DNA from: a virus
Direction: 5' to 3' (one strand)
Virus record (IMG/VR): IMGVR_UViG_3300025282_000063
Span: 1-45,838 of that record
Length of the DNA stretch: 45,838 nucleotides
Under the pieces are notes generated by a model that ran no database searches, was not told where the DNA came from, and saw only the letters and a list, made by a program, of their open reading frames with translations. The position numbers and the translations under genes are program-made. Position 1 is the first letter of the stretch. Each line of letters begins with the position of its first letter. Shown one piece after another: positions 1-45,838 of the stretch.

Positions 1-111
1 CTATAGAAGCGACCTGGAATATATGGGATGATGATGGAAAATATTCATTATGATGATAATCCCGAAAATTTTTGAAAATATTTGAGAGTCCCAAATTTTT
101 ACTTTGAAGCA

Positions 112-133
112 CCCCCAAAATTTTTTTTGGGGG
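112..133. other. Perfect 9-bp hairpin, C5A4-T4-T4G5
   Basis: CCCCCAAAA (112-120) pairs with TTTTGGGGG (125-133) around a TTTT loop. No T-run follows on the + strand, so it is not a standard terminator there. It lies next to the AT-rich left end. It could be a replication or packaging structure or a weak terminator; the sequence does not decide. Confidence 0.5.
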
Positions 134-292
134 GTCGGAAAATCAAGGCTCGTGGGGCGTCTCGGAAAGATTCGGAAAAATCCCTTGGGTCGAATGCATA
201 GGCGAGTGGTGACCAGTCATGGCTTGGCATGGCGAACGGGTCTCGTGCAATCGTCACAAGGGTGTGAGAAAAGGCACATTCAGACTTGTCGA

Positions 293-308
293 GTATCCCT
301 AGGGATAC
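293..308. repeat. 16-bp palindrome, copy 1 (GTATCCCTAGGGATAC)
   Basis: This is a perfect inverted repeat, equal to its own reverse complement. It ends 3 bases before a candidate -35 box (312-317), the place of an operator or activator site. Exact copies occur at 1204-1219 and 1383-1398 and a one-base variant at 2065-2080. I see no copy in the remaining 43 kb. Confidence 0.85.
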
Positions 309-311
309 CGC

Positions 312-340
312 TTGACCTTGCATGGTGTTTCGTTTAATGT
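312..340 (+). promoter_or_regulatory. Weak sigma70-like promoter candidate
   Basis: TTGACC (312-317), a 17-base spacer, then TAATGT (335-340). The -35 matches 5 of 6 and the -10 only 3 of 6. It would transcribe the structured leader at 359-432 and the gene at 470, with a palindrome copy just upstream of the -35. The weak -10 makes this a tentative call. Confidence 0.3.
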
Positions 341-358
341 GTTGCCAGTAGGTCAGGA

Positions 359-432
359 GTGAGTGATTGAAAGGTTCTCAATCGCCAAGGTACTCACGGG
401 TCACTAGTCGATACCCGCTACGAAACGACTAG
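359..432 (+). ncRNA. Structured leader: hairpin plus H-type pseudoknot
   Basis: GTGAGT (359-364) pairs with ACTCAC (392-397), enclosing GATTGA (365-370) paired with TCAATC (378-383). Directly after it, CGGGT (397-401) pairs with ACCCG (413-417), and CTAGTCG (404-410), which sits in that loop, pairs with CGACTAG (426-432) outside it. The 2-, 2- and 8-base loops fit a classical H-type pseudoknot. The element ends 37 bases before the ATG at 470, so a cis-regulatory RNA for that gene is plausible. It matches no riboswitch or ribozyme consensus I can recall. Confidence 0.5.
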
Positions 433-469
433 CCACAATCCCCTTCACTCAGACTGATAAGGAATAGCT

Positions 470-1183
470 ATGTCACAAGATAAAGTGAAGCTACCTCGCA
501 ATGATCGCTACCGCACTCAAAGTCAGGCCTTTGCTCTTATTGCTCAAATTGACGCAGATATTGCAGAAGCTCTAATACCGTTTGTCGATACCAAGGAAGC
601 GGCAAATTGGGATGCAGATTGCGCCATCGTTGCAGTGCGAGTATGGGATGCAACCACACCAGCTTTGATTGAAGTGCACAACGATGATATTCAAGCTGGT
701 AGAGGTTGCGAGGTTGCACAACGCAAGCGCATTAGCGCCGCAGTTGGTTCGTCAATTGTTGCTGAATGGTGCAAAGCTGGTAAAGGTTGCAAAAGTGCTG
801 ATACCATCAAAAAGATGATGGCCAAGCGTGATATCACGTCCATGCACTCGTTACGCAAGGAACTGGCAAGGATTGCCAAGTCCGAAAAGGCCGAAAAGAC
901 TGAGGCCGACATATTGGCTGAACTGGTAGAGGCCAATGAGAGTGCTCGCAGTCAATTGGGCATTCTAGACCCGCATGGTGTCGATGGCTTGCAAGGTCTA
1001 TTCGACAAAATGCGAAAGTTGATTCAAGAATGTGAGAGTGTACCAACGGAAGATGCGCCAATCCTTGAGGCCGCTATACTCGCCGGATTTAATAAAGTCA
1101 CAGCAGCTGCCGAAAAGCGGGAAATAGCAATCGAAAAGGCCGAAGCCAAGGCCGAGCGCCAAGCCAAAAAGAAGGCCGCCTGA
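470..1183 (+). CDS. Unknown 237-residue leftmost protein
   Basis: I do not recognise this protein. The start is an ATG 8 bases after AAGGA. It is soluble with no membrane segment. The C-terminal third is charged and helical, ending in a Lys/Ala/Glu-rich tail typical of coiled coil or nucleic-acid contact. It is the first gene of the rightward arm, stands alone between a structured leader and a very strong terminator (1193-1237), and so forms its own transcription unit. That isolation suggests a product needed at a different level or time from the early operon. An early host-takeover or regulatory role is inference only. Confidence 0.75.
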   Translation: MSQDKVKLPRNDRYRTQSQAFALIAQIDADIAEALIPFVDTKEAANWDADCAIVAVRVWDATTPALIEVHNDDIQAGRGCEVAQRKRISAAVGSSIVAEWCKAGKGCKSADTIKKMMAKRDITSMHSLRKELARIAKSEKAEKTEADILAELVEANESARSQLGILDPHGVDGLQGLFDKMRKLIQECESVPTEDAPILEAAILAGFNKVTAAAEKREIAIEKAEAKAERQAKKKAA

Positions 1184-1192
1184 CTACCAAAC

Positions 1193-1237
1193 GAGGCTAT
1201 CGGGTATCCCTAGGGATACTCGGTGGCCTCTTTTTTT
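1193..1237 (+). terminator. Strong intrinsic terminator built around the palindrome (copy 2)
   Basis: The exact palindrome at 1204-1219 is flanked by 11 bases on each side that also pair (1193-1203 with 1220-1230, mostly Watson-Crick with a few G-T pairs). This gives a 38-base near-loopless hairpin followed by seven T (1231-1237). It ends transcription 10 bases after the stop codon at 1183. The palindrome here is part of an extended RNA stem. Confidence 0.9.
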
Positions 1238-1318
1238 GTCCTTTTTTTATTTGCCTTGGATCAACATAAGACTGGGAAAGTAGGGGAAGAACGACAAATA
1301 CGAAGAAAGGCGAAGGTA

Positions 1319-1347
1319 TTGACAAAGAGTAGGATCTATGCTACGGT
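1319..1347 (+). promoter_or_regulatory. Candidate sigma70-like promoter
   Basis: A perfect TTGACA (1319-1324), a 17-base spacer, then TACGGT (1342-1347), a weak -10. It follows the terminator at 1193-1237 and would transcribe a leader containing palindrome copy 3, then the gene at 1419. Position and -35 support it; the -10 does not. Confidence 0.4.
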
Positions 1348-1382
1348 AGAGGAATCTAATAAATTAAACATCGATTGAAGGA

Positions 1383-1398
1383 GTATCCCTAGGGATAC
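1383..1398. repeat. 16-bp palindrome, copy 3
   Basis: An exact copy of the palindrome, placed in the 5' leader immediately before the GAAGGAG ribosome-binding site of the gene at 1419. As RNA it would form a hairpin touching the Shine-Dalgarno sequence. As DNA it would be a downstream operator for the promoter at 1319-1347. Confidence 0.85.
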
Positions 1399-1418
1399 CC
1401 GAAGGAGCCGGAAATAAA

Positions 1419-1676
1419 ATGACACCGAAAGAGTACAGACTTGAAAGAATAAAACGAAAGAAAGCGGTGTTTGCCAAGGGACGCCACGCTAGATTTGCCA
1501 GTGATGCTGCCAAGTCTGAGGCGAGACCAAAGCAAAGTCGCTTCACAACCACAGGCGAAGTGTGTGACGCCATGCGAGTGGCTCACACCATCGTGCTGTA
1601 CCTTGGAAACTCTGCCGCTCACAAACAGTTCTTTCAGCGGCACATAGATGGAAGGAGAAATATGATCGATCCATAG
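1419..1676 (+). CDS. Small basic protein of unknown function (85 aa)
   Basis: The ATG lies about 11 bases after GAAGGAG. The N-terminal half is strongly basic (many Lys/Arg in the first 50 residues), which suggests nucleic-acid binding. No zinc ligands or membrane segments are seen, and I do not recognise the family. The gene forms a single-gene unit, with a candidate promoter and palindrome hairpin upstream and the terminator at 1721-1758 downstream. Coding status rests on the Shine-Dalgarno site and gene-like placement, so it is moderately sure. Confidence 0.55.
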   Translation: MTPKEYRLERIKRKKAVFAKGRHARFASDAAKSEARPKQSRFTTTGEVCDAMRVAHTIVLYLGNSAAHKQFFQRHIDGRRNMIDP

Positions 1677-1720
1677 ATCGCTTCACTACCAGACTTTCCG
1701 GCCATAGGCCGATGTGGCAA

Positions 1721-1758
1721 GGCGCATGAACCATGCAGGTTCAGTGCGTCTTTTTTTT
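1721..1758 (+). terminator. Intrinsic terminator
   Basis: A 12-bp GC-rich stem (1721-1732 with 1738-1750, one bulged G) closes a 5-base loop and is followed by eight T (1751-1758). It ends transcription of the 1419-1676 gene. A smaller CGGCC-ATA-GGCCG hairpin sits about 20 bases upstream. Confidence 0.9.
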
Positions 1759-1784
1759 GGAATCAACACACAGGAAACTGAACC

Positions 1785-1991
1785 ATGATGCTACTTAATT
1801 ATGCTACCAAAAAGGAACTTAAATCTTCCATAGGTGAGCCACTGCAATACACCGAGACCTCACTATTTGGACCTGAGTACCAATCCAATGGTACATTTGT
1901 AGGCGCACGACGACCGCACTTGCAAGGTGGTGGGCGTGAATTCTTCGCTGAAGTTACCATGAAAAACGACCTTATTTCTGTAGTCAAGTAA
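1785..1991 (+). CDS. Conserved-looking small phage protein (68 aa)
   Basis: ATG at 1785 (or the adjacent ATG at 1788) follows AGGAA. The protein begins with a short helical part (ATKKELKSSIG) and continues with a Gly/Arg-rich stretch and a beta-like C-terminus. Its style resembles small hypothetical proteins seen in marine podoviruses, but I cannot name a family. Its stop codon touches the hammerhead ribozyme at 1992, so the message 3' end is expected to be made by self-cleavage rather than termination. It lies between a terminator and the ribozyme. Confidence 0.7.
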   Translation: MMLLNYATKKELKSSIGEPLQYTETSLFGPEYQSNGTFVGARRPHLQGGGREFFAEVTMKNDLISVVK

Positions 1992-2045
1992 GGCGAAACC
2001 CGTCCACTGACGGGTCGTATGGGCGTCACCCATGCCTGATGAGCC
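1992..2045 (+). ncRNA. Type II hammerhead ribozyme
   Basis: All core parts are present in type II order. Stem II 5' strand GGC (1992-1994); GAAA (1995-1998); stem III CCCGT/ACGGG (1999-2003 and 2010-2014) with a 6-base loop; U 2015, which pairs with A 1998; cleavage-site C 2016; stem I of 7 bp (2017-2023 and 2029-2035) with loop CGTCA; CTGATGA (2036-2042); stem II 3' strand GCC (2043-2045), giving the usual G10.1-C11.1 pair. Predicted cleavage is after C2016 in a GUC triplet. Stem II may extend past an internal loop using 1988-1989 and 2048-2049. Cleavage would separate the 1785-1991 message from the downstream early operon. Confidence 0.93.
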
Positions 2046-2064
2046 AGACAGCTTGCAATGAGCG

Positions 2065-2080
2065 GTATCCCTAGGGGTAC
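2065..2080. repeat. 16-bp palindrome, copy 4 (one-base variant)
   Basis: GTATCCCTAGGGGTAC differs from the other copies by A to G at position 13. In RNA this keeps pairing (U-G instead of U-A), while it breaks perfect DNA symmetry. It sits 20 bases after the ribozyme and just before the AAGGAG of the gene at 2096, so the cleaved downstream RNA would carry this hairpin near its 5' end. Confidence 0.8.
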
Positions 2081-2095
2081 CCAAGGAGAAGCATA

Positions 2096-2452
2096 GTGGC
2101 AATCTTGGATGTGGACGGTAGTTCGTTCACCAAAGAAATAACTGGGTATGACTTGTTGAAGCATCTGGTTGAACACTTCAACCTTCCCCTGGATGAGGCC
2201 AAAAATAAAATGGCCCAGGGATTGACCAGTCTGTATGTCCGGTCAAACCCTACAGTGGAACACAATAATCCTCCCGATCCTGTGGAACTATACCTTCTTC
2301 CATTAACGAGGGAACAGGTTGAACTGCTAACAGAGGCAGTCGATGACGCTCTCCCGTTATGGAAACAATACGGAAAGACAGACAGGTGGATGAAACTGCT
2401 CCAAACAGCAAACTTCCTGTCGGAACATATCTCAGGAAAGGAAGAGTGGTGA
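2096..2452 (+). CDS. Unknown early protein (118 aa), GTG start
   Basis: It starts with GTG 7 bases after AAGGAG, directly downstream of the ribozyme and palindrome hairpin. The protein is acidic and mostly helical, with no cysteine motif or membrane segment. No family is recognised. It is the first gene of a long, tightly packed rightward operon; the next gene begins 2 bases after its stop. The hairpin next to its ribosome-binding site may tune its translation. Confidence 0.75.
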   Translation: MAILDVDGSSFTKEITGYDLLKHLVEHFNLPLDEAKNKMAQGLTSLYVRSNPTVEHNNPPDPVELYLLPLTREQVELLTEAVDDALPLWKQYGKTDRWMKLLQTANFLSEHISGKEEW

Positions 2453-2453
2453 C

Positions 2454-2807
2454 ATGCTCAGAATAAGTAAGAGTCCTATCCATGAATCCCAATCAGTGGG
2501 ATTCACCTTGAAATTCTCCAACGGATGGACTGTCAGTGTTCAGTTTGGGGAGCACAACTATTGTGACAACCATGAAAATATACAATCTCTCTTTGAATAT
2601 ACAGCACGGGAGGTTGGTCCAGAAGCTGTTAGGTGTAAGAATGCCGAAGTAGCTGCATGGCATGATGTTGTTGATCCTAAAACTGGGGATAGTGAGGAAG
2701 AGTGGTACGATTTCGGCACTAACACAGTGAAAGGGTACCTAGATGCGGATGAGGTATCCGATTTCATACACATGATCCGCAACTTGGAGAAAGACTACAA
2801 TGTGTGA
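2454..2807 (+). CDS. Unknown early protein (117 aa)
   Basis: The ATG follows the previous stop by one base and the gene overlaps the next by 8 bases, so translational coupling is likely. The N-terminal half looks like an antiparallel beta fold (alternating SVGFTLKFSNG and WTVSVQFGEH). The acidic C-terminal part is helical. Similar beta-rich small proteins occur in early regions of other phages, but I cannot assign a function. Confidence 0.75.
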   Translation: MLRISKSPIHESQSVGFTLKFSNGWTVSVQFGEHNYCDNHENIQSLFEYTAREVGPEAVRCKNAEVAAWHDVVDPKTGDSEEEWYDFGTNTVKGYLDADEVSDFIHMIRNLEKDYNV

Positions 2808-3012
2808 CAATCGTGTGAGCTTTTATGTGGCAAGTGGCTATGACTATCGAGAGACACTTGTGAGATGTGGCAACACAGATCCATATGGAGATCGAGCTGT
2901 GTGTGATGTGTGTGCTGCCAATCCAGAGATTGTCGCTGGAATAGAGCGACACGAAAGGTTGATCAAGGAAGACAACGCATGGCTGCGTAGTGCAGGTCAG
3001 GGGGAAATGTAA
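2800..3012 (+). CDS. Small cysteine-containing early protein (70 aa)
   Basis: It overlaps the preceding stop by 8 bases (ATGTGTGA). Cysteines at residues 2, 23, 35 and 38, including a VCDVC pair, could bind zinc. The C-terminal half is a charged helix. I do not recognise the family. A long open frame on the opposite strand covers the same DNA but lacks a ribosome-binding site and has atypical composition, so the + strand reading is preferred. Confidence 0.65.
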   Translation: MCDNRVSFYVASGYDYRETLVRCGNTDPYGDRAVCDVCAANPEIVAGIERHERLIKEDNAWLRSAGQGEM

Positions 3013-3015
3013 CTC

Positions 3016-3330
3016 ATGTGGGTTGTAGAACATGACGGCACCTACACCTATTTCGATACTTGGAATGTCCGACTGAAAGAGGTGGAAGAATATATGGAGG
3101 AGCATGGCCTTGGCCTTGATCATCTGTATGTTACTCTGCATGGTGCGTCCCGAAAAGGTGTGCCTGTGACTGCATTTGAGGATGCCATCCAGAAGGTGGC
3201 ATATTATGATGGAAAGGAGGTCATGGAAAACCAGTTCAAACTGGATGGGCTGGAAGTAGCTGGATATTATTATACCTATGTAATATCTGATGACACATCC
3301 CAAGGAGAGCGGAGGAAAAATTATGCGTGA
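3016..3330 (+). CDS. Unknown early protein (104 aa)
   Basis: The ATG is 3 bases after the previous stop and the 3' end overlaps the start at 3323 by 8 bases. The sequence mixes beta-strand (WVVEHDGTYTYF) and helix and is rich in Tyr, Glu and Asp. No motif is recognised. Its tight packing in the early operon supports it as a real gene. Confidence 0.7.
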   Translation: MWVVEHDGTYTYFDTWNVRLKEVEEYMEEHGLGLDHLYVTLHGASRKGVPVTAFEDAIQKVAYYDGKEVMENQFKLDGLEVAGYYYTYVISDDTSQGERRKNYA

Positions 3331-3529
3331 AGCTGACCTATCCATGATTGAAGATGTAGAGCGTAGGGCAGTAAGAGAGTGGTGTAGTAAGAATGACAAG
3401 CGACAAATCCTTCTGGCGGCGCAATTCCGTAAGAATAAGTTTCGCCCACAAATTGTGACAGAAGCACTTGACAGATTTGAGTATCAAGATATGATCACTG
3501 ACTTCTGGCGGAATCGTCTGCCAGAATAA
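3323..3529 (+). CDS. Small basic helical early protein (68 aa)
   Basis: I chose the ATG at 3323 rather than the upstream in-frame ATG at 3290, because GGAGGAAAAATT lies just before 3323 and the shorter form only slightly overlaps the previous gene. The protein is a mix of acidic and basic helices with no cysteines or membrane segment. Function unknown. Confidence 0.7.
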   Translation: MREADLSMIEDVERRAVREWCSKNDKRQILLAAQFRKNKFRPQIVTEALDRFEYQDMITDFWRNRLPE

Positions 3530-3547
3530 CCAAAGGAAAGAAAAGTA

Positions 3548-4219
3548 ATGAAGCTTAGAACCGATCACTCAGCAATAACGGACAACACCACACTCTATTT
3601 GAAGAGTGTCTTTGATCCGGCTGATTATCCCTATAAGTTTATCAAGCCTGACACCGGGGCTAAACTTGGCAAGCAAGTTCGCAAAGGTAGGTGGCGGGGT
3701 ATGAAATTCTATACCCTAACGTTGGAAGAGCGAGCAACCTGTGATTCTGACTGTGAACATTGGCTTAATTGTTATGGTAACAACATGCCCTTTGCTCATA
3801 GATTCAAGGCAACCACCAACCTTACAAGCAAGATGGAACCCAACCTTGATGAGCTTGATAAGAAACATCCCACCGGATACGTAATTAGATTACATATTCT
3901 GGGGGATTTCTTCAGTGTTTCCTATGTCAAGTGGTGGGGCAAACAGCTAGCCAAGCGACCGGCTTTGCATATATACGGTTACAGTCGGCACCATCCCTTC
4001 AAACCTATAGGCAGAGCTATCCTAGCTCTTCGAGAGAAATATCCTGATAGGTTTGCGGTTCGATTTAGTAACCTTCCATCCGATAATATGTCTGCCAACT
4101 CTGAGCATGTGTCGGATGATGGTATTATATGTCCAGAACAAACCGGAAAGGCCGATAGTTGTGGTGACTGTGCCTTATGTTGGTCAACCAAGAGACCTAT
4201 AATATTTCTGGATCATTGA
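3548..4219 (+). CDS. Gp88-like phage protein with cysteine clusters (223 aa)
   Basis: The N-terminal part (LGKQVRKGRWRGMKFYTLTL followed by a CDSDCxxxxxC cluster near residues 60-72) resembles the Gene product 88 family found in phages and mobile elements. A second cluster, CGDCALC, lies near residues 205-211. The cysteines could bind zinc or an iron-sulfur cluster, so an Fe-S or radical-type enzyme cannot be excluded, but no CxxxCxxC signature is seen. AAGGAAAG precedes the ATG. The family has no established function; assignment is by motif memory and is moderate. Confidence 0.6.
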   Translation: MKLRTDHSAITDNTTLYLKSVFDPADYPYKFIKPDTGAKLGKQVRKGRWRGMKFYTLTLEERATCDSDCEHWLNCYGNNMPFAHRFKATTNLTSKMEPNLDELDKKHPTGYVIRLHILGDFFSVSYVKWWGKQLAKRPALHIYGYSRHHPFKPIGRAILALREKYPDRFAVRFSNLPSDNMSANSEHVSDDGIICPEQTGKADSCGDCALCWSTKRPIIFLDH

Positions 4220-4276
4220 CAATCAGAGTATCTTCTGTTATATGTATCTCATCTTAAATCGTAAGGAGAAAAACTA

Positions 4277-4432
4277 ATGAGTGTTCCATATCAGGAAGAC
4301 AGACTAATGCAATTAGCTGAAGATTGGTACGAACACCTAGTCCATGAAGGCTGGCCCAAGAATGATTGGGAAACATGGACTGAAGCCAGGGATCGAGCCA
4401 GAGCAGAGTGGAAGGAAGGATGTGAAAGATGA
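4277..4432 (+). CDS. Short acidic Trp-rich protein (51 aa)
   Basis: The ATG at 4277 follows TAAGGAGAAAAACTA, a strong ribosome-binding site. The frame runs 51 codons and its TGA overlaps the next ATG (ATGA at 4429-4432). The protein is acidic with five tryptophans and reads as two helices. The strong Shine-Dalgarno site and four-base overlap are good evidence for a real gene. Function unknown. Confidence 0.75.
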   Translation: MSVPYQEDRLMQLAEDWYEHLVHEGWPKNDWETWTEARDRARAEWKEGCER

Positions 4433-4653
4433 AGACCTACGTTCATATTAACCAGCATGTGATCAAGAAGAACAACAAGACAGGGGAGCGAGAGCCGCCC
4501 ATCACAGCCAAGACTTGGAAGTCAAACGAATACGGACATGAGGTCCAGATAGATGGGCCTTGCAAAGTAATTTACACCCCTGACAAGCCGCTCTCTTGCG
4601 GGGCCAGGGTGTGGATAGAAACTGAGGCAGGAGTGAGGGTACTTCAATGGTGA
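4429..4653 (+). CDS. Conserved-looking small phage protein (74 aa)
   Basis: It overlaps the previous gene by four bases. The N-terminus (MKTYVHINQHVIKKN) and C-terminus (SCGARVWIETEA) resemble a small protein common in T7-like marine phages. It is beta-rich and basic. The role in those phages is unknown to me. The next gene starts inside its 3' end, so the two are probably coupled. Confidence 0.8.
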   Translation: MKTYVHINQHVIKKNNKTGEREPPITAKTWKSNEYGHEVQIDGPCKVIYTPDKPLSCGARVWIETEAGVRVLQW

Positions 4654-4784
4654 AAAAGAAACCCCGGAAAAGAAATGTAGTGGCAGCATCACTACATTCT
4701 CCCAAGTTCAGGAAGCGTGTTGTTCCCAACAAACGAAAGGAGAAGTCCAACCAAAATAAAACTGACTATGATTTGTCTGAGTAA
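4647..4784 (+). CDS. Very basic 45-residue peptide
   Basis: The ATG at 4647 overlaps the preceding gene. The protein has about 16 Lys/Arg, begins MVKKKPRKRN and contains SPKFRKRVV, a pattern seen in small basic proteins next to the previous gene's homologues in other marine podoviruses. It probably binds nucleic acid or an acidic partner; this is inference from charge. It ends just before the promoter at 4793. Confidence 0.75.
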   Translation: MVKKKPRKRNVVAASLHSPKFRKRVVPNKRKEKSNQNKTDYDLSE

Positions 4785-4792
4785 AATAAAAC

Positions 4793-4819
4793 TTGACAAG
4801 TGGAGTATAGTAGTATAAT
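4793..4819 (+). promoter_or_regulatory. Sigma70-type promoter, short spacer
   Basis: Perfect TTGACA (4793-4798) and TATAAT (4814-4819) with a 15-base spacer, in the gap between the genes ending at 4784 and starting at 4850. The predicted start near 4826 leaves a short leader with an AGGAG site before the ATG at 4850. Both boxes are consensus, though the spacer is two bases shorter than ideal. Confidence 0.7.
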
Positions 4820-4849
4820 ATTATGTTTACTTTAACTCAGGAGAAAGAC

Positions 4850-5083
4850 ATGGGTGATCTAACTTTTCATAGTGTAACGTCCATCAAGATAAAGAAAACT
4901 GTCAAAGATGATTGGTATTCTCTTATCAAGGTGGTGATAGAGGGGGATTCTATAGATGGTCCCACTCACTTCTCAGTAAACCTCTTTGGTGAGCCGGGTC
5001 TCTCAGTAGAGACAGATGTAGTACAAATATTTAAGGGCGATGATGCCATAGAAATAAAGGAGGAGGTGAATGCAGCAGAATAA
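4850..5083 (+). CDS. Small beta-rich protein (77 aa)
   Basis: I prefer the ATG at 4850 over the in-frame ATG at 4823. It has AGGAG 7 bases upstream, and 4823 would fall at or before the predicted transcription start. The protein alternates hydrophobic and polar residues (SIKIKKTV, SLIKVVIEGD) like a small beta barrel or sheet, with an acidic C-terminus. No family is recognised. It is the first gene after the promoter at 4793-4819. Confidence 0.75.
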   Translation: MGDLTFHSVTSIKIKKTVKDDWYSLIKVVIEGDSIDGPTHFSVNLFGEPGLSVETDVVQIFKGDDAIEIKEEVNAAE

Positions 5084-5234
5084 GGTCAAGGAGATAGTTA
5101 GGTACATCAAGTACGGCCATGATACATGGCTACTCCCTCACTGGGAAGAGTTTGATGGTGACTTAGGTTACGAGATCGAATCCCTGGAGGATGGCTATGA
5201 AGATTGGATCAGCAAGGAGGTGAAGCGTGATTGA
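5070..5234 (+). CDS. Acidic 54-residue protein
   Basis: The ATG at 5070 has GGAGGAGG 4-9 bases upstream and overlaps the previous gene by 14 bases. The stop overlaps the next start (GTG at 5227). The protein is acidic and Trp/Tyr-rich in its second half. No family recognised. The strong ribosome-binding site and overlaps at both ends support it. Confidence 0.75.
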   Translation: MQQNKVKEIVRYIKYGHDTWLLPHWEEFDGDLGYEIESLEDGYEDWISKEVKRD

Positions 5235-5466
5235 TGTTATGTATAGTAAGGAAATGCCTGTTGATGAGTTTGACAGGCCGGGAGGTATGCTCAGTCTGAG
5301 TGATCTACCTATAGCTGCCTTCAAGGTGTTAACCAGAAAAGGTACCATAGATGGTTACAATAGTAATCATAAGTCTTTTTGGGTAACAGATAAGGAGACA
5401 GGTATTACCTTAAAGGTACCGTTGAGTGACGTTAAATTAATCAAGCAGGAGAATGAAGATGTTTAA
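5227..5466 (+). CDS. Unknown small protein (79 aa), GTG start
   Basis: It starts with GTG after AAGGAGGTGAAGC. An in-frame ATG four codons later has a poorer site. The C-terminal half (KVLTRKGTIDGYN, FWVTDKETGITLKVPL) reads as a small beta barrel, similar in style to RNA- or DNA-binding folds, but no motif is diagnostic. It overlaps the DUF932 gene slightly. Confidence 0.7.
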   Translation: MIDVMYSKEMPVDEFDRPGGMLSLSDLPIAAFKVLTRKGTIDGYNSNHKSFWVTDKETGITLKVPLSDVKLIKQENEDV

Positions 5467-6382
5467 TCATGATGTTATAGACTTTCAAGTTCAGAAGGTT
5501 CCACTCTACATCAATAACATGTTTGTTGGCGAGAACGGCACGTTAGATCGAGCCGACTGTCGGGAATATGGTGAGGTTCCCACTAGTATAGGTATGGGCA
5601 TAGAGAGGGACGATGGTACTATGCTGGGCATAGTCTCTGAAAATTATGAGGTCGTTCAGTACGACGACATCGTATCTCAAGTCGAGGAAGCCTTGGTCAT
5701 GTCCGGTATTGACATGGGTGATGCTGTCTTTGACACCAACGTCTATGGTGATGGATCTCAGCTTGAACTGAGAGCAAGATTCCCTGCCCATGAGCAAAGT
5801 ATTGATAACAATACTGATACTGTCGTTCCTGAGTTCTGTTTCAGGACTTCCCACAATCGAACATGGGCTAACAACGGCATGATGGGGCTGTGGCGTTCCA
5901 TGTGCTATAATACGCTTGTCAATGGTAACAAGCTTGCCTACATGTATGGGCGACACACCAAGAACTTCCATGTTCCATCGTTTGCTGCCAAGGTTAGGGG
6001 AGCGGCTAAGTACATTGCCAATGATGGTATTAACACCATGAGAGTATGGTATAATACCAAGGTGGGGAGAGATCAGGTTGTTAATCTTTTCACTAATACA
6101 CTGGCTGCTCGCATGGACAACGTGAAGAGGGAGAAGGTGGCCAACAAGGTGATGCTCTCCAACCTCATGAAGACCTTCGATGAGGAGAACAGACACCTCA
6201 TTGGAAGGGGTCGCTATGAGGGCTATGGCAAGCGGAATGAAGGTACACTCTGGACTGCCTATCAGGCGGCTACCTTCTGGTCAACACACACCGACAAACC
6301 CAGCACCAAGGTCTTGAGAGAAGACAAGGTACGCAAGATGTTAACGTCACCGAAGTGGAAAGCATTGGAGGAAGCGGCATGA
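5459..6382 (+). CDS. DUF932 family protein (307 aa)
   Basis: The middle N-terminal motif GIERDDGTMLGIVSENYEVVQ and the following pattern match the DUF932 family, common on phages, plasmids and other mobile elements and still without an established biochemical role. Length (about 310 residues) is normal and no domain seems missing. I chose ATG 5459 because AGGAG is 7 bases upstream; ATG 5453 would be only 2 bases from it. The gene overlaps its upstream neighbour and is followed by small genes without a gap. GC content is higher than in the flanking small genes. Confidence 0.85.
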   Translation: MFNHDVIDFQVQKVPLYINNMFVGENGTLDRADCREYGEVPTSIGMGIERDDGTMLGIVSENYEVVQYDDIVSQVEEALVMSGIDMGDAVFDTNVYGDGSQLELRARFPAHEQSIDNNTDTVVPEFCFRTSHNRTWANNGMMGLWRSMCYNTLVNGNKLAYMYGRHTKNFHVPSFAAKVRGAAKYIANDGINTMRVWYNTKVGRDQVVNLFTNTLAARMDNVKREKVANKVMLSNLMKTFDEENRHLIGRGRYEGYGKRNEGTLWTAYQAATFWSTHTDKPSTKVLREDKVRKMLTSPKWKALEEAA

Positions 6383-6588
6383 GCAAGACAAAGAACCGGA
6401 TGATGGACATGGAAGAGCATGTTTGGGATGCCATGAAGGGGGGATGGACCACCCTGGAGGAGGTGCAGTCCTATGTTAAGGATCATATGGACACGGTTGA
6501 TGAAGCCTATGTAGAGCAGGTCTTTCACGAATTGGATAATGAAGTCATCCCTTTTGATAACAAAGATAAAACTAAACTGATATTGTAA
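6379..6588 (+). CDS. Small acidic helical protein (69 aa)
   Basis: Start chosen at ATG 6379, which follows GGAGGAAGCGGC and overlaps the DUF932 stop by four bases; an upstream in-frame ATG at 6355 has no ribosome-binding site. The protein looks like a helix-turn-helix-like bundle (GGWTTLEEVQSYVKDHMD, DEAYVEQVFHELDN), similar in style to small winged-helix folds. DNA binding is possible but unproven. Confidence 0.65.
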   Translation: MSKTKNRMMDMEEHVWDAMKGGWTTLEEVQSYVKDHMDTVDEAYVEQVFHELDNEVIPFDNKDKTKLIL

Positions 6589-6777
6589 ATGTATATTATT
6601 GTTCAACATGATTATCTAGGAAGGTTTGATCTGGTGGATGCAATGATAAATGAGGATGGTAGTGCCTTGCAAACCTTCAAAACAGAGGAGGATGCCAGAA
6701 AATTTTTGTACCGACACGGCCTGGAGGATTTTGAAGACGGCTATCCCCATCAGATAAGGGTGTGCCGTCTACATTAA
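6589..6777 (+). CDS. Small protein (62 aa)
   Basis: The ATG follows the previous stop directly, so expression by coupling is likely; no clear Shine-Dalgarno site is seen. It has a beta-helix-beta outline (MYIIVQHD, EEDARKFLYRHG, HQIRVCRL) like short phage proteins of unknown role. A similar layout occurs in the 60-residue protein at 7587. Confidence 0.6.
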   Translation: MYIIVQHDYLGRFDLVDAMINEDGSALQTFKTEEDARKFLYRHGLEDFEDGYPHQIRVCRLH

Positions 6778-6809
6778 TTTTCTTCTTGACATTCACTTGA
6801 AAGGAGTGT

Positions 6810-6986
6810 ATGATGACCACCCCTGAAGAGATAGAAGAGATACATAGGATAAGAAGGGAACTCAGAAAGGAGTTTCCATCTCATGTATTGAAGCAGATCT
6901 ATAGAGTTGAGCAAGAGTTAGAAGTATTAAGAGATCGTGTAAACCAATTAATTAAATTACTTGATGACAAGGAAGGAAAGATTTAA
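6810..6986 (+). CDS. Coiled-coil peptide (58 aa)
   Basis: AAGGAG lies 4 bases before the ATG at 6810 (7 before the second ATG at 6813, which may be the real start). The peptide is almost wholly helical with heptad-like leucines and valines (QIYRVEQELEVLRDRVNQL), consistent with a dimeric coiled coil. It is followed 3 bases later by a second coiled-coil gene, so the two may pair. Function unknown. Confidence 0.7.
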   Translation: MMTTPEEIEEIHRIRRELRKEFPSHVLKQIYRVEQELEVLRDRVNQLIKLLDDKEGKI

Positions 6987-6989
6987 AAG

Positions 6990-7169
6990 ATGATTGATAA
7001 AAGAGAAATCACAGAGTTAAAAGTCCTTCAAAATCAAGTTAGCCAACTTAAAAAGATTGCGGAAAATAAAGATATTGAAATTAAAAAACTTAGAAAAGAA
7101 TTGAGTGAGGTGAAGCAAGATAGAAGTAACACTCTTTTAACATGGGCAGAAATAGATGACAAAGAATAG
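6990..7169 (+). CDS. Coiled-coil peptide (59 aa)
   Basis: The ATG is 3 bases after the previous stop and the gene overlaps the next start by 14 bases. Lys/Glu-rich heptads (LKVLQNQVSQLKKI, IEIKKLRKELSEV) point to a coiled coil. It is AT-rich, like the surrounding small genes. No family recognised. Possible partner of the neighbouring coiled-coil peptide. Confidence 0.65.
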   Translation: MIDKREITELKVLQNQVSQLKKIAENKDIEIKKLRKELSEVKQDRSNTLLTWAEIDDKE

Positions 7170-7392
7170 CGATCATTCGTTTGATCTTTATTATCTAGAT
7201 GATTATCGAAACCTGAAGGAGGATAAGGAAGTTGAAGACGAAGAAACCGACAGAGTATATGTAACTGTTGTGAGTGAGGATTGTGAAATAACTATACCCA
7301 AAAGTCTTTGGGACTTCATGGAAGATAGTGGTTATGATCCTTCCAAGATTGAAGAGTTTGATAAATTTTTACATGAGCTAGAGGAAGACTGA
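7156..7392 (+). CDS. Acidic small protein (78 aa)
   Basis: Very acidic (more than 25 Asp/Glu), with a beta segment (RVYVTVVSEDCEITI) and a helical end. Acidic phage early proteins sometimes mimic DNA to block host proteins, but no such homology is recognised here. It overlaps both neighbours by short stretches, as usual in this operon. Confidence 0.65.
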   Translation: MTKNSDHSFDLYYLDDYRNLKEDKEVEDEETDRVYVTVVSEDCEITIPKSLWDFMEDSGYDPSKIEEFDKFLHELEED

Positions 7393-7577
7393 TGGCTAAA
7401 AACTTATGGCAAAAAGAACGTAACAATATCTTTAGGGATCTTGTTAAACAATACGTTGATGAAGGGTATGATGCCAAGGAAGCCAAGAGACTCTCCAAGA
7501 GAGAGCTTGATGAAATCATGGAGGATAGGGAAGACTTTGTTAATAGATTATGGAATCAATCGTATGATAATGATTAG
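7392..7577 (+). CDS. Charged helical small protein (61 aa)
   Basis: Its ATG overlaps the previous TGA (TGATG). The protein is highly charged and helical throughout, with no cysteines and no membrane segment. A helix with the pattern DEGYDAKEAKRLSKRELDEIM resembles small phage host-interaction peptides in style only. Function unknown. Confidence 0.65.
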   Translation: MAKNLWQKERNNIFRDLVKQYVDEGYDAKEAKRLSKRELDEIMEDREDFVNRLWNQSYDND

Positions 7578-7586
7578 GATTACTGT

Positions 7587-7769
7587 ATGTGGAATTTAAT
7601 TGTAAATTATGATGGGCGTTCCGCCTTGGTAAGTACGTTCCCAACAAGGAGGGACGCCCAAAATGAAATAGATAATCGGGTATGTCTTACCCAACATCTG
7701 AGATATAATCCTAAGAAAATATATAAAATTAAAAAAGAGTACAGTAAGGAACGTAAGAACTCTAGTTGA
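7587..7769 (+). CDS. Small basic protein (60 aa)
   Basis: Starts at ATG 7587 with little Shine-Dalgarno signal (AGGATTACTGT upstream). Beta strand (MWNLIVNYDG), then RRDAQNEIDNR helix and a Lys-rich tail. Similar in outline to the 62-residue protein at 6589. Function unknown. Confidence 0.6.
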   Translation: MWNLIVNYDGRSALVSTFPTRRDAQNEIDNRVCLTQHLRYNPKKIYKIKKEYSKERKNSS

Positions 7770-7784
7770 CTGAAGGAGATAAAG

Positions 7785-7979
7785 GTGGAAATCCTAATTG
7801 AAATATACAAAGAGAAATATAGAAACGCACCAAAAATAATCTTTAAAGATAGTTATAAAGAGCTTGACACACTAGGTAAACTTAGTTTATTATCAAGCGT
7901 AGAAAAAGAATTAGCTGGTTATAAAAGAGAACTTACTGAATCTTTTTTTAAAAAGATGACTCCTGAAATGGAGAGTTGA
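7785..7979 (+). CDS. Small helical protein (64 aa), GTG start
   Basis: GTG at 7785 follows GAAGGAGATAAAG. The protein is Lys/Glu-rich and helical, and the DNA is AT-rich. It ends one base before the primase-helicase ATG, so the two are likely co-translated. No family recognised. Confidence 0.65.
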   Translation: MEILIEIYKEKYRNAPKIIFKDSYKELDTLGKLSLLSSVEKELAGYKRELTESFFKKMTPEMES

Positions 7980-7980
7980 T

Positions 7981-9627
7981 ATGTCCAGTGAAAGTGTCTA
8001 TGAAGGTCATGAGGCTTGTCCCTCTTGCGGGTCCAGTGATGCCAATGCAAGATATTCAGACGGCCACTTGTATTGTTACAGTTGTGAAACCTACATCAGG
8101 GGTAATCAGAATGGAGAGGATATGCAGCTAAATACTATTCAGCTAGATGCACAGACAAAGAAATCTCAACCAACCTCAACTGGATCTCTAGGAGATATAT
8201 CAGATAGAAAGATTAGTAAGGAGACATGTAAGAAATATAATACCTACCTCCAAAAATCTGGAGCAACCATTACCCACCACATCTATCAGTATTTTGATCG
8301 GGATGGTCATCACATAGCCAACAAGGTCAGACGAACAGAAGATAAAAACTTCTGGACTGAAGGACCAATAGGCAATGCTGTACTGTTTGGTCAGAATATA
8401 TTTAACCAGGGCGGGAAGTTTGTCACCGTTTGTGAAGGCGAGCTGGATGCCATGTCTGCATATGAAATGCTAGGCTCCAAGTGGCCGGTGATCTCCATCA
8501 GGAATGGGGCAGCAGCAGCCTCAGAGAACTGTAAGAAATCTCTGGATTACCTGAACAAGTTTGATAATATAGTATTATGCTTTGATAATGACAAGCAAGG
8601 AAAGGAAGCAGAGAAAAAGGTAGCCCAGTTATTTGAGCCGAACAAGTGTAAGATTATGTCTCTGAACATGAAAGATGCCAACGAGTATCTGAAGACGGGT
8701 CAAAGACAAAAGTTTGTTGAAGCATGGTGGAACTCCAGAACCTATACTCCTGCCGGTATCATAAACCTTGATGACATTGGCCCGGAACTATACGAAGAAA
8801 ATTATTGTGAGACCTGCTCCTATCCTTGGAGCAAGATGAATGAGAAAACATATGGTATGAGGACGGGAGAGCTTGTCACGTTCTGTAGCGGTGCTGGGAT
8901 GGGCAAGAGCAGCATCACCAGAGAGTTGATGCATCACATCATGGGCAACACTGAAGATAACATTGGTGTGCTGGCCCTGGAAGAGAGTACGCACAATACC
9001 ATCTTCAATATCATGAGCGTGGAAGCCAACGCCAGATTATATATCAGGGAAGTACGAGAACAATTCTCAATGGAGCAACTGGAGGAATGGAGAAAGAAAA
9101 CTGTTGGCGGCAAGAAGTTCTTTGCCTTCGATCATTTTGGTTCTATTGAGAATCATGAAATACTTGATCGGGTCAGATTCATGGCCAAGGCTCTGGATTG
9201 TAAGTGGATATTCCTAGATCATTTGTCTATCTTGGTGTCCGGTCAAGAAGATTATGGTGATGAGAGAAAAACTATTGATGTTCTCATGACCAAGCTGAGA
9301 TCCCTCGTAGAAGAAACTGGAGTGGGGCTGTTACTTGTCAGTCACCTACGCCGCCCCAGTGGCGACCGTGGACATGAGGAGGGCAAGGAGGTGTCTCTGT
9401 CCCACCTGCGTGGATCTGCCAGCATCGCTCACCTCTCTGATAGTGTCATAGCCTTGGAGCGTAACCAACAGGCAGACGATGAGATCGAGGCCAACACCAC
9501 CACCATTCGTATTCTGAAGAATCGTTACACAGGAGACACTGGTGTAGCTTGCTACTTGCATTATGACAAAGAAACTGGTAGAATGACACAGATAGATAAT
9601 CCCTTCTTGGGGGATGATAATGAATAG
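7981..9627 (+). CDS. T7 gp4-like DNA primase-helicase
   Basis: Primes lagging-strand synthesis and unwinds DNA at the fork. The N-terminal zinc ribbon has Cys13, Cys16, Cys32 and Cys35. A TOPRIM domain follows with CEGELD (Glu152) and FDND (Asp202, Asp204). The C-terminal RecA-like hexameric helicase has Walker A GAGMGKSS (304-311) and a Walker B-like WIFLDH (Asp413). At 548 residues it is close to T7 gp4 (566). The conserved Arg-rich loop near SHLRRPSGD also fits DnaB-type helicases. It heads the replication block and is followed by an overlapping cysteine-rich gene. Confidence 0.95.
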   Translation: MSSESVYEGHEACPSCGSSDANARYSDGHLYCYSCETYIRGNQNGEDMQLNTIQLDAQTKKSQPTSTGSLGDISDRKISKETCKKYNTYLQKSGATITHHIYQYFDRDGHHIANKVRRTEDKNFWTEGPIGNAVLFGQNIFNQGGKFVTVCEGELDAMSAYEMLGSKWPVISIRNGAAAASENCKKSLDYLNKFDNIVLCFDNDKQGKEAEKKVAQLFEPNKCKIMSLNMKDANEYLKTGQRQKFVEAWWNSRTYTPAGIINLDDIGPELYEENYCETCSYPWSKMNEKTYGMRTGELVTFCSGAGMGKSSITRELMHHIMGNTEDNIGVLALEESTHNTIFNIMSVEANARLYIREVREQFSMEQLEEWRKKTVGGKKFFAFDHFGSIENHEILDRVRFMAKALDCKWIFLDHLSILVSGQEDYGDERKTIDVLMTKLRSLVEETGVGLLLVSHLRRPSGDRGHEEGKEVSLSHLRGSASIAHLSDSVIALERNQQADDEIEANTTTIRILKNRYTGDTGVACYLHYDKETGRMTQIDNPFLGDDNE

Positions 9628-10462
9628 CTCTTCAAAGACAAACTTTTTTGCGGCACTTTTTTGTGAAAGTTGCGATGGAACTAATTCAAATTGTCCCACT
9701 TGTAAGGGGTGTGGTTGGTATATTGTTTTGGAAACACAATGTAAAACTACTGAGGAGGTGGAAGAAAAACATGAAAAATTAGGAGATAACTTTTATTTGT
9801 GTTGTCATGCTGAATATGTTTTAAATCCTCGGAATAAATCAAACTGGGTCAACGCAATAAAGGAAAACTTTACTGAAGATGAAATAAATAATGCTATTGA
9901 TTGGAACTGGGTAAGAGATAATCCAATTCAGGAGAACAGAGAAACTTTTAATAGAGTTCGTAAAACTAAACATCTCGAATATTTTATTGAAAGGATTCTT
10001 GAATTATCTGAAGCCGACACATGGGAAGAGGCAAAACTAGAATGGAAATTAGATAGGATTGATTTTACAACAAAAGAGAAAGGGGAAAGTTGTTTGTGTG
10101 GTAAGACTCCCATATGTGAGTTGTGTCAAATTACGAATTCTCTTAATGGTAATTCAACTCAGGTAGGTAATGTTTGTATAGATAAATTTACAGACTTACC
10201 ATCTAATCTAATCTTTACAAACATAAAAAAAGTATTGGAAGATATAGATAAATCTTTCAATGAGGCGACAATCGAATACATCTATGAAAGGGGTTGGATT
10301 AATGAATGGGAATGTGGATTTTTAATTAATACAAAACGAAAAAGAAAATTAACTAATAAACAATACAATAAAAGAGTTTCTATTAACAGAAAAATTTTAC
10401 GCAAATTTAATATAGAAGGAAACTATGTAAGCCAAGGAGAGGAAAAGACAGATGAGAGTTAA
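9614..10462 (+). CDS. Cysteine-rich AT-rich inserted protein (282 aa)
   Basis: I do not recognise the whole protein. An N-terminal CESCDGTNSNCPTCKGCGW segment is a DnaJ-type or zinc-ribbon cysteine cluster. A C-terminal segment around residues 155-192 (CLCGKTPICELC, then QVGNVCIDKF) is a second probable zinc site, of a kind seen in several phage and plasmid proteins. The gene is clearly more AT-rich and Asn/Lys-rich than the primase and polymerase around it, which suggests recent acquisition. It overlaps the primase end by 14 bases and the next nuclease by 11. Start could be 9614 or 9620. A single-strand or tRNA/RNA-binding function is possible but unproven. Confidence 0.7.
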   Translation: MIMNSSSKTNFFAALFCESCDGTNSNCPTCKGCGWYIVLETQCKTTEEVEEKHEKLGDNFYLCCHAEYVLNPRNKSNWVNAIKENFTEDEINNAIDWNWVRDNPIQENRETFNRVRKTKHLEYFIERILELSEADTWEEAKLEWKLDRIDFTTKEKGESCLCGKTPICELCQITNSLNGNSTQVGNVCIDKFTDLPSNLIFTNIKKVLEDIDKSFNEATIEYIYERGWINEWECGFLINTKRKRKLTNKQYNKRVSINRKILRKFNIEGNYVSQGEEKTDES

Positions 10463-10928
10463 AAAACCATTTGATAAAGCACTTTACGACAGAGCCGACA
10501 CGAAAGCCAAGCAGTGCATGGTAGGTTGGTTGAAGGAGAATGACCATACCAACATCTCCACCAACGAGACAACTTACTTTGATATTATATGTAGGGTAAA
10601 TGATAGTGCTGCCGACAGAATCCTCTATGAAGTAGAGATAAAATATTCTTGGCGAGGAGAGTGGCCCGACTCTTGGGATGAAATACGAATACCTGAGAGG
10701 AAGAGGAGACTGCTAAACAAGTGGCAGGAAGAATGTCCTGATGACGTACTAACCTTTGTTGTCTTCAGGAATGACTGCAAGAAGGCATGGCACATAGACG
10801 GCCATACGCTTTTGAATTGTGAGGTCAAGGAAGCCTCGAACCGAAACATTCAGAAAGGAGAGAAGTTCTTCCACATCCCTGTCAGTGATGCTTACATGAT
10901 GGATATGACCTATGAAAGCGGTAGTTGA
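10452..10928 (+). CDS. PD-(D/E)XK-type nuclease-like protein (158 aa)
   Basis: Asp44 (YFDII) followed by Glu62-x-Lys64 (EVEIKYSW) is the PD-(D/E)XK signature, in a beta-strand context. Such proteins in phages act as recombination or junction endonucleases, like T7 gp3 in role. The length fits a single nuclease domain. It overlaps the polymerase start by 17 bases and sits in the replication block, which supports a DNA metabolism role. The exact activity is inferred. Confidence 0.65.
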   Translation: MRVKKPFDKALYDRADTKAKQCMVGWLKENDHTNISTNETTYFDIICRVNDSAADRILYEVEIKYSWRGEWPDSWDEIRIPERKRRLLNKWQEECPDDVLTFVVFRNDCKKAWHIDGHTLLNCEVKEASNRNIQKGEKFFHIPVSDAYMMDMTYESGS

Positions 10929-12546
10929 TATTGAAACAGACGGGCTGGATGCAACCAAGATACATTGCATAGTAGCGCAGAATTATCAGACAGGAGAAAA
11001 ACGCCAATGGATTGAAGAAGAGTGTCTACAATTTGGAGGATGGGCCAGTCGAATAGATCAGTTTATTATGCATAACGGTCTCAGCTTCGATGCGCCCATC
11101 CTCAACAGGCTTGCCAATGCTAAAATAAAACCATCCCAAGTCAGAGATACACTGGTGGAATCTCAGTTATATAATCCTGTCCGACTGGGTGGTCACTCCC
11201 TGGAAGCTTGGGGAAATAGGCTGGACTATTCCAAAGGAGATCTCAATGAGTTCGATGAGTATAGCGAGGAGATGCTTGCCTATTGTATTAGAGATGCTGA
11301 ACTTACCAAAAGATTGGCGATGCTTCTGGAGGAGGAGGGAAAGAGATTTGGCTCGAAAGCTTATGAGTTGGAGCGTGATGTAAGGATTATCATAGACAAG
11401 CAAGAGCGTAATGGCTTTGCCTTTAACCTCATGGAAGGTCAGCTTCTCTTGGCCAAGCTGGAGGATGAACAACACCAACTTAAAGAACAAGCCAATGAGA
11501 TGTTCAAGCCTACGGAAAAGAAACTTAAAACCAAGACAAAGTATATACCCTTCAACATTGCCAGTCGCAAACAGATAGCTGAACGCCTGATGGAGAGGGG
11601 CTGGAAACCAGACAAGTACACCGACAAAGATAATATTATTATTACTGAGGAAGTTCTTTCCAACATCAAGGATATGCCGGAAGCCCAGATGTTCAGTAGA
11701 TATTTCCTTCTGCAAAAACGCACTGGTCTTCTCAAGGCATGGGTACAGGAGTGTCAAGAGGATGGGCGGGTTCATGGCAGGGTGATGACTCTTCGTACTA
11801 TCACAGGACGTATGGCGCACCACAAGCCTAACATGGCCCAAGTACCGGCTGTCTACAGTCCCTTTGGTGAGGAATGCAGATCACTCTGGACAGTCACCAA
11901 CCCACAGACACATCAACTTGTGGGGACTGATGCCAGTGGTCTGGAGCTACGCTGTCTGGCACACTACATGGATGATACAACATTCACAAATGAAGTTCTC
12001 ACAGGTGATGTACACACAGCCAATCAGAAGGCAGCGGGACTGGGCAATAGAGCACAAGCAAAAACATTTATATATGCATTCCTATATGGAGCTGGCCCAG
12101 CCAAGATAGGAAAGATTGTGGGCGGCAATGCAAAGAGTGGTCAGCAACTTATAAGTAAGTTTCTAGGGAACATGCCAGCCTTGAAGAGACTACGCTCCAA
12201 TATACAGGAAGCAGCCCAGAGCGGTACAATCAGAGGTCTGGATGGCCGTAGACTACACATCAGATCGGAACATGCGGCACTCAATACGCTTTTGCAGGGA
12301 GCTGGTGCCATTGTCTGCAAGCAATGGTTGGTGGAGATGGACAAGAGAATACGAAGGTCTGGGCTGGATGCTCGACTGGTGGTGTCAGTACACGATGAAT
12401 ACCAGTTTGAGGTAGCCAAGCCTGACATAGGAAGGTTCACTCAGGTAACAAAGGAGGCCATGAAAGAGACACAGGAAGTAATGAATTTCAGATGTGATCT
12501 TGATTGTGATTACAAGATTGGAAATAATTGGGCAGAGACACATTAG
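10912..12546 (+). CDS. Family A DNA polymerase (544 aa)
   Basis: Replicates the phage genome. The N-terminal 3'-5' exonuclease has Asp6-x-Glu8 (VDIETDG), a FDAPIL motif and an Asp-containing AYCIRDAEL motif. Polymerase motif A is DASGLELR (Asp340). Motif B is RAQAKTFIYAFLYG (Arg380, Lys384, Tyr388, Tyr392). Motif C is VHDE (His494-Glu496). Tyr388 aligns with E. coli Pol I residue 762, and Tyr there is typical of virulent phages. At 544 residues it is shorter than T7 gp5 (704), so the thumb or thioredoxin-binding insertion is likely absent. Immediately downstream is the promoter for the SSB gene. Confidence 0.95.
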   Translation: MKAVVDIETDGLDATKIHCIVAQNYQTGEKRQWIEEECLQFGGWASRIDQFIMHNGLSFDAPILNRLANAKIKPSQVRDTLVESQLYNPVRLGGHSLEAWGNRLDYSKGDLNEFDEYSEEMLAYCIRDAELTKRLAMLLEEEGKRFGSKAYELERDVRIIIDKQERNGFAFNLMEGQLLLAKLEDEQHQLKEQANEMFKPTEKKLKTKTKYIPFNIASRKQIAERLMERGWKPDKYTDKDNIIITEEVLSNIKDMPEAQMFSRYFLLQKRTGLLKAWVQECQEDGRVHGRVMTLRTITGRMAHHKPNMAQVPAVYSPFGEECRSLWTVTNPQTHQLVGTDASGLELRCLAHYMDDTTFTNEVLTGDVHTANQKAAGLGNRAQAKTFIYAFLYGAGPAKIGKIVGGNAKSGQQLISKFLGNMPALKRLRSNIQEAAQSGTIRGLDGRRLHIRSEHAALNTLLQGAGAIVCKQWLVEMDKRIRRSGLDARLVVSVHDEYQFEVAKPDIGRFTQVTKEAMKETQEVMNFRCDLDCDYKIGNNWAETH

Positions 12547-12549
12547 TTG

Positions 12550-12578
12550 TTGACATGCCTATTTCAGTGTGCTATAAT
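12550..12578 (+). promoter_or_regulatory. Consensus sigma70 promoter for SSB
   Basis: TTGACA (12550-12555), a 17-base spacer and TATAAT (12573-12578): perfect consensus in all three parts. It begins 4 bases after the polymerase stop. The leader to the ATG at 12660 contains two short hairpins (GCGGA-ATGA-TCCGC and GCTGC/GCAGC). This would give extra, host-driven expression of SSB, needed in bulk. Confidence 0.9.
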
Positions 12579-12659
12579 ATGCGTATTGTTAGTGGTAGTA
12601 AACATTTGCGGAATGATCCGCTTCATAGCTGCGATGGGCAGCATAAAGGAGAACGAAAC

Positions 12660-13124
12660 ATGAATGAGCCTATTTATATTACTGGAAAATGCTACTGGGC
12701 CTGTGTTGTGGAGCCAAACACAAAGTTTGAGGAGCACTCTTGGTCAATCCAGGTAGTTGTTGATGACGACAACCGACCTCTCATCGAAAAGGCTGGTATC
12801 AAAATCAATAACAAGGATGACGAACGTGGTGATTTTGTTACTGTCAAACGTAAGGTACTGAAGAGGGATGGCACTTCCAATCGTGCGCCCTTTGTTAAAG
12901 ATTCCCAGAATAATTCTTGGGATGATACCCTCATTGGGAATGGTAGCGTTGTGAGAGTACGAGCAATTCCCTATCAGTGGAAGTTTGCTGGCAAGACTGG
13001 TGTGTCAGCAGATTTGAGTGCTGTGCAGGTTATTGATCTAGTATCATATACACCTCAAGCAGCAGACTTTCCCGTAGTGGAAGGAGGTTATGTTAATGAA
13101 AATGCCGAGAGCGTACCCTTTTAA
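12660..13124 (+). CDS. Single-stranded DNA-binding protein, gp2.5-like (154 aa)
   Basis: Start at ATG 12660 after AAAGGAGAACGAAAC; the longer frame from 12528 would overlap the polymerase and the promoter. The sequence reads as an OB fold (SIQVVVDDDN, VTVKRKVL, VVRVRAIPYQW, VSADLSAVQVIDL) and resembles T7 gp2.5-type SSBs of marine podoviruses. The acidic C-terminus ends in Phe (ENAESVPF), like the tail gp2.5 uses to contact polymerase and helicase. It has its own promoter and terminator, so it can be expressed independently. Confidence 0.8.
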   Translation: MNEPIYITGKCYWACVVEPNTKFEEHSWSIQVVVDDDNRPLIEKAGIKINNKDDERGDFVTVKRKVLKRDGTSNRAPFVKDSQNNSWDDTLIGNGSVVRVRAIPYQWKFAGKTGVSADLSAVQVIDLVSYTPQAADFPVVEGGYVNENAESVPF

Positions 13125-13141
13125 TAGCTAGAAAGGTGGGG

Positions 13142-13177
13142 GAGAGTGTTGCCGGTGGTGACACTCTCTCTCGTTTT
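13142..13177 (+). terminator. Intrinsic terminator after SSB
   Basis: GAGAGTGT (13142-13149) pairs with ACACTCTC (13161-13168) around an 11-base loop, followed by TCTCGTTTT. The T-run is short, so some read-through to the exonuclease gene is likely. It fits the strong SSB promoter upstream. Confidence 0.7.
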
Positions 13178-13182
13178 AACCC

Positions 13183-14043
13183 ATGAAAAAAATAGAAACG
13201 CTGGTCGAAGACATATATAATTTGTTTACCTTAGACCCCATTGATATGGATGAGGATGAGGTGGACAAACATATAGATACCTTTGGTGAGATGCTTAAAA
13301 TACACATCAAAGATTTTCTGTATGATAAGCCAAGGGATAGAGCTACCCTTCGATTGTCTACCATTGGAAAGCCTGATAGACAGCTTTGGTACGATCTGAA
13401 TAAACCACTGGAGGATGGTCAACTACAACCCTCCACCCGAATAAAGTTTTTGTATGGATATATTCTTGAAGAATTACTTCTTCTTTGTACCGCCATTGCA
13501 GGTCATGAAGTAACCGATCAGCAAAAGGAAGTTGAGGTAGCTGGTGTGAAGGGTCACCAAGACTCCATGATTGATGGAGTTCTAGTTGATTGTAAGTCTG
13601 CCAGTGGTCCAGGCTTTGATAAGTTCAGATATAATAAACTGGTGGAGGATGATCCGTTCGGTTACCTCGCTCAGATATCAGCCTATGCCCATGCCAATGG
13701 TGTTGAACGAGCTGCATTTCTTGTGATAAATAAATCAACAGGAGAAATATGTTTGACTCCTGTACAGCAGATGGATATGATTAATGCAAAAACCCGTGTG
13801 GAATACCTTAAAGGAATGGTTACAGACAGCCGTATACCTGACAGGTGTTATGATGCTGTGCCTGATGGGAAGTCTGGTAATTATAAGCTTTCTGTTGGTT
13901 GTATTTATTGTGGGCATAAAAGAGAATGCTGGAAGGATGCCAACTATGGCCAAGGAATTCGTGTGTTCAGTTATGCAAAAGGGAAGAGGTATCTTACACA
14001 GGTTGGCAAAGAACCTGACGTAGAAGAAGTACTCAATTGGTAA
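13183..14043 (+). CDS. Cas4/RecB-like PD-(D/E)XK exonuclease (286 aa)
   Basis: Catalytic pattern: Asp131 (MIDGVL), Asp136-x-Lys138 (VDCK), and a downstream AQISAYAH with the QxxxY spacing of RecB-family nucleases. A C-terminal CIYCGHKRECW cysteine set resembles the Fe-S-binding end of Cas4/AddB nucleases, though the fourth Cys must come from elsewhere. The likely role is 5'-3' exonuclease in recombination and host DNA breakdown, replacing T7 gp6. Starts 5 bases after the terminator T-run, with a poor ribosome-binding site. Confidence 0.85.
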   Translation: MKKIETLVEDIYNLFTLDPIDMDEDEVDKHIDTFGEMLKIHIKDFLYDKPRDRATLRLSTIGKPDRQLWYDLNKPLEDGQLQPSTRIKFLYGYILEELLLLCTAIAGHEVTDQQKEVEVAGVKGHQDSMIDGVLVDCKSASGPGFDKFRYNKLVEDDPFGYLAQISAYAHANGVERAAFLVINKSTGEICLTPVQQMDMINAKTRVEYLKGMVTDSRIPDRCYDAVPDGKSGNYKLSVGCIYCGHKRECWKDANYGQGIRVFSYAKGKRYLTQVGKEPDVEEVLNW

Positions 14044-14432
14044 TGCACTGGAAATATCACAAGGAATTAGATACCAAAAAGAACTTTGGGTTTGTCTATG
14101 TTATAACTAATAAAAAAACCACCAAGGCTTACATTGGTTGTAAGCAATACTATATAAAACGTGGACTGAGAAAGAAAGAGTCTGGTTGGGAAACTTATAT
14201 GGGTTCTTCCAAGAACCTTCTGGAAGATATAGAAAAACTAGGCAAGGATAACTTTACATTTGAAATTATAGATGAGTATAAAAATAAAAGAAGTTTAAAC
14301 TATTATGAGTGTTATCATCAGATGATTAGACATGTCCTTACAACAACAATAGAAGGAACAGATGAACCAGCCTACTACAATAATTATGTGGGAGGTAAAT
14401 TCTATAGACCTGTTCAGAAGTATGTTGAGTGA
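14043..14432 (+). CDS. GIY-YIG nuclease-domain protein (129 aa)
   Basis: GFVYVITNK near residue 15 and KAYIGCKQYY ten residues later form the GIY-YIG signature. The ATG overlaps the exonuclease stop (TAATG). It is short, without an obvious DNA-recognition domain, as in free-standing phage homing or repair endonucleases. It is AT-rich and basic compared with the genes before it, consistent with a mobile insertion. The 3' end overlaps the next open frame by about 70 bases. Confidence 0.8.
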   Translation: MHWKYHKELDTKKNFGFVYVITNKKTTKAYIGCKQYYIKRGLRKKESGWETYMGSSKNLLEDIEKLGKDNFTFEIIDEYKNKRSLNYYECYHQMIRHVLTTTIEGTDEPAYYNNYVGGKFYRPVQKYVE

Positions 14433-14745
14433 TGATCCTGATCTGACCTCTATCTTTGATGCAGTACACAAGAATCCTTATAAGAGTCTTTACTTCGCTG
14501 TTATTCTCCAAGCTATTCTTGATACAATCAAACCGGAAATTCTTGAAGAAGATAGCTTGATTACTATTCATAGAGATCAGGCACACTCATGGATATTTGC
14601 ATCGGTGGGTGTTACCTGTGAAAATTTTGAAGACACTTGTGCCTTTGCTGGGATAGAGCCTACCCTGGTGAGAGAGTTTACGCAAAAAACTATTGATATA
14701 GGAGATGTTGAAAATGTCAGACGAAACCTCAGCTTCCTCTTGTGA
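14362..14745 (+). CDS. Unknown protein (up to 127 aa)
   Basis: The start is uncertain. ATG 14362 has AGAAGGA just upstream but overlaps the GIY-YIG gene by 71 bases; ATG 14419 (starting MLSDDPDL) gives a 108-residue form with a smaller overlap. The second half (DQAHSWIFASVGVTCENFEDTCAFAG) looks conserved and helical. I do not recognise the family. It is followed with overlap by the DUF3310 gene. Confidence 0.65.
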   Translation: MNQPTTIIMWEVNSIDLFRSMLSDDPDLTSIFDAVHKNPYKSLYFAVILQAILDTIKPEILEEDSLITIHRDQAHSWIFASVGVTCENFEDTCAFAGIEPTLVREFTQKTIDIGDVENVRRNLSFLL

Positions 14746-15271
14746 AACTGGTTCTCACTATGAAGGAGACTTTTCTTATTTTCCAAAAGATTCCTATCAC
14801 CTTGAAACCCGAATGAATAATCCTGATAAACCAAAAGGAACTCACTCAATCACCTGTCCAGAGTGTAATAAAGATGTACATGTACACCACTTTGAGTGGA
14901 CTTCACTCAAGTGTCAACACTGTGGGGCTGTAGTAGCGAATGATAAATGGCAGATGAAGGGAGACTTCTCTTACTCTAGTCGTATGGAAAAACTGGGCGA
15001 TAGAGAAGGAACCTACGACTACTACCTACGAAGAATGAAAGAGGAGAATGCCTTGAAAAAACAGGTGGGTGGTGAGCATTATAAAGACTGCAACATCCAA
15101 CCTGTTGAATATATTTTTCAAAATGATCTTGACTACTTTGAGGGGAACGTGGTAAAATATATAACTAGACACAGGAAAAAGGGAGAGGGTAAAAAAGATG
15201 TAGAAAAAGCTATTCACTATGCCCAACTAATTCTCGAACTCTTTTATAATGAACAGGCCAACAATGTTTAA
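14714..15271 (+). CDS. Zinc-ribbon plus DUF3310 protein (185 aa)
   Basis: Start at ATG 14714, 8 bases after AGGAG; ATG 14705 is too close to it. Residues about 45-75 hold two CxxC pairs (CPEC, CQHC), a zinc ribbon. The C-terminal 65 residues (KQVGGEHYKDCNIQPVEYI, then GNVVKYITRHRKKG and DVEKAIHYAQ) match DUF3310, a small phage domain often called SaV-like and sometimes annotated as nucleotide kinase-related. The zinc-ribbon fusion is less usual. It ends inside the RNR start, so translation is coupled. Confidence 0.85.
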   Translation: MSDETSASSCETGSHYEGDFSYFPKDSYHLETRMNNPDKPKGTHSITCPECNKDVHVHHFEWTSLKCQHCGAVVANDKWQMKGDFSYSSRMEKLGDREGTYDYYLRRMKEENALKKQVGGEHYKDCNIQPVEYIFQNDLDYFEGNVVKYITRHRKKGEGKKDVEKAIHYAQLILELFYNEQANNV

Positions 15272-16940
15272 ATCAAATAGAAATCCCCAGTTCCGATCCA
15301 AGTTTAGTGAAGACATCTTCAATACAAAGTATTCTCATGAGGGAGCTGAAACTCTCCATGAGCTATCCTGTACGTTGGTCAACGATGTCTGCCAAAGTAA
15401 GCTAACAGCAGATGAGAAGGAAGAACTTATAGATCATATCTCCAACCTTCGCTTTATCCCCGGAGGTCGTTATCTTTATTATGCTGGGCGTGATAAAAAA
15501 TTCTTTAATAACTGTTACCTACTCAAAGCAGAGGAAGATAATCGAGAAGATTGGGCGAAGCTCAGTTGGGAAGCTGAGTCTTGCCTGATGACAGGGGGTG
15601 GTATTGGAGTTGACTATTCTGTCTATCGACAGGAGGGACAGATCTTGAAGGGGACAGGTGGCATCAGCAGTGGTCCCATCCCCAAGATGCAAATGATAAA
15701 TGAGATAGGAAGACATGTAATGCAGGGCGGTTCCCGTAGATCGGCGATCTATGCCAGCCTGAATTGGAAACACGCAGATATAGACCAATTTTTGGTGTCG
15801 AAGAATTGGCATGATATGCCGGTGGGAAATACAGGACAGACAATCTTTGACATAAAGCAGGATGACTTCAACTTTCCCGCACCCTTGGACATGACTAATG
15901 TCTCAGTTAATTACGATACTGAATGGCTACTTAATTACTGGGAGACAGGGGAGGTAGGGGATGTATTTAAAACTAATGTATATCAGGCTTTACGAACGGC
16001 TGAACCAGGATTCTCGTTTAATTTCTTTGAGAAGGAAAATGAAACGCTACGAAATGCGTGTACCGAAGTTACTTCTGAAGATGATTCTGATGTTTGTAAT
16101 CTTGGTTCTCTCAATTTTGCTAGAATCGATGATCTTAACCAGTTGCGAGAAGTTGTTTCGCTAGCTACCAAGTTCTTACTGTGTGGTACGCTTCGAGCAC
16201 AGCTACCCTACGACAAAGTATATGAAGTACGAGATAAGAATAGACGACTAGGGTTAGGTCTGATGGGTCTTCATGAGTGGCTTATCCAGCGTGGGGGTAG
16301 GTATGAGACAACTCCTGAACTACACAGATGGTTGAAGGTATACGAAGCTGAATCGGATAAGATAGCCAGAGACTTTTCTGATAAACTCTCAATCTCCAGA
16401 CCTGTGGCAGTCAGAGCCGTGGCTCCCACAGGAACTATAGGAATTCTGGGAGGTACCTCCACTGGTATAGAACCTATCTTTGCCGTGGCCTACAAGAGAA
16501 GGTATCTCAAGAACAGGCGTTGGCATTTCCAGCATGTGGTGGATAGTGCTGCCCAGGAAATGATAGAACTATATGACATCAAACCAGATAAGATTGAGTC
16601 GGCTCTGGATCTGGCAGAAGACTATGAACGCCGACTTAACTTCCAAGCCAACGTCCAAGAGTATGTGGACATGGCCATATCCTCCACCATCAATCTTCCA
16701 GGGTGGGATACAGAAAAGAATAACGAGGATGGTGTAGAAAAGTTTACCCAGACATTGGCCAAGTATGCCCATCGACTACGAGGGTTTACCTGTTTCCCAG
16801 ATGGTTGTCGAGGTGGACAGCCCCTAACTCCCATATCTTATGAAGAGGCTATTGAAAAATTAGGAGAAGAATTTGAGGACAATATACAAACACATGATAT
16901 TTGTGACATTAGTGGTAGTAGTGGTATTTGTGGAGTTTAA
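15264..16940 (+). CDS. nrdJ: Class II (adenosylcobalamin-dependent) ribonucleotide reductase
   Basis: Converts ribonucleotides to deoxyribonucleotides for phage DNA synthesis. Numbering from ATG 15264: Cys84 (NNCYLL) and Cys278 (DVCNLGS) are the redox pair. Asn264-x-Cys266-x-Glu268 (NACTE) is the active-site triad, with the radical-carrying Cys266. The end CDISGSSGICGV supplies C-terminal shuttle cysteines. No beta subunit gene lies next to it, as expected for the B12-dependent class. At 558 residues it is on the short side. The alternative start at 15249 lacks a ribosome-binding site. Host B12 supply would be needed. Confidence 0.88.
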   Translation: MFKSNRNPQFRSKFSEDIFNTKYSHEGAETLHELSCTLVNDVCQSKLTADEKEELIDHISNLRFIPGGRYLYYAGRDKKFFNNCYLLKAEEDNREDWAKLSWEAESCLMTGGGIGVDYSVYRQEGQILKGTGGISSGPIPKMQMINEIGRHVMQGGSRRSAIYASLNWKHADIDQFLVSKNWHDMPVGNTGQTIFDIKQDDFNFPAPLDMTNVSVNYDTEWLLNYWETGEVGDVFKTNVYQALRTAEPGFSFNFFEKENETLRNACTEVTSEDDSDVCNLGSLNFARIDDLNQLREVVSLATKFLLCGTLRAQLPYDKVYEVRDKNRRLGLGLMGLHEWLIQRGGRYETTPELHRWLKVYEAESDKIARDFSDKLSISRPVAVRAVAPTGTIGILGGTSTGIEPIFAVAYKRRYLKNRRWHFQHVVDSAAQEMIELYDIKPDKIESALDLAEDYERRLNFQANVQEYVDMAISSTINLPGWDTEKNNEDGVEKFTQTLAKYAHRLRGFTCFPDGCRGGQPLTPISYEEAIEKLGEEFEDNIQTHDICDISGSSGICGV

Positions 16941-16954
16941 TTTTTAAAAAGTCC

Positions 16955-16983
16955 TTGACGAAAGGAACTTTCTGTAGTATAAT
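16955..16983 (+). promoter_or_regulatory. Sigma70 promoter for the accessory block
   Basis: TTGACG (16955-16960), a 17-base spacer and TATAAT (16978-16983), in the gap after the RNR gene. It would transcribe the zinc-finger peptide, glycan genes, holin, pyrB and terminase small subunit. Only one mismatch to consensus. Confidence 0.85.
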
Positions 16984-17016
16984 ATATAAGTGATTTAATA
17001 TCAAGGATAGTTTGTG

Positions 17017-17184
17017 ATGAAGCAGACATGTTGTTACATTTGTAAGTTGGGGTGGTTACCAACTGAACCTACCCCTCCCCTCTTCAATCGAGAGGGAATA
17101 TATTTATGTAAACCCTGTCTGGATGTAATTAATTCCAGAGCAGCAAAAATGGAGAAACACAAGAGAGATGAAAAAGCAACCTAA
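17017..17184 (+). CDS. Small zinc-finger protein (55 aa)
   Basis: ATG at 17017, with AAGGATAG 10 bases upstream, is the first gene after the promoter at 16955. Two Cys pairs (CYIC near residue 6 and CKPC near 31) with about 21 residues between them form a likely zinc finger. A basic helical tail follows (SRAAKMEKHKRDEKAT). It overlaps the glycosyltransferase start by 17 bases. A regulatory or DNA/RNA-binding role is inferred only from the fold. Confidence 0.75.
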   Translation: MKQTCCYICKLGWLPTEPTPPLFNREGIYLCKPCLDVINSRAAKMEKHKRDEKAT

Positions 17185-17938
17185 CACAGTTTACATTGGT
17201 TATGATCCCAAGGAAGACGTAGCCTATGAAGTTTTAAAGTTTACCATCGAGAGGATTGCTGTTGACAATGTACGAATTGTTCCTATTAAGCGTGATGTTG
17301 TTGAGCGCATGGGTATATATAACCGTAAATATGATATAATCGATGGCCAACATGTAGATAAGATTGACGGCCATCCGTTCTCCAGTGATTTCAGCTTTAC
17401 TAGATTTCTTGTTCCGGCCTTGAATATGTACCAAGGCTGGGCCTTGTATATGGACTGTGATATGTATCTCAGAACAGACATCAACTCTTTGTTTGAAGAA
17501 TATAATATGGACTACTATCCCGTTTACTGTGTTAAACATAAGTATGCGCCGGGAGAAGGTTTGAAAATGGATGGTCGTATACAGGAGAACTATCGCAGAA
17601 AGAACTGGTCGAGTCTCATATTATGGAACTGTGGTCATCCACTAAATCAAAAGCTTACGGTTGCTGATGTTAATAAGAGAACGGGAAGATGGCTGCACGG
17701 CTTTGGATGGTTGCCGGATAAAGAAGCAGACATTGGTTCTATTCATGAGGAATGGAACTGGCTGGACAACCACTCTCACCCAGATATTGAGGCCAAGAAC
17801 GTACACTTCACAACTGGCGGACCTTGGTTCCGAGATTGGAAATGTGGTCGAGAGATAGATGGGCAGTATGCCGCAGAATGGAATGGTGATTATACCTACT
17901 TAGCAGGACACGGAAAGATTAAACCTTATGAAATATAA
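17168..17938 (+). CDS. GT8-like glycosyltransferase (256 aa)
   Basis: A GT-A fold glycosyltransferase. N-terminal IGYDPKED; GWALYMDCDMYLR with the metal-binding Asp96-x-Asp98; SSLILWNCGHP and a C-terminal KNVHFTTGGPWF, all in the order seen in GT8/glycogenin-like enzymes. It would move a sugar from a nucleotide sugar to an unknown acceptor, possibly phage DNA, a virion protein or a host surface glycan. It overlaps its neighbours on both sides and begins a run of glycan/methyl-transfer genes. Confidence 0.8.
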   Translation: MKKQPNTVYIGYDPKEDVAYEVLKFTIERIAVDNVRIVPIKRDVVERMGIYNRKYDIIDGQHVDKIDGHPFSSDFSFTRFLVPALNMYQGWALYMDCDMYLRTDINSLFEEYNMDYYPVYCVKHKYAPGEGLKMDGRIQENYRRKNWSSLILWNCGHPLNQKLTVADVNKRTGRWLHGFGWLPDKEADIGSIHEEWNWLDNHSHPDIEAKNVHFTTGGPWFRDWKCGREIDGQYAAEWNGDYTYLAGHGKIKPYEI

Positions 17939-20282
17939 AGTAGTAACTTGTTTTGATGAAAACATATTAAAGCATAATGGCTCCAGACTTCTTGAGCAAT
18001 TCAAGAATAACTGGCAACCCAGCATCGAGTTTCACTGCTATTATTATAATATGGATATAGCTAATTACTCGTTGCCTAAAGCTAAAAATATTAAGTATCA
18101 CAATCTATCGGATGTGGAAGAGTATGCTACATTTGTTGAAGAGAACAAAGATCACAATGGCACCGAAGGTGGTGCTGTTAGTTATACCCATCTTCTCGAT
18201 GGGCTGGGGACATCAACTAAAGTATTTTCAATAAGTGAGTGTGCTTTCAACAATAAAGAGTGTTGGCTTCTCTGGATAGATCCTCTCTCCATGAATCTGA
18301 AAGATATTCGTACCACCACTCTGGATCGCTACTTCCCAAAGAAAGATAGTAATGTAGATTTTGCATCCATTCCTGAGAACGATCATATTCTGGCCTTTAA
18401 TATTTCCAGACAAACCAGTGTTGATTTGCTTGGAGATTGGCGAGGAGCCTATATGTCCGGGGAGTATATGAACTATCGAGAATGGGGAAGCTCCTTTGTT
18501 CTTAGTAGACTTATTACAATCTATAATTCTCACGGCATGTTTATTCACGAGCTGGAAGACTTGGAAGATATTCTTATTAATTTAAAAAATAAAGATATGC
18601 AAGGTGCCAGAGATAGTTCCGGTGATAGAATAGTTCAATTGTCTGATACCGAAACATCCCCGGATATACTTCCCAGTAGATACAAACAGCTTGCCGATAT
18701 GATAAGGTTTTATAAGCCTAAGACTATCCTTGAAACCGGAACATGGAATGGTGGGAGAGCTATTGAAATGGCTCTAGCATCCTTTGACACCAATGATGAG
18801 GTCCACTATATAGGCTACGATTTGTTTGAGGATGCTACTACCCAGACAGACAAGGAAGAATTCAACGCCAAGCCCCACAATACCAAGCTGGCAGTGGTGA
18901 AACGTCTGGATGAATTTAAAGAGCATATGAAAAAGGAAAGACAAAAAGAATTTTCGTATGAACTTTACAAGGGGAATGTCAGAGATACTCTGAATGAAAT
19001 GTACACTGATGAGGCAGACTTTGCCTTGATAGGTAGTGGTAACAGTGAACAGACGGTCCAACATGAATATAATATCTTAAAGAATGTTCCGGTTGTGGTG
19101 GGCGATCATTATTTTACAAAGGACGATAATGATAAAATACCTTCCGAAAAATACCAAGGAATTAAAAAAGTATTTGATGCGGTACAAACCAAGAAAGTAG
19201 ATGCTCAGGAAACAACAGAAGATGGTTGGACAAACTTTGATGAGGAAGCAACCACTCGGAAGCATGTTCTGCCTTCCAGTGATAAAGTAGCAGGAGGAGG
19301 ACACACCCATTTGGTAGTCTTTCTTCACGATGCCACCCTAGAAGGGCTTCCTGAAGATCTAAAGCGTGTTCCTATTGTTGTCCATCCCAGAGATTGTGTC
19401 CCGAAGGATTACATTAAGAATAATATTAAAACTAATATGGATCTACTTGACCCCAAAAAATGGATAAATAAACATCCCCCACACAGAGAAGTTGGTATTA
19501 TTGTATCGGCTGGTCCTTATCTGAACTACAAAAAATTAAAAAGTTTCATAAAAAAGAATCGTGGTGCCAAGGTCTTGACAGTTAAACATGGTTATCCAGG
19601 TCTATTAAAAAATGATATAAAGCCTTGGGGATGTGTTGTTCTTGATCCTAGATCAATAACTGGTAAGAGTACCCATAATATTATTCGGAAAGACTTATTT
19701 GAGACAATTGATCCCAATACAAACTTCTTTATTGCCTCAATGACAGACCCCTCTGTAACTAATTTTCTTCTGGATAGGGGTGCTTGTATCTGGGGTTGGC
19801 ACGCTTTCACAGATTCTTTAAGAGAAGAACAAGATCAAGGATCACATATCGAGAACCAACAGGTTAGACTTAATGAGGAGTTGGGAATACCCAAGGGAGC
19901 TACTCTTATTACAGGTGGGACATGTGCAGCAATGCGATCCATTGGAATTCTTCACACAATGGGTTTCAGAGACATTCACCTATTTGGTTTTGACTGTTGC
20001 AGGGAAGAGCCAACCAAGGAAGAGATGACAGAGACAGTGGGAGATATTGAAGGTGGGGAAACACCCAAGCCAAAATATATTCAGGTAAATGTCAAGGATA
20101 AGACTTACTGGACAACTGGAGAGCTTCTGGCTATGGCACAGGACTGTGAGAAAATATTTGCCGACTCATCTTTGGATGGTATACTTTCATTCCACGGGAA
20201 GGATACAATGGTAGCAGATCTTTGGAACATTAAAGAAGAGCAAGAATCCCGACCAAGTTTTAGAGCGTACTATGACAACTAG
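17928..20282 (+). CDS. Three-domain protein: GT-like, SAM methyltransferase, DUF115
   Basis: Residues about 1-220 look like a GT-A-type domain (KVVTCFDENIL at the start, WIDPLSMN in the DxD position but without a clear DxD). Residues about 245-400 hold a Rossmann methyltransferase with the SAM loop ETGTWNGG (269-276). Residues about 510-770 match DUF115/MptE-like: GIIVSAGPYLNYKKL (526 onward) and TGGTCAAMRSIG then IHLFGFD (662 onward). DUF115 proteins occur with flagellin glycosylation genes (Maf) and as pterin kinases. A fusion of all three is unusual. It overlaps the GT8 gene by 11 bases and the next methyltransferase by 11, so the three probably form one pathway. Confidence 0.75.
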   Translation: MKYKVVTCFDENILKHNGSRLLEQFKNNWQPSIEFHCYYYNMDIANYSLPKAKNIKYHNLSDVEEYATFVEENKDHNGTEGGAVSYTHLLDGLGTSTKVFSISECAFNNKECWLLWIDPLSMNLKDIRTTTLDRYFPKKDSNVDFASIPENDHILAFNISRQTSVDLLGDWRGAYMSGEYMNYREWGSSFVLSRLITIYNSHGMFIHELEDLEDILINLKNKDMQGARDSSGDRIVQLSDTETSPDILPSRYKQLADMIRFYKPKTILETGTWNGGRAIEMALASFDTNDEVHYIGYDLFEDATTQTDKEEFNAKPHNTKLAVVKRLDEFKEHMKKERQKEFSYELYKGNVRDTLNEMYTDEADFALIGSGNSEQTVQHEYNILKNVPVVVGDHYFTKDDNDKIPSEKYQGIKKVFDAVQTKKVDAQETTEDGWTNFDEEATTRKHVLPSSDKVAGGGHTHLVVFLHDATLEGLPEDLKRVPIVVHPRDCVPKDYIKNNIKTNMDLLDPKKWINKHPPHREVGIIVSAGPYLNYKKLKSFIKKNRGAKVLTVKHGYPGLLKNDIKPWGCVVLDPRSITGKSTHNIIRKDLFETIDPNTNFFIASMTDPSVTNFLLDRGACIWGWHAFTDSLREEQDQGSHIENQQVRLNEELGIPKGATLITGGTCAAMRSIGILHTMGFRDIHLFGFDCCREEPTKEEMTETVGDIEGGETPKPKYIQVNVKDKTYWTTGELLAMAQDCEKIFADSSLDGILSFHGKDTMVADLWNIKEEQESRPSFRAYYDN

Positions 20283-20958
20283 AGACATTTCTCCGGGAGA
20301 ACACTTCAATAGGGACAATCCCTCCAAGAAATATATATCCCTTCTGGAAGAATACAAAGTTATGCATGGCCATTCAGATAGAATGTTCAATGGTAGAAGC
20401 CTGTTAAAATTTGTAGATATTATCAAGGCTTATCTGGAGAAGAATGAATGTCAGTCTGTCTTGGATTACGGCTCTGGGAAGGGAGCCTTATATACCGAAG
20501 ACTTTCACACCATCACAAAGGAAATAAACAAACCACTCCCTGAGTACTGGGATCTTGATTTATGTGTGATGTATGATCCTGCTTATGAGGAACACTCAAC
20601 CTTACCGGACAGGAAGTTTGATGCAGTAATTTCCACAGATGTTCTGGAACACATACCAGAAGCCGATCTGGGATGGGTACTTCGGGAGATGTATTCAAAG
20701 GCAGAGAAGATGGTGTTTCTCAATGTTGCTTGCTTCCCAGCCCTGAAGAAACTGAAGGATGGGTCTAATGCACACGTCTCTATATTTTCCACAGAAGAAT
20801 GGATACAATTTGTAGCTACGACAAGTATCCCATTCAAAGATCTGAAGATATATTTATTTGCGGACAACATAGATAAGGAAGACGGGGAGTTTACCGTTCG
20901 AGGTTTCAAAATAGAAAGTAAACCACACGTAACAGAATTACAAGGAGAACCTAAATAA
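20272..20958 (+). CDS. SAM-dependent methyltransferase (228 aa)
   Basis: Class I methyltransferase with motif I VLDYGSGKG (about residues 63-71) and FDAVISTDVLEHIPEADL, the acidic loop and motif post II typical of Methyltransf_11/23 enzymes. A small-molecule, sugar or lipid-linked target is more likely than DNA because no DPPY or N-x-PY catalytic motif is seen. It overlaps the triple-domain protein, and its stop overlaps the holin ATG (TAATG). Confidence 0.8.
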   Translation: MTTRDISPGEHFNRDNPSKKYISLLEEYKVMHGHSDRMFNGRSLLKFVDIIKAYLEKNECQSVLDYGSGKGALYTEDFHTITKEINKPLPEYWDLDLCVMYDPAYEEHSTLPDRKFDAVISTDVLEHIPEADLGWVLREMYSKAEKMVFLNVACFPALKKLKDGSNAHVSIFSTEEWIQFVATTSIPFKDLKIYLFADNIDKEDGEFTVRGFKIESKPHVTELQGEPK

Positions 20959-21362
20959 TGTTTGGAATCGTTGAATCAGTTATAGGAGTAGCAGGGAAAG
21001 TTCTTGATAAGTTTGTGTCAGACAAAGATCTGAAGACCAAGCTTGAGGCTGAATTTAAAACAGGACTACTTGCTCTGGACTTAGCTCAGGCACAGACAAA
21101 CCTTGAGCAAGCCAAACATCCCTCCATATTCGTTGCCGGAGCTAGACCGAGCATCATGTGGATATGCGCCTTCGCTCTGGCTTGGCAGTTCATTGGCGCT
21201 CCTATTGCAGCTTGGGTTGTTGTGATGTGGTATCCCACCGTTGTACTGCCTGTTCTGGAAACTGGAGAGCTTACTGGGTTAGTACTTGCCCTGCTTGGTC
21301 TGGGTACTATGCGTACCGCCGAGAAGTGGAAGGGAGTTGCCCGAAACAACATGAAGCGTTAG
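20958..21362 (+). CDS. 3TM-type holin (134 aa)
   Basis: An amphipathic N-terminal helix region (GVAGKVLDKFVSDKDLK) is followed by a soluble linker with an ARPSIMW motif and two or three hydrophobic segments (about residues 66-92 and 95-118). This matches the 3TM holin family found in phages and gene transfer agents. It would make pores in the inner membrane at lysis so the M15 endolysin at 26121 can act. It lies in the rightward arm, far from the endolysin. Confidence 0.8.
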   Translation: MFGIVESVIGVAGKVLDKFVSDKDLKTKLEAEFKTGLLALDLAQAQTNLEQAKHPSIFVAGARPSIMWICAFALAWQFIGAPIAAWVVVMWYPTVVLPVLETGELTGLVLALLGLGTMRTAEKWKGVARNNMKR

Positions 21363-21369
21363 AAAATCA

Positions 21370-22248
21370 ATGAGACATCTCCTATCCATAGAAGAGTATG
21401 ATAAGGATAGTCTTCTGTCCCTGTTCAATCTTGCCCAGCACTATCAGATCGGTGGTCAAAATCGATCTCTATTTTTTGATAGAGACAAATCTACCAAGAT
21501 ACTGGCCAATCTTTTCTATGAGCCGTCCACCAGAACAAGTTCAAGCTTCTTTGCGGCCATGAAAAAATTAGGCTATGATGTCCTGCCAATTAATAGAGTA
21601 CAATACTCCAGTGTTACCAAGGGTGAGAGCCTGGAAGACACAGTGCGAACTCTGGGATGTTATGTTGATGCCATAGCTCTGCGACATCCCGAAGTAGGAT
21701 CGGCCCAGAGAGCTGCCCAGGTATCCACCGTTCCAATTATTAATGCCGGGGATGGTACAGGAGAACATCCCACACAGACGCTGACGGATCTATATACAAT
21801 TTGGAGGAAGTTTGGCCGCTTGGATAATCTTACTATAACGATGATGGGTGATCTGAAGAATGGTCGAACCATACACAGTCTACTTAATATTCTAAGACTA
21901 TTCAATGTTAAGATCCAACTGGTAAGTCCCGATAATCTTACCGCTCCTTTTCAATATGCTCATGGGATAAATGTATATGCTTCGGGATATCTCACAAAGT
22001 TTGTGACGGGACAAACAGATGTCCTGTACATGACCAGAGTTCAGGAAGAGAGAGGCTCAAGCGGTGAGTATGAACTGACCGAGGGAGATGTGGCTAACTT
22101 CAAAGAAAATATGATTGTTCTTCATCCCTTTCCTCGCAATAAAGAAATACCTACATGGTTTGATACAGATCCCAGAGCTTACTATTTCAAGCAAATAAAA
22201 AATGGATTATATGTGCGTATGGCTATCCTGTCCAAGATACTGGAATAA
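21370..22248 (+). CDS. pyrB: Aspartate carbamoyltransferase (292 aa)
   Basis: Catalyses carbamoyl phosphate plus aspartate to N-carbamoyl-aspartate, the committed step of pyrimidine synthesis. Catalytic and binding motifs of ATCases are all present: STRTS (53-57), KGESLEDT with Lys84, HPTQ (133-136), GDLKNGRTIHS, TRVQEER and HPFPR. Length is close to E. coli PyrB (311). No regulatory chain gene (pyrI) is next to it. Context (RNR, terminase, holin) suggests a phage metabolic gene that raises nucleotide supply. The ribosome-binding site is weak. OTCase is less likely because of the RVQ and HPFPR patterns. Confidence 0.9.
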   Translation: MRHLLSIEEYDKDSLLSLFNLAQHYQIGGQNRSLFFDRDKSTKILANLFYEPSTRTSSSFFAAMKKLGYDVLPINRVQYSSVTKGESLEDTVRTLGCYVDAIALRHPEVGSAQRAAQVSTVPIINAGDGTGEHPTQTLTDLYTIWRKFGRLDNLTITMMGDLKNGRTIHSLLNILRLFNVKIQLVSPDNLTAPFQYAHGINVYASGYLTKFVTGQTDVLYMTRVQEERGSSGEYELTEGDVANFKENMIVLHPFPRNKEIPTWFDTDPRAYYFKQIKNGLYVRMAILSKILE

Positions 22249-22253
22249 ATTAT

Positions 22254-22748
22254 ATGTTAAATGAAAAGCAAGAGAGATTCTCACAGGCATATGTGTTGCA
22301 TCGCAATGCCACAGAAGCGGCAAGAGCTGCTGGTTATGCACGTAACTCTGCACACAATCAAGGCTATCGCCTATTGCAGATTCAGGAAGTGCAGGATCGT
22401 GTCACTGAGCTTGAGCAGGAACTGGAAACGGATGTCAATGTTATTGAAGAAATAGAAAAGCAATATGAGTTCGCCAAGAATAACGGACATACCAACAGCG
22501 CCATCAAAGCATTGGAGCTTCTCTCCAGAGTGAGAGGGGCAAGTGCAAATAGTAATGTCAGGATGGATGGAGAAACACTGGAGACAGCCATTGTGGGATG
22601 TCTCAATGTATTGGGAGAAGAGAAAGTTGTTCAGCTTTTATCAAAGTGTGAGTTCAGTGATGGAATATTTAAAGAGATTCGTGAAGAGAATGCAGAAGAA
22701 TCGGCTGGAGGAGGTGAAGAGGGGGATGTACTGGTAGATATCAAATGA
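22254..22748 (+). CDS. Terminase small subunit (164 aa)
   Basis: An N-terminal helix-turn-helix (NATEAARAAGYARNSAHNQG, about residues 18-37) followed by a coiled helical region is the Terminase_2-type pattern of DNA-recognition subunits. The C-terminus is acidic with GGGEEGDV, suited to contact the large subunit. The large subunit is not in the window, so the pair is not adjacent, which is unusual. It overlaps the next nuclease by four bases. Confidence 0.8.
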   Translation: MLNEKQERFSQAYVLHRNATEAARAAGYARNSAHNQGYRLLQIQEVQDRVTELEQELETDVNVIEEIEKQYEFAKNNGHTNSAIKALELLSRVRGASANSNVRMDGETLETAIVGCLNVLGEEKVVQLLSKCEFSDGIFKEIREENAEESAGGGEEGDVLVDIK

Positions 22749-23083
22749 GAAAAGCAAAGGCAGATAAGTCTAATTCAGCTAGAGTTGGGGATTTATTAGA
22801 AATCCAAGCAGTAGCTTGGCTTATTGATCAGGACTACGAGGTCTTTCGCAATGATTGCTGTACTGGTCCTGTTGACATAATAGCTTTAGATGTGGAAACC
22901 AATGAAGTATTAAAAATAGATGTTAAAACTACTGGTGTATGCTCAGACCAGAAACGTCTGTTAATTCCAAAGTTAACAGATCTTCAGGTACAATTAGGAG
23001 TAAAGGTATTAACTCTTAATAAAATGACTAATGAGTGGGTACTCGCTGATGGAAAAAGAGAATCACAATATATTACGTTTTAG
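22745..23083 (+). CDS. PD-(D/E)XK endonuclease-like protein (112 aa)
   Basis: Glu19 in the first helix, GPVDIIALD (Asp44) and KIDVKTTG (Asp59-x-Lys61) give the catalytic set of resolvase-like PD-(D/E)XK nucleases. The size fits a Holliday junction resolvase-like or group I intron endonuclease-type domain. It is the last gene of the rightward arm, coupled to the terminase small subunit, so packaging or branch removal before packaging is a reasonable inference. Confidence 0.75.
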   Translation: MRKAKADKSNSARVGDLLEIQAVAWLIDQDYEVFRNDCCTGPVDIIALDVETNEVLKIDVKTTGVCSDQKRLLIPKLTDLQVQLGVKVLTLNKMTNEWVLADGKRESQYITF

Positions 23084-23087
23084 CACA

Positions 23088-23121
23088 ATAAAAAGAGGGC
23101 TAGGATCACTCGTGAGTAGCC
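23088..23121 (-). terminator. Leftward terminator candidate
   Basis: On the - strand, GGCT (23118-23121) pairs with AGCC (23098-23101) with a bulge, and ACTC/GAGT (23108-23117) forms the inner stem; it is followed by CTCTTTTTATT. This would end the leftward virion transcript. The inner bulge lowers confidence. Confidence 0.5.
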
Positions 23122-23164
23122 TTCTCTCACCCTTCGGGTAGGGTAACTCCAGAAAAGACCCGAT

Positions 23165-23200
23165 TGCTCTGTAGCCCCCGTTTCCGTTCGATACAGAGCA
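23165..23200. other. Hairpin in the convergent intergenic region
   Basis: TGCTCTGTA (23165-23173) pairs perfectly with TACAGAGCA (23192-23200) around an 18-base C/T-rich loop. It lies 2 bases from the leftward stop codon and about 80 from the rightward one. It could protect 3' ends or help end rightward transcription. It is not a tRNA: only 36 bases and no anticodon arm. Confidence 0.6.
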
Positions 23201-23201
23201 T

Positions 23202-23480
23202 TTAGTAATATGGGTGTACTATTTCCCCTTCTTCATGGCTTAGACTAGTAACATCCCCCGGAAAGAAGTTCATTAGTGTATTCTCCACCCCGATCTTGAG
23301 GGTGAAGATGCTGGCTGAACATCCTGCACATGATCCACTGAGCTTGACATGCACATTGCCTGTCTCTGCATCATAGTTCAACAACTCAATAGACCCACCA
23401 TGCATTGCAAGCATGGGTCCAATGTGTTCAGTCAGAACACCATCTATATCTTCACTGGTAGTTACCAAAACAAATAACAA
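23202..23480 (-). CDS. Nfu-type iron-sulfur scaffold domain protein
   Basis: Sequence from about residue 8 matches the NifU C-terminal/Nfu domain: IGPMLAMHGGSIELL, GNVHVKLSGSCAGCSAS (Cys51 and Cys54 as CxxC) and LKIGVENTL. Nfu proteins dimerise and carry [4Fe-4S] clusters to target proteins. No ATG precedes the domain. The frame opens after a TAG, and only TTG codons (23480, 23468) lie before it, both poorly spaced from AGGA. Reading begins inside the 29-residue membrane peptide of another frame, so coupling or frameshifting is possible. It is the last gene of the leftward arm. Confidence 0.75.
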   Translation of the reverse strand: MLFVLVTTSEDIDGVLTEHIGPMLAMHGGSIELLNYDAETGNVHVKLSGSCAGCSASIFTLKIGVENTLMNFFPGDVTSLSHEEGEIVHPYY

Positions 23481-23541
23481 TTCCTATTAAGATTATACCG
23501 AATAAAACATATGCCAGAGCTTGCGGATCAATCACAGCCAT
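23452..23541 (-). CDS. Tiny membrane peptide (29 aa)
   Basis: ATG at 23541, 6 bases after the previous gene's stop, reads MAVIDPQALAYVLFGIILIG and then IVICFGNYQ: one hydrophobic helix. The ribosome-binding site is weak (AGTAGG). The TGA stop lies in the region where the Nfu frame is already open. It may be a real small lysis or anchor peptide, or the N-terminus of a frameshifted Nfu fusion. Confidence 0.45.
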   Translation of the reverse strand: MAVIDPQALAYVLFGIILIGIVICFGNYQ

Positions 23542-23547
23542 TTGTAC

Positions 23548-23868
23548 CTACTGATAATTGTATCCTGAAGGAACTTCAACCTTACCCTGAAGAAGTTTAA
23601 AGATCTGACCATGCTGCGCCATAATCTCTTTTGATTTATCCTTGCCTTCCTTTATATCTTCCTTGATGGATTTCAGTTCTTTCATTAAGAGAGCCAAATC
23701 AAACTTCATTTTAACCTGAGTTTCCACAACAGATTTCTGAGATTCTTCCTGATAGAATTTATATACCGTTTCAACCTTGCTGTCAAGTTTGGATACGTAC
23801 CATATTAATCCTATAGCCTGTAGAATTACAGTAAATATTAAAGCGTAGTTTAATGTTACACCTTTCAT
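23548..23868 (-). CDS. Membrane-anchored coiled-coil protein (106 aa)
   Basis: An N-terminal hydrophobic segment (about residues 8-26, NYALIFTVILQAIGLIWYV) is followed by a long charged coiled coil. The layout fits an inner-membrane spanin or another lysis-associated protein, and it lies just downstream of the endolysin region. No lipobox is seen, so it is not an outer-membrane spanin. The ATG abuts the previous stop. Confidence 0.65.
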   Translation of the reverse strand: MKGVTLNYALIFTVILQAIGLIWYVSKLDSKVETVYKFYQEESQKSVVETQVKMKFDLALLMKELKSIKEDIKEGKDKSKEIMAQHGQIFKLLQGKVEVPSGYNYQ

Positions 23869-26121
23869 TTAGATAGCCTTGGGTGGGTAGTCATAGGGAT
23901 TACGTTGTATCACAGAACCTCCCGCCTTTCTATCTTCTTCTTTCAGAATAGGCTTCGCAGCTCTCATAGGACCAAACATAATTTCCCGTTCTAGTCTCGA
24001 CCAGTCTTTTTGAGTAGGCTTTACCTTCGCTACTGCTTGCGCTCTGGCCCACTGTTCTTTAGTGTCAAAACCAGCGGGAAGAAGAAGATCTTCATATTTT
24101 CCTTTATCAGTAAGCTCCCTAACTTTTACACCGGGAATTTCTTCATACCTGTCTATTGCCTGTTTTACAGCTTTCTCTTTTCGCCTACCAGCCGCCTTCT
24201 TAGCGCCTTTCTGCCAAACTGTCGGAGTTTTTCCTTTAATAAGATCAACAACAATAGGTTCAGAAACATTCATGTAGCGATCAGCACCAGGAAGCTTACC
24301 ATATTTTCCTAATAAATCATGTTCATCATTAACAATTGTAGTTACCTGTCCTCGCCTATTAATTGCAGTCATGTAGTTAGCTCCACCTATTTCCCAGGCA
24401 TCTGTTTTTGCAGACCCTGTAATAACGGCAGGAATATCCTTGCCCTCTTTTATTCCTTCAATCATTGCCCTTCTATTCAAAATTTCAATACCTGTTTTAT
24501 CTAACGCATCTAAAAATTCTTTGCTAGAGTTATAACCTCTAAGTTCAGTTTTGTTTTTGTAGCCTTTCACTGGCCTCATAAATACATTTTTTTTGATATC
24601 CTCCAAGCTAGCATATCGCTGTCGCACTAAAGGTTTTGGTTGCCAGTAATCATTCAACTGGCTGTAATGGACTGGCTCCGGCCACAGCTCTTTCTGCTTT
24701 TTTATTTCTTCAAGTTTAGCTCCTTTAAATTTACCTATAGGGTTCCTACCAGCAGGAACATTGTCAAGCCTTGTAACTGGATATAATCTTTCTTGCATAC
24801 CTTTATTCAGAGTTCCAGCTCCCTGTGTATGTACTCTTCTGATATTCATCTGATAGTTTTTATTTGGATTAAACCCAATAGAAGGGAGAGTTCTAATCTG
24901 TTTAAATATTTGTTCTACACCTTCTTCGCCTATTCCTTGAGGAATTAAATATCTTACTGTATTCAAGTAATCCTCTACATCAAAGGTTTCAAAATTTTTA
25001 ATATGATCAACTTTATTTATAGGTTCAAGAAGACCCTCTAATCCACTGTCATGACCAAGGTATTGCTTAGTCATAGATCGAGACTGATTGAGTTGACCCA
25101 TAGCTTTCTTTACTGAGTTACGAGCGTTTGCCTCTAAGTTTTTTTGCAGGTTCTCGATTATTTTATATTCTGGAGTATTTTGTTTTCCTTCTGCTTTCAA
25201 AGCTTTTTTCTGAGCTTCTAAAGATTCCCTTCCATGACGAGCGTCCAACTTTAATTTTTGTATCATGTCCTCGATCATTTGATAGTCTGAAGTATGTTGT
25301 TTTCCTCCTGCTTTCAAAAAAGCTTTTTTCTGAGCTTCTATAGATTTCCATGCGAGTTTCCTTTCAGAAACGGGAATCGTCTCACCTTTTATTATATTAT
25401 TCATTCTGTCAGAAACTCTGAGAGCGTTTCGAGCAGCCCTTTGATCAGCTACACTAATATTATGCTCTCTTTGGATTGCTCTCCACTCAGGATGATACCT
25501 AGCTAAATATGCATTTGACAATCCTTCTGGTAAAGTTCTTACAAAACGTGCTCCCTTCCCTGCCCCACCTATACCTCCTTCATAAAAACCGGGAATATCA
25601 TTTCTTAAATTAGTAAAAATTCTCTGTGCAGTACCAGAAAGAATAGGGGTATCCTTTTTAACTTCTTCTCCAGTTTGTGTTTTTGATTTCAGGCGCTTCT
25701 CCACCTTGGACTTGCCCGGATACTTGGGAAGTTGAGCCTCAAGTTTTTGTGCAGACTTTATGACACTACCAGCAGGAATAAAAGGTAGTATACCTAAACC
25801 CATAAAACCTAAATTAGCCCAGCTAGGATCTTTAGCTAACGCAATGGCATCCGCTCCAAATCCAACAACGTCTCCAACACCAGGAACAAGTGCTGTTGAT
25901 ATAGCCCATTTATCATACCAAGGCATATCCTCCCACATCTGGCCGGTCATCTCTGCCCATTCTTCTGAACCTGCGGGAAGAGCCTCCAATGTTTGCATCC
26001 CTTGTTCCCGCCGTGCTCTACCTCTTTCTCTTTCTGCTGCTTCTCTTTCAGCCGCCGAGCCAGCCCATGACCGTACTTCTGGATTAGTAACTAAAGTACT
26101 TAGACCACCTCGATCAACCAT
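23869..26121 (-). CDS. Large ejection-type virion protein (750 aa)
   Basis: I do not recognise the whole protein. The N-terminus is charged and helical. Residues about 65-125 contain a Gly/Pro-rich hydrophobic region (LVPGVGDVVGFGADAIALA, then LGILPFIPAGSVI) like the pre-toxin or membrane regions of secreted and ejected proteins. Residues about 257-332 hold a tandem duplication of roughly 37 residues. The C-terminus ends GGSVIQRNPYDYPPKAI, a Gly-Gly/NPY-type ending common in ejected proteins of marine podoviruses. It overlaps the M15 gene stop to start (TAATG) and lies among lysis and internal virion genes. Confidence 0.6.
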   Translation of the reverse strand: MVDRGGLSTLVTNPEVRSWAGSAAEREAAERERGRARREQGMQTLEALPAGSEEWAEMTGQMWEDMPWYDKWAISTALVPGVGDVVGFGADAIALAKDPSWANLGFMGLGILPFIPAGSVIKSAQKLEAQLPKYPGKSKVEKRLKSKTQTGEEVKKDTPILSGTAQRIFTNLRNDIPGFYEGGIGGAGKGARFVRTLPEGLSNAYLARYHPEWRAIQREHNISVADQRAARNALRVSDRMNNIIKGETIPVSERKLAWKSIEAQKKAFLKAGGKQHTSDYQMIEDMIQKLKLDARHGRESLEAQKKALKAEGKQNTPEYKIIENLQKNLEANARNSVKKAMGQLNQSRSMTKQYLGHDSGLEGLLEPINKVDHIKNFETFDVEDYLNTVRYLIPQGIGEEGVEQIFKQIRTLPSIGFNPNKNYQMNIRRVHTQGAGTLNKGMQERLYPVTRLDNVPAGRNPIGKFKGAKLEEIKKQKELWPEPVHYSQLNDYWQPKPLVRQRYASLEDIKKNVFMRPVKGYKNKTELRGYNSSKEFLDALDKTGIEILNRRAMIEGIKEGKDIPAVITGSAKTDAWEIGGANYMTAINRRGQVTTIVNDEHDLLGKYGKLPGADRYMNVSEPIVVDLIKGKTPTVWQKGAKKAAGRRKEKAVKQAIDRYEEIPGVKVRELTDKGKYEDLLLPAGFDTKEQWARAQAVAKVKPTQKDWSRLEREIMFGPMRAAKPILKEEDRKAGGSVIQRNPYDYPPKAI

Positions 26122-26504
26122 TACTTATAACTCCATATCCAAGGACGGGGATGCTTATCACTATCATCCATCATATCCAGATGCAAGAAACGCCTGTCGA
26201 AGTTCCCTCTTTGAGAGACACCAATTCCCTTGAAGCCGTGTATCATGGCCAGACGTAGTAACAGATAAGCTTCTACTCCTCCCACTACTACATCCACAGC
26301 CTTGCCGTAGGTATGTGCAGAGTCAGGAGATCCGCCTGTAACTGTATTATAAGATACATCTCTATACCCAGAAGAGATTATCATAGGCTTACCGTAGTCT
26401 TCCCGAAGCCTGTTAAGCTTCTTCATGAAACTCTTATCCATGTGGCAGTCTCCGGTGCCACGACAACGCAATTCATTCTCAGTGAAGTACTTCCAATCAG
26501 ACAT
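26121..26504 (-). CDS. M15-family peptidase endolysin (127 aa)
   Basis: Peptidase M15 fold: SSGYRDVSYNTVTGGSPDSAH with His64, Asp71 (AVDVVV) and His108-x-Asp110 (FLHLDM) as zinc ligands, then RPWIWSY. This is the M15_3/DUF882-like pattern of phage D-Ala-D-Ala-type or L,D-endopeptidases cutting peptidoglycan peptides. No signal peptide is present, so release needs the holin. It shares an ATG/TAA overlap with the 750-residue protein and follows the small membrane gene at 26510. Confidence 0.9.
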   Translation of the reverse strand: MSDWKYFTENELRCRGTGDCHMDKSFMKKLNRLREDYGKPMIISSGYRDVSYNTVTGGSPDSAHTYGKAVDVVVGGVEAYLLLRLAMIHGFKGIGVSQRGNFDRRFLHLDMMDDSDKHPRPWIWSYK

Positions 26505-26509
26505 CTAAC

Positions 26510-26752
26510 TTATTTCCTCATCAGTAGTGTATCAAGTTTCTCTTCCAGCTTGTCGAACCTGTCCATGATTTTTCTAAGATCCTTTTCCACATCAGTCTTG
26601 GTGGCATAGGTCTTGGCAATCTCCTCTCTGGTATCTGCTATCCTTCTGCGAAGATCCGATACTTGCATACTCATGGTTCGCATCCACCACAGAAAAGAAC
26701 CACAAGCCAAGCTCAGTATGGCATTCCAAATCATTGTTGTATCTGCTGGCAT
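26510..26752 (-). CDS. Small membrane and coiled-coil protein (80 aa)
   Basis: Start at ATG 26752, which overlaps the previous TAA (TAATG); an upstream extension has no ribosome-binding site. One N-terminal membrane segment (residues about 7-26) is followed by a heptad-rich coiled coil (VEKDLRKIMDRFDKLEEKLD). This is a common layout in phage lysis cassettes next to endolysin genes (holin-like or spanin-like). The function is inferred from position. Confidence 0.7.
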   Translation of the reverse strand: MPADTTMIWNAILSLACGSFLWWMRTMSMQVSDLRRRIADTREEIAKTYATKTDVEKDLRKIMDRFDKLEEKLDTLLMRK

Positions 26753-29700
26753 TAGTCTAACATATCCTCCCAGTATTCTCTCCACTCCTCTCTTATTGGC
26801 TCATTATAAGAAAACATTCCAACAATGGGAGTATTTTTTGAAATCCAATTAGCTATTTTTGTTGGACTACCCGATGGTAAATCAAGAATAGCACTTGCTA
26901 GCTTAAAAAGTTTAACGGGAACTGGACCAGCAGCAGTGAACGGAAATGGAACCTCTGGGTCTTGATATTTAAGTGCTTCTGGTATAAGATTTCCCCATCC
27001 CATAATATTACTTCGTTTTAATAAATACCAAAGAAGTTCTGATTCTTCCATATCATCTATTGGACTATCCTCATCACCATACTTAATAGCATCTTGCAAC
27101 ATTGCTGTTCCATACATAGCTGACATAAGTAAAGTAAATGTCATGGCCCATTTTGCCGCATCAGCGGCTGGTATACGTCCCTTTGATAATGGTCTAAACA
27201 CTTCATGATAAAATTTTGGACCAACGGTACTACCAAAGACCATCATAAAACCCTTGAGCTGTGCCACCGGAGAGAGCCAGGGATTGGACATCCAAAGCGG
27301 CCTGTTAACAACATTGGGTGTCATGATTACTTCATCAACAGTCTTTCCAATAGCTTTGGTTATGATGGATGGTTCCGCAACTGCTCTTTCTCCATGCAAA
27401 GGAGATTCGGCCCAATCCATTATTTCTTTTATATTTTGAGTTGGACGCCCCGCCAAACCCTTTACTACATTGGCCAGTCCCTGCTTCTTCAACCTACTCC
27501 GGGCATCTTGAGATTCTCTGGTACGACCTATATCACCTTCCTGTTCAAGTATTTTTATATCTTCCTGTATTTGTCTCTTGGCAGCAGCAAAAGCCATAAA
27601 TCTAGTAGCTTGAGTTACCTGGGCAAGCATGTTCGCTCGAAAAAATTTATCAGTTACTTTCTTAGAGATGGCTATATCTCCGATATCTCGAATGCTATCC
27701 ACTAAAGCCAGATCTGCTGTTTGCATGAGATTCATCATGGATCGTTCCAGTTTACCCGGCTTCATCTTTGGAAAAAAGGTTCGAGCAATTTTTGCACCAG
27801 ACACCAGAGCTGCGTCTTTTGCAGCCCAAATAGAATGTCTAGGACTGATCCTGCTTAAAACAATGAGAGGTTCGGTCATGGCTGTAATACCTGCAAGCGG
27901 TAATGTTGTAATATATCCCGCTGTATTTAGCCATTGATAGGTAGGTCTCCAAAATTTTCCCCATTTTTTACCTTTTACATCAAAAGATTTATATCGATTT
28001 TGGAGAGCTTGAAAAATATTACGAACATGTTCCCTTTCCCCCTCTCGAAAATCCATATCTTTTTGATTATCCTTATACCTATTTTTAATTTGTTGTATCT
28101 TGGCTCGTCTGGCACCTCCCACAATATACCTGTTAACAAGAGCCTCCACATTATTTTCCACTAACCCAGCCTCATCAAGCTCTTTCACGACATGCTTGGG
28201 AATTTTACGAGACTTCTCAAAGGATCTCTCAGTAACTGGAAGTGGACCCCCAGGACGCTCCGATTCAAATATATCAATTTCATTCTCAGTTACATGAACA
28301 TTATTATTTGAAATAATATTATCCAACACAGCTCCGCTATCTTTCACATTATGGCGATCCAGAATTCTTTTGAATTTTTTCTTAGCTCTGTGGCGGCGAC
28401 CCAGTTGTCCAGTCATGGGAAGTTTATAGGCATTGGTTAGATAATTATCTACATAATTAACATCCACCTTGGCAGCTATTAAATTTTCACGTTGCTGATT
28501 AAGAAAAGCTCTGATCTTATCAGCAACTTGAGCTACTTTTTCATCCTTCGCTCTCTCACCATACCTGAGTTGTTTGGCAATAGCATCATTTACTTTCTTG
28601 GGAATACGTTGTGTGAGGGGTATTCTAAAAGTTTTCTTGGCATCCCTAATTATATCTTGAAACTGAGAATAGTTTATTCCAATTTCCTGGTTAGTATCAA
28701 TGAAAAAGTTTTGTAGATCATTAACAAGTTTAGATCCAATGGGAGTTCTAGCAGCTAAATTTTTTAAAAAAGTTGTGGATCTACGGACGGGTTTAAATAG
28801 AGTATCTACAAATGTTGGCTCACCAATATTACGTTTGGTAGTTGCTGTATGCCCTTCATTCATCATATTGGCAAGCTCATTTTCAGCATCAAAAACCTGC
28901 TCTGGAAGATGATCAGTTGCCTCTTCCAACTCCTTGGCTTTGTTTATCGTTTGCCGTCTAACCATAGGAGCCATACCATCGGTTAAAGCTCTTACGGGAC
29001 CACCTCCTGCTATACCTAGAGCAGAAGCATCAATAGCTCGATTCCAAAACTCTGCTGTATCAACACCAATAGGTTTATCAGCAGCTAGACGAGAAGCAGC
29101 CATTGAAACTATTTCTTGAGCGCCTTCAGCCGGTGCTTCGGCAGCAGCTCCCTTTGCAAATCCTTTGCTTACTGCCCAAGTTCCTGCTGCTGTTCCCTTC
29201 GCAACGGATTTTAAAGATTTTTTTAATGCACCAATACTAGATTGTTTTAAACCTTCTTCAACAACTTCCTTGGCTATTTTTTTACCAAGCTTTGGAGCAA
29301 GCCCATCAATTACTGCTCTTTTACCTAGGCTACGTACTGCCGATCTGATGATAGTACCAGCAGACCAACGATCTAAAAGACCTATGAGCAATCCTCCTGG
29401 TAATGCTGCCAATTTGGCCATTTCTTCACTAGCCCCTGCATCTCTAGCTTCCTTATATATTTCTCCTGATCCTTGTACAAAACCTGGAAGTAGTGACATA
29501 GTCCATTTATATATTGGCGCTGCCATCCACCCAATTTTTGGAATCTTTGCAACAATAGGAGCTGTTCTCTCTGCAAAAGCATAGGCACCCAGAGAAGGAG
29601 CTATGGAAGGTAAGGCAGTTGCTACCATCCTTTTTGCAGTTCCTCCTATATGGTCTAATGCGGAATCAACTTCTCCTTCGGTAATTTTTCCAACTTCTCT

Positions 29701-30081
29701 TGTGATGGAGGGACTTATTTTAGGTTGTGGCCGTCCCTGTGCTTTCAGTCTAGCTTCTTCGGCTACTTCTCTGGCTGATTGTGCGTCTTCATCAAGTCCT
29801 ATCGTATCAGCAATTAAGCCAATACCTTCAAAATAACTTCCATAGGTATTATCCCATCCAATAGCTATTTGATTCCAGAAAGAATCAGGATCAACTGTGG
29901 AAATAGGAGCTTCTTTGGGAGGAGGAAGAGTAGTAGAAACCTGTTCCGGCTCCGGTTTAAGAGCAGGAGTAAGTTCTCCTCCTTCCAAGGGAGGTAGATA
30001 TTGTTCTACATCCTCCAGAGAAGGGATATAACCTTCTACATCTTCCAGAGAAGGTAGATTATATGAAGTATCTTGAGCCAA
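26752..30081 (-). CDS. Very large internal virion/ejection protein (1109 aa), TTG start
   Basis: Starts with TTG 7 bases after AGGAG; no nearby ATG fits. The N-terminus has a short LPSLEDVE-type repeat (three copies) and a Pro-rich linker. Residues about 160-270 contain several hydrophobic or amphipathic stretches (PSIAPSLGAYAF, LAALPGGLLIGLL), and the C-terminal part has more (WLNTAGYITTLPLAGITAM, MTFTLLMSAMYGTAML). Size, location and mixed membrane segments fit the T7 gp16-like class of proteins ejected into the host envelope. No lysozyme domain is apparent. It is co-linear with the 760-residue protein. Confidence 0.7.
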   Translation of the reverse strand: MAQDTSYNLPSLEDVEGYIPSLEDVEQYLPPLEGGELTPALKPEPEQVSTTLPPPKEAPISTVDPDSFWNQIAIGWDNTYGSYFEGIGLIADTIGLDEDAQSAREVAEEARLKAQGRPQPKISPSITREVGKITEGEVDSALDHIGGTAKRMVATALPSIAPSLGAYAFAERTAPIVAKIPKIGWMAAPIYKWTMSLLPGFVQGSGEIYKEARDAGASEEMAKLAALPGGLLIGLLDRWSAGTIIRSAVRSLGKRAVIDGLAPKLGKKIAKEVVEEGLKQSSIGALKKSLKSVAKGTAAGTWAVSKGFAKGAAAEAPAEGAQEIVSMAASRLAADKPIGVDTAEFWNRAIDASALGIAGGGPVRALTDGMAPMVRRQTINKAKELEEATDHLPEQVFDAENELANMMNEGHTATTKRNIGEPTFVDTLFKPVRRSTTFLKNLAARTPIGSKLVNDLQNFFIDTNQEIGINYSQFQDIIRDAKKTFRIPLTQRIPKKVNDAIAKQLRYGERAKDEKVAQVADKIRAFLNQQRENLIAAKVDVNYVDNYLTNAYKLPMTGQLGRRHRAKKKFKRILDRHNVKDSGAVLDNIISNNNVHVTENEIDIFESERPGGPLPVTERSFEKSRKIPKHVVKELDEAGLVENNVEALVNRYIVGGARRAKIQQIKNRYKDNQKDMDFREGEREHVRNIFQALQNRYKSFDVKGKKWGKFWRPTYQWLNTAGYITTLPLAGITAMTEPLIVLSRISPRHSIWAAKDAALVSGAKIARTFFPKMKPGKLERSMMNLMQTADLALVDSIRDIGDIAISKKVTDKFFRANMLAQVTQATRFMAFAAAKRQIQEDIKILEQEGDIGRTRESQDARSRLKKQGLANVVKGLAGRPTQNIKEIMDWAESPLHGERAVAEPSIITKAIGKTVDEVIMTPNVVNRPLWMSNPWLSPVAQLKGFMMVFGSTVGPKFYHEVFRPLSKGRIPAADAAKWAMTFTLLMSAMYGTAMLQDAIKYGDEDSPIDDMEESELLWYLLKRSNIMGWGNLIPEALKYQDPEVPFPFTAAGPVPVKLFKLASAILDLPSGSPTKIANWISKNTPIVGMFSYNEPIREEWREYWEDMLD

Positions 30082-30126
30082 AACTAACTCCTATATAACA
30101 GGATGGTTGGTGACAATGATCCTATC

Positions 30127-32409
30127 TCACAAAAATCTCTTTTTCTTTCTAAATCTATTATCATCTAGCGCCCTTTTAACTGCTCTATCTAAAGCATCTT
30201 GTGGGCTTAACCACTTATCCATATGCATCATTAAACGCTGATCTTGTAGAATTAAATTTGCATCCCCCTGACGCAAGTCACGTAATCTATCAATATTTTG
30301 TTCTGTTAATCCAGAACCTAGCGTTGCTGTTTTTAATCCTTCCCTAGCTCCTTTCAAGTCCGTGTCAGATAAATATTTAAATAGTCCTGTTCTCATTTGA
30401 GATCCAGCCTCACGATTGAGCTTTCTAATTTCAGCCATAATTTTATTAATCTGTGCTTGATCCTTCCTAGCACCCAGACCTAACTTACGAATTGCTATCA
30501 GACGATCTTGCACAGTTTTTGGATACTGGAATATCTCCTCTTCCGTTTCAAACTCGGTTTCCAGTTCCTTCCTCTTCCTGGCTTTTTCCTCTGCCGTTTC
30601 AGCCATTTGCTGTTGTTTCACATCAGCAAGTCTACTTTTAAGAGATGTTGCAAGAGTAGGCACATGATAGGGCATACCACCAGGACCAACTGCCACGCTT
30701 GGTGAACCTATAGCCTCACCAGCAGCACCCACTCCTGCCCCCAATAGCTTCATCCAATGAGGTGCTTTTAAAGTTCCTTCAAGTGCTCTTAGTCGTTGTG
30801 CCTTATCTGCTGCCCGTGCTTTTATTTGTTCTGGGTCACGCTGTCCAGCTAATGGATTAGGTGGTGGTGGCTTTGGTCCTGCCTTAATGTTTGCAAGTGC
30901 TCGCTCTTCTGCGAAAGTTGTACCCCATCCTGGCCCTAGAGCTTGACGAGCTTTCTCAGTGTCATACACTTCAGTTTTAGATGGTTGTGTTTCCCACCAA
31001 TTACCTACAGATCCAGATTGCCTATACACAACAGGAAGATTGGTCAAACCCCCACCTTTTCTTTCCACAAATATATCCGTATCGGATTCCACACTCATAT
31101 CAGGTTCTTGTAGAGCACTATAACGCTCATACAGAATATCATAAAGACCACCACCACCACTCATTTTATAGGTATTTGGTCCTCTTCCAACTAATCCGCC
31201 ACTTTTCCACCCCGGATTCGGATTCCAATTAGCAAGATTACTAGCAGCACCAGAACCCACACCAGCCATTCCGCCACCACCGCCGCCAAACATTCCACCA
31301 AGAGCTTTTCCAGCCATCGCACCACCAGGACCACCCAGGAAGGCTCCTCCCAGTTGTAGCCCAGCACCCAGAAGCTGCTTACCAAAACTTGGACCCTTCG
31401 GACCTGTCTGTGTTGAAGCCTTATTTGCCAGAAAACCTGTTGGCATCCCATAGACAAGACCAGAGTATTTTGCAAGTTCTTGGTCGGGGAACTGTTTTTT
31501 CTCCATATACCTACGATAGAGATCATCAAGTTTTGATTGTTCAAATTGTCGCCTCTGCTCACCCACCTGCGCACCCAGACCAATCTCTGAAACCTGAGTA
31601 CCATATATATCTTTTCCCAGACCCCTCACATCACTAGCACGAAGTCTTAGACGTTCTCTCTGTTGCGCCAAACGATTTTGAGCATCTTGCCATGCACTTT
31701 GAGATCCCCTTGTTTGAATATCTGCTAAATTTTGTAGATGTGCCTGTTCTCCCAGACCCATTTCTATAGCTGCCCTTGATCCCAGACCAGACATACCACC
31801 GCCACCAACTAGCTTTGCTTCTCTGGCCTTTCTAACACCCTCATAAGCCTCTCCAGCTTTCCGCCTTTCCATATCAGTCACAGCTTGTTGATATTGGCTC
31901 ATCAAACCTTGGATTTCCCCTGCCGTGGGCGCTGCTCCTGCTGCTCTAACATCCGTCAAAGCTTCTTCAAGGTATGGCTGTTGAGTTCCCAGTAATGACA
32001 GAAGACCTTCTTGAGCTGCTTTCTCTTCAGCAGTTATAGGAGCAATCCTCTCTCCCTCATACTCTTCATATCCCTTTGCTTCTTGCTCTTCCATACGTGT
32101 TCTGGCACGACCAAGAATATCCTGAACATAAGGTTTAAGAACATCAGGAATATCAGCCTTGGTTTCTGTTTTGGTTTGTGGTCTTGATCCCCCACCCAAA
32201 TACTGGGGAAGTTCCGTAATTTCATTGATAGTTCCAGCACCGCCCAAGGCTTTAAGAACCTTGGCCTCAAAAGAATTAATATGTGCTAGCTCCACATCAT
32301 CATCATTACCATATCCAGCAATATCTTTGTACAGTTCCTTTAATAACTGTACCTTTTCCTTGACCGAATAGGTATCAATAATAAATTTAAAATTAGATTT
32401 TATGGTCAT
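30127..32409 (-). CDS. Large internal virion/ejection protein (760 aa)
   Basis: The first half is helical and Gln/Glu-rich. Residues about 355-410 are an extreme Gly/Ala-rich hydrophobic segment (GAGLQLGGAFLGGPGGAM and a GGGGG run), likely membrane-inserting. A GG-motif repeat occurs around 405-470 (KSGGLVGRG, SGGGGLYDI, KGGGLTNLPVV). The C-terminus is basic, ending FRKKKRFL. This fits a T7 gp14/gp15-like ejection protein in role. The ATG has GGAAG upstream, and the gene lies upstream of the giant gp16-like gene in the leftward arm. Confidence 0.7.
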   Translation of the reverse strand: MTIKSNFKFIIDTYSVKEKVQLLKELYKDIAGYGNDDDVELAHINSFEAKVLKALGGAGTINEITELPQYLGGGSRPQTKTETKADIPDVLKPYVQDILGRARTRMEEQEAKGYEEYEGERIAPITAEEKAAQEGLLSLLGTQQPYLEEALTDVRAAGAAPTAGEIQGLMSQYQQAVTDMERRKAGEAYEGVRKAREAKLVGGGGMSGLGSRAAIEMGLGEQAHLQNLADIQTRGSQSAWQDAQNRLAQQRERLRLRASDVRGLGKDIYGTQVSEIGLGAQVGEQRRQFEQSKLDDLYRRYMEKKQFPDQELAKYSGLVYGMPTGFLANKASTQTGPKGPSFGKQLLGAGLQLGGAFLGGPGGAMAGKALGGMFGGGGGGMAGVGSGAASNLANWNPNPGWKSGGLVGRGPNTYKMSGGGGLYDILYERYSALQEPDMSVESDTDIFVERKGGGLTNLPVVYRQSGSVGNWWETQPSKTEVYDTEKARQALGPGWGTTFAEERALANIKAGPKPPPPNPLAGQRDPEQIKARAADKAQRLRALEGTLKAPHWMKLLGAGVGAAGEAIGSPSVAVGPGGMPYHVPTLATSLKSRLADVKQQQMAETAEEKARKRKELETEFETEEEIFQYPKTVQDRLIAIRKLGLGARKDQAQINKIMAEIRKLNREAGSQMRTGLFKYLSDTDLKGAREGLKTATLGSGLTEQNIDRLRDLRQGDANLILQDQRLMMHMDKWLSPQDALDRAVKRALDDNRFRKKKRFL

Positions 32410-32410
32410 A

Positions 32411-32842
32411 TCAATTCACTTCCCTTGTTAAGACAGTACAATATTTTTTAAAACCTTCTTTTGGTAGAACTCTGGTCCAGCCATCTCTTGCCAAGATCTC
32501 AAACCTTTTAGCATTATTAGCTCTGGCAAACCTGATCAATTCAGAATCTTCATCCCAACAGTATTTAAGCCATTTATCCATTGTGTTTTTCTTGGAAGAT
32601 CCTAGAACTACTCTAAGTCTTCTTTCTCTGGGATAGTCTACAAATTCTGTTGTTGCTGCCAGCATAATGCCATCCTCTTTATTACCTACCACCCACAAAT
32701 CCATCTGACCACCACGCAACCATTGCTCCACATCTTCTATTGTGAACTCCCCCAGATTTTGGTCAACTGATAACTGAAGAAGATCTTTAACATGGGGCCA
32801 GACAATATCAATTGCATTTGTTTCTATTCTTATTAAAGCCAT
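32411..32842 (-). CDS. GNAT-fold-like protein (143 aa)
   Basis: The beta-helix pattern, with EEDG-like strand (LWVVGNKEDGIMLAAT) and a helical VLGSSKKNTMDKWLKYCW, resembles the acetyl-CoA-fold proteins encoded next to internal virion genes in many podoviruses. The acetyl-CoA pyrophosphate loop (Q/RxxGxG/A) is not clear, so it is probably structural rather than catalytic. It lies between the proline-rich virion protein and the 760-residue protein with a one-base gap each side. Confidence 0.55.
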   Translation of the reverse strand: MALIRIETNAIDIVWPHVKDLLQLSVDQNLGEFTIEDVEQWLRGGQMDLWVVGNKEDGIMLAATTEFVDYPRERRLRVVLGSSKKNTMDKWLKYCWDEDSELIRFARANNAKRFEILARDGWTRVLPKEGFKKYCTVLTREVN

Positions 32843-33574
32843 CTAAACTTTGTCTAGGAGCGAACGAACCAATTCCAAGCCATCAACTTCCTTGGGCTGC
32901 TCATCGCTTCCCGTAGCTTCAGCCCTAATTTCTTTAATTATTTGATCCATAATATCAGCTCCCCTATCTGGATTACCATTTCCTATGAGAGACATTACAT
33001 CGGCTGGTATAATATATTCCTTGGTACTAACCCTCAATTCACCTACTGTATTACCACCCTCTTCAATAGCCATAGATACATCATCTTCCATTCCATGACC
33101 ATCTCCGGGTACCCTCCCAGCAAATTTATCACTGGCAGGTAAATCTACTAAACCTCCCCTCGCCGCCTCTAACCGAATACCCTCAAATCTTGGTTGTGGT
33201 TGACGATTAATAACATCTCCATATGTTTCTTCATTATCAGGACGGGATGCTAAATATCTGTCTTTCACCACTTCTGTTGCGATGGTGGGTATAGGCATGG
33301 AAAACAAAGCTTGATGTACAGAAGGTGGAGGTGAACCCATAGGAGGTATTGAAGATAAACCCCCTGGTGGTCCCATAGGTGGCCCTGGTGGTCCCATAGG
33401 TGGCCCTGGTGGTCCCATAGGTGGTCCTGCCGGTCCCATAGGTGGCCCATCAGGAGGTGGCATTGGCATTGGCATACCTTCTGGTCGAGCTGCTTGCTGC
33501 ATAAGCCGCATATCATCTCTGGGTGTCTCAGTTTCAATTATCTCTTGGAAATCTAGTATGTCTTGTAAAGCCAT
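32843..33574 (-). CDS. Virion protein with collagen-like Pro-Gly repeats (243 aa)
   Basis: Residues about 33-90 carry perfect GPPMGPPG-type repeats, a collagen-like region at the protein level. The second half (GRVPGDGHGMEDDVSMAIEEG, then VSTKEYIIPADVMSLIGNG) is well conserved in style among marine podovirus virion proteins. Its function is unknown. The repeat DNA near 33360-33440 is also nearly identical copies of a CCCATAGGTGGTCC unit. It overlaps both neighbours at start and stop. Confidence 0.7.
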   Translation of the reverse strand: MALQDILDFQEIIETETPRDDMRLMQQAARPEGMPMPMPPPDGPPMGPAGPPMGPPGPPMGPPGPPMGPPGGLSSIPPMGSPPPSVHQALFSMPIPTIATEVVKDRYLASRPDNEETYGDVINRQPQPRFEGIRLEAARGGLVDLPASDKFAGRVPGDGHGMEDDVSMAIEEGGNTVGELRVSTKEYIIPADVMSLIGNGNPDRGADIMDQIIKEIRAEATGSDEQPKEVDGLELVRSLLDKV

Positions 33575-33783
33575 TATGTTAATCTTCCATAAGTGTTAGA
33601 TTGAGGAGCAGTTTGTTCAGCAATAAAGTTACTACTATTATACCCTATTTTTTTCATTTTGGCAAATTGCTGTTGTTTTTTATCCAGTCTGTTTCGATAA
33701 GGATCAATAGCCTGTCCGGTATTATAATTATTCTGGAGAGTACTTTTATTAATCAATTCCAGATGCTGTGCCTTTGTTGTCAT
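33574..33783 (-). CDS. Small virion-cluster protein (69 aa)
   Basis: ATG at 33783 overlaps the previous gene's TAA. A longer form begins at 33801 but without a ribosome-binding site. The protein is Asn/Gln-rich and basic with no clear fold. It is expressed with the virion genes on both sides. Function unknown. Confidence 0.65.
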   Translation of the reverse strand: MTTKAQHLELINKSTLQNNYNTGQAIDPYRNRLDKKQQQFAKMKKIGYNSSNFIAEQTAPQSNTYGRLT

Positions 33784-34058
33784 TAGAAAAAATCCTTCCA
33801 AGATGTTTCCGAACCTAGACTTACATATCCCCTGAACTTACCAGCACTGGCAGAATATGCAATGTCACCCTTCCGGGGTCTACCTATACTTCCCACTGTC
33901 ACAACCGTATAAATATTTGTGGTTGGGGCTGAATCTATTTCTCCGTCCCTGATTGCAAGTTCAGTGGCTAGCATAGCTCCCCATTGCTGTATCTCTTCAT
34001 ACATTGCTCTCATATCATCAGTAGGCATATTAATAGGTAAGATAGGATATTGCGCCAT
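33783..34058 (-). CDS. Small virion-cluster protein (91 aa)
   Basis: A helical start with an acidic patch is followed by a beta-rich end (PTTNIYTVVTVGSIGRPRKGD, then IAYSASAGKFRGYVSL), resembling the small beta-domains found in tail or head-completion proteins. It overlaps the 725-residue protein by one base on one side and the small 69-residue gene on the other. Confidence 0.65.
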   Translation of the reverse strand: MAQYPILPINMPTDDMRAMYEEIQQWGAMLATELAIRDGEIDSAPTTNIYTVVTVGSIGRPRKGDIAYSASAGKFRGYVSLGSETSWKDFF

Positions 34059-36235
34059 TATCGCCCTCCATCAGCTTGAAGAGCTAATCTGATTGATCCC
34101 CACCGCCAACTGGAATTATTGGATGCACACGAAACTCTAATCTTTGCTTGTCTACCCCTAGATCTGAAGTCCACCTTCTGGGTAGCCCCGGCAATATCAA
34201 ATTCCTTGGTAATGCTTTCCAAACTCTCAGGAAATTGTTTGGTTATAACTTTCATTTTGATTTTACCAGTACTGATATCATAATCAGGAATAACCCTGTC
34301 CATGAACATAAGCGCATTACCATCCGCAATATCGAAGTCAGCAGATTCTACATAAGATACTAAAGTTGAATCTCCAGTTCCAGTAAACACTTCTTCAGGT
34401 TCATTATTATAAATATTATTTCCAGAGGCTGTTACTCCAGTTGTTAGTGTATTGCCAAATACTTCCATGTCATTGAAGGTCGTAAATAATGTCTCTCCAT
34501 ATACCCAGTAACCATCTTCTGGAGAGAAAATAACATAGCTATCACATTCCGTACTATCCGAAGAAGGATATAACCATATTATTTCTCTGAACTCTGAATT
34601 GATTCCAGCATATACCTTATCATAATAGGAAGCGTTTATTCTACTAAATATATATCTACGAACCGTACAATCCAGAGTCTTTACTTGACCAGAATTGGAA
34701 TAGAAATTATCATATCCCATCCAGTATGTAACACCATTATAATCAATACCTGCATGTGGCCCTATCAAACCACAGTTAGTACCCACCTGCTGAAATTTAA
34801 ATGTGAGGGGAGGACCAACAAATGACATCAACCATAAAGAATTATCAGTCCAAATATTAATAGCATTCCTTCCTCTAACGCCACCTACAATTTTAGTACC
34901 GTCTGTCAGTACCACTTCCCCGGACGTTGTACTTAGAGAAGGAACCCAGTTAGTTCGATTATCTTGATCAGACCAACGAACCAACATTGGATTGAATGTT
35001 CCACTCACTGTGGCATCCGCTGCATATTCATTAGTACCCAGAGCAATCAGATGTCTATCATTGGGAGATACAATAATTGAGTTAACACTAATTGGAGATG
35101 TGGTAATTGATGTGGCTCTGGTGGGAGTTACAGAAGCATCTGTATCAAAATAAAATATATTACTTCCTCTCCGATTGGCTATTACATCCTCACCCCAGTT
35201 ATCCAGGCTCCACTGTCCAATTTCAATTTTAAGACCTGATGCACTTGCAGAGGCAGGTTCATCCCAAGCCCTGTAGGGAGAGCCTATACTTCCTGCTACT
35301 TGAGGATAGATCCGGGCAGTCATTGCCAGATTAGATGTGGCATTCTCCGTAGCTGATGCAGCCGTATTAACACTCACAATAATCTGAGTACTAGCTATCG
35401 ACACGATGGTAAATTCTGGTCCTCCCACATTAACAGATCCTACTGAAGATTGACTCAGAATAAGATTACCTCCTACAGTGACTGGATGAGCAGCCGCACT
35501 CACAGGTATAAATATTACAGTATCATTGGCAACTCCTCCATGAGCAGCAGCACAAGAGACAGTTACCAGTGTATTACCTGCGTTTGTAGATATTTTGCTA
35601 ATTCCCACTGATGTTGGCTCGGTTGCATTATATGCAGCAGCCGTATAGCCTACCCCAGCAGCAGCCACAGAACTACCTGTGGGAATGTAGTAATTGAATG
35701 TGGCCTTTCCTTTGGCAGACTCCGTACTATCTGCATTTCCAGTAACACTAATTGTAAATACAGCTCCACTCACAATAGATGTAATAGGATAAACATTTCC
35801 ACTCAGACTTACATTGCTACTTCCAATAGCCGAAGTTGCTGTGAAATACACATAATCTCCCGCAGCTCGATCATGAGCAGCATCAGAACAACATACTCTG
35901 GTAGAGCCTGATGAAGTACCAAAACAGTTTGTCAATGCCACAGAAGATGTTAGTGGTGTTATATCATATATCTGATCTCCTTCATGTTCATATAGTTTAT
36001 CAGGAGTACCAAAGATTGCTCTGGCTTTGACATCTGTACCCGTCCAACTAATCAAAGCTCTTCCAGATCCATCAAAGACAGTGCTGGTTCTTACCTCATA
36101 GCCACGCATATTTTCAGGACGACCAGCACGAAACCGCACACGGTTACCGTCATACCAACGGCCTTCTTCCGCATATTGCGTAGTTTCTCTATTGAAACCT
36201 TGCTGAAAATTAAATTTTTTTAATTCTGCTGTCAT
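34058..36235 (-). CDS. Large virion protein (725 aa), tail or stabilisation type
   Basis: Start at ATG 36235, two bases after the upstream stop; a longer frame begins only with TTG. The start (AELKKFNFQQGFNRETTQY) and the beta-rich body with many VTV/SVS strands match the type of T7-like phage tail/stabilisation proteins found between collar and internal virion genes. There are Ala/Thr/Ser-rich beta repeats and a C-terminus with FRSRGRQAKIRVSCAS. T7 gp12-like tail tubular protein B is the most likely equivalent by position and size. Confidence 0.65.
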   Translation of the reverse strand: MTAELKKFNFQQGFNRETTQYAEEGRWYDGNRVRFRAGRPENMRGYEVRTSTVFDGSGRALISWTGTDVKARAIFGTPDKLYEHEGDQIYDITPLTSSVALTNCFGTSSGSTRVCCSDAAHDRAAGDYVYFTATSAIGSSNVSLSGNVYPITSIVSGAVFTISVTGNADSTESAKGKATFNYYIPTGSSVAAAGVGYTAAAYNATEPTSVGISKISTNAGNTLVTVSCAAAHGGVANDTVIFIPVSAAAHPVTVGGNLILSQSSVGSVNVGGPEFTIVSIASTQIIVSVNTAASATENATSNLAMTARIYPQVAGSIGSPYRAWDEPASASASGLKIEIGQWSLDNWGEDVIANRRGSNIFYFDTDASVTPTRATSITTSPISVNSIIVSPNDRHLIALGTNEYAADATVSGTFNPMLVRWSDQDNRTNWVPSLSTTSGEVVLTDGTKIVGGVRGRNAINIWTDNSLWLMSFVGPPLTFKFQQVGTNCGLIGPHAGIDYNGVTYWMGYDNFYSNSGQVKTLDCTVRRYIFSRINASYYDKVYAGINSEFREIIWLYPSSDSTECDSYVIFSPEDGYWVYGETLFTTFNDMEVFGNTLTTGVTASGNNIYNNEPEEVFTGTGDSTLVSYVESADFDIADGNALMFMDRVIPDYDISTGKIKMKVITKQFPESLESITKEFDIAGATQKVDFRSRGRQAKIRVSCASNNSSWRWGSIRLALQADGGR

Positions 36236-36236
36236 A

Positions 36237-37316
36237 TCAAAGCTTGATAATAAATTGTACAATCAATGAAGGAGGTATATTACTGTGTGCACCAGTATCA
36301 CCAGTTGATCCTGTATTAACATTAGTTCCTGAAGTATATGCAAGATTGGATGAACCACCCCCTACAAATGGTCCTTGTGTTGCCAATCCATGTTCATGAG
36401 CTGGCATTTGTGCCTCTGTCAATGTTACAGCTTGAACACCACCAGTATTACCTATGGTAGTTCCAACAATCATTCCTGCTGTTACACTAGTTAATCCAGA
36501 GCCAATTCCTGCCATAAATTTACCAGCAAGATCAGGAACATTAAATGTAGTTGATCCATTACCAACTCCATATAAAGTCCCAATCACAGTAAACAAGGCA
36601 GAAGTTGAAGTACCAGTACGAGTATGAGCAGAACCATCACATAATTTATACCCAGTTGGTGCTGCTGTAACACCATAAGGTAGGATAGCTCCCGTAGGAA
36701 GAAGTCCTGTTATATTAGCACCATCCCCATAGAAGGCCGAGGCACATACCTTACTGCTTACATGAACATTACTCTCGACTACTACATCTCCTCCCACAGT
36801 AACTGTTCCTGTGAAATTAGCAGCCCCAGACACACAAACGGTTGATTCAAAAGTTGCTGCACCCTCCACAGTTATAGCCGATCCGAAAGTTGCAGGAGCA
36901 ACATTATAGACCGAAGTTCCATTTGTGATTACAAAAGTATTTGAACTGGGAGGAATAGTTACTCCAGTATTACCGGCAACTCGTAAGATAACAGCATCGT
37001 CGGAAGCATTATTTGATACGGAATTACGAACTACATATGATTTGGAGTTATTGGGAATAAGGACAAAGATAGATGTATGTGCTCCACCAATAGAACCAGT
37101 AAGTTCTAGTATAGCAGATCGAGCCTGATCACCGGAACCTTGGTTATTGGTTAGAGTAACACTGACAGTACTGCCAATAGATAGAGTTGCATAGCCAGCT
37201 ACCGCATCATCTACCAGACTGATAACCCCATCGTTAAGAACTTGTCCCCACGTATTAGGATTATCTCCATCACCTTGCTTGGTCAGACGAAGATTACTTG
37301 TGTATGTTGCTGCCAT
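36237..37316 (-). CDS. Tail fibre with Phage_Tail_Collar domain (359 aa)
   Basis: The C-terminal domain has GAILPYGVTAAPTGYKLCDG, FNVPDLAGKFMAG and MPAHEHG, the Phage_Tail_Collar signature. The N-terminal part starts AATYTSNLRLTKQGDGDNPN, then a repeat region with VTVGGDVVVESNVHVSSK and VCASAFYGDGANITG. The last block also occurs in the giant fibre at 38235, so the two share a module. It likely forms or attaches a receptor-binding tail part. It overlaps its upstream neighbour by 23 bases. Confidence 0.85.
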   Translation of the reverse strand: MAATYTSNLRLTKQGDGDNPNTWGQVLNDGVISLVDDAVAGYATLSIGSTVSVTLTNNQGSGDQARSAILELTGSIGGAHTSIFVLIPNNSKSYVVRNSVSNNASDDAVILRVAGNTGVTIPPSSNTFVITNGTSVYNVAPATFGSAITVEGAATFESTVCVSGAANFTGTVTVGGDVVVESNVHVSSKVCASAFYGDGANITGLLPTGAILPYGVTAAPTGYKLCDGSAHTRTGTSTSALFTVIGTLYGVGNGSTTFNVPDLAGKFMAGIGSGLTSVTAGMIVGTTIGNTGGVQAVTLTEAQMPAHEHGLATQGPFVGGGSSNLAYTSGTNVNTGSTGDTGAHSNIPPSLIVQFIIKL

Positions 37317-37671
37317 TTACTTCTCTCCTAATAATCCCTTGTAAGTCTGCATCTTTCTTTGGCTTTTGTTCTATCAAAACAGTTCCCATCTGTCCCATGA
37401 AATATACACACGATATACCGCTTGCATTCTCAACTGTGATATTCCAGAACCCATTTTCTCCTGTTGATACCTGTAAAACATTAGACTGATCTATAAATCC
37501 CATGAAAATCTTTGTTTCATCTTTCTGGGCTTCGTTTAGTTTTTCCGCCAATCCACAATAAGTATTGACTACTTCAGGAGACTGTCTTAATAGTAGACCT
37601 TCTTCTTGTGCATAAGCAGTCCCAGTAAAAAGAAAGATTCCGAGTATCACACAAATAATTTTTAAGAACAT
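37294..37671 (-). CDS. Secreted small protein with signal peptide (125 aa)
   Basis: A clear signal peptide (LKIICVILGIFLFTGTAYA, cleavage after AYA) starts the protein. The mature part has two cysteines, FIDQSNVLQVSTGENGFWNITV and a Lys-rich acidic end. Among tail genes, an exported protein could aid release, stop superinfection at the envelope or be a virion accessory. GGAGAGG lies before the ATG. No family recognised. Confidence 0.75.
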   Translation of the reverse strand: MFLKIICVILGIFLFTGTAYAQEEGLLLRQSPEVVNTYCGLAEKLNEAQKDETKIFMGFIDQSNVLQVSTGENGFWNITVENASGISCVYFMGQMGTVLIEQKPKKDADLQGIIRREVNGSNIHK

Positions 37672-37691
37672 TGCCTCTCCACTTCTGGATC

Positions 37692-37937
37692 TCAGGCCGT
37701 TCCTGCCAGTTTATCTAGGGGATTCTCCACAGGTTCGGGTTTCTCAGACAAGCTTTGGATTAGGATATTCATAAAAGAGTCTGATGCTATAACAATTTGA
37801 TCTAGTTGAAATTGAGTAGCCTGACGCTTCTGTTGTAAATCCTGTACTTGAGTAATCCAATACTTTTGCTGATCCGTTAAATCAGATTGATCGTAATCAT
37901 TACCATTGATATTGATTACATTACTTTCTTCAGTCAT
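37692..37937 (-). CDS. DUF6447-like small protein (81 aa)
   Basis: ININGNDYDQSDLTDQQKYWITQVQDL and the following coiled-coil region match the DUF6447 style seen in T4-like and marine phages, usually next to structural or fibre genes. Function unknown; a chaperone or tail accessory is a reasonable guess. AAGGAAC lies upstream of the ATG. Confidence 0.65.
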   Translation of the reverse strand: MTEESNVININGNDYDQSDLTDQQKYWITQVQDLQQKRQATQFQLDQIVIASDSFMNILIQSLSEKPEPVENPLDKLAGTA

Positions 37938-37951
37938 AAATATGTTCCTTT

Positions 37952-38215
37952 CTATGCGGCCACGTAGGCTTTACCAGCCGTGACGGCATCGTCATATGAT
38001 GTTTTGCTATTCGAGGAATCCTTATACCAATCTTTCTCAGCTTGAATTTCAAGATGATCAGTATTCCGAGTTACCATAAGTTTCACTTCCGCTGCTGTTC
38101 CAAACATTTGCATAGCTTCTGTATCATCAGCTATAGTAGCATTAATCAGATTAACACTATCATCCATAGCTGAGAAATGTGCAGCAATCTCTTCAGCAGT
38201 AGGTTCATTATCCAT
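37952..38215 (-). CDS. Small acidic protein (87 aa) next to the fibre
   Basis: Acidic and helical, with alternating charge, no cysteines and no membrane segment. The ATG has AAGGAGAG upstream. Its position directly after the giant fibre and before the DUF6447-like gene suggests a fibre chaperone or attachment protein, as often found there. The family is not recognised. Confidence 0.65.
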   Translation of the reverse strand: MDNEPTAEEIAAHFSAMDDSVNLINATIADDTEAMQMFGTAAEVKLMVTRNTDHLEIQAEKDWYKDSSNSKTSYDDAVTAGKAYVAA

Positions 38216-38234
38216 TTTTCTCTCCTTGGTTAAG

Positions 38235-41200
38235 TTATTTACTAGTGTGTTCTTCTTTCCATTTCTTCAGTTCATCAATTTCAGCGGATAGTTCTTTTAT
38301 TGCATTAATCATTGCCCAAACCACAGGGCCACGATCTACCGATAATATTCCATGATCACTCCGTTCGGTGACTGCTTCCGGGAATGCTTCTTGCAACTCC
38401 TGTGCAATGGCACTCGTTGTCAAAACATCTTGCGGCAGACCCTCTTGAGCACCGGGGAAATCTTCTTGAAGTTCTTCATCGCTCTTATAGAGGAAGTTCT
38501 TCGGAACGACCGTGAGGATCTCAGCAAGTCCTTTTGGACTATCAACGATGTTCTTTTTAATTCGTCTATCGGAGTTTGTTGACCAATCGGCTGAGTTATT
38601 ACCGGCATAATTGCCACCAGTGTTAGCATTTATGAAACCAGTGCTAGCACCCTTACCTTGAATATTCGCACTAGAAGCAATAACCATTTCATTGCTCACA
38701 CCAACAGCAGAAGAATGTGCGCCATTGCCGATGAACACATTTCCTGATCCAGTGGTCGTGGCTACACTATGCGTTCCGGAATTATATCCAATACAGACGT
38801 TATAATCACCAGTTGTAATGCCAGCGCCAGCATAATAACTCAGTAATTGATTGCCTGTGCCGTCTGTAATGGAATCTCCTGCATGATCACCCACAGCTAC
38901 ATTATAACTTGCGGCAACAGCAACAAGCATAGCCTGATCACCAACGGCAACATTTCCAGATCCAGTACATGCACCCATAGCATTGTACCCAACAGCAGTA
39001 TTCTGACTTGTTGTAGTGCAAGCATCCAGAGCACCATAACCCACTGCTGTATTGAATGTTCCCGTCGTATTTGCCGCCATAGCACCATAGCCCACTGCTG
39101 TGTTATAAGAAGCCGTTGTATTGGCAGTCAGAGCAGTAGCGCCTACGGCAACATTAAGAGTTCCTGTAGTAATGGCATCTCCAGCAGTAGCCCCAAAAGC
39201 ACTATTATTAGCCCCATTATTATAATACCCAGCATTATGCCCGAAGAATGCACAGGAACCTGCTGTAGTTTGAGTGTACCCAGCACCTCCGCCAAAGAAT
39301 GCATTACTCCCGCCAGTTGTTAATGCCTGACCAGCAGAAGAACCAAAAGCATTATTGTTTGCCCCGCTTGTAAGAGTGGTTAACGAACTAACACCAAATG
39401 CATTGTTGTAGTCGCTAGTTACAGTTGCATCAAGAGCCGCATGTCCCACGGCTGTATTATACTCGCCGGTAGTGCAGTTCTGCATTGCTGCGTAGCCAAC
39501 TGCTGTATTATTGTCCTCAAGGGCATTTTGTAGAGCATATGTGCCTACGGCGGTATTTTGAGCGCCGGTCTGGGTTGCACTTAATGCAGAACTGCCTACT
39601 GCTGTGTTATAAGAAGCCGTTGTATTGGCATCAAGAGCAGTAGATCCTACGGCAACATTATCAGAAGCCGTTGTATTTGCACTTAGAGCAAGACGGCCTA
39701 CAGCAGTGTTATTACCTCCCGAAGTATTAGCATCAAGAGAACCATTACCTACGGCAACATTGTACACCCCGCTTGTATTTACTAGTAGAGCTTCGTGACC
39801 CACAGCTACGTTATAAGCGCCCCCAGCAGTGTCACGACAAGCAAGATAACCAACGGCGGTATTGCCACTGTCGGTTGCTGCGCCAAGAGCAGAATATCCT
39901 ACAGCAGTATGCCCAGATGTCGTTGTGACGGCATCCAGAGCTTGATAACCCACCGCAACATTACCTGTTCCGGTCGTATTTGCACTCATAGCTTGGTAGC
40001 CCAGAGCGGTGTTACCAGCAGCCGTCGTGTTGGCATCAAGAGCCTGAACACCTACGGCAACATTCGATGCTCCGGTTGTATTTGCTGCAAACGCACTTGC
40101 ACCAAGCGATGTATTTGAATCGCCGGTAGTTGTATTTATCCCGGCACTAGCGCCTACCGCTGTGTTAGAGCCAGCAGTCGTTAAAGCACCAAGAGAATGT
40201 ATGCCGATACCAGTATTATCTGATCCTGTAGTAAGAACATCTCCTGCCCAAGCCCCAACCATCACATTTGAAGCGCCGGTAGTAGCCGCACTAAGAGAGT
40301 AAGCTCCCACGCAGGTGTTGTTAGCTCCGGTTGTCAGAGCATCACCAGCATAAGCTCCAATACCTGTGTTGTCTGAAACAGTTGTTAGAGATAGGGCGTT
40401 ATACCCAATACCCGTATTTTCTTGGCCCGTTACGACTGTACCTAATGCGTTATGGCCCACTCCCACATTAAGTGGTCCCGTAGTTATGGCATCGCCAGCA
40501 TCTGTCCCTACCATTACGTTGGAATATCCGGTGGTATTTAAAAGTAAAGCATTTTTACCAACAGCCACATTATTCGCAGCCGTAGTATTTGCATTAAGGG
40601 CTTGATGACCAATCCCTACATTATGTGCTCCTGTCGTATTCGCAGCAAGAGCAGTATTACCAACCGCTACACAGTTATTAGCCGTCGTATTAGCACCAAG
40701 AGCATTATAACCAATTGCTGTGATGTAAGATGCCGTCGTGCCAGCATCCAAGGCTCCATAACCCACAGCAACATTATTATCGCCTGTTGTGATAGCCGTG
40801 CCAGCTTCGTCGCCTACCAAGGTATTATAATTACCACCTGATTCGATAGTATTACCTGCATTAACACCCAATGTTAAATTACTACTTCCAGCACTGTGAG
40901 TCTTAATAGTAGCATTTACACCTGATGCTCCTACTTCTATGCCAGTAGAGGCTGTAGCAAGTTTTATAGCATTATCATTATAAAGTGTAACAGCACCATC
41001 TGTTGCCATTGTTGCCATAACTTCACTATTACTCTTTTGGAAACTAATTGAGCCACCATCAGATGTAATTTTAAGAACGCCTGTGCCTACATCCGTAATA
41101 TAACTATCAGTACCATTGTGATAAATTTGAAGATCATCGGAATCGCCAAACGATAAATATCTGCTATCGGTAAAGCGCAGATAATTTGTTCCAGTGGGAA

Positions 41201-43481
41201 CATAACATATATTAGTGTCAGCATCATTCTTTATAGTGACATCACCTGTACTGCCTTGACCAGCTAGGATAAGGCCTTCACTACTAGTATAACCTATAGC
41301 AGCATTATCTCCAGCGGCTGTATCTCCAGCAGGTTCAATAGTTCCAGTAGCAGTTAAATCTCCTGTTACATCTACACCACCAGATGCTGTAGCAAGTTTT
41401 GCACTATTATCATAATAAAGTGTAACAGCACCATCTGCAACTAATGTTGCCATGTTTTCGCCAGTGTACTTATTAATATTAATCTGGCTTCCTCTTATAT
41501 GTAACAGACCACTACCAGAATCATCAATATAGCTATTGGAGCCGTCGTGATAAATTTGAAGATCACTACCAGCTCCCCACATAGCTTTGGCACTATCGGG
41601 GAAAAGAATATCATCAGTACCAGTTGGAACCGTGAATACCGTACCATCGGCATCATTCTTTAGTGTAATATCTGAGGTACTTCCCTGTCCTGTAAGAATA
41701 AGACCTTCCCCAGATGTGTATCCTATAGCTGCATCATCTCCAGAGGCAGTATCACCTTGAGGTTGGAAAGTACCAGCAGCGACAGCATCTCCTGAGATTA
41801 AAACATCTGCTAGTAGATTTGTAGTACCTCCCACTGCAACTGTTGAAGAAAATGAAGCAGCACCTCCAACACTAAGAGTAGAAGCTAGGCTTACCGCTCC
41901 TGTAACACTAAGTGTCCCTCCTATGGAAGTATTACCTCCCACAGCCAGATTACCACTAACAGAAACATCTCCATCGTATGTAATACCACCAGCAGCAAAG
42001 ACAGTTCCACCTACTGATACATTACCAGCAACATCTAAATTACCACTAACAGAAACACTGTCTTCAAATATAGCTGCTCCTGCTACAGTAACTGTCGAAG
42101 CAAATGTAGCAGCACCTCCAATAGATACTGTACTTTGAAGGTGAGAGGCTCCTGCTACAGTAACTGTAGAAGCAAAGTGTGAAGCACCTCCAACTGATAG
42201 TGTTGATGCAAGTGATACTGCTCCTGCTACAGTAAGTGTGCTATTAAGATCAACTGCACCTTCAAGAGAGGTTGCTCCTGCAACTCTTAATGTTCCACCA
42301 AGAACAGTATTACCACTAACTGATACATCATCTTTAAATGTACCAGCACCTACAACTGTAACCGTGGATGCAAATGTACCTGCTCCTGTAGATTTAAAAG
42401 TACCACCTATGGAAGTATTACCTCCAACATCTAAATTGGAAGTTATAGATAAATTAGCTATAACACCACTTGTAATAGACGCCACAACTCCAGTAAGATT
42501 AGAACCATCACCATAGTATGCAGACGCACATACCTTGGCATTGGTAGCTTGTAGATTAGCTCCGACTATTGTCACAGTACCTACTATGGAAGCTCCACCA
42601 GCTACATTGAGATCACCTCCCGCACTGATATTACTAACAGAGATATTGCCTGAGATCGCCGAGCCAGCTATGTTAGTTAAATTAGAACCATCCCCGTGGA
42701 ATGCAGATGCACATACTCTGGCATTAGCAGCTTGTACATTAGTTCCTACAATAGTTACCGTACCACCAACTACCAGACCACCGCTTACAGAGACATCCCC
42801 ATCGAAAGTAGCATTTCCAACTGCCATGAAAGTGCCACCTATACATGCAGCAGAAGCTACATCTAAATTACCACTAATTGATACATCGTCCTTGAATTCT
42901 GCCTTGGATGTGAATGTACCTGCTCCGGCTACTGCCAGAGTACCCCCAACAGATACATTACTTTTTAGTGCGGCTGCTCCCACAACCGTGACTGTGCTGG
43001 CAAACGTGGCGGCTCCACCTATGGAAGCTGTGCTTTGCAGATGAGCAGCACCTACCACGGTAACTGTACTACCAAAGTTAGCTGCACCACCTACTGTGAC
43101 CGTACTCTTAAGATGCGTAGCACCAGCTAATGTGGCAATACCAGCAACATGTAAAGTCCCACCAATTGTTACATTACTCACAGAGATGTTACCTGCAATC
43201 GTGGCAGTCACTCCAGTAATATTAGAGCCATCTCCGTAGAATGCCGAGGCACATACCTTGTCATCCACATGCATATTACCATCCAGTGAAACCGCTCCGG
43301 ATACTGCAAACGTACCAGCAACCTTCACTGCATTAGTTGCAACTTGCAAAGCACTATTAGTTCCATCTCCTGTCTGTACATTCACCAGAGAGGTATCAAC
43401 ACCACTATTGGTAGTACTGGCATTGATAAGCAGAACTTGCTTATATGTTTCTGATATTAAATTACCTGTTAGATCTGTCAT
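38235..43481 (-). CDS. Giant tail fibre with YadA-like repeats and S74 chaperone (1748 aa)
   Basis: Start at ATG 43481 overlapping the upstream stop by four bases; TTG 43493 is unlikely. N-terminal residues 1-590 are beta-repeat units (VTVVGAAxxxSTVSVGG) with several VCASAFYGDGSNLT blocks. Residues 590-860 hold two near-copies of a 120-150-residue segment (GDTASGDDAAIGYTSGEGLIL type). Residues 860-1600 hold roughly three dozen YadA-head-like units (NTAVGYxAL, about 20 residues each). The end carries the S74 intramolecular chaperone (NSDRRIKKN, near residue 1634), which self-cleaves before Ser. This is the likely receptor-binding fibre. Confidence 0.88.
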   Translation of the reverse strand: MTDLTGNLISETYKQVLLINASTTNSGVDTSLVNVQTGDGTNSALQVATNAVKVAGTFAVSGAVSLDGNMHVDDKVCASAFYGDGSNITGVTATIAGNISVSNVTIGGTLHVAGIATLAGATHLKSTVTVGGAANFGSTVTVVGAAHLQSTASIGGAATFASTVTVVGAAALKSNVSVGGTLAVAGAGTFTSKAEFKDDVSISGNLDVASAACIGGTFMAVGNATFDGDVSVSGGLVVGGTVTIVGTNVQAANARVCASAFHGDGSNLTNIAGSAISGNISVSNISAGGDLNVAGGASIVGTVTIVGANLQATNAKVCASAYYGDGSNLTGVVASITSGVIANLSITSNLDVGGNTSIGGTFKSTGAGTFASTVTVVGAGTFKDDVSVSGNTVLGGTLRVAGATSLEGAVDLNSTLTVAGAVSLASTLSVGGASHFASTVTVAGASHLQSTVSIGGAATFASTVTVAGAAIFEDSVSVSGNLDVAGNVSVGGTVFAAGGITYDGDVSVSGNLAVGGNTSIGGTLSVTGAVSLASTLSVGGAASFSSTVAVGGTTNLLADVLISGDAVAAGTFQPQGDTASGDDAAIGYTSGEGLILTGQGSTSDITLKNDADGTVFTVPTGTDDILFPDSAKAMWGAGSDLQIYHDGSNSYIDDSGSGLLHIRGSQININKYTGENMATLVADGAVTLYYDNSAKLATASGGVDVTGDLTATGTIEPAGDTAAGDNAAIGYTSSEGLILAGQGSTGDVTIKNDADTNICYVPTGTNYLRFTDSRYLSFGDSDDLQIYHNGTDSYITDVGTGVLKITSDGGSISFQKSNSEVMATMATDGAVTLYNDNAIKLATASTGIEVGASGVNATIKTHSAGSSNLTLGVNAGNTIESGGNYNTLVGDEAGTAITTGDNNVAVGYGALDAGTTASYITAIGYNALGANTTANNCVAVGNTALAANTTGAHNVGIGHQALNANTTAANNVAVGKNALLLNTTGYSNVMVGTDAGDAITTGPLNVGVGHNALGTVVTGQENTGIGYNALSLTTVSDNTGIGAYAGDALTTGANNTCVGAYSLSAATTGASNVMVGAWAGDVLTTGSDNTGIGIHSLGALTTAGSNTAVGASAGINTTTGDSNTSLGASAFAANTTGASNVAVGVQALDANTTAAGNTALGYQAMSANTTGTGNVAVGYQALDAVTTTSGHTAVGYSALGAATDSGNTAVGYLACRDTAGGAYNVAVGHEALLVNTSGVYNVAVGNGSLDANTSGGNNTAVGRLALSANTTASDNVAVGSTALDANTTASYNTAVGSSALSATQTGAQNTAVGTYALQNALEDNNTAVGYAAMQNCTTGEYNTAVGHAALDATVTSDYNNAFGVSSLTTLTSGANNNAFGSSAGQALTTGGSNAFFGGGAGYTQTTAGSCAFFGHNAGYYNNGANNSAFGATAGDAITTGTLNVAVGATALTANTTASYNTAVGYGAMAANTTGTFNTAVGYGALDACTTTSQNTAVGYNAMGACTGSGNVAVGDQAMLVAVAASYNVAVGDHAGDSITDGTGNQLLSYYAGAGITTGDYNVCIGYNSGTHSVATTTGSGNVFIGNGAHSSAVGVSNEMVIASSANIQGKGASTGFINANTGGNYAGNNSADWSTNSDRRIKKNIVDSPKGLAEILTVVPKNFLYKSDEELQEDFPGAQEGLPQDVLTTSAIAQELQEAFPEAVTERSDHGILSVDRGPVVWAMINAIKELSAEIDELKKWKEEHTSK

Positions 43482-43804
43482 ATTGTGTTCCAACTTCTGT
43501 TAGCATCATCCCATTTGGTAGTATGCGTTGTTTCTGCCAAGGTTACAGGATTAGTTGTTATCCATGTTGAATTCTTATTCCACATGACTCCTCTTCCCCC
43601 CAGATAATCTGCTCTGGGATTCTTAATAGCCGGGTCATCTCGTACATCTGGTATCTTATTTAGAGGACTATTCTTCAGATCATACTGACCTTCAAAGTCT
43701 TCCGGGCAGACCAGCATACCGTAACTATTCATACGCATTACTCTGTGTGGATATACAAACCCACATGTATCACATACAGCCAGAGCATTTTTAGTACTTG
43801 CCAT
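43478..43804 (-). CDS. Zinc-ribbon virion-cluster protein (108 aa)
   Basis: CDTCGFVYPHRVMRMNSYGM followed by VCPEDFEG gives a CxxC plus single Cys near residue 33, a probable treble-clef or zinc ribbon with a missing or distant fourth ligand. The rest is Trp/Asn-rich. It lies between tail tubular protein A and the giant fibre with ATG/TAA overlaps, a layout found in other marine podoviruses. Function unknown. Confidence 0.75.
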   Translation of the reverse strand: MASTKNALAVCDTCGFVYPHRVMRMNSYGMLVCPEDFEGQYDLKNSPLNKIPDVRDDPAIKNPRADYLGGRGVMWNKNSTWITTNPVTLAETTHTTKWDDANRSWNTI

Positions 43805-44478
43805 TAGATATATCCTAATCTAGGTACAACATACATAGAAGCTCTTTCTCGATCTTCCTGCATAGCTCTGGCTAGTAACTCTTCATAGTTACCCTTCAAC
43901 ATTTGCATTCTTTGTCCTTCTACTCCGGGCCTCTTCATTGACATATAGTATGCCAGACCACAAGTAAGAGGAGGAAGGAATCTCTTGGGAAGATCGGCAT
44001 TCTGCTCGGCAGACTTATCTACATCTTGTAGTTCACTAATAACTTCCATTTTGAGAATATCAGTGGAGTTCTCAGGTATGGGCCAAAGAGACATGGTAGG
44101 ATTAGCAATACCTCTGCGAATAGAATATTGCATAGGACGACCTGTCTGGGTCTTATTAGGAATAAGGAGATATTCCTCTGGAGATATCCGAGTAAGTTGA
44201 ATGTCTGTATCGTCTCGACCCAGAACAACTTCCAGAGCATCCACAGTTGAAGCGTGAAGACTATAGGCTGTAACACTTGCAGCCACAGTCACACTGGAAA
44301 CAGAAGTACTCCAAAGAAGAATACCTCTATTTTGCCAGTCCTTCAACATAAGGTTTATTGAGCGTCGAGCAGATGCAGGTTCGTGACCAAGGGTATTTTC
44401 TCCCCCAATCATTTCCATTGCTTCTTGGATTACCTCATCGATATCCAGATTAAAATTATATGTACCTGAAACTGCCAT
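43804..44478 (-). CDS. Tail tubular protein A, T7 gp11-like (224 aa)
   Basis: The pattern EVIQEAMEMIGGENTLG then ARRSINLMLKDWQNRGILLW, a beta-rich middle and a C-terminal PPLTCGLAYYMSMKRPG resembles gp11-type head-tail adaptors that sit under the portal. Length is close to T7 gp11 (196). Its ATG overlaps the metallothionein-like gene's stop. Only this adaptor class is reliably seen; the portal is outside the window. Confidence 0.85.
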   Translation of the reverse strand: MAVSGTYNFNLDIDEVIQEAMEMIGGENTLGHEPASARRSINLMLKDWQNRGILLWSTSVSSVTVAASVTAYSLHASTVDALEVVLGRDDTDIQLTRISPEEYLLIPNKTQTGRPMQYSIRRGIANPTMSLWPIPENSTDILKMEVISELQDVDKSAEQNADLPKRFLPPLTCGLAYYMSMKRPGVEGQRMQMLKGNYEELLARAMQEDRERASMYVVPRLGYI

Positions 44479-44579
44479 TACTCACTTCCGCATTTACAAT
44501 TCTCACATGAACAGTTATCACATTTTTCTTTATCACAGTGACAATCGCACGTACATCCAGAACAAGATTTATCTGTCAT
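44478..44579 (-). CDS. Metallothionein-like peptide (33 aa, 10 Cys)
   Basis: Ten cysteines in 33 residues in CxC and CxxC spacing (Cys 6, 9, 11, 13, 15, 20, 23, 25, 28, 30) plus His14, with no aromatic residue: a metallothionein-type metal-thiolate protein. The start and stop overlap the neighbouring genes exactly (TAATGA at one end, TAATGG at the other), which supports translation. It lies between a small basic protein and tail tubular protein A, so it is made with virion proteins. Zn or Cu binding is expected; a role in assembly, redox or host metal control is unknown. Confidence 0.75.
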   Translation of the reverse strand: MTDKSCSGCTCDCHCDKEKCDNCSCENCKCGSE

Positions 44580-44734
44580 TATCGACCTACCCTTCTTGTA
44601 GCTTTTATATGAGCATCTCTAAATGTATCTCCCTGCTTCATACGCTTTTTCATATATGTCATATGTTTCGATGTATGTTTCCGAGAGTGTTTCTTTAAAG
44701 TCTCTCTTTGTCGTAATGTTAATGGTTTAGCCAC
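44579..44734 (-). CDS. Basic small virion-cluster protein (51 aa), GTG start
   Basis: GTG at 44734 inside the previous gene's end, stop overlapping the next ATG. The sequence AKPLTLRQRETLKKHSRKHT, then MKKRMKQGDTFRDAH, matches a small basic protein encoded near head-tail genes in many marine podoviruses. About one third of residues are Lys/Arg/His. It probably contacts DNA or acidic virion proteins. The function is not established. Confidence 0.75.
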   Translation of the reverse strand: MAKPLTLRQRETLKKHSRKHTSKHMTYMKKRMKQGDTFRDAHIKATRRVGR

Positions 44735-45209
44735 GACCCATTGCCTTTCCGTAACCACGCAGAGCTATTCTAATTCCTTTTGGTCTACTCTTTTTAGCTT
44801 TCTTTTTAGCTTTCTTTAATCTACCACCTTTTTTATATCCTAAACCGGGATCATCTAACCAAGCATCTTCTTCTGCATCACCTGTCTTTTCCCACATTTT
44901 AAAATAATCTTTAGTCCAGTCATCATCAGAACCCTTAAAACTATAATCCGATAAAGTTCCTGCAAATTGTTCAAGTGTTGATTTATCGGCATTACGTTTT
45001 GGTAGATAACGCCTAATAGAAGAATATTTAGCCATTGCATCACCTGCTTTGGGTGTACCTACTTTTCCTTTCGTAGTCAATTTTTTTAATTGTAACTTAA
45101 GACGAGCCTTTTTTGAGGGATTTTTTTCTTTTGCAATAGCCGTTTGTAATCGAGCTATTAAAGCTGATTGAGATCCTCCACTAGAAGGCAAACCAGAAGT
45201 TAAAGCCAT
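44727..45209 (-). CDS. Virion-cluster protein with basic tail (160 aa)
   Basis: Start at ATG 45209, which has GAGGAGG upstream; the frame continues further but without a site. The N-terminus is Gly/Ser-rich, then a basic helical region, an acidic middle and a very basic end (KKGGRLKKAKKKAKKSRP, then GIRIALRGYGKAM). The tail resembles that of the next upstream protein (KKGGRIKK, then AALRGHR). Function unknown; packing next to head-tail genes suggests a head or scaffold-related role. Confidence 0.7.
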   Translation of the reverse strand: MALTSGLPSSGGSQSALIARLQTAIAKEKNPSKKARLKLQLKKLTTKGKVGTPKAGDAMAKYSSIRRYLPKRNADKSTLEQFAGTLSDYSFKGSDDDWTKDYFKMWEKTGDAEEDAWLDDPGLGYKKGGRLKKAKKKAKKSRPKGIRIALRGYGKAMGRG

Positions 45210-45210
45210 A

Positions 45211-45838
45211 TTAGCCTCCTCTACGTTCAGCCCTATGTCCACGAAGAGCAGCACGCCTACGAACTTTAGGTTTACGAGTCTTGGTTTTCTTTACACCCTT
45301 TTTAATTCGGCCACCTTTTTTTCGACCCTCTGTCATTGCTTTTTCAGTAGTATCTAATTCAAACTCTACTTCTCCAACAAATGGTGCGTCCCACTTATAT
45401 TTTCTTTTTCCTGGTCCCATACCTTCAGTACCACTTACTCGTTCAGGAAGTAAATCTGTTCCTAAATATTTAGGTAATTTCTTTACATCCTCCCAAAATT
45501 GCTCCAAACCACTAAGTTCTTTTGCCTTCTTAGTTTTTTTAGCTTTATCTACAGGTTTTTTAGTAGTCTTGATTCTCCTACTAACTCCTGCGATACCTAG
45601 ATCAGGATCTGCTCGACTGGGATATCTTTCTCGTCGGCCAGGTTTTCTTTTTGGTTTAGGCGGTTTACTAACTACTGGTGGTTTAGCCGGTGGTTTAGGC
45701 GGTTTACTAACTACTGGTGGTTTAGCCGGTGGTTTAGGCGGTTTACTAACTACTGGTGGTTTAGCTGGTGGTTTAGGCGGTTTACTAACTACTGGTGGTT
45801 TAGCCGGTGGTTTAGGCGGTTTACTAACTACTGGTGGT
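45211..45838 (-). CDS. Partial protein with 13-residue Pro-rich repeats, cut by window edge
   Basis: The frame stays open to the window end and has no start inside it, so the N-terminus is missing. The visible N-terminal side has four full copies and part of a fifth of PPVVSKPPKPPAK, followed by a basic linker, then SGLEQFWEDVKKLPKYLGTD, a beta-like WDAPFVGEVEFEL and a basic tail (KKGGRIKKGVKKTKTRKP, AALRGHR). A TTG at 45507 is a false start candidate within this frame. The tail resembles that of the downstream protein. It may be a head or connector protein. Confidence 0.7.
   Translation of the reverse strand, partial: PPVVSKPPKPPAKPPVVSKPPKPPAKPPVVSKPPKPPAKPPVVSKPPKPPAKPPVVSKPPKPKRKPGRRERYPSRADPDLGIAGVSRRIKTTKKPVDKAKKTKKAKELSGLEQFWEDVKKLPKYLGTDLLPERVSGTEGMGPGKRKYKWDAPFVGEVEFELDTTEKAMTEGRKKGGRIKKGVKKTKTRKPKVRRRAALRGHRAERRGG
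45664..45838. repeat. 39-bp tandem repeat (at least 4.5 copies)
   Basis: Units beginning TTTACTAACTACTGGTGG start at 45664, 45703, 45742, 45781 and 45820, exactly 39 bases apart and nearly identical (one GCC/GCT difference). Each codes 13 residues on the - strand. The array runs off the window; its true length is unknown and may explain where the assembly stopped. Confidence 0.95.

Follow-up and report, generated by a model that had tools for sequence, protein, structure and literature searches.

The window analysed here is the whole 45,838-nt stretch of IMG/VR virus record IMGVR_UViG_3300025282_000063, and in its first 2.5 kb two co-directional early genes flank a small RNA element. The upstream gene (1785..1991, + strand) encodes a conserved 68-aa phage protein without assigned function (PHROG 37117, E = 8.8e-25) and ends with the stop codon TAA at 1989-1991. 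The downstream gene (2096..2452, + strand) starts with GTG and encodes a 118-aa protein without a family match, whose relatives were found in one contig that is near-identical and, at 85% identity, in a related phage (L152/L234, IMGVR_UViG_3300003690_000308, hereafter L234). The interval between them holds, on the same strand, a type II hammerhead with a conserved 3' tail (1991..2053), the imperfect palindrome GGTATCCCTAGGGGTACC (2064..2081) and the ribosome-binding site AAGGAG (2083..2088) that serves the downstream gene.

Read from 1992 on the + strand, the element begins with the 5' strand of stem II (GGC, 1992..1994), followed by the core GAAA(C), with GAAA at 1995..1998 and its last A serving as the first base of stem III. 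Stem III is a 7-bp hairpin (1998..2015; 1998-2004 paired with 2009-2015, loop CACU) that runs into the GUC triplet (2014..2016), and the family consensus predicts cleavage at 2016/2017. Stem I, also a 7-bp hairpin (2017..2035; 2017-2023 paired with 2029-2035, loop CGUCA at 2024-2028), leads to the core CUGAUGA (2036..2042) and the 3' strand of stem II (GCC, 2043..2045), which pairs with 1992..1994. These parts, placed by alignment to the family model, by folding or directly in the sequence, lie together with the TAA exactly where an earlier note on the same letters had put them.

Scanned in full against the 4227 families of Rfam, the window returned Hammerhead_II (RF02276) as the sole credible RNA family, at 1991-2053 (+) with 39.2 bits (E = 1.3e-4). 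This is above the curated gathering score of 37 bits, so that the covariance-model search proposed in the earlier note came out in favour of its call. A search with this single family found one copy in the 45.8-kb record (E = 3.1e-8), and none of 14 control genomes had a match. The hammerhead core is complete (C3 U4 G5 A6 N7 G8 A9, G12 A13 A14, A15.1-U16.1 and H17), and the core-adjacent pairs of stems I, II and III (G2017-C2035, C1994-G2043 and A1998-U2015) are intact with no mispairs. Fold and model alignment agree on the permuted order of type II, with stem II open and loops closing stems I and III. The minimum-energy fold of 1992-2045 was the three-way hammerhead, pair for pair (-22.5 kcal/mol, z = -2.1). 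In a longer stretch of 135 nt (1976-2110) the predicted optimum retained stems I and III and lacked the 3-bp stem II, which is expected because tertiary contacts that the program does not model hold the motif together.

A feature absent from the earlier note is a 3-bp pseudoknot between GUC in loop I (2025-2027) and GAC in the tail (2047..2049). Such pairing of loop I with the bases directly after stem II is usual, if not universal, in type II hammerheads, as described by Perreault et al. (PMC3088659). The middle pair of the pseudoknot is U-A in the window and in L234 and C-G (GCC/GGC) in two further sequences, L030 and L235. Only this middle pair of the two sequences counts as evidence for the pseudoknot, because the pattern by which L030 and L235 were found had preset the outer letters of loop and tail, leaving the middle ones open. 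Stem I showed compensating changes at 5 of its 7 pairs among the four sequences, and in their alignment, pseudoknot included, 97% of cells were paired, compared with 24-36% when the partners were slid by 1-3 columns. The covariation that the earlier note had wanted to see in relatives is thus present in both stem I and the pseudoknot; with four sequences the evidence is modest in size yet consistent. The same loop-tail pairing emerged from 87 viral type II hammerheads, among the matches listed, whose loops measure 5 nt or more; there the helix averaged 4.55 against 3.42 for shuffled partners, a value reached in 0 of 500 shuffles.

The pseudoknot also changes the extent of the element. The earlier note had drawn it as 1992-2045, which stands for the core; its right-hand end does not, since the functional unit reaches 2053 with the pseudoknot strand and conserved tail. 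A longer stem II holding the TAA in an internal loop, likewise suggested there, can be drawn (CAAG 1985-1988 with CTTG 2052-2055) but is not preserved in L234 and therefore lacks support. Taken together, the curated model, the fold, the conservation in L234 and the covariation support the reading of this element, which separates two early genes in an uncultured phage, as a bona fide type II hammerhead. Its kind is already known: it joins the type II hammerheads described before, and no new mechanism emerges from the analysis.

We compared the locus with that of L234, in which the ribozyme occupies the same interval, between a relative of window 1543-1759 and the 118-aa gene. Over 1991-2053, 61 of 63 bases are the same (96.8%), compared with 83-91% for nearby coding DNA, and this conservation stops at 2053, directly past the pseudoknot strand. 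One of the two differences falls in loop III; the other, G2034A, replaces a U.G pair in stem I by Watson-Crick U-A. The direct neighbours differ. The adjacent upstream gene of L234 ends in GGAGAAGCATAG, the G of its stop codon TAG being at the same time the opening G of stem II, and the adjacent downstream gene is short, with an ATG about 25 nt past stem II. The ribozyme therefore stays while its flanking genes change.

Nor does the ribozyme follow the 68-aa gene. Relatives of this gene were found by tblastn in phages of Rhodobacter, Erythrobacter, Roseobacter, Pseudomonas, Tunturiibacter and Pelagibacter. Among 24 viral loci carrying it, the ribozyme was present only in a near-identical contig (L006; L001-L015 were examined by pattern scan), and five named phages with relatives of the gene had no hammerhead behind it. 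We accordingly rejected a tie between the two. DNA similarity searches of 50,697 phage records gave no hit, whether for the 4-kb region or for the 76-nt ribozyme, a long exact string of the ribozyme was absent from 84,980 species genomes, and no relatives of the 237-aa product of the first gene were found in viral contigs.

The position of the window's ribozyme between a stop and a start was compared with that of other type II hammerheads, defined by the consensus core and a 3-bp stem II. This pattern occurred in at least 120 viral contigs and in 85 stretches of the 84,980 species genomes; the earlier note had considered type II hammerheads rare in annotated phage genomes, and in uncultivated phages they are not. 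Requiring at least 4 bp in stem III and at least 3 bp in stem I, with identical copies removed, left 135 viral ribozymes (among the matches listed, from the first 120 contigs found and not a random sample) and 62 genomic ones. A stop was scored when a same-strand reading frame of at least 60 codons ended between -3 and +10 nt from the first G, and a start when an open frame whose start codon had a ribosome-binding site began 10-40 nt after stem II. The null was drawn from random same-strand places in the same loci, coding positions included. With frames assigned mechanically, so that some may not be genes, a stop was found near the ribozyme start in 87 of 127 viral cases among the matches listed (69%; 6.0% at random) and in 38 of 60 genomic cases (63%; 6.8% at random). 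A start with a ribosome-binding site followed in about 55% of both sets (73/132 viral, among the matches listed, 6.2% at random; 33/59 genomic, 7.1% at random). Stop and start occurred together in 47 of 124 viral cases among the matches listed, compared with 0.6%, and in 26 of 57 genomic cases, compared with 0.4%. The same test read on the opposite strand gave 19 and 2 of the 135 viral matches listed and 6 and 0 of the 62 genomic ones, and the picture was unchanged with one ribozyme per viral contig among the matches listed. In the window the upstream spacing is 0 nt, a value seen in 19 ribozymes of the set among the matches listed, window included, and the downstream leader of 50 nt is longer than the 10-40 nt of the layout.

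By these counts, most of the roughly 200 type II hammerheads compared occupy the space from a gene's stop codon to the following start, as cutters of polycistronic transcripts would. The searchable text of Perreault et al. (PMC3088659) describes hammerheads flanking genes or gene blocks and does not mention stop codons; the stop-ribozyme-start count is an addition of the present analysis, and the layout may have been reported by others.

We favour, with a probability of roughly 0.8, the reading of the element as a cutter that would divide a longer phage transcript into mRNAs that decay apart from each other and have hairpins at both new ends. A cut at 2016/2017 that separates two mRNAs would agree with the layout common to most relatives. 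The ribozyme would fold when the region is clear of ribosomes, the pseudoknot of loop I and tail would dock stems I and II side by side, and cleavage would follow after C2016. This would leave the upstream mRNA with a terminal stem III hairpin and a 2',3'-cyclic phosphate just past its stop codon; on the downstream mRNA the new 5' end would carry a hydroxyl and the stem I hairpin, some 80 nt ahead of the GTG start. Since stems I and III are both closed, both new ends would be capped by hairpins, an outcome possible only in type II. During mRNA decay in bacteria, 3' exonucleases are held back by a 3' hairpin, and enzymes requiring a free 5' phosphate act poorly on an end that has a 5'-hydroxyl and a 5' hairpin. 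The job is likely to be the separation of neighbouring early mRNAs for independent decay, and the stop codon at the border would prevent ribosomes from running on into the ribozyme and unfolding it. Cleavage in vitro has been published for type II hammerheads of the same consensus, and cleavage in E. coli for a prophage cluster (PMC3088659). Several points speak against this reading: the 3-bp pseudoknot is below the at least 4 bp common in the family, stem II is lost in the 1976-2110 fold, other phages with relatives of the 68-aa gene have no ribozyme there, and the stretch ahead of the gene at 1785 shows no promoter-like site. Perreault et al. had described the link to phages and a role in the cutting of long phage transcripts in 2011 (PMC3088659), and a 2017 review called the function of prokaryotic hammerheads an open question (PMC6155905). 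A ribozyme kept amid different genes, together with a layout counted in two collections, favours a selected job in separating neighbouring mRNAs.

The RNA carrying the ribozyme may arise by read-through. A hairpin with a T-run was seen by eye at about 1717-1757, the counterpart in L234 being a cleaner terminator, and no promoter-like site was found between this hairpin and the gene at 1785. The earlier note had also expected the cut to form the 5' end of the early operon; for the operon as a whole this is uncertain, because better promoter-like sites lie downstream, at 3468-3495 and 4793-4821.

The flush stop codon admits another explanation, in which translation gates the ribozyme. A ribosome terminating at this stop codon would cover stem II and part of stem III and leave the ribozyme unfolded, so that the RNA would be cut only in the absence of upstream translation and mRNA separation would be coupled to translation of the upstream gene. 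The direct abutment in the window, the one-base overlap in L234 despite a different upstream gene and the frequency of nearby stops in both collections agree with this. The compactness of phage genomes and the need to prevent ribosomes from running on into the ribozyme are enough to account for the same placement; we consider such gating unlikely. A shade less probable is its generalization, in which phage type II hammerheads form a standard module of stop, ribozyme, ribosome-binding site and start, with folding ruled by ribosomes terminating at the flush stop and genes exchangeable around it. If true, the ribozyme would report translation of the upstream gene. That the element is instead a relic or selfish RNA of no benefit to the phage is in keeping with neighbours that differ between relatives and with a single copy in the record, but its shared syntenic interval in both phages, conservation above the surrounding coding DNA and changes that keep pairing make this very improbable. 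Chance resemblance deserves next to no credence: weak sub-threshold matches in coding sequence do exist, such as a candidate second hammerhead in a related contig (L155, 28.7 bits) that we rejected as lying inside a reading frame and lacking the GAAA core, whereas the window's element has a complete core, a score above the curated cut-off, a low E value, conservation and covariation.

Three known systems come closest. As in RF02276 and the type II hammerheads of Perreault et al. 2011 (PMC3088659), the window's element has the permuted order, an open and short stem II, CUGAUGA/GAAA, GUC, a pseudoknot, a phage setting and a proposed role in cutting long phage transcripts. Unlike the type II hammerheads described there, it is a single copy and not part of a cluster, and it has a shorter pseudoknot, a palindrome ahead of the ribosome-binding site and a longer leader. 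The 38-kb phage contig L030 (IMGVR_UViG_3300036832_000354) shares the window's pseudoknot class (loop CGNCA, tail AGNCA) and carries nine type II matches within 4.6 kb (1017-5627), four of them above the cut-off, compared with one in the window. The HHphage variant of haloviruses HF1/HF2, as given in PMC3088659, likewise directly precedes a phage gene of the early class, with 13 nt left to a helicase start, and primer extension placed a major transcript end no more than 3 nt from its cleavage site; it differs in having a core variant and a virus of archaea as its setting, whereas the window has the consensus core.

The imperfect palindrome at 2064-2081 is one of four, none of which lies beyond the window's first 2.1 kb; the others are perfect 16-mers, GTATCCCTAGGGATAC, at 293-308, 1204-1219 and 1383-1398. 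In L234 another palindrome that shares this centre, TTGTACCTAGGTACAA or its 14-mer core, occurs seven times, at 5395, 5608, 6415, 6612, 7170, 7405 and 9746, and three of these copies are followed by the identical ribosome-binding site ACCAAGGAGAA. The palindromes may be repressor-binding sites, or RNA hairpins ahead of a ribosome-binding site, whose specificity has diverged. At 1193-1230 (+) a strong terminator-like hairpin of 17 pairs followed by seven T has one of the palindromes at its tip, so this site could act as terminator and binding site at once.

Elsewhere in the window, 14037-14432 (+) holds a SegE-like GIY-YIG endonuclease gene, its product probably a homing endonuclease, and 23202-23480 (-) encodes a small protein resembling the iron-sulfur carrier NifU. 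A complete aspartate/ornithine carbamoyltransferase-like protein of 292 aa with both Pfam domains is encoded at 21370-22248 (+) and is a possible helper of pyrimidine synthesis.
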